Notes under the pieces: generated by a model
Seen by the model: only the letters and a program-made list of their open reading frames with translations
What the model was told of the DNA's origin: nothing
Databases searched by the model: none
Made by a program: the position numbers and the translations under genes
IMG/VR virus record: IMGVR_UViG_3300044910_000148
Coordinates: 1 to 34,249 of that record
Source: a virus
Reading direction: 5' to 3' (one strand)
Length of the DNA: 34,249 nt
Shown: positions 1-34,249 of the stretch, piece by piece
Layout of the letters: every line of letters begins with the position of its first letter
Numbering within the stretch: position 1 is the stretch's first letter

Positions 1-139
1 CAATTTATTGCAGTAAGTTGCCATTTTGATATAGAAGATTGGCTTTTACCGGATTGGGTATTTGATACTGATACAATGACCTTTCGTACTTGCGAAGGGC
101 AAAAAAAAAATAGACCAGCTATTAAATTTGAGATATTCA
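1..139. repeat. Terminal overlap, left copy (circular genome junction)
   Basis: These 139 bases match the last 138 bases of the window. The only difference is an A10 run here (101-110) against A9 at 34212-34220. The repeat lies inside one gene and both copies are read in the same frame, which fits an assembly overlap of a circular or circularly permuted molecule. The closed genome would be about 34,110-34,111 bp. A true short direct terminal repeat cannot be excluded from sequence alone. Confidence 0.93.
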
Positions 140-570
140 ATACAAGTGATAAAACAATCTGGAAAATGTTTGCTAAACACCACTATTTAAGTCATAGTCA
201 TAATAACGCTGCAAGTGTATTCGTAGCTACAATAAATAATCAAATAGCAGGATTTTTAAGTGTTTTATCTTTTCCTCACCCTTTAGTAAAAAACTTTAGA
301 AAAGTTCATAGGTTGGTTATTTTACCAGATTATCAAGGTGCTGGTTTTGGTATTAAGTTCTTAAATGAAGTAGGTAAATACTATAAAAAAAATAAATATA
401 GATTTACTATTGTTACTTCAGCACCAAGTTTAATTAATGCACTAAAAAAATCAACTTATTGGATTTGTAAGCATTATGGAAGAAAACAACCACAAAAAGG
501 AGCATTAAATCGTGGTGTTGGAGATATGGGAAGTGGAAATAGAATAACAGTATCTTTTGAATTAAAATAA
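1..570 (+). CDS. C-terminal part of ABC-ATPase/GNAT fusion protein (5' partial, continues from 33608)
   Basis: The frame is open from base 1 and continues the gene starting at 33608, so the true N-terminus is at the other end of the window. The first residues hold the ABC H-switch region (VSCHFD). After the A10 run comes a GNAT acetyltransferase domain. Its acetyl-CoA loop is visible as RLVILPDYQGAGFG, matching the Q-x-x-G-x-G type motif A. Joined with the other end, the protein is about 357 residues. ABC ATPase plus acetyltransferase fusions are known as COG2401-type proteins, and this looks like one; the substrate is unknown. An ATG at 76 could start a free GNAT protein if the fusion is broken. 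The terminase small subunit follows 20 bases downstream. Confidence 0.8.
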   Translation, partial: QFIAVSCHFDIEDWLLPDWVFDTDTMTFRTCEGQKKNRPAIKFEIFNTSDKTIWKMFAKHHYLSHSHNNAASVFVATINNQIAGFLSVLSFPHPLVKNFRKVHRLVILPDYQGAGFGIKFLNEVGKYYKKNKYRFTIVTSAPSLINALKKSTYWICKHYGRKQPQKGALNRGVGDMGSGNRITVSFELK

Positions 571-589
571 ATAAGAAGGAATAAAGAGA

Positions 590-952
590 ATGGCAAACGA
601 ACATAACTTAATACCGGCAAAAAAAGGGGAAATAAGAAACCCAAACGGCAGACCGAAGAAGTATGTTACCCTTTTAAGGGAACAAGGGTACAAGTTGAGC
701 GAAATTAATGACACAATACAAGTAATGCTTCAGATGGATTTGGATGATTTAAAAGAGGTTTGGGATAATCCAAAGGCTACAATACTTGAAAAGACAATAG
801 CCAATGCTATGCGTAAGAGTTTAGAGAAAGGCTCTTTGTATTCGGTAGAAACCTTACTTACAAGGGTTTATGGAAAACCAAAAGAAACGCAACAAGTAAG
901 TTCTGATTCAAGAATAGAAGTAGTATTTGTAAATGGGAAAACCATTCTATGA
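590..952 (+). CDS. terS: Terminase small subunit-like protein
   Basis: This 120-residue protein probably recognises phage DNA and hands it to the large subunit for packaging. The N-terminal motif GEIRNPNGRPKK (residues 13-24) is a hallmark of DUF5681-like small proteins found directly upstream of phage large terminases. The rest is charged and helical. Its stop overlaps the start of the large terminase gene by four bases (ATGA), which implies translational coupling. An AAGGA stretch lies about ten bases before the start. Position and motif support the call; no HTH is obvious by eye. Confidence 0.75.
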   Translation: MANEHNLIPAKKGEIRNPNGRPKKYVTLLREQGYKLSEINDTIQVMLQMDLDDLKEVWDNPKATILEKTIANAMRKSLEKGSLYSVETLLTRVYGKPKETQQVSSDSRIEVVFVNGKTIL

Positions 953-2100
953 GGATTGAGTTACCTACTCCACATATTAACCAACAAGCTATCATTGATT
1001 CTCAATCAAGGTTTAGGGTTGTACTTGCGGGGCGAAGGTTTGGAAAAAGTGAGTTGAGCCAAATAGAAATAATAGTCAATGCTTTACAAGGCAAACAGGT
1101 TTTCTATGTTACTCCTACCTACAATCTGGCTCGTGTATTCTTTGACCAATTAAGTAAAGCCGTTCCCTTTGAATCTAATAAATCTGAACTATCAATTAAG
1201 TTCCCAAATGGGGGAGCGGTTTATTTCTTTACAGGGGAACGATTAGACAATCTCCGGGGTAGGAAGTTTCACTTTGGGGTAATAGATGAAGCCTCGTTTA
1301 TTCCAGACCTTGAAAACGGATGGCTCAACTCAATCCGACCTACTTTAACCGACTACAAAGGAAGAGCCTTATTTATCTCAACACCGAAAGGCAAGAACTT
1401 CTTTTACTCTTTGTTCTTGAAATCTGGCGAACCCGATTGGCAATCGTTTAAGTTTACAACCTACGATAACCCACACATCGACAAAACGGAGATTGATGAT
1501 GCAAGACTTCAACTCCCCGAAGTTGTCTTTGAACAGGAGTATATGGCTAATCCGGCTGAAAATGCGGCTAATCCTTTCGGGAGTAGTTACATCAAGCAAT
1601 GCACGTTTGAGGTCAGCCACGAGGCTCCTATTGCGTTTGGAATTGATTTGGCGAAGTCGGTTGACTTTACCGTAATCATAGGCTTGGATAAAAATGGCTC
1701 TGTTTGTTACTTTGATAGGTTTCAAAAGGATTGGAGACAAACCAAACAAGTAATAAATAATTTACCTAAAATACCGATGCTAATAGATTCGACAGGTGCG
1801 GGAGACCCAATCTTCGAGGACTTGCAAAGGGATGGCTTACCGGTTAGTGGGTTTAGGTTTACATCAACTTCAAAGCAACAATTAATGGAAGGTCTCGCTT
1901 CGGCTATCCAACAAAGAAAAATAACCTTCCCACAAGGACACATAACTGAAGAGTTGGAAATCTTTGAATACCAATACACCGCTACCGGGGTTCGCTATTC
2001 AGCACCGCAAGGATTTCACGATGACTGCGTAATGTCTCTGGCTCTTGCTTGGCAACACTACTCACGAAATACAGGACAAGGGAAGTATTCTTTTCTTTGA
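949..2100 (+). CDS. terL: Terminase large subunit (packaging ATPase/nuclease)
   Basis: This 383-residue motor pumps DNA into the prohead and cuts the concatemer. The ATPase domain has a Walker A-like AGRRFGKS (27-34), Walker B FGVIDEA (109-115) and coupling motif ISTPKGKN (143-150). The nuclease domain has an RNase H-like acidic set: D233 in FGIDLAK, D280 in MLIDSTGAGD and D358/D359 in FHDDCVMSLALAW. The length is short but complete for compact terminases. It overlaps the small-subunit gene by four bases. Tail genes, not the portal, follow it. Confidence 0.95.
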   Translation: MRIELPTPHINQQAIIDSQSRFRVVLAGRRFGKSELSQIEIIVNALQGKQVFYVTPTYNLARVFFDQLSKAVPFESNKSELSIKFPNGGAVYFFTGERLDNLRGRKFHFGVIDEASFIPDLENGWLNSIRPTLTDYKGRALFISTPKGKNFFYSLFLKSGEPDWQSFKFTTYDNPHIDKTEIDDARLQLPEVVFEQEYMANPAENAANPFGSSYIKQCTFEVSHEAPIAFGIDLAKSVDFTVIIGLDKNGSVCYFDRFQKDWRQTKQVINNLPKIPMLIDSTGAGDPIFEDLQRDGLPVSGFRFTSTSKQQLMEGLASAIQQRKITFPQGHITEELEIFEYQYTATGVRYSAPQGFHDDCVMSLALAWQHYSRNTGQGKYSFL

Positions 2101-2130
2101 ACAAACTAAAGGGTTTTTCTATTTAAGGGT

Positions 2131-2868
2131 ATGAATTGGAAAGACCTTAACGTATTTCAATGGCAGCAACTCAATGACCTTTTCCTAAAAAGTAAAGAAG
2201 TTACTGATTTAGATTTGGCAATAAGTGCTGCTTCTATTTGTACCGGCTTAACGGAACACGAAATAGATTCTTTACCTATAAGCGATTTAAACCCGCTTTT
2301 AAAGGCTATTTCTTTTATCCACGAAGAACTCAAGCCACAACCAGAAAGGTTCATAAAACTCAAAGGAAAGCGTTACAAGTGTATTTACGATGTACGCAAG
2401 ATTCCTGCGGCTCGTTACATAGAAACTAAACACTTCGGTAAAGATGTAAACGCAAACCTTCACAGAATAGCTGCTTGTATGGTTATGCCGATGAAGAAAA
2501 CCTTATTCGGTTGGAAAGTAGATAAGTACGATGCAAGTAAACACGAACAATACTCACAAGACATTTTAGAAGCACCAATAACGCAAGTCCTCGGAAGCGT
2601 GGTTTTTTTTTATCAAGTATACAGAAATTGGATAAAGAGTTCGAAGGATTATTTGATTCGGGAGATGATGGAGAACAAGCTAACGAGATATCAAGCCGAA
2701 GCGGTTCATCAGTCTTTATGCAGTATTATGGATGGATATACCAAACCGAATTGGTTGCTGCATTCGAAAGAATCACGCTTGAAGAGGCTTATGAGTTACC
2801 TACGCTCCAATTCCTTAATAACTTGGCATATCTTAAATCGAAAAGCGAATACGAAGCAGAGCAGCTAA
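2131..2868 (+). CDS. Tail assembly chaperone-like protein, unshifted product
   Basis: The frame-0 product is 245 residues. Residues 1-160 are well-behaved and helical, rich in acidic and hydrophobic positions (LDLAISAASICTGLTEHEI near residue 30). At 2603-2611 the gene runs through nine T residues. A -1 slip there leads into a second open frame ending at 2891. Its content is more protein-like than the basic frame-0 tail after the slip site. This layout resembles the gpG/gpGT tail chaperone pair of siphoviruses, which helps assemble the tail around the tape measure. The gene begins five bases after a CTATTTA box. The chaperone role is inferred from the slip site and tail-gene context. Confidence 0.65.
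   Translation: MNWKDLNVFQWQQLNDLFLKSKEVTDLDLAISAASICTGLTEHEIDSLPISDLNPLLKAISFIHEELKPQPERFIKLKGKRYKCIYDVRKIPAARYIETKHFGKDVNANLHRIAACMVMPMKKTLFGWKVDKYDASKHEQYSQDILEAPITQVLGSVVFFYQVYRNWIKSSKDYLIREMMENKLTRYQAEAVHQSLCSIMDGYTKPNWLLHSKESRLKRLMSYLRSNSLITWHILNRKANTKQSS
2603..2611 (+). promoter_or_regulatory. T9 slippery site for -1 frameshifting
   Basis: In frame 0 the codons are GTT TTT TTT TAT. Sliding back one base gives TTT TTT TTA, so both tRNAs can re-pair fully. The -1 frame stays open for 93 further codons without an ATG of its own. Confidence 0.6.
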
Positions 2869-2891
2869 AACAAGCGTATGCCAAAAAGTAG
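2610..2891 (+). CDS. Tail assembly chaperone, -1 frameshift extension
   Basis: This frame has no ATG start; the first alternative is a TTG at 2628. It is therefore best explained as a C-terminal extension reached by a -1 slip on T TTT TTT (2604-2610). Reading then resumes with TTA at 2610-2612. The join 2131-2610 plus 2610-2891 gives 253 residues. The extension contains YYGWIYQTELVAAFERI and LPTLQFLNNLAYLKSK, typical of chaperone tails in phages of Bacteroidota as I remember them. It overlaps the next gene start (2878) by 14 bases. A sequencing error in the T9 run would give the same picture. Confidence 0.65.
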   Translation, partial: LSSIQKLDKEFEGLFDSGDDGEQANEISSRSGSSVFMQYYGWIYQTELVAAFERITLEEAYELPTLQFLNNLAYLKSKSEYEAEQLKQAYAKK

Positions 2892-3570
2892 CAAACAGAT
2901 ATTAGACCAAGTGTTCGCAGGGTTAGAAACAAGAAACAAACAACTCTACGAAGAGGTAAATAATTTACCCGCTGCTGAACAATTAATTGTTTTAAGTGCT
3001 GCTAACTTCATTTTGAATGTTCAAGACAATCTAACAAAAGCGAACAAGATAGACACAGGCGATTTATTTAATGATATAGCACAAAGCGATTTAATAAAAA
3101 CGGCAAGTGGGTATCAAATTAGTGTTGGTTATCCAAAAGGCTCAAAGGCTGCAAAGTATTATGACTTTGTGAACAAAGGGGTTCAAGGTTTTAAAGAACA
3201 AACAAAAGCACCTAACTCTCCATACAAATACAAAAGCGAATATCCTAAATGGGGTGGAGTATTTCACAAAGCAATATTAGGTTGGTATCGAAGAAACGCT
3301 TCATTAGGAAGAGCAGAAACACAAACTACAAATCTTTCTGGCTTACAAAAGAAAAGAAAGAAGTTACTTAAAATGGTAGATGCAGAACAAAGCAAGAAAT
3401 CACTTGCTTATGCAACTGCGATAAGTATAAAACGAAAAGGATTAAAGACAACAGGATTCTTTGATAAAGCTTACGAACAAAGTTTTGGTAAAGAGTTTAC
3501 AAATCAATTAGGAAAAGCAATAGGCAGAGACATTCAATTATTAGTATCTTATGGCAATAGTAATCAATAG
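2878..3570 (+). CDS. Tail-completion/neck protein, HK97 gp10-like
   Basis: This 230-residue basic protein carries the pattern typical of gp10-like neck or tail-completion proteins. It has an IDTGDLFNDI stretch (about residues 59-68), then a beta-strand and a YYDFVNKGVQGF segment (about 94-105). The C-terminal half is lysine-rich. Such proteins sit between head and tail or cap the tail tube. It starts inside the end of the chaperone extension and overlaps the next gene by 20 bases, so the three are probably co-translated. The family call rests on pattern and context. Confidence 0.55.
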   Translation: MPKSSKQILDQVFAGLETRNKQLYEEVNNLPAAEQLIVLSAANFILNVQDNLTKANKIDTGDLFNDIAQSDLIKTASGYQISVGYPKGSKAAKYYDFVNKGVQGFKEQTKAPNSPYKYKSEYPKWGGVFHKAILGWYRRNASLGRAETQTTNLSGLQKKRKKLLKMVDAEQSKKSLAYATAISIKRKGLKTTGFFDKAYEQSFGKEFTNQLGKAIGRDIQLLVSYGNSNQ

Positions 3571-4765
3571 TTCACCGGATAATTATTCAAGCCTACACGC
3601 TCCTTTGTGGTATGTGGTAGGTTCAAATAATAACTTGCAAACAAACTTTAAATATGTTTGTGATGTTTACGTAGGTGGCAATCTCGTGGCAAGATTAAAA
3701 TCATATCCACAACCTGTATCAACAAAAGGTATTTTCAATGTTTCTTCAATAATAAGAAACTATTGGGCATCATATTTTAAACCAGACATCGTAACCCCTT
3801 CGGCTTTCTCTTATACAGGTTCAGATATTTATGTAGATTTTGAAATTAAATTCGGAGAAGAGTACGATGGAACTACATACACAAATTTAGCTACAAGCAC
3901 AAAGAGAGCCTATAACTACGTTCAAGATTATCTTTACACTCCGACAAGTCCGATGTATCTTACTCCGTTAGAATACGAAACACAATACCAAGGAATTTAT
4001 TTATCAAATCGTGACTATGCCAATATCTACTTTAACAAAGAAAGATTACAGACAGGATATTTATTCCTTTCCTTTTTATCGGATGCGGAGAATACTACTA
4101 AAACACACTCTATTGATGTTTCTGTATGGAACGGAACTACAACAACAAACTACACAGGAGCAGGGGTAAGTTTTAAGGACTTTGCTTTGTTAGACATTTC
4201 GCCACGAGCAATTAACGATTATATTGCTTCATCAATAATTACTTCCACTACTGTTTATTATGATGTTAAAATAAAGATTGCAGGAAATTTAAGAGACACC
4301 GCAAGAGTGTATTTAGATTGTACACAGAACGATGTAGTTACTTTACATTTCTTAAATGCTCTTGGTGGTTATGATACGATGGATTTTACCGCAGTTAATA
4401 GACAAACAAGAAATGTAGAAAAGAGTTTGTTTGAAGGTTTTGAATACGGCTACAACGATGGAGTGTATGATGCATCAATGAGTAGGGCAAATGCTTATGG
4501 AGTTTTATATGGTGGAAGTACACAGTTTGCTACAAGGCAAAGATTAACCTATAAGTTGATTTCCAATTGGTTAAGTTATATTGATTATTTGTGGGTTAAA
4601 CAATTAATTGTATCTCCAGAAGTATATCTTGAAAGAGGTAATAATTTTATTCCTATTAAGATTGGAACAAATAGTTGGACAGAGAAAAAGCGTTACGCAG
4701 ATAAGACCTACAATTTAGAACTTGATATTGAAATCGGCAATAACATAAACTCACAATTCAGATGA
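3551..4765 (+). CDS. Beta-rich tail structural protein
   Basis: This 404-residue protein is rich in Tyr, Thr, Asn and Ser with short alternating hydrophobic strands and almost no charged helices, as in phage tail or baseplate components. It starts MAIVINSSPDNYSSLHAPLW. There is no signal peptide or membrane segment. It overlaps the preceding gene by 20 bases and the following gene by four (ATGA). Its place between the tail-completion-like gene and the tape measure suggests a distal-tail or baseplate role. The exact family is not recognised. Confidence 0.6.
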   Translation: MAIVINSSPDNYSSLHAPLWYVVGSNNNLQTNFKYVCDVYVGGNLVARLKSYPQPVSTKGIFNVSSIIRNYWASYFKPDIVTPSAFSYTGSDIYVDFEIKFGEEYDGTTYTNLATSTKRAYNYVQDYLYTPTSPMYLTPLEYETQYQGIYLSNRDYANIYFNKERLQTGYLFLSFLSDAENTTKTHSIDVSVWNGTTTTNYTGAGVSFKDFALLDISPRAINDYIASSIITSTTVYYDVKIKIAGNLRDTARVYLDCTQNDVVTLHFLNALGGYDTMDFTAVNRQTRNVEKSLFEGFEYGYNDGVYDASMSRANAYGVLYGGSTQFATRQRLTYKLISNWLSYIDYLWVKQLIVSPEVYLERGNNFIPIKIGTNSWTEKKRYADKTYNLELDIEIGNNINSQFR

Positions 4766-6942
4766 TAACTGAAATCTACATTGAAAATACAAGGTTAGAT
4801 TTAAGCAAAGATTTATCATCAGAATACACTTATGCTATTGATGATATACAAGATTTTGCTTCTCGTAATACTAACTTTTCCAAAACTATAATCCTACCCG
4901 GTAATGCAATCAACAACAAAATATTCGGACATACTTTTGAGTTTACCTCAAGCAACTTCTATAACCCTTCAGCAGATAACGTGGGTTACAACTTTAACGC
5001 AGCAAAAGCAGCAAGTTGTGTTATTTATGTAGATAAGATACAAGTATTTAAAGGCATTTTAAGGCTATTAGAAATAACTATTGATAGGGGAACAATAGAA
5101 TACGAGTGTGCAGTTTTCGGAGAATTAGGTGGTTTCATTACTGCTTTAAATAATAAAAAGTTAGAGGATTTAGATTTTAGTTCTTATGACCACCAATGGA
5201 CATATAATAACATAGTTAATTCTTGGCAACAGGCTTCTGGTACTACCGCATCTGGAATGGGATATTATTATCCTCTTATTGACTACGGACAAGTATCGCA
5301 TCCAGATAATAACCATCCGAAACGAAGTTGGATATATAAAGCCTTCAGACCTGCATTATTTGTTAGGGAATATTTAGATAAGATAATCACTAATTCGGGT
5401 TATACTTGGGAAGGAGATTTCTTTAATTCAAATCTTTTTAAAAGGTTAGTAATACCTAATAACCAAAAGTCATTTTCAAGGTTAAGGAACTATAACTTCC
5501 AACGTAGAAACTCAAGCTATACATTTACTGAAGCCGATGGTACTTCAAAGTTATTTCCATTACCTATTTCTGAATTAACACAGAACTATACACCAAACGG
5601 AACGTTTACACAATTTACTTATACAGGAACAAGTTTTACCGGACAATACGAAACGGATATAAGATTATTCTGGCAAAAGAATAGTTCCATTCCTTTCAAC
5701 TTTGATGTTTTAGTAAACGGAACAATAGTTGGCACACATAGTTGGGAAAGTTCAACTTCTCCAACTCCTGTTCTTTTTGAATTAAAAGTAACTAATAACA
5801 TTACATTAAATACAAACGATGTATTAAGTTTTAGATTCAGACAAGATATTGCGAGTGATTTTGAATTATCGGTACAAACAGGGCAAGGGTTAATAAGAAT
5901 AAAAACACCGGGATTGGTGCCTGTTGATTTTGTTTTAAATGATATGCTTGAAGTAAATCAATCTATACCAAAGGGTGTATTTCAAAAGGACTTTTTTGCT
6001 TCGATAGTTAAAATGTTTAATCTATATGTTGTTGAAGATACAACCAGAGATAAGCATTTAAAGATTATTCCTTTTATAGATTACTATACAACAACGGCTA
6101 ACTTCTTACAAGTAAATGACCTTGAAGAAGAATTGTTAGTTGATAATGTTGATTTACTTTTATTAGATGATTATAGTGCTTCGCATTTAGATTGGACTGC
6201 AAAAGTAGATAGAAGTAAACCATATAAGTTAAAGCCAATGTCTGAACTTAATGGAAGATACTTTGAGTTTAAATATAAAAGCGACGCTGATTATTACAAC
6301 GAAATATATTCAAAAAGATATTCCGAAGGATATGCAGACCATATCGAAGATACAGGATATGATTTTGCAAACGATAAACAAACATTAGAAATAGTATTTT
6401 CAGCTACTCCTTTGGTTGGTTATTCTGGAGAGGATAAAGTATTTCCAACTATATTTAAACTTTCTAATACTCAAAATTCTCAATCCGAAGATACAATAGA
6501 CCATAACATTCGGATAATGCAAATTCGTAAAGTTAATGATGTAACAACTTGGTTCATTAAAGATGGCAACCAAAACATAGGTGCAGGTTTAACAAGCTAT
6601 GGTTATGCAGGACATTTAGATGACCCGGATACCGCAACTTCTGATATTAACTTCGGTGTACCTAATCAATTGTATTTTACCTTATCTGTAAATTACCCTT
6701 CAGCTAATTTGTTTAACGGATTCTGGAGTGATTACGTTGCGGAAATAACAAACAAAGATTCCAAACTTTTAACTTGCAATCTCTATTTAAAGATAACCGA
6801 TATGTATGGTTTAGATTTCTCAAAACTGATATATATAGATGGTGCTTTATGGAGATTGAATAAAGTTATTGACTACAACCCTACGAACCCCGAAAGCACT
6901 AAATGTGAATTTTTACGAGTAATTGAATTAACATACGCATAA
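4762..6942 (+). CDS. Large tail/baseplate protein
   Basis: This 726-residue protein begins MITEIYIENTRLDLSKD and continues with a long beta-rich region of Tyr, Thr and Asn-rich strands. It lacks transmembrane segments and coiled coils. Size, composition and position directly before the tape measure suggest a baseplate hub or tail-tip protein. Together with the 404-residue neighbour it may form the distal tail. The stop codon and the tape-measure start share one base (TAATG). I do not recognise a catalytic domain. Confidence 0.6.
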   Translation: MITEIYIENTRLDLSKDLSSEYTYAIDDIQDFASRNTNFSKTIILPGNAINNKIFGHTFEFTSSNFYNPSADNVGYNFNAAKAASCVIYVDKIQVFKGILRLLEITIDRGTIEYECAVFGELGGFITALNNKKLEDLDFSSYDHQWTYNNIVNSWQQASGTTASGMGYYYPLIDYGQVSHPDNNHPKRSWIYKAFRPALFVREYLDKIITNSGYTWEGDFFNSNLFKRLVIPNNQKSFSRLRNYNFQRRNSSYTFTEADGTSKLFPLPISELTQNYTPNGTFTQFTYTGTSFTGQYETDIRLFWQKNSSIPFNFDVLVNGTIVGTHSWESSTSPTPVLFELKVTNNITLNTNDVLSFRFRQDIASDFELSVQTGQGLIRIKTPGLVPVDFVLNDMLEVNQSIPKGVFQKDFFASIVKMFNLYVVEDTTRDKHLKIIPFIDYYTTTANFLQVNDLEEELLVDNVDLLLLDDYSASHLDWTAKVDRSKPYKLKPMSELNGRYFEFKYKSDADYYNEIYSKRYSEGYADHIEDTGYDFANDKQTLEIVFSATPLVGYSGEDKVFPTIFKLSNTQNSQSEDTIDHNIRIMQIRKVNDVTTWFIKDGNQNIGAGLTSYGYAGHLDDPDTATSDINFGVPNQLYFTLSVNYPSANLFNGFWSDYVAEITNKDSKLLTCNLYLKITDMYGLDFSKLIYIDGALWRLNKVIDYNPTNPESTKCEFLRVIELTYA

Positions 6943-8831
6943 TGGCAGAAGAATTAGTAGGTTTTAAGATAGTAATTAACGGACAAGAAAAGGTCGTTAA
7001 ATCATTAGGGGAAATGAAGCAGCTTCTTAAAGAAGCTAATTTCGAGTTATTATCCGCTCAAAAAAACTTTGGAGAGTATTCTAATGAGGCAGTACAAGCA
7101 GCTAAAAAAGTTGCAACTTTAAAAGATTCAATAGGAGAGGCAGCAGAGACCGCACAACTATTTGACCCAGGTAAAAAGTTTCAAGTATTTGCTGGTGCAT
7201 TAAGTGCGGTAGCGGGTGGTTTTAGTGCGGTACAAGGTGCGTTAGGTTTACTAGGTGTAGAAAGCGAGAATGTAGAAAAGAGCCTTTTAAAAGTACAATC
7301 TGCTCTTGCTCTTTCGCAAGGGTTAAGTACTGTTGCTGATTCGGTAAAAGATTTTCAACGATTAGCTGCGGTTATACAACAAAGCACGTTATTTACAAAG
7401 GCTTTTCAAATTGCAACAATTGCTGCAACTGCGGTACAAAGAGCATTTGGTATAGCGGTAACAACAACAAGCACTGCCTTTAAAGTTTTAAGAGGGGCAA
7501 TTCTTGCTTCTGGTATCGGTGCATTAGTTATTGGTGTTGGATTATTAGTAGACAAAATAATTGATTGGACTAACAGAAGTACAGAAGCAGAAAAGGCTCA
7601 AAAAAAACTTGCTGATTCTACTAAAAAATTAAACCAAGATATTGATAATCAAATATCTATTCTAACCGCATTAGGTGGGAAAGAAGATGAAATATATAAA
7701 TTAAGATTACAAAGAAACGAAAACGAACTAAATGTTCTTCGTAATAAGTTAAAAACAACAGGTAAACTTAATGAGGAAGAAGTTGCACAATTTAAGAAAC
7801 TAAAAACCGATAAAGAGGTTTTAGATATCCAAGAAACTAATCGAATAAATAAGCAGCAAGAAGAAGAAACTAAAAAAAGGCAAGAAGAAAATAAAAAGGT
7901 TGTTGAAGATAGAAAGACAAGAAATAAAGAGATAGAACAAGCTGATGCTGACTTATTCCAAAAGACACAACAAATAAGTGATGAAATCTTTTTATCTGAA
8001 ATAGAAGATGAAAAGGTAAGAGAAGAAGTAAGATTAGCCACACAATTCGAAAGAGATAAGGCAGAGATTGAAAGAAGTGTAGCAAGTGAACAAGCAAAAC
8101 AAGATGCTATAAAAGTTCTGCAACAAAAGTATGATTTAGATAGGAAGGTATTATCAGATGAAAGAAGTGCGGCAGAAGTAGATGCTTTAACAAATAAACT
8201 ATTTGCAGAAGTTCAAGCAGAGCAAGAAGCAAGTGATTTAAAGATTCAAAATTCATTCGATGAATTAGATGCTATAACTAATAATTTACTTGCAGAGGTA
8301 GATGCTGAAGCAAAGGCGGCAGAAGCTAAAAAGCAAATAGCAGAAGCAGAAAGTCAATTTAAAAAGCAGCAACTTATGGAAGTGGGTGCTGCGGTGCAAA
8401 ATCTAACTACTATTGTTGGAAGAGATACAGTCGCAGGAAAGGCTTTAGGTATCGCAACTGCTTTAATTAACACTTATCAAGGAGCATCGGAAGCTATCAA
8501 ACAAAAATCTACTTTACCTTCTCCCTTTGATGTTATAGCCAAGGTAGCGAATGTCGGTGCAATCATTGCGACAGGATTAAGAACAGTAAAAGCAATTACT
8601 TCGGTACAAGTTCCGGGAGTTGGTGGTGGTGCTTCTCCTGCAACACCAAATGTTCAAGTAGCTGCACCGATTACTCCTGCTCCGACTCCACAAGTAGCTT
8701 CAACCTTATTGAATGCACAAGCTATTCAGCAATTAGGTTCAGCAACAAATAGAGCGTATGTAGTTGAAAGTGATGTAACTAACTCACAAGAAAGAATCAG
8801 AAGAATCAATAGGGCTGCAAGATTAAGTTAA
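6942..8831 (+). CDS. Tape measure protein
   Basis: This 629-residue protein would set tail length. It has hydrophobic Ala/Gly-rich helices (about 83-205, including ILASGIGALVIGVGLLVDKI at 187-206). A long charged coiled coil follows (about 210-475), then a second hydrophobic segment (about 480-555, AGKALGIATALINTYQGAS) and a Pro/Ala-rich linker. An internal duplication is visible: DALTNKLFAEVQAEQEAS (414-431) resembles DAITNNLLAEVDAEAKAA (443-460). At about 0.15 nm per residue the tail would be near 90 nm. The length is modest for a siphovirus. Call is by architecture. Confidence 0.8.
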   Translation: MAEELVGFKIVINGQEKVVKSLGEMKQLLKEANFELLSAQKNFGEYSNEAVQAAKKVATLKDSIGEAAETAQLFDPGKKFQVFAGALSAVAGGFSAVQGALGLLGVESENVEKSLLKVQSALALSQGLSTVADSVKDFQRLAAVIQQSTLFTKAFQIATIAATAVQRAFGIAVTTTSTAFKVLRGAILASGIGALVIGVGLLVDKIIDWTNRSTEAEKAQKKLADSTKKLNQDIDNQISILTALGGKEDEIYKLRLQRNENELNVLRNKLKTTGKLNEEEVAQFKKLKTDKEVLDIQETNRINKQQEEETKKRQEENKKVVEDRKTRNKEIEQADADLFQKTQQISDEIFLSEIEDEKVREEVRLATQFERDKAEIERSVASEQAKQDAIKVLQQKYDLDRKVLSDERSAAEVDALTNKLFAEVQAEQEASDLKIQNSFDELDAITNNLLAEVDAEAKAAEAKKQIAEAESQFKKQQLMEVGAAVQNLTTIVGRDTVAGKALGIATALINTYQGASEAIKQKSTLPSPFDVIAKVANVGAIIATGLRTVKAITSVQVPGVGGGASPATPNVQVAAPITPAPTPQVASTLLNAQAIQQLGSATNRAYVVESDVTNSQERIRRINRAARLS

Positions 8832-8846
8832 AATCTATTTATAGTT

Positions 8847-9731
8847 ATGGAAAAAGAATTACCAATATACCGGTTGGATATAGTTGAAGATTTAGAATCT
8901 AATGTCGAAGTTGATTTTGTTGCTCTCGTAGATAGACCTGCGATTGAGAAATCATTTTTAGCTTTCCAAGATTCGTATTCCGATTATCCAGATTCCGTTA
9001 GTAACAACGCAAAGGCAGCTTTAAAATGGGCAGAAGAAAACGGATGGGGTTCTTGTGGTACTCCTGTTGGAAAGCAAAGAGCCAATCAATTAGCCAAAGG
9101 CGAACCGATATCTTTTGAGACAATTAAAAGAATGTACTCCTTTCTTTCAAGACACAAAGAGAACGCTCAAAGTTCAAAGGGTTACGGAGATGGGTGTGGG
9201 CAATTAATGTACGATGCGTGGGGTGGAGCAAGTGCTTTGAGTTGGGCAGAAGCTAAAATAAAGTCAATAGAAAGACAGAAGTTTGCAATCCAAGATGAAG
9301 AAGAAAGAATTATTTCCGGTGCTTTGATGTTAGCCGATACTCCTATTTATCGTAATGATTCCAATGGCGAATATTATGTTGTTTTTACTAAAGACACTAT
9401 TAAAAAGATTGCTCAAAAATATTTCAAGAAAGGTTACCAAAATAACGTAAATTTGATGCACGATTCCGGTCAAGTGATGGATGGGGTAACAATGTTCGAG
9501 AGTTGGATAGTAGATGAAAAGAGGGGTATTCATCCGATGAAAGGTTTTGAAGATGTTAAGGATGGCTCTTGGTTTGGTTCTTTTAAGGTGGAGAATGATG
9601 AGGTTTGGGAAATGATTAAGGATGGCAAAGTACAAGGGTTTTCGGTTGAAGGGATATTTAATTACAAAACCGATACCAAAGAAGAAAAGATGATGCAAGA
9701 CATTATCAATATTCTAAAAGAGGTTTCATAG
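8847..9731 (+). CDS. Prohead protease, XkdF-like, with an inserted domain
   Basis: This 294-residue serine protease would trim scaffold and capsid during head maturation. The N-terminus contains VDFVALVDRPAIEKSFLAF (22-40), typical of XkdF-type phage proteases. The probable catalytic His is H205 in NLMHDS and the nucleophile S266 in GFSVEG. Residues about 50-143 form an inserted module (KAALKWAEENGWGSCGTPVG... YDAWGG...LSWAEAKI) of a kind I have seen within or next to phage proteases. The gene starts five bases after a CTATTTA box and is followed by an intrinsic terminator. Scaffold and capsid genes come next. Confidence 0.8.
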   Translation: MEKELPIYRLDIVEDLESNVEVDFVALVDRPAIEKSFLAFQDSYSDYPDSVSNNAKAALKWAEENGWGSCGTPVGKQRANQLAKGEPISFETIKRMYSFLSRHKENAQSSKGYGDGCGQLMYDAWGGASALSWAEAKIKSIERQKFAIQDEEERIISGALMLADTPIYRNDSNGEYYVVFTKDTIKKIAQKYFKKGYQNNVNLMHDSGQVMDGVTMFESWIVDEKRGIHPMKGFEDVKDGSWFGSFKVENDEVWEMIKDGKVQGFSVEGIFNYKTDTKEEKMMQDIINILKEVS

Positions 9732-9753
9732 TTAGTTTTCATAGTTTTGTTTG

Positions 9754-9785
9754 AAGGGGGGTGTTTCTACGCTCCCCTTTTTTTT
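9754..9785 (+). terminator. Intrinsic terminator after protease gene
   Basis: AAGGGGGG (9754-9761) pairs with CTCCCCTT (9772-9779) with one G-T pair and a ten-base loop. A run of eight T residues follows (9778-9785). The T tract is duplicated as part of a tandem 20-bp repeat. Confidence 0.75.
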
Positions 9786-9808
9786 CTAACGCTCCCATTT
9801 TTTTTCTA
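9769..9808. repeat. Tandem 20-bp repeat containing the terminator T tract
   Basis: Two adjacent 20-base units (9769-9788 and 9789-9808) differ by a single C/A change just before an eight-T run. The first unit forms the 3' arm and T tract of the terminator. The second unit gives a second T tract without a matching stem. Confidence 0.8.
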
Positions 9809-9814
9809 TTTGGT

Positions 9815-9828
9815 CACTTACATAAGTG
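9815..9828. promoter_or_regulatory. Short inverted repeat upstream of scaffold gene
   Basis: CACTTA and TAAGTG flank a two-base centre, a perfect 6-bp inverted repeat lying between the terminator and the scaffold start. It could be a protein-binding site or chance; the function is unknown. Confidence 0.35.
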
Positions 9829-9853
9829 TTTACTATTTATGGGTAAATTCTTT

Positions 9854-10423
9854 ATGTCTCCACAAGAAGCATTATTAAAAATCAAGGCAATGTTCGCTGA
9901 AGCACAAGCTACTCCAGAGGTTGCCGTAGCCAATTTCGCTGAATATGTTTTAGCGAGTGGTGTAAAAGTTATGGTTGATAAACTTGAGGTTGGCGGTAAG
10001 GTTACTCTTTTAGATGAAGCTGGGAACGAAGTTCCTGCTCCTGTCGGAGAGCATACTCTTGCTGATGGTTCTGTTATCGTTTTAGATGAGACAGGCACAA
10101 TCCTTGAGATTAAAGTACCAGAAGTTGAAGTTGAAATCGAAGCACCCGAATCAGAAGTTGAATTAATGAAGAAGAAGGTCGCTGAAATGGAAGCACAAAT
10201 CGAAGAGTTGAAGAGTTACAAGAAAGAGGCTGAAGTTAAAATGAGCGAGAACATTGCTCAAATGAACGATAAGTTCTCTAAGGCTATCTCTGAACTTACT
10301 GATGTAGTTATCGAACTTACTAAAACTCCTTCAGTTGCTCCTACACAACCTAAGCAATTCACAAAGCATTTCGAATCTAAAAACGATAAAATCTCTCGTT
10401 TTCTTTCTAATTACGCAAAATAA
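9854..10423 (+). CDS. Capsid scaffolding protein-like
   Basis: This acidic 189-residue protein lies between the protease and the major capsid gene, the usual scaffold position. It has a short N-terminal helix (MSPQEALLKIKAMFAEAQ), a beta-rich middle (KVTLLDEAGNEVPAPVGEHT), and a Glu/Lys coiled coil (VEIEAPESEVELMKKKVAEM onward). The C-terminal tail is basic (KHFESKNDKISRFLSNYAK), as in scaffolds that touch the capsid protein. The start at 9854 fits this pattern; an in-frame ATG at 9839 adds five residues and is also possible. The open frame extends further upstream only into terminator sequence. Confidence 0.7.
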   Translation: MSPQEALLKIKAMFAEAQATPEVAVANFAEYVLASGVKVMVDKLEVGGKVTLLDEAGNEVPAPVGEHTLADGSVIVLDETGTILEIKVPEVEVEIEAPESEVELMKKKVAEMEAQIEELKSYKKEAEVKMSENIAQMNDKFSKAISELTDVVIELTKTPSVAPTQPKQFTKHFESKNDKISRFLSNYAK

Positions 10424-10451
10424 ATTTTTAAAAACTTAAAATTTAATAACA

Positions 10452-11393
10452 ATGGCTTTTGATGTTTCAGCATTAGCAAATTATACCAAAGAGAATGAAG
10501 CTCTATTGGTAACTTCTTCCGTACTCGGAAGCAAAACCGCTTCTTTGATTAAAAGTCAAGGAAACGTGATGGTAGGTGTAAAATCTGCCGAGACAATCAA
10601 CATTATGGATACTGACGCTATCTTCCAAGCGGGTGGCTCTTGCGGATTCAACGCAAGTGGTTCAACTACTTTCACTCAGCGTACTGTAACTGTTGGTAAA
10701 ATTAAAGTAAACGAATCTCTTTGCCCTAAAGACCTAGAAGCTAAATATCTTCAGAAGGCTTTACCAGAGGGAAGCCGTTACGATTCAATCGCTTTCGCTT
10801 CTGATTACACAGACAAGAAAGCTGCTCGTATCGCTGCACAACTTGAAACTGCTATCTGGCAAGGTTCAACTGGAAGTGCTAACGTAAACTTGAATAAGTT
10901 CCAAGGTTTAGTAACTTTGGTTGGTAGTTCTGCCGTAGAAGCTAACAACGCAACTTATTATGGTGGTACTGCAACTGCAATCACAACTGCTAACGTAGTA
11001 GCCATCTTTGATGCTCTTTACAAAGCAATCCCTGCAACTGTTGTTGCAAAAGATGATATGACTATCTGGTGCGGTCAAGATGTATTCCGTACTTACACAA
11101 TTGCATTGAAGAACGCTAATATGTTCAACTATGCTTTCGATGGTAAGGCTGATAGTGAGTTCTTCTTACCCGGTACTCCAATCAAAGTTGTAGCTACTCC
11201 AGGTTTGAACGGAACAAATAAGATTTATGCTATCCGTTTGAGCAATATGTTCCTCGGTACAGACCTTCTGAATGAGGAAGAGCGTTTCGAACTTTTCTAT
11301 GCCAAAGAGGCTGACCAAGTTCGTTTCGTAAGCGAGTTCAAGATGGGTGTGAACGTAGCCTTCTTGGATGAGATTGCTTCTTTCATTATCTAA
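10452..11393 (+). CDS. Major capsid protein
   Basis: This 313-residue protein would form the head shell, probably with the HK97 fold. Supporting features are its length, position after protease and scaffold, and sequence style: an N-terminal ALANYTKENEALLVTSSVLG helix, repeated small-residue beta stretches, TIWCGQDVFRTYTIALKNAN near residue 205, and a C-terminal VAFLDEIASFII strand. Codon use is more GC-rich and regular than in its neighbours (frequent GCT, AAC, CGT), as expected of a highly expressed gene. An 8-bp perfect hairpin follows it. Confidence 0.85.
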   Translation: MAFDVSALANYTKENEALLVTSSVLGSKTASLIKSQGNVMVGVKSAETINIMDTDAIFQAGGSCGFNASGSTTFTQRTVTVGKIKVNESLCPKDLEAKYLQKALPEGSRYDSIAFASDYTDKKAARIAAQLETAIWQGSTGSANVNLNKFQGLVTLVGSSAVEANNATYYGGTATAITTANVVAIFDALYKAIPATVVAKDDMTIWCGQDVFRTYTIALKNANMFNYAFDGKADSEFFLPGTPIKVVATPGLNGTNKIYAIRLSNMFLGTDLLNEEERFELFYAKEADQVRFVSEFKMGVNVAFLDEIASFII

Positions 11394-11399
11394 TTAAAA

Positions 11400-11426
11400 G
11401 GTGGGTAGCTTTAAGGGTTACCCACC
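11400..11426 (+). terminator. Perfect 8-bp hairpin after capsid gene
   Basis: GGTGGGTA (11400-11407) pairs perfectly with TACCCACC (11419-11426) across an 11-base loop. Only a weak T-rich stretch follows. It may be a partial terminator or a 3'-end stabiliser that lets some transcripts continue into the next gene. Confidence 0.55.
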
Positions 11427-11449
11427 ATTAACTTTTAAAACTTAATAAA

Positions 11450-11962
11450 ATGCCTTGTGCTTTAACTCAAGGGTACACACTCGATTGCAAAGATAGTTTA
11501 GGCGGTATCAAAGCCGTGTGGTTAATCAATCACGCAAACGTAACTGCGGTTACAGAGGCTTCTGGTATCGTTTCTGCTATTACTAAAGCAGCGAATAAAG
11601 TATTCTACAAATATGAGTTAGTTAAGAACACAGGTTCTTTGACTGAAACAGTTACCGCTTCTGTAGAGAACGGAACTGTGTTTTATGCTCAAGAACTTTC
11701 TGTTGTTCTAAACAAACTCCAAGCAAATACTCGCAATGAGATATTGCTTCTCGCTCAAGCTACTCTGATGGCAGTAGTACAAGATGCTAACGATAAATAT
11801 TGGTTGTTAGGTCGCGTTTCTGGATTAGATGTAACTGGTGGAACTGCTGCTACGGGAACTGCTCAAGGAGACCGTAATGGTTATACACTAACTTTCACAG
11901 GTGGCGAAAAACAACTTGCTCCAGAGGTTGCAAGTGGTATTATCGCAGGTCTTACCGCATAA
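11450..11962 (+). CDS. Major tail tube-like structural protein
   Basis: This 170-residue beta-rich protein begins MPCALTQGYTLDCKDSLGG and contains LNKLQANTRNEILLLAQATL and QGDRNGYTLTFTGGE. I recognise this pattern from structural proteins that follow the major capsid gene in phages of Bacteroidota, usually thought to be tail tube or a major virion component. Codon use is regular, as in the capsid gene. It lies between a hairpin and a strong terminator, so it may form its own high-copy transcript end. The tail-tube assignment is inferred. Confidence 0.55.
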   Translation: MPCALTQGYTLDCKDSLGGIKAVWLINHANVTAVTEASGIVSAITKAANKVFYKYELVKNTGSLTETVTASVENGTVFYAQELSVVLNKLQANTRNEILLLAQATLMAVVQDANDKYWLLGRVSGLDVTGGTAATGTAQGDRNGYTLTFTGGEKQLAPEVASGIIAGLTA

Positions 11963-11994
11963 AGCTTTCGTGGTTCGTTATAGGTAGGTAGATT

Positions 11995-12024
11995 AGCCAT
12001 CCCTTTGGGGGTGGCTTTTTCTTT
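11995..12024 (+). terminator. Strong intrinsic terminator
   Basis: AGCCATCCC (11995-12003) pairs with GGGGTGGCT (12008-12016) over a four-base loop with one G-T pair. The stem is followed directly by a T-rich run (12016-12024). It separates the capsid/tail-tube genes from the portal transcript. Confidence 0.85.
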
Positions 12025-12058
12025 ATTGTAAAAATCCAACATTTATCTATTTAGTAGT

Positions 12059-12436
12059 ATGATATATTTAACAAAGGGTTCGACAAGTCAGATTATCCTT
12101 ACTTTAAAGGAGAAGCAGACCTTATCAGCACCTAATTATTTATTCGTTTTTACGCATAGGGGAAGCAATATAGAGGTCAAATTTGTGATTCTAAATGCAG
12201 CCGATACTTCTAGTTTTAAGGATAGATTTAATCAATTTTCGATAGTTACAAATACTTATTTCGGAACGCAAGATTCTGGAGAGTGGGAATATCAAATCTA
12301 CGAGCAAACTTCTACAACGAATACCAACCCTGCCAATGCTACCGGATTAGTAGAAACTGGTATAATGAGGCTTAATGAATCTACTTCTTTTACATATACG
12401 AAACACCAACCAAATAACACATTTATAGTACGATGA
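12059..12436 (+). CDS. Small beta-rich virion-associated protein, unknown
   Basis: This 125-residue protein is mostly beta-strand and polar (MIYLTKGSTSQIILTLKEKQ, then alternating hydrophobic strands). It resembles small Ig-like or decoration-type phage proteins in composition, but no motif decides the family. It starts five bases after a CTATTTA box downstream of a terminator, so a promoter may lie in the 35-base gap. It overlaps the portal gene by four bases (ATGA), tying it to head assembly. Confidence 0.6.
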   Translation: MIYLTKGSTSQIILTLKEKQTLSAPNYLFVFTHRGSNIEVKFVILNAADTSSFKDRFNQFSIVTNTYFGTQDSGEWEYQIYEQTSTTNTNPANATGLVETGIMRLNESTSFTYTKHQPNNTFIVR

Positions 12437-14400
12437 TGGATAATTTAGTGATATTAACATTTGCGGAAGCAAAGCAACCCGAATATCGGGAAAAGAAAGG
12501 GGTGGGATATATTGAGTTCGGAGATAAGAACGATTATCCCAATTACCTTTTAAGCCTTTACAATAAGAGTGCGAAACATAACGCTATTGTAAAAGGTAAG
12601 GTAAATTATATTACCGGTAACGGATGGGCAACAAAAGAGGAAGATGTTAAAGCCGAAGAGTTCATTAAGAATGCCAATCCTTACGAATCTCTAAATGATG
12701 TTACACGCAAAGTTTCAATTGATATTGAGGTTTTCGGTGGTGCTTATATGGAGATTGTTTGGAGTAAGATAGGCGGTCAAATCGCTTCTATTAGCCATAT
12801 TGACTACACAAAGGTTCGTTCTAATAAAGACAATACTCAATATTGGATTAAAGATTGGAACGATAGAAAAGCCGAAGCAGAAGTTGTGTTAGGTTACAAT
12901 AAAGATTTAAGAGAAGGTAAGCAGATTCTTTACATTAAGGAATACAGACCGGGTTTAGATACCTATGCTTTACCGGGTTATATAGGTGCGTTAAATTATA
13001 TCGAAAGTGATGTTGAGGTTTCGAAGCACGTTTTGGGTAATGCTCAAACAGGGTTTTCTGCAAGTAAACTTATTACATTACCTAACGGGGAACCAACACC
13101 GGATGAAAAGAGAAACATTGAAAGAAGATTTACCGAAAGATTTAGTGGTTCGGATGGTAAGAAGTTTATTCTTTCTTTCGTTCAAGATATAGCCAAGAAA
13201 CCTGCGGTTGATGATTTAGGGGCGAGTGATTTAACTAAAGAGGATTTCGGTAGGGTAGATACAATGATTCAACAGAATATTTTTGCAGGGCATCAGATAA
13301 CCACTCCTTCTTTGTTTGGTATTTTGGTTGAGGGTTCTTTAGGTACTCGTTCCGAGATTCGTGATGGCTACGAAGTATTTAAGAATACTTATGTAAACGA
13401 TAAGCAGCAATATTTAGAAGGTATCTTTAATTCGTTGGCTGAAATAAACGGAGTTACTACTGAAATTTATATTAAGCCGGTAGAGCCGATTAACTTTGAG
13501 TTTAGCGAAGGTATTATTTCTCAATTTGCTCCTAAAGAGTGGATACTTGAGAAGATAGGTGTTGATATGACTAAATATCAAACTCCTGTTGAGCCTACTC
13601 AACAAGGTTTAATTAATGAGCATCTAAAAGGGATGAAAGGTCGGGAGTGGCAGAACTTCCAAAGAATAATTCGTAAATACAACAAAGGCGAGATAACAAG
13701 AGACCAAGCAATCCAAATGCTTAAAAGTGGCTACGGATTAGATGATGAAGCTATTAACACTTGGTTAGGAGATGAAACTTACGAGCAGAGATTTAGTGAT
13801 GTTGATTCCGTTATTTCAATGTTTGATGAATACGGAGAAAAGGCTGAAAACTTTTCTGTATTAGCAACAAGACAAGTATTTAGTGCGGATGAAGAAATGC
13901 AAATGTTCGCTGAAGTAGTGGATGATACATTAGATAAAAAAATCTTGAGTGTTATTGCTACTAATAAAAATATAGTTGCAGAGGATATCGCGAAAGCATT
14001 AAAAGAAGATGTAGTTGTTATTCAAGAAAGGATTAATAAATTAATAGAGTTAGAGTATTTAAAGATAAATGCTAAAACAGGTTTACCTACTTTATTAAAG
14101 CCTTTGAGTGAGATTATTGATAAGCCTATTAAAAGAACTTTTTTGATTCGATATGCTTACGAGTGGAAGCCAGAAGTATCTTATGGGGAAAGAGATTCTA
14201 ATGCACACCCATCAAGACCTTTTTGCCAACGAGTAATGGGATTAGATAAGTTTTGGTCAAGAACGGAAATAGAAACGCTTTCTCGTAGATTAGGATATTC
14301 AGTATTCGATAGAGGTGGCGGTTGGTGGACAATGCCAAATGGTATTCATTCTCCTTCTTGCAGACATAGATGGGTTTCAAAAGTTGTAGTTAAAAAATAA
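12433..14400 (+). CDS. Portal protein with C-terminal zinc-knuckle-like extension
   Basis: This 655-residue protein has a portal-like body in residues 1 to about 400 (GYIEFGDKNDYPNYLLSLYN near 25; GSLGTRSEIRDGYEVFKNTY near 300). The portal forms the DNA gate at one capsid vertex. A helical region follows, with a winged-helix-like segment at about 500-545 (LSVIATNKNIVAEDIAKALK). The end carries possible metal ligands H592, C598, H639, C643 and H645 (HPSRPFC, then SPSCRHRW). This tail looks like the ends of minor head proteins, so the gene may fuse portal and minor-head functions. ATG at 12433 or 12436 could start. Confidence 0.8.
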   Translation: MMDNLVILTFAEAKQPEYREKKGVGYIEFGDKNDYPNYLLSLYNKSAKHNAIVKGKVNYITGNGWATKEEDVKAEEFIKNANPYESLNDVTRKVSIDIEVFGGAYMEIVWSKIGGQIASISHIDYTKVRSNKDNTQYWIKDWNDRKAEAEVVLGYNKDLREGKQILYIKEYRPGLDTYALPGYIGALNYIESDVEVSKHVLGNAQTGFSASKLITLPNGEPTPDEKRNIERRFTERFSGSDGKKFILSFVQDIAKKPAVDDLGASDLTKEDFGRVDTMIQQNIFAGHQITTPSLFGILVEGSLGTRSEIRDGYEVFKNTYVNDKQQYLEGIFNSLAEINGVTTEIYIKPVEPINFEFSEGIISQFAPKEWILEKIGVDMTKYQTPVEPTQQGLINEHLKGMKGREWQNFQRIIRKYNKGEITRDQAIQMLKSGYGLDDEAINTWLGDETYEQRFSDVDSVISMFDEYGEKAENFSVLATRQVFSADEEMQMFAEVVDDTLDKKILSVIATNKNIVAEDIAKALKEDVVVIQERINKLIELEYLKINAKTGLPTLLKPLSEIIDKPIKRTFLIRYAYEWKPEVSYGERDSNAHPSRPFCQRVMGLDKFWSRTEIETLSRRLGYSVFDRGGGWWTMPNGIHSPSCRHRWVSKVVVKK

Positions 14401-14403
14401 GAA

Positions 14404-14994
14404 ATGAGCAGGAACATACTTTTTATTTCAGTAGATACTATTAAAGACAGAACCGGACTTCATAACAATGTGGATGAGAAGTTGGTTAATCCAGAAATCT
14501 TAACCGCTCAAGATATGTATATCCTTCCGGCACTTGGAACGGCATTATACGAAAGGTTGCAAGATGGGGTTGCTAATAACAATCTGACACAAATTGAAAC
14601 GAGCCTTTTAGATACTTACATAACACCGACTTTGGTTTATTATGTAATGAGTGAACTTCCAATGGGATTGAGTTATCAATTCTATAATAAGGGGATGGTT
14701 CGTAAATCTGGAGAAGGGCAAGAGAATCCTTCGGCTGCGGAGATTATTGATGTAGCGGATAGATATAGAGCAAGAGCCGAGTTCTACAAACAAAGATTAG
14801 TTAAGTATTTAATTGATAGAAGCGGCTTTAATACTTTCCCCGAATATAACAATCCGGGTTCTACTTACGATACGATGGTTCCCGAAAGACAAGCCTATAC
14901 TACTTCGATTTGGTTGGATGATTCCGATTGTTGTAGAGGCAAGAGTTTTGAAGAAAAATATCAAGGTAATATAAATCGTTGTTGTGGCGAATAA
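14404..14994 (+). CDS. Head-tail connector/adaptor-like protein
   Basis: This 196-residue, largely helical protein follows the portal gene by three bases. It contains ILTAQDMYILPALGTALYER near residue 32 and a long YRARAEFYKQRLVKYLIDRS helix near 121, the style of adaptor proteins below the portal (DUF6712-like). The last 25 residues are Cys-rich (DDSDCC, NRCCGE). Position supports a head-completion role. Confidence 0.6.
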   Translation: MSRNILFISVDTIKDRTGLHNNVDEKLVNPEILTAQDMYILPALGTALYERLQDGVANNNLTQIETSLLDTYITPTLVYYVMSELPMGLSYQFYNKGMVRKSGEGQENPSAAEIIDVADRYRARAEFYKQRLVKYLIDRSGFNTFPEYNNPGSTYDTMVPERQAYTTSIWLDDSDCCRGKSFEEKYQGNINRCCGE

Positions 14995-15018
14995 AACCTA
15001 TTCTCTTAAAAATCAAAA

Positions 15019-15032
15019 AAAGCTGCGGCTTT
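15019..15032 (+). other. Small stem-loop between connector genes
   Basis: AAAGC and GCTTT enclose a TGCG tetraloop in the 56-base gap before the next gene. No T run follows, so it may affect translation initiation or mRNA stability, or be fortuitous. Confidence 0.3.
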
Positions 15033-15050
15033 ACTTACAAAAACAAGAAA

Positions 15051-15503
15051 ATGGCACTAACGCTCAATCAGATAGTAGCACAGATAACAAGCCTCGGAAA
15101 TGCTCACAAGCAGATAAAAAGCGTTTACTTCGGTGACTTGTCGGATTACCTATCAAGGGGAACGGAGAATATTTATCCTTCGTTGTTCTTTGATTTAACA
15201 GGTGGTAATGTAGGCGAAAGGAATGTTACTTTAAATTTTTCTTTATATTTCTTTGATAGGATGCTACCAGAGGACACTAACGAGACCGAGGTTTTGAGTG
15301 ACCAATTAGAAATCTGCCAAGATATTATTGCTCAATTAAGGTACAATAACTTTGATTTTGATGAAGGTTTAAGTGCTACTTTGACTTTCTTTACGGAAGA
15401 TACTCCGGATTTACTTGCAGGTGTAAGAGCGGATATCTCTATTGAACTTCCTTATATTGCAAATCGTTGCCAAGTTCCATCCACATACACATTCCCTGCA
15501 TAA
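15051..15503 (+). CDS. Tail terminator/connector-like protein
   Basis: The chosen start MALTLNQIVAQITSLGNAH gives 150 residues; the frame is open to an ATG at 14979, but the extra 24 residues are basic and unlike the rest, and overlap the preceding gene. The protein has an N-terminal helix and a beta sheet (YPSLFFDLTGGNVGERNVTL), consistent with small alpha/beta tail-terminator or head-closure proteins. It is the last gene before the tail fibre. Function is inferred from position. Confidence 0.55.
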   Translation: MALTLNQIVAQITSLGNAHKQIKSVYFGDLSDYLSRGTENIYPSLFFDLTGGNVGERNVTLNFSLYFFDRMLPEDTNETEVLSDQLEICQDIIAQLRYNNFDFDEGLSATLTFFTEDTPDLLAGVRADISIELPYIANRCQVPSTYTFPA

Positions 15504-15526
15504 TTCTATTTATTTAAAATAAGACA

Positions 15527-18500
15527 ATGGCTAATCGGAAAATATCGGAACTCCAAAGTAGAACCCCTGCGTTAAGTGATTTAATATTAGTGGGAGACCC
15601 TTCTTCGGGGTATTCGTATAAATGTACTGTAACTGCGTTAGCGACTATCATAGAAACTGATATCGCTGATGGCTTTGTAACTATTGGAACTACTCAAACA
15701 ATAAGTGGAGCAAAGACCTTTAGTAATAATTTGACTTTAACGAGTGTTGCGAATACTCCTACCGACCCCGATAAGTTCTTGACTTTAAACGCTTCTAATG
15801 TTGTTACTTACAGAACAGGGGCAGAGGTTTTAAGTGATATCGGTGGGCAAGGTGCTTTAACTTTAACAACAACAGGAGTTTCTGGAGCGGCTACTCTCGT
15901 AGGAAATACATTAAATATTCCTCAATATCAAGCGGTTTTAAGTGGTACAGGTATTGTAAAAAGTACAGGCGGAACGATATCTTACTTAACGGATAATTCT
16001 ACAAATTGGAATAGTGCTTACGACAATATGATTGTGAGTGCTGCGGTAACAGGAACAACAACAAAGACACTTACTTTAACGCAACAAGATTCTGGTACTG
16101 TAACTGCTTCTTGGACTGACGATAATACCGATGCCGTAACTTCCGTATTCGGAAGAACCGGAGCGGTTGTAGCAACGGAAGGAGATTATTCTTTGACTCA
16201 ATTAAGTGATGTAACAATTACTTCTCCTTCTAACGGACAAGTTTTAAAATATAACGGAACAACGTGGGTAAATGATACCGATGCGAATACCGGTACAGTA
16301 ACTTCGGTTGGTCTTTCTGCTCCTACTGGATTTTCGGTAACTAACTCTCCAGTAACTTCTTCGGGTACTTTAACCTTATCTTTTGCGAGTGGTTATTCTT
16401 TACCGACAACCGCTTCTCAAACAAACTGGGATACGGCGTATACGAATAGAATTACGAGCTTAACCACTACCGGTTCAAGTGGTGCAGCTACTTTAGTTTC
16501 TAATACATTAAACATTCCTAACTATACATTGGCTGGATTAGGTGGTGTTTCCGGAAGTGGTACTACCAACTATATCCCCAAGTTTACAAGTTCAAGTGCA
16601 ATAGGTAATAGTCAAATCTTTGATAATGGTAGTAATGTAGGAATAAATATTGCAAGTCCTGCTGCTATGTTAGATGTAAATGGTGCAGGTCTTATTCGTG
16701 GATTTTTAACTACTACTGATGCTATAAAACTTGGAGCGAATACTTCTGCTCCTACATCAACAGATGCTTTTATTTATAGACCTGCTGATAATACACTTGC
16801 ATTTGGTACTGCTTCTTCAGAGCGACTCCGCATATCCTCTACGGGTAATGTTGGGATTGGAACAAGTAGTCCTTCCTATAAGTTAAGCCTAAATACAGGT
16901 GTAGCAGGTGTTCTTGCAAATTTCACAGATGGAGTAGCACAAACATTAAGAATCTCAACAGGTTCGGGTTTTGTTGCTTTAGATAATCCAAGTGCAGGTG
17001 CTATTGCTTTTCAAATTGCAAGTTCAGAGCGTATGCGTTTAGATGCCTCTGGTAATCTTGGAATTGGTACTTCTTCCCCAGCATATAAGTTAGATGTTGC
17101 GGGAACAAGTAATATAACGAGTAGTGCATATTTTGGTGGGTTAGTTCAAATGGCAAATAACAAGGAGTTTCAAATAAAAGATGCAAGTGGAAATCCAGCG
17201 AACGTATTATTTATGTTCACCGATAACAATGTTTATTTATCATCTCCAGTTAGTGGCTCAAGTTTAATATTTAGAGGTGTTGGTTATACAGAACGTATGC
17301 GTTTAGATGCCTCTGGTAATTTAGGACTAGGAGTAACCCCTTCTGCGTGGACAACAAGTTTTGGATTTGGAAAAGCTATTGAAGTTGGCGCATTAGGAAA
17401 TTCAATTTGGGGAGCAGGTGGTGGAGATATAGCATTATTTTCAAATGCATATTATAATAGTAATTTTATTTATGCATCAAGTAATTATGCAACTGGGTAT
17501 CGTCAACAAGATGGAGTTCACAAATGGTTAATATCTTCTTCAGGCACAGCAGGTAATGCCATATCCTTTACACAAGCTATGACCTTGGCATCTACTGGAA
17601 ATTTACTTGTAGGAACTACAACAGATGGTGGTCAAAAATTGCAAGTTAATGGCGATGGAAAATTTTCAAGTTCTTCAAGTTCTTCTGTAATTATACAAAG
17701 AAACGCAAACACAAATGGTGCGACAATAGACTTTAATACATCAACAACAAATAATTGGTTTTTAGGATTAAGAGGATTATCTAATAATAATTTTTATATA
17801 TTTAATCAAACTGCTGGTGTTAATAATTTGATATTAGATGCAACAACAGGAGCAGCTACATTCTCAAGTAGTGTAACGGCAGGGGGAAGTGTTAGCATAA
17901 CAGATGGGCAATATTTTATTTATGATACAAGAGCAGATGCTGCTAATAGAAATTGGGTTTTAGTATCAAATGCAAATGTTTTTGGAGATTTTTCTATCAG
18001 ACAATCAAATGCAAAAGACGGAAACCCATTGACTTCAGGAACAGATAGATTAACTATTAACCCTTCTGGCAACGTAGGTATAGGTACAACTTCCCCGACA
18101 GAAGGAAAATTAGTAGTTGCAAATTCAGGCCCTTCTATTATTTATAACAAAGAAACTTCAGTAGGTGTAAATTCTTTTTGGAATGCAAGTGATGGTTCAA
18201 TAGTACAATTTGGGGTAGTAAGTAATCACCCCTTAATAATGTTGACTAACAACACCGAGCGAATGAGAATAACAAGTGGGGGCAATGTAGGGATTGGTAG
18301 TACGAACCCGACACGATTATTAGATGTTAATGGAGTAATAAGAACCCAAAATGCAGGTTCAGCAGGTGCGCCATCTATTGAATTAGGAACATCAGCTCAA
18401 GGTAATGGGTTATTCTATCCAACAACTAATACCATTGCAATTTCTACCAACGATACCGAGCGAATGAGAATAACAAGTGGGGGAGATGTAGCTATAAATA

Positions 18501-18859
18501 CAACTACTGCTAATAGTAAATTGCACGTTGCAGGCTCATTACGTTTGCCATTAGTAACAAAATCAGCTACTTATACTTTAGACGCTACGGATTATACAGT
18601 AGGCTTTGATTGTACAGGTGCAAATAGAACAGCAAATCTTCCCGATGCAACCACTTGTAGTGGAAGGATATATGTAATTTATCAGTTTGGTGGTGGGTCT
18701 ACTTATGGGGTTACAATAGATGGTAATTCATCACAAACTATTAATGGTTCAGCCACTTATGTACTACAAGGATATTGTGATTATAGTTCAGTAATGATAC
18801 AATCAGATGGCTCTAACTGGGTAGTAATTTCAGATGCTTTACAAACAGGATGTTTATAA
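15527..18859 (+). CDS. Tail fibre/receptor-binding protein with repeated beta modules
   Basis: This 1110-residue Ser/Thr/Gly/Asn-rich protein has the composition of a trimeric fibre. The N-terminus (MANRKISELQSRTPALSDLI) is likely the virion attachment part. Two related modules carry GVSGAATLVGNTLNIPQY and GSSGAATLVSNTLNIPNY. Then at least seven copies of an ERMRLDASGNLGIGTSSP-type repeat are spaced irregularly to about residue 1000. The end (LPLVTKSATYTLDATDYTVG onward) is a compact beta domain; no S74 chaperone motif is visible. Near-identical DNA repeats (17030-17056/17294-17320 and 18254-18282/18455-18483) could promote recombination. The middle (about 17350-18050) looks more A/T-rich than the start. 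Confidence 0.85.
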   Translation: MANRKISELQSRTPALSDLILVGDPSSGYSYKCTVTALATIIETDIADGFVTIGTTQTISGAKTFSNNLTLTSVANTPTDPDKFLTLNASNVVTYRTGAEVLSDIGGQGALTLTTTGVSGAATLVGNTLNIPQYQAVLSGTGIVKSTGGTISYLTDNSTNWNSAYDNMIVSAAVTGTTTKTLTLTQQDSGTVTASWTDDNTDAVTSVFGRTGAVVATEGDYSLTQLSDVTITSPSNGQVLKYNGTTWVNDTDANTGTVTSVGLSAPTGFSVTNSPVTSSGTLTLSFASGYSLPTTASQTNWDTAYTNRITSLTTTGSSGAATLVSNTLNIPNYTLAGLGGVSGSGTTNYIPKFTSSSAIGNSQIFDNGSNVGINIASPAAMLDVNGAGLIRGFLTTTDAIKLGANTSAPTSTDAFIYRPADNTLAFGTASSERLRISSTGNVGIGTSSPSYKLSLNTGVAGVLANFTDGVAQTLRISTGSGFVALDNPSAGAIAFQIASSERMRLDASGNLGIGTSSPAYKLDVAGTSNITSSAYFGGLVQMANNKEFQIKDASGNPANVLFMFTDNNVYLSSPVSGSSLIFRGVGYTERMRLDASGNLGLGVTPSAWTTSFGFGKAIEVGALGNSIWGAGGGDIALFSNAYYNSNFIYASSNYATGYRQQDGVHKWLISSSGTAGNAISFTQAMTLASTGNLLVGTTTDGGQKLQVNGDGKFSSSSSSSVIIQRNANTNGATIDFNTSTTNNWFLGLRGLSNNNFYIFNQTAGVNNLILDATTGAATFSSSVTAGGSVSITDGQYFIYDTRADAANRNWVLVSNANVFGDFSIRQSNAKDGNPLTSGTDRLTINPSGNVGIGTTSPTEGKLVVANSGPSIIYNKETSVGVNSFWNASDGSIVQFGVVSNHPLIMLTNNTERMRITSGGNVGIGSTNPTRLLDVNGVIRTQNAGSAGAPSIELGTSAQGNGLFYPTTNTIAISTNDTERMRITSGGDVAINTTTANSKLHVAGSLRLPLVTKSATYTLDATDYTVGFDCTGANRTANLPDATTCSGRIYVIYQFGGGSTYGVTIDGNSSQTINGSATYVLQGYCDYSSVMIQSDGSNWVVISDALQTGCL
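17030..17320 (+). repeat. 27-bp direct repeat inside tail fibre gene
   Basis: Identical 27-base copies lie at 17030-17056 and 17294-17320, 264 bases apart and in the same frame. They encode RMRLDASGN. Loss or gain of the 264-base unit would keep the frame. Confidence 0.85.
18254..18483 (+). repeat. 29-bp direct repeat inside tail fibre gene
   Basis: Identical 29-base copies lie at 18254-18282 and 18455-18483, 201 bases apart and in frame. They encode TERMRITSGG. Homologous exchange here would change fibre length by exactly 67 residues. Confidence 0.85.
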
Positions 18860-18876
18860 ACTAAAAACAAAATAAA

Positions 18877-19206
18877 ATGACACAATTTTCTTGGACAATT
18901 TCACAACTTGACACCGCTCCGCAAAGCGAAGGGTTAATAGATGTTGTAAAAACAGTACACTATCGCTACAAAGGTATTGATGGCGATTATCAAGCAGAAA
19001 CTTACGGAACGTATTCTTGTGGAGAACCTTCTCAAAGCGACTTTACGGCTTATCCCGATTTAACAGAGGCAGATGTTATCGGTTGGTTAGAGGTTGGTTT
19101 AGATGTTGATGCTATGCAAACAAACATCGAAACTCAAATCGAAAACTTGAAAAACCCACCCATAGTAAACCTACCTTTGCCTTGGAGTGAAAATAGTAAT
19201 CAATAA
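18877..19206 (+). CDS. Small tail-fibre-associated protein (DUF7936-like)
   Basis: This 109-residue acidic protein starts MTQFSWTISQLDTAPQSEGL and contains VVKTVHYRYKG and LTEADVIGWLEVGLDVDAM, ending near NLPLPWSENS. This pattern is common in small proteins encoded just after phage fibre genes and matches what I know as DUF7936-like. The role is unknown; fibre assembly or binding is suggested only by position. It follows the fibre by 17 bases. Confidence 0.6.
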   Translation: MTQFSWTISQLDTAPQSEGLIDVVKTVHYRYKGIDGDYQAETYGTYSCGEPSQSDFTAYPDLTEADVIGWLEVGLDVDAMQTNIETQIENLKNPPIVNLPLPWSENSNQ

Positions 19207-19227
19207 TCTATTTAAAATAAAACCTAT

Positions 19228-19638
19228 ATGAATTTAAAACTGCACGAAGTACTATCTCTCTATTACGAACTTAACGGAGTAACCAAACAAGGGCAAGAAG
19301 CAGAAGTTATTACTCAAGGAATGCTTAAACAGAAAATGTCTCTAAAGACAAAGGTTTACCTTCAGCGACTAAACAAAGTAGTTAGCGAAGAGGTTAAACT
19401 TTACGAAGAGGCAAAGCAAGAACTTTGGAAAAAGTGGGGAGATGAAAAGGATGGGATGATTGAAATTCCTTCCGATAAGGTTTCCGACTTTAACAAAGAA
19501 CTTCAAGATTTGCTAACCGCAGAAAAGGAAATAAATGTTTCCGAACTATGGGGAGCGGATTTAAAGTTAGAGCATTTGGAGAGTATTGAAACCGATGAAT
19601 TTTACCCGGCATTATTTACGCTCATAGATTCAAAATGA
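19228..19638 (+). CDS. Hypothetical helical protein
   Basis: This 136-residue, highly charged, helical protein (MNLKLHEVLSLYYELNGVTK) has no membrane segment or recognised motif. It starts 13 bases after a CTATTTA box and its stop overlaps the next start (ATGA), leading into the lysis genes. I do not recognise the family. Confidence 0.6.
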   Translation: MNLKLHEVLSLYYELNGVTKQGQEAEVITQGMLKQKMSLKTKVYLQRLNKVVSEEVKLYEEAKQELWKKWGDEKDGMIEIPSDKVSDFNKELQDLLTAEKEINVSELWGADLKLEHLESIETDEFYPALFTLIDSK

Positions 19639-19853
19639 CCGATTTAGTTTTATTTCTCGTAGGACAAGCAATAGCCATTTTAATAGGCTTAATAAGTATT
19701 TATGTAAAGGTATCTCTTAAACTCAAAGAATTAGAGATTCGTGTATCGGTAGTAGAAAAACAAGATGACCAGATATCAAGAAAGTTGGATACTATCGCTA
19801 ATCAACTAAATGCTTTATCCATTCAATTACAAAATAAACAAGACAGAGAATGA
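19635..19853 (+). CDS. Membrane-anchored coiled-coil protein, XhlA/holin-accessory-like
   Basis: This 72-residue protein has one N-terminal membrane helix (VLFLVGQAIAILIGLISIYV, residues 5-24), then an amphipathic coiled coil (LKELEIRVSVVEKQDDQISR). The layout resembles XhlA-type accessory lysis proteins turned around, or small holins. It overlaps both neighbours by four bases and lies before the second membrane protein and the spanin, so a role in lysis is likely but not proven. Confidence 0.55.
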   Translation: MTDLVLFLVGQAIAILIGLISIYVKVSLKLKELEIRVSVVEKQDDQISRKLDTIANQLNALSIQLQNKQDRE

Positions 19854-20053
19854 AGTTCGGGTTAAAGGAGTATTTCAAACCTACTCCAAAGCGAATCAGA
19901 ATGTTTGGAGATTCTCTTGCTGCTGCCGGTACATTCGGAGCAAGTATTGTTATTTTGAATGGCGAACCCAAAGTAGGTACTATTATTATGGTTATTGCGG
20001 TTCTCGGAAAGTTTATATCAAACTTCTTTTCCGATGAAATATCTTCTAATTAG
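19850..20053 (+). CDS. Holin-like small membrane protein
   Basis: This 67-residue protein has a basic N-terminus (MKFGLKEYFKPTPKRIRMFG) and two hydrophobic segments (LAAAGTFGASIVILNG and VGTIIMVIAVLGKFISNFF) joined by a short loop. Two-helix proteins of this size, placed just before spanin and endolysin, are often holins. The start overlaps the preceding gene by four bases and the end overlaps the spanin gene by 20 bases. Confidence 0.55.
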   Translation: MKFGLKEYFKPTPKRIRMFGDSLAAAGTFGASIVILNGEPKVGTIIMVIAVLGKFISNFFSDEISSN

Positions 20054-20513
20054 TATTTTTCTTTTAAGTTGTAATCCTGTTAAACAGGTTTTACGAGATA
20101 AAGAAAAATTGGATAAGGTTGCTGAATACGTAATTAATTCGGGGTATTGTGCAAACGATACTATAATTCAATCCAAAAGCGACACTTTAATAACTTACGA
20201 TACTATTTACGAAAAGAATGACATTATTCGGAACATTCTCAAGACCGATACTTTAAGGCTTTCCTTTACTAAAACATTAGTAAAAACCATTAGGATAACA
20301 GACACTATCCAAAAGGTAGTTGTTGATAATGCTCGTATAAGGCTATTAGAGGCGAAATTAGCCATCCAAACCGAAAAGGTAGAAGAATATAAGGCAAAGG
20401 CTAAAAGCCGCTTAAATTGGCTCGTATTGCTTCTAATTGCAATCTGTGTTCGTTTACTCTACAAACCTATAAAGAAACTTATCTTATGGCATTTCTCACC
20501 GATGCTCAAATAA
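20034..20513 (+). CDS. Unimolecular spanin-like lipoprotein
   Basis: From ATG 20034 the protein is 159 residues. It has a short lipoprotein signal with lipobox L10-L11-S12-C13 (MKYLLISIFLLSC), a periplasmic helical stretch, and a C-terminal membrane helix at about 127-142 (LNWLVLLLIAICVRLL) followed by lysines. An outer-membrane lipid anchor plus inner-membrane helix in one chain is the design of u-spanins (as in phage T1 gp11), which fuse the two membranes in the last step of Gram-negative lysis. The open frame extends to an ATG at 19995, but that start would bury the signal peptide. It overlaps the peptidase gene by 28 bases. Confidence 0.65.
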   Translation: MKYLLISIFLLSCNPVKQVLRDKEKLDKVAEYVINSGYCANDTIIQSKSDTLITYDTIYEKNDIIRNILKTDTLRLSFTKTLVKTIRITDTIQKVVVDNARIRLLEAKLAIQTEKVEEYKAKAKSRLNWLVLLLIAICVRLLYKPIKKLILWHFSPMLK

Positions 20514-20956
20514 TCAAAGCCTTCGGGCAACCAGGCAACCCCGACAACTTTACGATAATTCAACTTCCGTACCCGATGCGGATAGCTTGGGATTTAAAAT
20601 CTCAAGTACATAAAATGCAATGCCACGAACTTGCGGAGCATCGTTTCCTTTCAGTATTTAATGACTTACTAACACATTACGGACTTTCTGAACTTCAAAG
20701 ATTAGGCATAGATATTTTTGGGGGTTGTGTGAACGTAAGAACAATGCGAGGTTCTAAAACAAAATGGAGCCGACATTCTTGGGGCATAGCCATAGACCTT
20801 GACCCGGCAAGAAACGGATTAAAAGCAAATTGGGTAAGTAGTCAATTTTCAAAACCAGAATACGAACCAATGCTTGGAATCTTTGAGAAATACGGATTTG
20901 AGAACTACGGAAAAATAAAGAATTATGATGCGATGCACTTTGAGTTGGTAAAATAA
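20486..20956 (+). CDS. M15-family peptidase endolysin
   Basis: This 156-residue zinc peptidase probably cuts peptide stems of the cell wall at the end of infection. It shows the M15 zinc-binding pattern SRHSWGIAIDLDP with H97 and D104, and DAMHFEL with catalytic D148 and ligand H151. The start MAFLTDAQIIKAFG is chosen; an in-frame upstream ATG at 20417 lies deep in the spanin gene. There is no signal peptide, so export would need the holin-like proteins nearby. It is single-domain, without a wall-binding module. Confidence 0.85.
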   Translation: MAFLTDAQIIKAFGQPGNPDNFTIIQLPYPMRIAWDLKSQVHKMQCHELAEHRFLSVFNDLLTHYGLSELQRLGIDIFGGCVNVRTMRGSKTKWSRHSWGIAIDLDPARNGLKANWVSSQFSKPEYEPMLGIFEKYGFENYGKIKNYDAMHFELVK

Positions 20957-20978
20957 CGAAACCAATCTACCTACCTAT

Positions 20979-21701
20979 ATGCGAAAACGATTATACTTCG
21001 ACATCGAAGTTTCTCCCAATATCGGAATGTTTTGGGAAGCCGGTTACAAGCTGAACATAGGAACAGAAAACATAGTCAAAGAACGAGCAATCATTTGCAT
21101 CTGTTACAAGTGGGAAGGCGAAAAGAAAGTTCACTTTTTAAGATGGGATAAAAACCAATGCGATAAAACTTTACTAAAAGAGTTTATCAAGGTCGCTAAT
21201 GACGCTCACGAACTTGTAGGGCATAACTCAGATATGTTCGACCTACCTTGGATTCGCACAAGGTGTCTTTTCCACAATATTGATATGTTCCCAACTTACA
21301 CAACTATTGATACCTACAAGATATCAAAGAATAAGTTTAAGTTTAACTCCAATAAACTTGATTACATAGCCAAGTTTTTAGGGGTAGGGGCAAAGATTAA
21401 AACCGATTATTCTCTTTGGAAGGATATCGTTTTAAAGAATTGCGAAACTGCAATGAAGAAAATGATTCGCTATTGTATGCAAGATGTTCTGATTCTTGAA
21501 AAGGTGCATCAGAAACTAAAGGCTCACGATGCTATTAGAACACATTTTGGAGTTTTAACTAATGGAATAAAAAGCACTTGCCCGGAGTGTGGTAGTTCAA
21601 AAGTTCATAAACAGAGAACAAGAGTTTTAGCTTCTGGCAATAAAAGAGATGAATATAAATGCCAAGAATGCGGAAGATATCATTCTAAATATGTAAAATG
21701 A
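20979..21701 (+). CDS. DnaQ-like 3'-5' exonuclease with zinc ribbon
   Basis: This 240-residue protein has a DEDDy exonuclease core: D8 and E10 in YFDIEVSP, D85 or D88 in GHNSDMFDLPW, and Y165/D169 in RYCMQDV. A C-terminal zinc ribbon has C201, C204, C228 and C231 (CPECG and CQECG). It may process DNA or RNA ends. It follows the endolysin by 22 bases and overlaps the next gene by four, so it is expressed late despite being a DNA enzyme. No polymerase domain is attached. Confidence 0.75.
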   Translation: MRKRLYFDIEVSPNIGMFWEAGYKLNIGTENIVKERAIICICYKWEGEKKVHFLRWDKNQCDKTLLKEFIKVANDAHELVGHNSDMFDLPWIRTRCLFHNIDMFPTYTTIDTYKISKNKFKFNSNKLDYIAKFLGVGAKIKTDYSLWKDIVLKNCETAMKKMIRYCMQDVLILEKVHQKLKAHDAIRTHFGVLTNGIKSTCPECGSSKVHKQRTRVLASGNKRDEYKCQECGRYHSKYVK

Positions 21702-21973
21702 GTAAACTACTTGACCAACTTATTTCGGAGTTTGAGAACAGAGAACAACGAGGACTTCGTAAGTACGGAACTTCGATGGATAGAACAGACCTATCTTTTG
21801 ATGAATGGTTGCAACATTTTAAAGAAGAATTATTAGATGGTTTAGTATATTTACAAAAAATTCAAAACTTATATGACACACAAAGATTTCCCGATTATCA
21901 AGAAGCAGATTCAAGAATTAGTGAAAGTATTAACACCGGTGGAGAGGCTTCAGATACTCGAACCGCTTTGTGA
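21698..21973 (+). CDS. MazG/NTP pyrophosphohydrolase-like small protein
   Basis: This 91-residue protein contains REQRGLRKYGTSMDRTDLSF (15-34), EWLQHFKEELLDGLVYLQKI (36-55) and a polar tail. The EEL-D pattern in the helix is like that of MazG or dUTPase-type all-alpha pyrophosphohydrolases. The last third (after about residue 58) overlaps the following gene in another frame for 101 bases and looks less protein-like. The true end may be earlier if a base is missing in the A6 run near 21857. Confidence in function is low. Confidence 0.45.
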   Translation: MSKLLDQLISEFENREQRGLRKYGTSMDRTDLSFDEWLQHFKEELLDGLVYLQKIQNLYDTQRFPDYQEADSRISESINTGGEASDTRTAL

Positions 21974-22067
21974 TAAATACCGAAAGCAATCAAGAGCAGA
22001 GATAGAAAAAGACATTATTGAATTTTCTCGAAGGAAAGGGATTCCTCGTATTAAAACAGATTACTAA
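21873..22067 (+). CDS. Hypothetical small charged protein
   Basis: This 64-residue helical protein (MTHKDFPIIKKQIQELVKVL, then RAEIEKDIIEFSRRKGIPRI) is basic and soluble. The unusually long overlap with the preceding gene (101 bases) suggests either nested genes or a frameshift fusion. Its stop overlaps the next start by one base (TAATG). I do not recognise it. Confidence 0.5.
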   Translation: MTHKDFPIIKKQIQELVKVLTPVERLQILEPLCDKYRKQSRAEIEKDIIEFSRRKGIPRIKTDY

Positions 22068-22297
22068 TGGAAGAGACAGTTGAATTACCAATTAATCTAA
22101 CGCCTCACGAAGATATCGCTGCGTGTACTAATGCTCTCAATGCTTTGAGTGAATTTGATTATGGAATGATGGATGAAGAGGAAAAAGAGATTTACAAACA
22201 GATTAAGCTAATGGCTTTATATGTTATACATATCGGAATTAAAGAAATCTATACCGCTAATTTTTATGGAGAAGAAGATACACCAAGTAGTTCATAG
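22067..22297 (+). CDS. Hypothetical small acidic protein
   Basis: This 76-residue acidic protein starts MEETVELPINLTPHEDIAAC and has a helical middle (EEEKEIYKQIKLMALYVIHI). It overlaps the next gene by 32 bases. No recognised domain. Acidic, phage-encoded and late, but nothing shows its target. Confidence 0.5.
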   Translation: MEETVELPINLTPHEDIAACTNALNALSEFDYGMMDEEEKEIYKQIKLMALYVIHIGIKEIYTANFYGEEDTPSSS

Positions 22298-22517
22298 AAA
22301 GTTAGGTAAAGAACAAGCCTACGGAATAGCCTATACCGATGAAAACAAAATGGAAATTGATGAAAGGTTACGAGGGTATCGGTATTTGTTGTATTTACTT
22401 CACGAACATTTTCATTTAAAGCATCCAGATTGGTCAGAAACAAAAGTCAGAAATGAATCTTCTAAAACTGCTCGGTTCTTGTGGCAGATGGGTTTTCGAT
22501 TGGTAGAATTAAAATAA
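22266..22517 (+). CDS. Small HExxH metallopeptidase-like protein
   Basis: From ATG 22266 it is 83 residues; the frame is open to an ATG at 22221, which would lengthen the overlap with the preceding gene. It carries HEHFH in a hydrophobic helix (LLYLLHEHFHLKHPDW), fitting a zinc HExxH site, and a downstream Glu/Ser-rich helix. It is short for known HExxH phage proteases, so the catalytic role is uncertain. Its TAA stop abuts the stop of the opposite-strand gene with no spacer. Confidence 0.5.
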   Translation: MEKKIHQVVHRKLGKEQAYGIAYTDENKMEIDERLRGYRYLLYLLHEHFHLKHPDWSETKVRNESSKTARFLWQMGFRLVELK

Positions 22518-22523
22518 TTATTT
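22512..22523. other. 12-bp palindrome at convergent stop codons
   Basis: AAATAATTATTT is a perfect palindrome centred exactly between the last base of the rightward gene (22517) and of the leftward gene (22518). Both stop codons lie inside it. It may help separate convergent transcripts, but there is no GC-rich stem. Confidence 0.5.
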
Positions 22524-22745
22524 ATAGGTTTCGTTGTAGTATTCTTCTGCTTGTCTTGCAGGTTTACTTCCATTGTCTTGTAAATAATCATAAGCATCTG
22601 ACCAGCCCTCTAAATGTGCATTTATTATCTGCTTTTTCTCCATTGCTTTGGCTTGTTCAAATAATGAATTAACACCTTTTGTAAATGGAGTTATTAATAA
22701 TTTATGTTTTTTTAATTCTTCTTCCAACCATTCTACTGCTGTCAT
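22518..22745 (-). CDS. Hypothetical protein of the leftward operon
   Basis: This 75-residue protein begins MTAVEWLEEELKKHKLLITP and contains EQAKAMEKKQIINAHLEGWS and AEEYYNETYK. I know this pattern as a common small conserved phage protein in Bacteroidota, of unknown function. It is soluble and helical. It is the last gene of the leftward arm. Confidence 0.7.
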   Translation of the reverse strand: MTAVEWLEEELKKHKLLITPFTKGVNSLFEQAKAMEKKQIINAHLEGWSDAYDYLQDNGSKPARQAEEYYNETYK

Positions 22746-22756
22746 ATTATTTGTTT

Positions 22757-22942
22757 TTAAAATGATTTCCTTGATACAATAGTTTTTTTAAAATAAATAT
22801 CTTTCCAATTTTCTTTCCCTATAAACAAGTTATAGAAACTTTCTGGGTTTAAATAAATATTAGTTTGCTTTTTTGCAGGTTGTTTTTCTTTATCTTCGGC
22901 AAAATGCTCCACAAGATTTTCCTTCTTTTTTATAGTCATCAT
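22757..22942 (-). CDS. Possible small ORF or frameshifted tail of the PP-loop protein
   Basis: A 61-residue reading frame (MMTIKKKENLVEHFAEDKEK start, ending TIVSRKSF) fills what would otherwise be a 144-base gap in a tight operon. It overlaps the end of the PP-loop gene by 53 bases in another frame. It is Lys/Asn-rich with a plausible NIYLNPESFYNLFIGKENWK segment. It could be a separate small gene, or the real C-terminus of its neighbour after an indel. Weakly supported. Confidence 0.3.
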   Translation of the reverse strand: MMTIKKKENLVEHFAEDKEKQPAKKQTNIYLNPESFYNLFIGKENWKDIYFKKTIVSRKSF

Positions 22943-23657
22943 ATAAAGTTTTAGTTTCAAATAATTCATTTTTACATTCTTCGGATAATTGGCGAAGGCT
23001 TTTCCCATTCCCCATAATTGAATAGAACTTTTGCCTTTGGTCTTGTATCGTTTCTTCGAATTTCATTACTTCTTCAAATTCATCTCTATTTAAGTGATAC
23101 ATTGCTCTGTACTCTTTTTCTGATTTAAAGAAACACATTCTGCACCCACCCCTTAACATATAAACAGGAAACTTGGGGTGCAAGTTATTTGCCTTTAAAA
23201 TATCTTCGCAATCATCTCTGGTTAATCCATCTTCAATTAAAGGGTATCTATATTTAATATTGGTCTTTTGTTCCAAATTTCCTGTTCTCCCTTGTTCATC
23301 ATAATTAAACCCGATTAACAATTCACAATCATCTTTTAGAAAATTGTCTATTGGCTTAATTTTAAATTCAATGGTACAGAATCTTCTTTGTTGGGAAGGC
23401 ATAAACTTAATGGCAATAATATAATCTTCTAAACTATCATAATACTCGCCTTTATATTTGGCTTCCGCTTTTAACTTTATTAATTCAAAATCTCCTTTAT
23501 GATACTCTTTTAGTTTTTGCTCTGTGTAATCAATTCGCTCATACATTTCTTTATGTTCTGCTCCAGTATCTACCCAAATAGCTGATGCCCCTTTTCCATA
23601 TAATAAACACATTGTAGTTGATTCAACACCGCCAGAAAAAGAAATATATCTTTTCAT
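22890..23657 (-). CDS. PP-loop PAPS-reductase/ATP-sulfurylase-like protein
   Basis: This 255-residue protein has a PP-loop SFSGGVES (6-13) that binds ATP or PAPS, IWVDTGAEHKEMYERIDYTE near 27, and clustered cysteines in RGGCRMCFF (about 170) and SCGAFC at the very end. Phages encode such proteins widely; proposed roles include sulfur metabolism and DNA or RNA thio-modification, but few are tested. The C-terminal Cys pair suggests a metal or redox site. It overlaps the upstream gene by four bases in the leftward operon. Confidence 0.7.
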   Translation of the reverse strand: MKRYISFSGGVESTTMCLLYGKGASAIWVDTGAEHKEMYERIDYTEQKLKEYHKGDFELIKLKAEAKYKGEYYDSLEDYIIAIKFMPSQQRRFCTIEFKIKPIDNFLKDDCELLIGFNYDEQGRTGNLEQKTNIKYRYPLIEDGLTRDDCEDILKANNLHPKFPVYMLRGGCRMCFFKSEKEYRAMYHLNRDEFEEVMKFEETIQDQRQKFYSIMGNGKSLRQLSEECKNELFETKTLYDDYKKEGKSCGAFCRR

Positions 23658-23980
23658 TTCTTTAATATTGAATATATTACTAACATAAGTTCAGCAAGTG
23701 GTTTCTTCTGGTCATCTTTTACGTTTTGCCTATTTGCCCATTCGGTAAAGTCCTTCCCTAATAACAAACATTCATCAAACGCACCTATGTATTTATAGGT
23801 GTAAACAATCCAATTGCAACACATTCTGACTCCTTTGTGCTTTACATAACAATTAATAAAGTTGCGAGGATTCTTTTCGTACTCTCTGGCATAGGTTAAA
23901 CTTAACTCTACAAAAGAGTTATTGACTATCTCATTGAATACATCAAGCCGGTCTTTAGCTGATAAATCTTTCCAAGTCAT
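23654..23980 (-). CDS. Hypothetical protein of the replication operon
   Basis: This 108-residue helical protein (MTWKDLSAKDRLDVFNEIVN) contains FINCYVKHKGVRMCCNWIVY and no membrane segment. It overlaps both neighbours by four bases (ATGA), so it is part of the DNA-metabolism operon. No recognised domain. Its role is unknown. Confidence 0.6.
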   Translation of the reverse strand: MTWKDLSAKDRLDVFNEIVNNSFVELSLTYAREYEKNPRNFINCYVKHKGVRMCCNWIVYTYKYIGAFDECLLLGKDFTEWANRQNVKDDQKKPLAELMLVIYSILKK

Positions 23981-24519
23981 TTTTCGTTCTTTATAAAATA
24001 AATATAACTAAAACCTTTTTTCTTTTGCTCCTGGAAGTAATCATTTAGAATCATTTGCTTCGCTTCATCTACTTTATCTTGGTAGTATTTAAGATAGGCA
24101 TTCATTTGTATTTTGCCATCCACCATTAATCTATCGTAAATATGTGGGTGCATTTCTTTTGTAGATACTCCATTCAAATAAGCGGTATAGCCTTTGTTTA
24201 CTTCCTTATTCCAATCCTCTTGTTTCTCTGGATATCGTTGGTCATATATTGTAACATCTGGAGTAAGTATCGGAGTTTCGTAATAGGAGCGTTGATTGCC
24301 TTTTCTATTCGTGTAAGTACGAACCCAATCTAAAAGTGTTTCGGGGTCTGCTGAATACACTTTACCAAAATCTCCAGTAATACCTTGCTCAAAGATATTG
24401 ACAAGTTCGTTCAAAGATATTTCTGGGTATCGCTTTTTTACAACCTTCATTACAAGTTCTTCCGATTCATCGGATACTTTTTTGAATTGTCTTAAATACT
24501 CAAATGCGGGATTGTTCAT
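23977..24519 (-). CDS. Hypothetical replication-associated protein
   Basis: This 180-residue protein begins MNNPAFEYLRQFKKVSDESE. It contains VNIFEQGITGDFGKVYSADP and ETLLDWVRTY, a pattern I associate with small proteins next to replication genes in phages of Bacteroidota. The C-terminal half is charged and helical (YLKYYQDKVDEAKQMILNDY). Overlaps of four bases on both sides. The function is not known; a replisome-loading partner is possible from context. Confidence 0.55.
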   Translation of the reverse strand: MNNPAFEYLRQFKKVSDESEELVMKVVKKRYPEISLNELVNIFEQGITGDFGKVYSADPETLLDWVRTYTNRKGNQRSYYETPILTPDVTIYDQRYPEKQEDWNKEVNKGYTAYLNGVSTKEMHPHIYDRLMVDGKIQMNAYLKYYQDKVDEAKQMILNDYFQEQKKKGFSYIYFIKNEK

Positions 24520-25136
24520 AGTTCAGATAATTTTTTGTTTCCTAAGATAGAAAGTTTTTGTTTGATTGATTCCTTTGAAGGCTCTATTTTTGTTCGTGCT
24601 ATCCATCCGCTAACCGAGTGCCTCCAAGATTTCATTTTGTTTTTACCTACAAACCATCCAACACTTTCGTAGTAATCAATAAATCGTTTGGCTTGATACG
24701 AGGCGGTTTTTTCATCCCACTTATTTAACATTTCTTCCTTAACTTGTTCTTCCGTTGGCTTATTAAATCCTTTACCTTGTACTTCTTTGGTTTGATAATC
24801 TACATCGTACTTGGAAAGCAAATCTATAACTTTTCTATGAATAGGACTTGATGGATTTAACTCTGTTCCGTATTGAAACTTTACAAAGTCAATGCATAAT
24901 ATTTTACCATCTGATAACCTCTCAAACTGATTTCCGTTATCTATATTTAAAAGCATTTCTTCATCTACTTTGCTTCCGATTACATAAGTTGCTAAAGTAA
25001 AGTTAGGCTTCCAGATTCCAGCTAAATCGCATTTATCCCTAACATATTTAACCAAACACTTCTCTGTTGGAGTGCAAGACATAAACCATTCTTTCTCCCA
25101 GATATCTGTATCAACGAATCGTTTTGGCATTTTCAT
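24516..25136 (-). CDS. Replisome-organiser-like protein
   Basis: This 206-residue protein begins MKMPKRFVDTDIWEKEWFMS, with PTEKCLVKYVRDKCDLAGIW, a winged-helix-like N-terminal domain as in phage replisome organisers. The C-terminal part has RFIDYYESVGWFVGKNKMKS and WRHSVSGWIART, similar to DnaD/DnaT-type helicase-loader domains. It probably brings host helicase to the phage origin. It overlaps the DnaA-like gene upstream by 26 bases, longer than other overlaps in the operon. Function is inferred by pattern. Confidence 0.6.
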   Translation of the reverse strand: MKMPKRFVDTDIWEKEWFMSCTPTEKCLVKYVRDKCDLAGIWKPNFTLATYVIGSKVDEEMLLNIDNGNQFERLSDGKILCIDFVKFQYGTELNPSSPIHRKVIDLLSKYDVDYQTKEVQGKGFNKPTEEQVKEEMLNKWDEKTASYQAKRFIDYYESVGWFVGKNKMKSWRHSVSGWIARTKIEPSKESIKQKLSILGNKKLSEL

Positions 25137-25566
25137 AGTATTTTAAATTGCTTAAAAAATCAATATCGCTCTCGTATCTTACAAAGGGTACTTCGTGTAA
25201 AATTAACCTTTTAACATCAGTATTGATATTAATTTGTTTAGCATATTCTTTTACTTTTTCATAGTAAGGATAAAAATAAAAGTCCTTTGTTTTAATGTAG
25301 TATTCAATTGTTTTGCGTTGGCTAGATAATGGGGAGTGGTCAGAATAGCCAACCATTGAGGCTACTTCTTTTATTCTTAATGGGAAGTGCATAAAGATAA
25401 AATAGGAAAGTGCTTGTCTTATTGAAGCTAGGCTAACATCTTTGCCTTTTCTTGATACTGACCTATTGGGAAAGCCAGATTTCTTTTTCTTTAAATCTTT
25501 CATTGTGATTCCGTATTCCTCACAAATCATTTCAATTAGTTGTGTTGCTTGTTCGTGGTTGTTCAT
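25111..25566 (-). CDS. DnaA domain IV-like DNA-binding protein
   Basis: This 151-residue protein lacks an ATPase but has a C-terminal-type DnaA helix-turn-helix: SIRQALSYFIFMHFPLRIKE (48-67), MVGYSDHSPLSSQRKTIEYY (71-90). The SDHS stretch parallels the DHTT-type DnaA signature loop. It may bind DnaA-box-like sites at a phage origin, or compete with host DnaA. It lies directly upstream of the replisome-organiser-like gene in the operon, which supports a replication initiation role. Confidence 0.65.
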   Translation of the reverse strand: MNNHEQATQLIEMICEEYGITMKDLKKKKSGFPNRSVSRKGKDVSLASIRQALSYFIFMHFPLRIKEVASMVGYSDHSPLSSQRKTIEYYIKTKDFYFYPYYEKVKEYAKQININTDVKRLILHEVPFVRYESDIDFLSNLKYYENAKTIR

Positions 25567-25916
25567 AGTATTAGTTTGATTGGTATTAAAACTCCATCGC
25601 TAGTATTGTTATCGCCACCTTTAACAAAGCCATCTATTTGGTGAACGATGCGACAAAGTTCTTTTAATTTTTCCGTATTAACAATAAGAGAGTAGGATTT
25701 TTCTTTAACTAAAAATATCCAGTAGTTTGCTTGAGTGGTAGATATTCCCGATGCTTTTCCTCTTGAGTAAACTTCAACAAATAAATTTCCTGTTAAGTGA
25801 GCCATTCGGTCAAACTTGACTTCAACCTTTGTGCCATCAGAGAATATTTCTTTTACCCAATCTTCGGCTTTCTCCCCGAAATCTAAATCGTAGTAAAAAG
25901 AATTAGAGTGCTTCAT
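25563..25916 (-). CDS. PD-(D/E)XK-like nuclease
   Basis: This 117-residue protein has a compact core resembling PD-(D/E)XK nucleases: an acidic residue in DLDFGEKAEDWV, then TKVEVKFDRMAHLTGNLFVE with the E-x-K arrangement, and a GISTTQANYWIFLVKEKSY segment. Small nucleases of this kind often resolve junctions or trim ends in phage recombination operons. NinG and an SSB-like protein lie next to it. Individual catalytic residues are a visual guess. Confidence 0.55.
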   Translation of the reverse strand: MKHSNSFYYDLDFGEKAEDWVKEIFSDGTKVEVKFDRMAHLTGNLFVEVYSRGKASGISTTQANYWIFLVKEKSYSLIVNTEKLKELCRIVHQIDGFVKGGDNNTSDGVLIPIKLIL

Positions 25917-26287
25917 TTGTAGGTTTCGATTATTATTTCTAATTCACTCCTTGACCATTTCTTTGTTTTCTGTTCGGCTTCTTGTTCCAATCTCAAAACA
26001 AATTCTTCGCCATACCTTTTAACAAGTCCTTGCCTGTATTTAATTAAGTTACCAGATAGGTACATATTGCAGCGAATACATTGTCCGTTGGTGTTAAAAT
26101 ATCCAACATCGTGGGGTAAAGCAAATCTTAAAGCAGAGTGCTGTCCTTGTGAAAAGTAATGCCCTGCTTGTTGTACTTCTGCTCCGCAACTTATACAACC
26201 AAGTTCTTTGTCTCGCTCCCGGATATGAGCGTTGAATTTGTCTTGAGCCTTCTTAAGTAATTTGGGAAGGGGAATTAGTTTAGCCAT
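25913..26287 (-). CDS. ninG: NinG-like recombination protein
   Basis: This 124-residue protein matches the lambda NinG (Rap) pattern: KAQDKFNAHIRERDKELGCI start region, then CISCG (C31, C34), AGHYFSQGQHSALRF with H43, and NGQCIRCNMYLSGNLIKYRQ (C70, C73). NinG proteins act on branched DNA in recombination. The four cysteines and H43 likely bind zinc. It is shorter than lambda NinG but complete in its core. Confidence 0.85.
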   Translation of the reverse strand: MAKLIPLPKLLKKAQDKFNAHIRERDKELGCISCGAEVQQAGHYFSQGQHSALRFALPHDVGYFNTNGQCIRCNMYLSGNLIKYRQGLVKRYGEEFVLRLEQEAEQKTKKWSRSELEIIIETYK

Positions 26288-26568
26288 TAGAACGGAAGGT
26301 CATTTGGTGGAGTGTTATCGTGTGTAAACTTTGGGTCTAGCTTATGCCTAAATTCAGATTCCTCTGGCTTCCAAGTATCAATCGAGATACTAACATCTTT
26401 GCCGTATTGGTCTGGTTCTGCCTTTACGTTTATGTTTACTTTAATGAATCGGCTACCCTTATATTCTTGGATATGTTCTTTAATTTTGTCCAAGTTAATA
26501 GAGGCTTGTAACCAAGTGTCTGATTTTTTTTTACCGCTCCCGCAGTAGATTTTGGGTTGTTTTTCCAT
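26287..26568 (-). CDS. Single-stranded DNA-binding protein-like
   Basis: This 93-residue protein has a beta-rich core (SRFIKVNINVKAEPDQYGKD, then VSISIDTW) and ends PPNDLPF. The acidic/proline tip with a final Phe is like the partner-binding tip of bacterial SSB. It is shorter than typical SSB (about 115 residues for the fold) so it may be a divergent phage version. It lies beside NinG and the recombinase-like gene. The stop shares one base with the NinG start. Confidence 0.55.
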   Translation of the reverse strand: MEKQPKIYCGSGKKKSDTWLQASINLDKIKEHIQEYKGSRFIKVNINVKAEPDQYGKDVSISIDTWKPEESEFRHKLDPKFTHDNTPPNDLPF

Positions 26569-26573
26569 TGTGT

Positions 26574-26786
26574 TTAGATTGTTTCGTAAATTAATTCTTT
26601 TTTGTCTGGTAGTCCTTCTTGTTCTAAATGTTTGGCGAATTTAATTACTGTTTGATATACTTCATCTTCATTTGCCAAATCGAACAAAAAAACTTTAATA
26701 AGGCTTTCGTATTCTCCATCAACATTGTGATAGACAGAATAATACTTGCGGTCAAGTGTGACCTCTCTGTAAACTTTTAGATTCAT
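26574..26786 (-). CDS. Hypothetical small protein
   Basis: This 70-residue acidic protein (MNLKVYREVTLDRKYYSVYH) has a short beta hairpin and a helix ending ELIYETI. No motif is recognised. It starts in the context AAACTATGAA, shared by many starts of this arm, five bases upstream of the SSB-like gene. Unknown function. Confidence 0.55.
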   Translation of the reverse strand: MNLKVYREVTLDRKYYSVYHNVDGEYESLIKVFLFDLANEDEVYQTVIKFAKHLEQEGLPDKKELIYETI

Positions 26787-26805
26787 AGTTTTAAATTTTG
26801 ATTCG

Positions 26806-26874
26806 GAGCCGGTGGAAGATTCGAACTTCCATATCCTTACAAAGTAAAGGTGTTACCAATTACACCAACCGGCT
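26806..26874 (-). tRNA. tRNA-like gene with shortened anticodon arm, possibly tRNA-Gln(UUG)
   Basis: On the minus strand the acceptor AGCCGGT pairs fully with ACCGGCT. The D arm is GTGT/ACAC around AATTGGTA. The T arm is GGAAG/CTTCC around TTCGAAT. These are perfect. The anticodon arm is only 15 bases: CTTTA and TAAGG pair (one G-T), leaving CTTTG as a five-base loop instead of seven. If the missing bases are 37-38, the anticodon would be TTG (Gln), which also fits the TGGTGTAATTGG D-arm typical of Gln tRNAs. TGT (Thr) is possible only with an unpaired stem. No CCA is encoded. It may be a degraded or non-canonical tRNA. Confidence 0.65.
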
Positions 26875-26880
26875 AACCCA

Positions 26881-27021
26881 TTAACCTTGCAACTGCTTTC
26901 TAAATTGCAAAGCCTTACGGAGCGAAGTAAAGTTTTTACTTACTCTTACTCCATTGGATTGAACTCGTACTCTGTACGAATTGCCTTCTTTCTGAATGTT
27001 CGAAGGTGTTTTTGCTTTCAT
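26881..27021 (-). CDS. Mini integrase-arm/AP2-like DNA-binding protein
   Basis: This 46-residue, very basic protein has the pattern I-x-K-x-G-N-S-Y-R-V-R-V-x-x-N-G-x-R-x-S-K-x-F then a KALQFRKQL helix. Three strands and a helix of this kind form the arm-type (AP2-like) DNA-binding domain at the N-terminus of tyrosine integrases. Here it stands alone, with no catalytic domain and no integrase anywhere in the window. It lies directly upstream of the tRNA-like gene, the usual target of integrases. It could be a regulator, a relic or an excisionase-like factor. Confidence 0.6.
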   Translation of the reverse strand: MKAKTPSNIQKEGNSYRVRVQSNGVRVSKNFTSLRKALQFRKQLQG

Positions 27022-27032
27022 ATAACAGGGGT

Positions 27033-27263
27033 TTAGTAAAAGATACTCTTAATATCAAAATCTGTTTCTATTGCTTTATCCACGATTTGTTCATCAACCC
27101 AATCAGAACCTTCTATCCATAAAATATTCCAATCGTATTCATCAGCCTCGAAAGGTTCTATCCTACCAACATACAAAGTAAATTCAACTTTTGCTGAAAT
27201 ATCCTCGTACATTTCTGTTTCGGGATTAAATACTGTTAGTGTGATAACTTCGGTTCTGGTCAT
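27033..27263 (-). CDS. Hypothetical acidic protein
   Basis: This 76-residue acidic protein (MTRTEVITLTVFNPETEMYE, then EPFEADEYDWNILWIEGSDW) looks like a small beta-rich fold. It ends at a Tyr after IDTDFDIKSIF-like residues. The start overlaps the upstream stop by one base. No recognised domain or motif. Confidence 0.55.
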   Translation of the reverse strand: MTRTEVITLTVFNPETEMYEDISAKVEFTLYVGRIEPFEADEYDWNILWIEGSDWVDEQIVDKAIETDFDIKSIFY

Positions 27264-27736
27264 TATTTTAAGTTTACAGATATTGTAGTTGTAGATGTTT
27301 TGTTCGGTGGGTATAAGGTTACTACTTCATCTTCAATCAAAGTTTCTAAACCTTGACTTGGAATTGTTTTTAAAAACTTTTCTCTTGCCTTTATTTCATC
27401 TTCTAAAACTACCAATTTGTTTTTTAGATTATTGTAGACCGCATCTTGGCAAACTGAATAATCATACTTAACTCCCATTTCTTTTATCTCAAATTTTGCG
27501 TTGTAATGCTCAAAGGTCTTCCCGTATTTATAGGCTTCATCCAAGGTTAGTTCTCGGTAACTTGGATTAGAAGTTATCTGCTTAATCAAGTCCTCTAAAC
27601 ACTTAACTTGTAAATGTAACTTTAAAGGGTTTAGGAGACCTTCCTTTGCGTTATTTATTACCGATTGAGCAAACTCTTGTCTTTCGGTTTTAGACGTCTC
27701 AAATAGGCTTAAATCGGTTTGAGTAACTAAATTCAT
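27263..27736 (-). CDS. Hypothetical coiled-coil protein beside the recombinase-like gene
   Basis: This 157-residue protein is helical and charged (RQEFAQSVINNAKEGLLNPL; NLKNKLVVLEDEIKAREKFL) with a Thr-rich end. It follows the annealing-protein-like gene with a four-base overlap. Such partners are common next to phage recombinases and may bind or regulate them, but the function is not established. Confidence 0.6.
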   Translation of the reverse strand: MNLVTQTDLSLFETSKTERQEFAQSVINNAKEGLLNPLKLHLQVKCLEDLIKQITSNPSYRELTLDEAYKYGKTFEHYNAKFEIKEMGVKYDYSVCQDAVYNNLKNKLVVLEDEIKAREKFLKTIPSQGLETLIEDEVVTLYPPNKTSTTTISVNLK

Positions 27737-28383
27737 TTTATAGTTTTTTTGAGGTGGTTGTTAATGTCTTTTTGACTTGGGTTCGGTATGGCATCAAATA
27801 CTTGATTAGAGGCTAAATCTTTAAATGCTCTATCGTAATCATCACTAGTTAAAATGCCTGTAATACGAATATACAATTTATCCCGAACCTTTCCTTCGTA
27901 AGAGGAAGTTTCTAATAAAGCAAGTAGTTCATCTCTTTTATTGTCTCCAACTTCATCTTTAATAAAATCCATCTCTTCGGCAGGGGTAGCCTCAAAACCT
28001 GCGGCTTTCATAAGCCAAGCCAGAATGTTACGGTAGGCTTTTCCTACTGCTCTTGTTTGAGCCATTGATGCGATTGCGTATTCATCGAATCTTCTCTTTG
28101 AATTTTCTTTATTTGAACAAACCGCGTAGCCTCTTGAAAGTACAACCGAATCCGTAAGGCGAATAACCTCAACCATTGCTTCGTACTTTAATTCTGAATC
28201 AGTAGAAAGATTCTTTACTTCCCTAACCACAGGGATAAGTCCTAATTGACTACCGGCAAATTGCCAAGCCTCAACTAAAGGATAGTTTTTTCCTTGAATG
28301 TTGGCGGTTAGTTTTCGTTCAGTAACGAATGTCTGAAGTGTAGAAGCAACTTGTAAGGCTTCGTTTGGTTTGGTTAGTTCCAT
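27733..28383 (-). CDS. Recombination/annealing protein-like (Rad52/ERF-like)
   Basis: This 216-residue protein begins MELTKPNEALQVASTLQTFV. It contains YAIASMAQTRAVGKAYRNIL and MKAAGFEATPAEEM (residues about 107-140), a pattern I associate with phage single-strand annealing proteins. The context fits: SSB-like, NinG and a nuclease lie downstream. The central fold is not certain by eye. Its start overlaps the stop of the small membrane ORF upstream, implying coupling. Confidence 0.5.
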   Translation of the reverse strand: MELTKPNEALQVASTLQTFVTERKLTANIQGKNYPLVEAWQFAGSQLGLIPVVREVKNLSTDSELKYEAMVEVIRLTDSVVLSRGYAVCSNKENSKRRFDEYAIASMAQTRAVGKAYRNILAWLMKAAGFEATPAEEMDFIKDEVGDNKRDELLALLETSSYEGKVRDKLYIRITGILTSDDYDRAFKDLASNQVFDAIPNPSQKDINNHLKKTIK

Positions 28384-28499
28384 TGTTTAAGTTTTTTATA
28401 GAGTGAATGTACTTCGAAAAATATACATACTGAAATATAAACTATCATACAAAGTGTTCCGTAAACAAGATAGTGGATTATTTTGTCTTTGAGATTCAT
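28374..28499 (-). CDS. 41-residue single-pass membrane peptide
   Basis: Starting in the context ACTACTACTATG, this frame encodes one hydrophobic helix (VYGTLCMIVYISVCIFF, about residues 12-28) flanked by a KDK start and a basic KKLK end. The stop lies within the start of the recombinase-like gene. Size, the CTATG start context and tight coupling support a real small gene. Its function is unknown. Confidence 0.5.
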   Translation of the reverse strand: MNLKDKIIHYLVYGTLCMIVYISVCIFFEVHSLYKKLKQWN

Positions 28500-28511
28500 A
28501 GTAGTAGTTTT

Positions 28512-28558
28512 AAAAAGTAGGGGGGCATTTTGACCAAAACCCAGATTACTACCCCCCT
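28512..28558 (-). terminator. G6/C6 hairpin, terminator-like, with nested stem
   Basis: On the minus strand, AGGGGGG (28558-28552) pairs with CCCCCCT (28525-28519) over a 26-base loop holding a small TTTTG/CAAAA stem. AC and a T5 run (28516-28512) follow. It may reduce transcription into the membrane-peptide gene or stabilise the mRNA. Confidence 0.5.
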
Positions 28559-28603
28559 TTTCGTTTCAGATTAATGTCCTCAACGAGACGGACTTTGAAG
28601 TAG

Positions 28604-28628
28604 CGAGTAGATATATTTTATCCACTCG
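28604..28628. other. Stem-loop in the 138-base gap
   Basis: CGAGT pairs with ACTCG, then after an A/C mismatch GATA pairs with TATC, leaving a TATTT loop. No T run follows on either strand. With the adjacent hairpin it makes this gap unusually structured; a small RNA or leader is possible. Confidence 0.4.
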
Positions 28629-28637
28629 TTAAAATCT

Positions 28638-28880
28638 TTACAGGGGTTGGTGGGATAAACTGTTTTCATTGCTGAAGATTTTTTTTACTTGTTTCATTGT
28701 GTAGGATTGACCTGCTAAAAAGAAAGCCATTGCAATAGTTTCGGAATTTGCGGAAGGTGGGAAATAAACATCAAGGGCAATTCCTTTGTCGGTAGCGGAA
28801 TGAAATTGTGCGAAGATTAATTTGTTTTCAGATAACAAATAATCTGCGGCTTCGGCGGTTGTGTTGATTCTAATTCTCAT
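28638..28880 (-). CDS. Hypothetical small protein
   Basis: This 80-residue protein begins MRIRINTTAEAADYLLSENK, with an N-terminal helix and a beta-rich middle (LDVYFPPSANSETIAMAFFL). It ends in a polar segment without a membrane helix. Four bases overlap the preceding gene. No family is recognised. A terminator-like hairpin follows downstream. Confidence 0.55.
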   Translation of the reverse strand: MRIRINTTAEAADYLLSENKLIFAQFHSATDKGIALDVYFPPSANSETIAMAFFLAGQSYTMKQVKKIFSNENSLSHQPL

Positions 28881-29080
28881 TTTGTTTTGTTTTGTTTGTT
28901 AAGTTTATATACATAAGCTATATTGGTATTAGTAGCTTTTGCTATAAAGTTATTTGAATATTCAGAGTTTAAAAGTTTTAAAATAATTTCTTTTTTTGAC
29001 TTTTCTTCTCCTGTTAAAATATTATCAGTTTTTAGTTTTGATAATGTTTCTCTGTTAATAAAAAGTTGGTTCGTTTTCAT
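28877..29080 (-). CDS. Small helix-turn-helix-like protein
   Basis: This 67-residue basic protein has two parts: MKTNQLFINRETLSKLKTDN and KKEIILKLLNSEYSNNFIAK-type sequence followed by TNTNIAYVYKLNKQNK. The second half resembles a helix-turn-helix of the kind that ends in an AYVYKL recognition helix. It could be an early regulator at the top of the leftward operon. No further evidence. Confidence 0.5.
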   Translation of the reverse strand: MKTNQLFINRETLSKLKTDNILTGEEKSKKEIILKLLNSEYSNNFIAKATNTNIAYVYKLNKQNKTK

Positions 29081-29092
29081 ATTACTTGTATT

Positions 29093-29176
29093 TTAAAGTG
29101 AATTAATATCTTGTAAAAGTCCAATAAAATACATTACTAAAAGTAAAACGATTGCAAGTTTTGTTTGTGGTTTCAT
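29093..29176 (-). CDS. 27-residue membrane peptide
   Basis: This very short frame encodes MKPQTKLAIVLLLVMYFIG and a few more residues, a single hydrophobic helix with a lysine-rich front. It starts in AAAACTATGAAA, the same context as longer genes of this arm, and lies alone in a 100-base gap. Too short to be sure. Confidence 0.35.
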   Translation of the reverse strand: MKPQTKLAIVLLLVMYFIGLLQDINSL

Positions 29177-29180
29177 AGTT

Positions 29181-29558
29181 TTATTTTGAAGTATTTAACA
29201 ATAATAATTCTACTGGTAATTCAAAAGTAATTCCAAAATCTTCAGCTAACATAAACAACCATTCATTATCTTCTTGGTGCCAAGAATTATCCCAATCTTT
29301 GATAAGTTCATCTATAAATCCTTCGTGCCCAGAATAGGGTGAAGAATAAAAGCCTTCAAGTTTATTTCCATTTAACATTAATACTTGATATTCTTCATTT
29401 GTTAAAAATACATTTCCACTATTTCTGTTCATCATTATTTGAACACCACTTTCTTCAAAATAAGGGCATTTATATTTTCCATTTGAATAGGCTTCAAGTA
29501 TTTTTGAAGCTATTAATAATTCTCTTTTGCCAAATTGAGCAAGGTTTGTTGTTGTCAT
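29181..29558 (-). CDS. Hypothetical first gene of the leftward arm
   Basis: This 125-residue acidic protein begins MTTTNLAQFGKRELLIASKI. It contains GVQIMMNRNSGNVFLTNEEY and LIKDWDNSWHQEDNEWLFML. It has no membrane helix or motif I recognise, though similar small early proteins are common in phages. As the first gene after the divergent promoter region it is probably expressed early, possibly acting on the host. Confidence 0.55.
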   Translation of the reverse strand: MTTTNLAQFGKRELLIASKILEAYSNGKYKCPYFEESGVQIMMNRNSGNVFLTNEEYQVLMLNGNKLEGFYSSPYSGHEGFIDELIKDWDNSWHQEDNEWLFMLAEDFGITFELPVELLLLNTSK

Positions 29559-29579
29559 TTTGTGGGTTTTGTTTGATTT

Positions 29580-29607
29580 AATATAGTAAAGTTATATACT
29601 TTTTCAA
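29580..29607 (-). promoter_or_regulatory. Candidate promoter for the leftward arm
   Basis: On the minus strand TTGAAA (29607-29602) and TATATT (29585-29580) are 16 bases apart, a sigma70-like arrangement, about 20 bases upstream of the first leftward start. An overlapping Bacteroidota-type alternative is a TTTG box 22 bases upstream of TAACTTTA (near TAnnTTTG). Either would drive the leftward arm. Confidence 0.4.
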
Positions 29608-29686
29608 TACATAGTACAAAAACAAGTAACTTTTTTTACTAATTCCCTAACTTATTGGTTTACAAGGAGTTATGGTATAGTTAAAA

Positions 29687-29739
29687 AGCTATATAATAGC
29701 TATCTAATAGGTATAGTATACCCTATACGGTAGGGTATA
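29687..29739. promoter_or_regulatory. Cluster of nested inverted repeats between the divergent arms
   Basis: Three perfect inverted repeats follow each other: AGCTAT-ATA-ATAGCT (29687-29701), GGTATA-G-TATACC (29710-29722) and TATACCCTA-TACGG-TAGGGTATA (29717-29739). The last two overlap. This layout suggests operators for a regulator or part of a replication origin. The intergenic region from 29559 to about 29790 otherwise shows no gene. Confidence 0.6.
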
Positions 29740-29744
29740 ATATA

Positions 29745-29783
29745 AAGAAGAAGAAGAAGTATAAGTATAAGAATAAGAATAAG
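29745..29783 (+). repeat. Purine-rich tandem repeats (AAG)5 and four ATAAG hexamers
   Basis: Five AAG units (29745-29759) are followed by four hexamers, TATAAG twice and AATAAG twice (29760-29783). The strand bias and low GC suggest an easily melted element, as at iteron-type origins or promoter regions. The sigma-like reading frame opens right after it. Confidence 0.65.
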
Positions 29784-29881
29784 TATACTATATTGGGAAC
29801 GAAAAACGCTATTTTCTGCATCGAGAAAACATCATAACGGAACTTTACAACTCGCCAGATATCAACGAGGCTATCGGTAAA

Positions 29882-30313
29882 ATGCAACCGGTAGAACTCC
29901 AAGATGAACTGAAGCAAGAGGTTTTCCTTGTCCTTTGTGAGATGGATACGGATAAACTTTTTATGATGTACGAGCAAGGGTATTTGAAATACTTTATTGT
30001 TCGGACTATTCTCAATATGGCGAAGTCAGACCGAAGCAACTTCTATCGAAAGTTTAGACAGGTGTACCAAGAAATCCCTGTAACATATGAATCGCCAAAG
30101 GAAGATTATGATGAATCTCTGGTTATTAAACTCGAACAAGGAATGGAAGTTTTGCATTGGTACGAAGCGGAACTTTTAAAACTCTACTCACACAATAAAA
30201 ACCTTTTAGCAATTTCAAGAGAAACAAAGATTCCTTACCGCTCTTTACTAAAAACAATTCGTAAGGCAAAGACACTTTTAAAATATAAAATCAGAAACAA
30301 TGAACTTGATTGA
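29882..30313 (+). CDS. Sigma-70-like regulator
   Basis: The first ATG gives 143 residues, but the frame is open to 29783 and the upstream part (ENIITELYNSPDINEAIGKM) looks genuinely coding, so a non-ATG start (CTG 29816 or ATT 29792) is possible. The protein has a region 2-like part (LKQEVFLVLCEMDTDKLFMM; FIVRTILNMAKSDRSNFYRK) and a region 4-like helix-turn-helix (LLAISRETKIPYRSLLKTIR). It may direct transcription of the rightward genes. It is short for a sigma factor; regulator is the safer word. Confidence 0.55.
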   Translation: MQPVELQDELKQEVFLVLCEMDTDKLFMMYEQGYLKYFIVRTILNMAKSDRSNFYRKFRQVYQEIPVTYESPKEDYDESLVIKLEQGMEVLHWYEAELLKLYSHNKNLLAISRETKIPYRSLLKTIRKAKTLLKYKIRNNELD

Positions 30314-30557
30314 AATTATTTTAGCAGCTAACTTTTTTTCATTTTACTTTATTACTCAAAATGGTTTTCCGTTTAAATGGAAATTAGATTTCAAACCTTT
30401 TAACTGCACCCTATGTTTAACCGCTTGGATTGCTCTTTTTCTTTTCTTGCTTCCGCAAGTTGTAACTGATGCGGTTGTTTGTATGTTCGGAGCAGGAGTA
30501 GTATCGCCATTCTTTAAAAACTTTTTAAATAATTTGTATGAATCAAAAAGACCTTGA
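30300..30557 (+). CDS. Small membrane protein
   Basis: This 85-residue protein has an N-terminal hydrophobic segment (EIILAANFFSFYFITQNGF), a Cys pair (FNCTLCLTAWIALFLFLLPQ) entering a second membrane helix, and a third hydrophobic stretch (AVVCMFGAGVVSPFF). Its start overlaps the end of the sigma-like gene by 14 bases. The CTLC motif could bind metal or form a disulfide. It is not near the lysis genes, so a holin role is unlikely. Confidence 0.55.
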   Translation: MNLIEIILAANFFSFYFITQNGFPFKWKLDFKPFNCTLCLTAWIALFLFLLPQVVTDAVVCMFGAGVVSPFFKNFLNNLYESKRP

Positions 30558-30855
30558 TTACTGTAAGCAACACATTATAAACTTTGAATCAGTAAAACTC
30601 GGATTTACTCGTAACATTCCCTTTGATGTTCTTGGAGAATACGAAAGAATGTACCGGGATTATTTAGATGCACAATTTCATCTAACCTATTGGTGCGGAG
30701 AATGTGTATTCGATATGCTAAAAAGATTAATCGTACTCTATGAAAATGCACAACCGCAAAATAATATTGAAGTTGCACAACAGAAAGTGCAAACAGAGGT
30801 TATCCAAAACACAATCGAAGAAGTAAAGAAAAAAAGAGGCAGACCTAAAAAATGA
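30538..30855 (+). CDS. AT-hook-ended hypothetical protein
   Basis: This 105-residue protein begins MNQKDLDYCKQHIINFESVK, contains LTYWCGECVFDMLKRLIVLY with a C-G-E-C pair, and ends in EVKKKRGRPKK. The GRPKK end is an AT-hook-like minor groove binder. It probably touches DNA. It overlaps both neighbours (20 bases and four bases). The family is unknown. Confidence 0.6.
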   Translation: MNQKDLDYCKQHIINFESVKLGFTRNIPFDVLGEYERMYRDYLDAQFHLTYWCGECVFDMLKRLIVLYENAQPQNNIEVAQQKVQTEVIQNTIEEVKKKRGRPKK

Positions 30856-31859
30856 GAATACTTGTTTTAACAACACAAGGAAGCGGAGTTGGATACCACC
30901 GATTAATGCTACCGATTTACTATTTAGAGAAAACTTATGCTTTCTTTACTGATACTTTAACGGATGAAATATTAGAAGAAAACTTTGATATCGTTCTGTT
31001 CAATAGGTTTATTCCCGGTGTTCCTCTTGAAACTCTTTTAGAAAAGAGAAACAAGTACGGCTTTAAAATGATTTGCGATATAGATGACTATTGGATATTA
31101 GATAGGTCACACATTTTAGAAAGTGTTTATCCAACGCAAGAAATCATTAACCACATTAGAGAAGCGGATTTAGTTACTTGCACTAACGAAAAGTTATGGA
31201 ATGAGATTAGACCTATAAACTCAAATGTCGCTATTTTACCAAACGCACTTCCGTATGGTAATGACCAATTCACAGATGTAAGAGAATACTCTGATAAAGT
31301 TAAGTTCGTTTATACAGGCTCAATAACACACGAAGAAGATATTAAGTTGGTTCAATTCCCTTTTAAGAAAGTAGCTTCCGATTCTGTTTTAAGAAGTAAG
31401 ATTCATTTCCAACTTTGTGGCTTTGATGATTCTGGAGAAGGTTCGGCTGCAATTTGGCATCGGATGATATCAAACTTTACTTGTGGTTTAAAATTAGGAG
31501 ACACAAGAAGATTCCTTCCTGTAACCGAGTATATGAACTTTTACAATGATGCGGATTGTTCTATTGTTCCGTTAAGAGCCACGAAGTTTAATGCAATGAA
31601 ATCCAATCTAAAACTTTTAGAGGCTGCTTCAAAGAAGATTCCTGTTATCGGTAGCCACGTTGAACCTTATTTAAACTCGCCAATGATTCAAGTTAATCAA
31701 CAAGGGGATTGGTATAGGGAGATTAAAAAAGTTACCGAAGATGCTATTTATAGACAGGAAAAGGGTTTGGAACTATTTGAATGGGCAGTTGCAAACTTTA
31801 GTTTATTTAAAGTAAACGAGAAAAGAAAACAATTATATCAATCAATGAATGGTAGTTGA
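30852..31859 (+). CDS. GT4-like glycosyltransferase
   Basis: This 335-residue protein opens MRILVLTTQGSGVGYHRLML, like the nucleotide-sugar domain start of GT-B glycosyltransferases. It has MICDIDDYWIL, VAILPNALPYG, VKFVYTGSITHEEDIKL and ADCSIVPLRATKFNAMKSNL, similar in order to GT4 enzymes. It probably moves a sugar onto a phage or host surface molecule. The LbH acyltransferase-like and GT2-like genes nearby support a glycan-modification cassette. The acceptor is unknown. Confidence 0.7.
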   Translation: MRILVLTTQGSGVGYHRLMLPIYYLEKTYAFFTDTLTDEILEENFDIVLFNRFIPGVPLETLLEKRNKYGFKMICDIDDYWILDRSHILESVYPTQEIINHIREADLVTCTNEKLWNEIRPINSNVAILPNALPYGNDQFTDVREYSDKVKFVYTGSITHEEDIKLVQFPFKKVASDSVLRSKIHFQLCGFDDSGEGSAAIWHRMISNFTCGLKLGDTRRFLPVTEYMNFYNDADCSIVPLRATKFNAMKSNLKLLEAASKKIPVIGSHVEPYLNSPMIQVNQQGDWYREIKKVTEDAIYRQEKGLELFEWAVANFSLFKVNEKRKQLYQSMNGS

Positions 31860-31862
31860 GTT

Positions 31863-31982
31863 ATGGCTAAATCAGGAACTATTGGAAAGATATCTTTCGG
31901 AAAGAGAAGAAAAGGAAAGGCTAATAAGGGAATTAATAAACATAATCGAAAGGAACGAAATTATCGTGGGCAAGGTAAATGA
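31863..31982 (+). CDS. 39-residue very basic protein
   Basis: This frame encodes MAKSGTIGKISFGKRRKGKA and then NKHNRKERNYRGQGK. Almost half the residues are Lys, Arg, His or Asn. I have seen similar tiny basic proteins next to glycosyltransferase-like genes in phages of Bacteroidota. It likely binds nucleic acid. It starts three bases after the GT4 stop and fills most of the gap before the LbH gene. Confidence 0.6.
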   Translation: MAKSGTIGKISFGKRRKGKANKGINKHNRKERNYRGQGK

Positions 31983-32009
31983 TATTAAATTCTTAAAGGT
32001 CAGTAATTA

Positions 32010-32486
32010 ATGTTTATTCATCCTACCGCAATAATCTATCCCGGAGTAATAATAGAACCCGGTGCTTACATTGGGGAGTATTGTATTATTGGAGCAAGTG
32101 CAGAATGGAAAGGTTATGAACATCACACAGGCAAGGTTTTAATTATGAGCGGAGCAAGATTAACAGGATTGGTTACTGTGGATTCGGGTACAGACAAAAG
32201 GACTATTATAGGGCAGAATTGTTTGTTGCTTAAAAAAAGTCACGTAGGGCACGATGCTATTTTAGCAGAAGGAGTTACTTTAAGTTGTGGTGCTATGATA
32301 GGTGGGCATTCAATAATCGAAAGGAATTGTAACATAGGACTAAACGCAGTTATACATCAGAAATTAAGAATACCTGAAGGTTGTATGATTGGTGCTTCTG
32401 CTTTTGTAGGTAAGAAATCTATTCTAAAACCTTTTCATAAATACGCAGGAGTTCCTGTAAAAGAAATAGGATTAAATGCTCGTTAA
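32010..32486 (+). CDS. Left-handed beta-helix acyltransferase-like
   Basis: This 158-residue protein is built of hexapeptide repeats: IYPGVIIEPGAYIGEYCIIG, LIMSGARLTGLVTV, VTLSCGAMIGGHSIIERNCN and IPEGCMIGASAFVG. LbH enzymes acylate sugars or lipid A precursors. H91 or nearby His (SHVGHDA) could be the base. It ends VPVKEIG as in sugar O-acetyltransferases. It may decorate sugars added by the neighbouring glycosyltransferases. Confidence 0.75.
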   Translation: MFIHPTAIIYPGVIIEPGAYIGEYCIIGASAEWKGYEHHTGKVLIMSGARLTGLVTVDSGTDKRTIIGQNCLLLKKSHVGHDAILAEGVTLSCGAMIGGHSIIERNCNIGLNAVIHQKLRIPEGCMIGASAFVGKKSILKPFHKYAGVPVKEIGLNAR

Positions 32487-33114
32487 TATTATTTTTTTAG
32501 ATTACGAAAGGCACACCTTTACAGAACAAGTAAAGAACAGAAACTTCTCTAATGCAGGGTATGATTTTTCTTTTACTCAAGTAGGAATGAAAGGAATATC
32601 ACGAGCCTTGAATTATGGAATCTCAAGAAGCAAAGCCTTTGATGCCATAGTAACAATGGCTAACGATATTTTAATGCCAGATAATTGGCTTTTAAGAATG
32701 GTAGAAGCGGCTTTAAATATCCCCAATACAGGGATGTGCGGAATACATTGCGTAGAAGGAATCAATCCCTCACAAACAATTAACGGAATACAAATACACC
32801 CACAAGATGCTTCTTTCGGGAATGTCTTAATACCGATGGCAGCAATAGAAAAGATTGGATATTTTAACGAGGCTTATGACCCTTATGGAATGCAAGATTC
32901 CGACTATGCTTTCCGTTTAAAGATGACCGGTCACATAAACTATTACTTGCACGATTTAAGGTCTGAACACATAGGACACGATGTAGGACAAGATACCCCT
33001 TACAGAAAAATGAAGGATGAAGGATTAAGTAAGTGTGATTACTTATGGTCAAGGGAAACAAAAAAATACCACGACAATAACGACTATACTATCTTCCTAA
33101 ACGAATACGAATGA
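32476..33114 (+). CDS. GT2-like glycosyltransferase
   Basis: This 212-residue protein has a GT-A-like core: MLVNIIFLDYERHTFTEQVK, GISRALNYGISRS, FDAIVTMANDILMPDNWLLR (metal-site region ANDI), GYFNEAYDPYGMQDSDYAFR (typical GT2 acceptor-side motif) and a HIGHD end. It overlaps the LbH gene by 11 bases and the ParB-like gene by four. It probably acts with the GT4 and LbH enzymes. The DxD motif is only partial (AND). Confidence 0.7.
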   Translation: MLVNIIFLDYERHTFTEQVKNRNFSNAGYDFSFTQVGMKGISRALNYGISRSKAFDAIVTMANDILMPDNWLLRMVEAALNIPNTGMCGIHCVEGINPSQTINGIQIHPQDASFGNVLIPMAAIEKIGYFNEAYDPYGMQDSDYAFRLKMTGHINYYLHDLRSEHIGHDVGQDTPYRKMKDEGLSKCDYLWSRETKKYHDNNDYTIFLNEYE

Positions 33115-33629
33115 AAGCAGAGTTTATTTCAATAAGTAAAGTAAAAGCCAATCCAAACAATCCGAGGATAATTAAGGATGATAAGTTTGAGAAGTTGGTT
33201 AAAAGCATCAAAGAGTTCCCTAAAATGCTTGAGTTAAGACCGATTGTTGTAAATGAAGATATGATTGTCCTTGGTGGTAATATGCGTTTAAAGGCTTGTA
33301 AAGAAGCAGGACTTAAAGAAATACCAATCATTAAGGCAAGTGAACTAACAGAAGAGCAACAAAAGGAATTTATTATTAAAGACAACGTAGGTTTCGGAGA
33401 ATGGGATTGGAATGATTTAGCAAATAATTGGGAGGCGGAAAAGTTAGAGGAATGGGGATTGGATATTCCGGGGTTTGAAAATTTAGAGTCAGAAGAACCA
33501 GATGATTTATCTGATAAAATTAAATCAGAGTTTAGAATAGAAGTTATTTGTAAAGATGAAAAAGAGCAAGAAATTACATACAATAAATTTATAGGAGAAG
33601 GATACGAATGCCGACTTTTAACATTGTAA
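33111..33629 (+). CDS. ParB-like nuclease/partition-domain protein
   Basis: This 172-residue protein has a ParB N-terminal-like domain: ISKVKANPNNPRIIKDDKFE, then IVVNEDMIVLGGNMRLKACK with the GGNMR box (ParB GGHxR type). A phage-typical tail follows (DNVGFGEWDWNDLANNWEAE). Such proteins often lie next to packaging genes or DNA-modification genes; CTPase or nuclease activity is possible. Here it overlaps the ABC-ATPase gene by 22 bases, tying the two together. Confidence 0.75.
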   Translation: MKAEFISISKVKANPNNPRIIKDDKFEKLVKSIKEFPKMLELRPIVVNEDMIVLGGNMRLKACKEAGLKEIPIIKASELTEEQQKEFIIKDNVGFGEWDWNDLANNWEAEKLEEWGLDIPGFENLESEEPDDLSDKIKSEFRIEVICKDEKEQEITYNKFIGEGYECRLLTL

Positions 33630-34249
33630 GAGAAAGCAAACCTAAAAAAAGTTTTAGAGTTGCATCAGTAGTTGGTAAGTTTGACTTACCATCTGAACAT
33701 ATTATTGAAAATTTTCAAGGTAATATTGACCTACCAGAAAATTGGCAAATTGGTTTAATTGTTGGCAAATCTGGTACAGGTAAAACAACAATAGCAAAAG
33801 AATTATTCCCAGATTCATATATAACCAATTTTGAATATAAAGCCGAAAGTATTTTGGATGATATGCCTCAAAATAAATCGGTTGAGGAAATAAGTTCAGC
33901 TTTTAATTCTGTTGGCTTTTCAAGTCCTCCTTCTTGGCTTAAACCATATTCAGCATTAAGTAATGGGCAAAAGATGCGAGTTGATTTAGCCAATGCTATT
34001 TTATCTGATAGACAATTATTTGTATTTGATGAATTTACAAGTGTTGTTGATAGAAACGTAGCACAAATAGGTTCATTTGCTATGCAAAAGGCAATAAGGA
34101 AAACAAATAAACAATTTATTGCAGTAAGTTGCCATTTTGATATAGAAGATTGGCTTTTACCGGATTGGGTATTTGATACTGATACAATGACCTTTCGTAC
34201 TTGCGAAGGGCAAAAAAAAATAGACCAGCTATTAAATTTGAGATATTCA
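33608..34249 (+). CDS. N-terminal part of ABC-ATPase/GNAT fusion (3' partial, continues at 1)
   Basis: The ATG at 33608 starts an ABC-type ATPase that runs off the window end and continues at base 1. Walker A is GKSGTGKT (53-60), signature LSNGQ (117-121), Walker B LFVFDE (137-142), D-loop SVVD (145-148), and the H-switch His is 176. With the A9 run at this end the frame would leave the GNAT domain and stop after about 30 further residues. With A10 it continues into GNAT. The gene overlaps the ParB-like gene. The substrate is unknown. Confidence 0.8.
   Translation, partial: MPTFNIVRESKPKKSFRVASVVGKFDLPSEHIIENFQGNIDLPENWQIGLIVGKSGTGKTTIAKELFPDSYITNFEYKAESILDDMPQNKSVEEISSAFNSVGFSSPPSWLKPYSALSNGQKMRVDLANAILSDRQLFVFDEFTSVVDRNVAQIGSFAMQKAIRKTNKQFIAVSCHFDIEDWLLPDWVFDTDTMTFRTCEGQKKIDQLLNLRYS
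34112..34249. repeat. Terminal overlap, right copy (circular genome junction)
   Basis: This is the second copy of the overlap at 1-139. It carries nine A residues (34212-34220) where the left copy has ten. The one-base difference changes the reading frame of the ABC-ATPase/GNAT gene that crosses the junction, so the two copies predict different proteins. Confidence 0.93.

Follow-up and report, generated by a model that had tools for sequence, protein, structure and literature searches.

A ten-adenine tract and adjoining hairpin as a candidate recoding site between the ATPase and acetyltransferase domains of a phage gene

The ATPase-GNAT gene and the ends of the contig

The stretch of DNA analysed here, referred to as the window, is one circular phage contig of 34,249 bases from IMG/VR, whose redundant ends fall within a single gene that joins an ABC ATPase to a GNAT acetyltransferase domain. 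The features at and around this gene are as follows.

33111..33629, + strand: ParB-like protein (Pfam ParB_N 1e-8); its last 22 nt are shared with the beginning of the ATPase gene
33608..34249, + strand: ABC ATPase-GNAT gene, 5' part, with the A9 copy at the contig end (Pfam ABC_tran 8e-10; phrog_11143 1.5e-59); continues at 1
34191..34210, + strand: the hairpin stem-loop again, within the redundant end of the contig (identical 109-nt repeat)
34212..34220, + strand: the tract with nine A, at the end of the contig (assembly or sequencing error, or minor variant)
1..570, + strand: ABC ATPase-GNAT gene, 3' part, with the A10 copy and GNAT domain (Pfam Acetyltransf_1 7e-7; phrog_11143 1e-45)
77..101, + strand: RNA hairpin adjoining the tract (stem 80-87/92-99; outer pairs 77-78/100-101; loop 88-91)
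101..110, + strand: candidate A10 slippage tract, codons CAA AAA AAA AAT (synonymous freezing; A10 in 94 of 96 unique relatives)
111..113, + strand: TAG, out of frame in the A10 message, in frame after one added A (A11) or a -1 shift; chain ends at 205 aa
188..190, + strand: TAA closing the A9 (or +1-shifted) frame; 230 aa
590..952, + strand: small-terminase-like gene, downstream neighbour (weak DUF5681 match; assigned by its position before TerL; 97.5% identical in L003)
949..2100, + strand: terminase large subunit (Pfam Terminase_6N 4e-14)

Positions 1-139 and 34112-34249 are the same apart from the number of A residues in one tract (139 versus 138 nt), and the identical repeat between the two ends is 109 nt long. 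An earlier sequence-only reading of this DNA had correctly recorded ten A at one end and nine at the other within otherwise identical flanks, and had taken the gene segment to occur twice; the same letters do stand at both ends, but they are the overlapping ends of a circular contig and not a duplication. The nearest relative (L003) matches the end-joined window collinearly over 5.5 kb spanning the join, with 86% identity, and has four genes, ParB-like, ATPase-GNAT, small-terminase-like and large terminase, in one piece; in the full-length relatives the ATPase-GNAT gene is internal. A duplicated gene can thus be ruled out, and a physical terminal repeat is unlikely because the gene is internal in the contigs of the relatives. 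An exact flank search of IMG/VR found no other copies of this phage.

When the ends are joined with ten A, the gene (33608-34111 plus 1-570) has 357 codons and encodes an ABC ATPase-GNAT fusion, so that the ten-A tract keeps the two domains in frame as had been proposed. The nine-A form likewise ends soon after the ATPase, as predicted, running 26 residues beyond the tract to a TAA in the HHYL codons and yielding a 230-aa ATPase. The further suggestion that the ATG at 76 might restart a separate GNAT protein in that form fails, as this ATG sits 25 nt 5' of the tract and opens the ATPase frame, not the GNAT frame. Eleven A, which occur naturally in one relative (L171, reading ...EGQKKK*), place a TAG directly after the tract and end the chain at 205 aa. 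The simplest account of the difference between the two copies is faulty assembly or a minor variant: the A9 copy may stem from an error in the homopolymer, from a bubble in the assembly or from a minority genotype, and the conclusion on recoding reached below is independent of it.

Pfam places the ABC ATPase at the N-terminus and the GNAT domain at the C-terminus, and both parts match the PHROG family phrog_11143, whose profile has 357 positions. The window gene resembles the proteins of this family in its domain order and in having a ParB-like neighbour, and those of Gordonia, Leptospira and Porphyromonas phages are fused, as is the A10 gene here. The L003 protein, modelled with AlphaFold (mean pLDDT 78.5), matches the fusion of Leptospira phage LE4 with a TM score of 0.81, and comparison of this model with the PDB returned ABC ATPases and generic GNATs, with no closer function. 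The profile of the Mom (Mu) family gave no match, the GNAT part matching generic acetyltransferase profiles only. A phage ABC ATPase-GNAT pair is cited in PMC7824862 as predicted to modify DNA bases, and the role of the present system is probably DNA base modification or host takeover. As for the phage itself, its terminase large subunit has at most 36% identity to named phages among the matches listed, and no match was found for its probable capsid gene. Just 5' of the ParB-like gene, the region 30852-33114 holds two glycosyltransferase-like genes and, as read from the sequence, a hexapeptide-repeat acyltransferase-like protein at 32010-32486.

Conservation of the tract and the hairpin beside it

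The sequence-only reading had proposed that the same tract be sought in related phages, and there it was found. Exactly ten A are present in all 80 of the nearest IMG/VR loci, which were collected with peptide patterns that excluded the tract. Among unique tract-bearing sequences, with duplicates removed, 94 of 96 have A10 (one of the 94, L160, being of the firmicute type described below with its A10 at another place), and the other two have A11 (L171) and A12 (L173). When synonymous changes were counted on a tree built from 92 unique coding sequences, the six codons for QKKNRP (CAAAAAAAAAATAGACCA) had 3, whereas about 82 would be expected from the behaviour of conserved codons for Q, K, N, R and P in the rest of the gene; codons 202-205 had none. 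The least variable comparable 6-codon window elsewhere, among those with at least five conserved degenerate codons and outside both the hairpin/tract region and the ParB overlap, has 35 changes. The same freezing is seen in codons 1-7 of the ATPase gene, where it overlaps the ParB-like gene, and this stretch serves as an internal control showing that the test detects real double constraint. Codon bias as a cause of the A-run is ruled out by this tree-based test. The A10 is the sole ten-base run in the window, for which dinucleotide shuffles expect 3.7. An out-of-frame TAG or TAA directly after the tract is kept in nearly all relatives. The site combines three marks of programmed transcriptional slippage sites: a homopolymer of at least nine A or T in coding sequence, conserved beyond coding need, and a shifted frame with a defined product, the 205-aa ATPase. 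Just past the TAG, the CCA of codon 207 (window 111-119) is also frozen, with 1 change where other conserved P codons average about 20.

Immediately 5' of the tract lies a hairpin with an 8-bp stem and a 4-nt loop, extended by two further pairs as far as the first A of the tract; its predicted fold has an energy of -12.4 kcal/mol (z -3.2), and its codons before the tract (ACC TTT ... GAA GGG) are also synonymously frozen. Among 55 distinct sequences, pairing is retained in 97.6% of cells, versus 32-64% when the partner is slid. Changes on both sides of a pair occur in 26 cells, a count reached in none of 500 shuffles, although by parsimony these amount to only 2-3 independent events at the best pair. 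One relative (L172) has the same layout with a different stem, CGUUUC/GAAACG, and in another (L245) the hairpin, again kept with other stem letters, reads CCTTTCGG-AAAA-CCGAAGGG. Neither this hairpin nor the TAG figured in the earlier picture of the site, which was to that extent incomplete. On the 3' side of the tract there is no conserved structure in L010, L039 or L172, and a small hairpin is present in the window alone.

A further run deserves mention. The open reading frame at 2131-2891, between the terminase and tail genes, carries a T9 run at 2603-2611 and a -1 frame open from 2628 to 2891, which is kept together with the T-run in L003, L012, L067 and others, while L073 and L038 are fused in frame and lack the T-run. 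To judge from its layout, this looks like a frameshift of the tail-assembly-chaperone type and would be a second slippage site in the same phage. Another T9 run lies at 26524-26532 on the + strand.

The same junction in related phages

Related phages place the GNAT domain out of frame at this very junction, in several ways. In the sister clade around L151 (11 contigs, with L229-L233 and L235-L239) the tract is A9 and the GNAT domain lies at -1; the hairpin is absent from this clade. One member, L234, has A10 with GNAT in frame, also without the hairpin, and this single-base difference means that the slipped and unslipped messages have their roles reversed. Elsewhere the GNAT domain lies at -1 after A10 and then G (L154), at +1 after A9 (L152), and at -1 after T9 (L105, L252 and L253). 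L240 groups with the A9 clade by its ATPase, but carries the A10 hairpin at its junction together with a different GNAT, which suggests recombination there. In two other relatives (L061 and L066) an in-frame TAA interrupts the ATPase at codon 121 of an otherwise intact gene, reflecting a broken gene or an error; reading of TAG as glutamine is ruled out there, the internal stop being TAA.

A different arrangement is found in phages of Firmicutes, namely Lactococcus P335, the Streptococcus phages Javan141, Javan523, Javan420, MismyG and phiGBSVK-E1, Oenococcus phages and similar contigs. Here the reading frame of the ATPase ends at 225-226 aa, the GNAT domain lies at -1, and in most members no ATG, GTG or TTG precedes it. 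At the junction there is a T-run (T_TTT_TTT, T_TTT_TTC, A_AAT_TTT or G/A_GTT_TTT), a spacer of 5-7 nt and a stem, CCCAC...GTGGG, which covaries (CCCCC/GGGGG, GCCC/GGGC, GCC/GGC) and folds to as much as -28 kcal/mol. The slip heptamer T_TTT_TTY or A_AAT_TTT is present in 8 of 19 of these cousins (L102-L105, L156, L157, L159 and L161), and G/A_GTT_TTT in the remainder except L083. In these features, and in that fusion requires a -1 shift, the cousins resemble E. coli dnaX and the insertion sequences that use -1 frameshifting; they differ in that the P-site codon is often GTT (G_GTT_TTT), a non-classical heptamer, and in that Vinitor-27 lacks the stem and may shift at A_AAG_GGC instead. A heptamer with a spaced stem, leading into a -1 frame that has no start of its own, is the arrangement expected of -1 ribosomal frameshifting, which these cousins probably use. 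GenBank records of several members (L083, L086-L089, L094, L095 and L098) give the GNAT domain as a late-starting fragment and mostly name the ATPase an 'ABC iron siderophore transporter', and in Thomasclavelia phage TR-TP2 (L096) and Enterococcus phage 9184 (L097) the ATPase and GNAT genes overlap in different frames, with possible internal starts as an alternative to frameshifting. A genome scan with the Lactococcus P335 ATPase confirmed no relatives.

In a tree of the ATPase domain a single supported clade (95/84; 51 rows) unites all these junction forms, L105 and L256 excepted. No member of it is plainly fused, the nearest being L234, its only in-frame member without a hairpin, which still has A10. 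Plain fusions without a slippery site occur in the Pseudoalteromonas SL25 group and in phages of Gordonia, Leptospira, Porphyromonas and others, all outside this clade; with so many related phages plainly fused, the making of two products is not universal in the family. No report of recoding at this domain junction or in this family was found in the open-access literature searched.

Candidate mechanism and its alternatives

The synonymous freezing, the covarying hairpin, the out-of-frame stop and the relatives in which the GNAT domain lies out of frame at the same junction together argue that the A10 tract and its 5' hairpin form a selected recoding site, through which stem-loop-assisted transcriptional slippage would yield free and GNAT-fused ATPase from one gene; we place the probability of this reading at about three in four. 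The central idea of the sequence-only reading, that one gene might make both forms by slippage, is thus strongly supported. Messages copied faithfully would encode the 357-aa fusion, whereas an RNA polymerase that slipped on the tract, with help from the hairpin forming in the nascent transcript, would insert one extra A; translation of such a message would reach the UAG at once and yield a 205-aa ATPase lacking the GNAT domain. Loss of one A would also end the chain early, at 230 aa. ATPase with and without GNAT would in this way come from one gene at a fixed ratio, perhaps for mixed dimers with zero, one or two GNAT arms. The cousins, whose genomes set the two domains in other frames, would obtain the same two proteins through slippage on tracts of nine A or nine T, or else through -1 ribosomal frameshifting at a T-run with a stem behind it. 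Conservation, covariation and the frame relations are directly visible in the alignments, and from them we infer slippage itself, the choice of RNA polymerase over the ribosome, the efficiency of the event, the protein ratio and the role of the two products.

Several known systems offer parallels. Slippage on nine A or T is efficient, and has been measured for the nine T of Thermus thermophilus dnaX (tau/gamma), where, as here, the long product lies in the genomic frame and slippage on a homopolymer of 9-10 nt leads to a truncated product that retains the N-terminal ATPase, stops lying near in the other frames (PMC5009743). That gene is unrelated to the phage ABC ATPase-GNAT gene, which in addition has a covarying hairpin at its tract. 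Slippage of 15-25% has been measured on the poly-A tracts of tssM (C. rodentium tssM1 and Y. pseudotuberculosis tssM3), where again an A-run gives proteins of two lengths and the genome encodes either the long or the short form (PMC4256274), the same reversal as between the A10 and A9 clades; tssM differs in encoding a T6SS membrane protein, and its slippage was measured whereas that proposed here is deduced. In the Roseiflexus IS630 element a short inverted repeat adjacent to the motif on its 5' side forms a stem-loop in the nascent RNA that enables slippage (PMC5009743), and the window clade has its covarying inverted repeat (77-101) in the same place. The T5C5 motif of that element needs its stem, whereas A10 would be slippery in itself, and an effect of the hairpin on the host RNA polymerase is suggested by analogy with this one insertion sequence.

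In the alternative closest in outcome, the two forms would come from ribosomes shifting into the -1 frame on A_AAA_AAA, in the manner of E. coli dnaX, and the UAG would end the short form. It would lead to the same two products, the short protein being identical by either route, and differs only in the machine responsible. A -1 shift on the A-run reads AAA and then UAG directly, which is the dnaX layout, a purine-rich GAAGGG stands just before the tract, and the cousins probably shift in this manner. Such frameshifting usually requires a structure 3' of the slip site, and no conserved stem or pseudoknot lies 5-9 nt 3' of it in the window clade. The GAAGGG, moreover, is nearer to the A10 than the Shine-Dalgarno element of dnaX is to its site, which counts against this route. 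The conserved hairpin lies 5' of the tract and touches it, where polymerase slippage is stimulated (PMC5009743); with this and the lack of 3' structure, transcriptional slippage is favoured in the window clade and the ribosomal route appears doubtful.

Other explanations would dispense with two products per genome, or with recoding altogether. That the two tract lengths are a homopolymer error or a bubble at the ends of a circular contig, a single fused protein being made, agrees with the near-uniform A10 of the relatives and with the occurrence of the A9 copy only at the contig end, where it is the reason that the window ends fail an exact-repeat test. Sequencing or assembly error, raised already in the sequence-only reading, is indeed the simplest account of that copy; it does not explain why tract and hairpin are synonymously frozen, and leaves over the A9, A11, A12 and T9 relatives and the out-of-frame versions in firmicute phages, so that as an account of the site it is improbable. 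The same variants, namely A9 at the window end, A11 and A12 in L171 and L173, and A9 versus A10 within one sister clade, might instead point to phase variation in the DNA, with frequent changes in tract length setting GNAT on or off in each genome. A contingency locus should vary among close relatives, whereas A10 is nearly fixed (94 of 96) and the A9 copy of the window is found solely at the contig end; such a switch would need neither hairpin nor TAG, and the DNA-level A9/A10 switch put forward earlier is thus very improbable as the normal mechanism. Least likely of all is that hairpin and A10 form a DNA or RNA site with another task, such as packaging near the terminase, replication or mRNA processing. 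The terminase genes are only about 0.5 kb away and codon 207 past the TAG is frozen as well, but the same junction changes frame in cousins with unrelated letters, and the out-of-frame stop is kept.

If stem-loop-assisted slippage does operate at this junction, the need for a free ATPase beside the ATPase-GNAT protein would suggest a mixed oligomer. We lean towards the view, drawn from these sequence comparisons, that selection acts on the proportion of free to fused subunit, which may be set by interchangeable devices at one domain junction: stem-loop-assisted slippage on A10, slippage on A9 or T9 with the roles reversed, and -1 frameshifting. The family would then represent a natural experiment in recoding, in which lineages of one gene family switched between polymerase slippage and ribosomal frameshifting while keeping their products, as happened for dnaX. 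Hairpin-assisted transcriptional slippage would also gain a further natural example, supported by covariation across dozens of sequences. Current annotations of the firmicute phages miss the fusion and call the GNAT domain as a truncated separate gene, and recognition of the recoding site would provide a handle on a widespread, uncharacterised phage system that is predicted to modify DNA.
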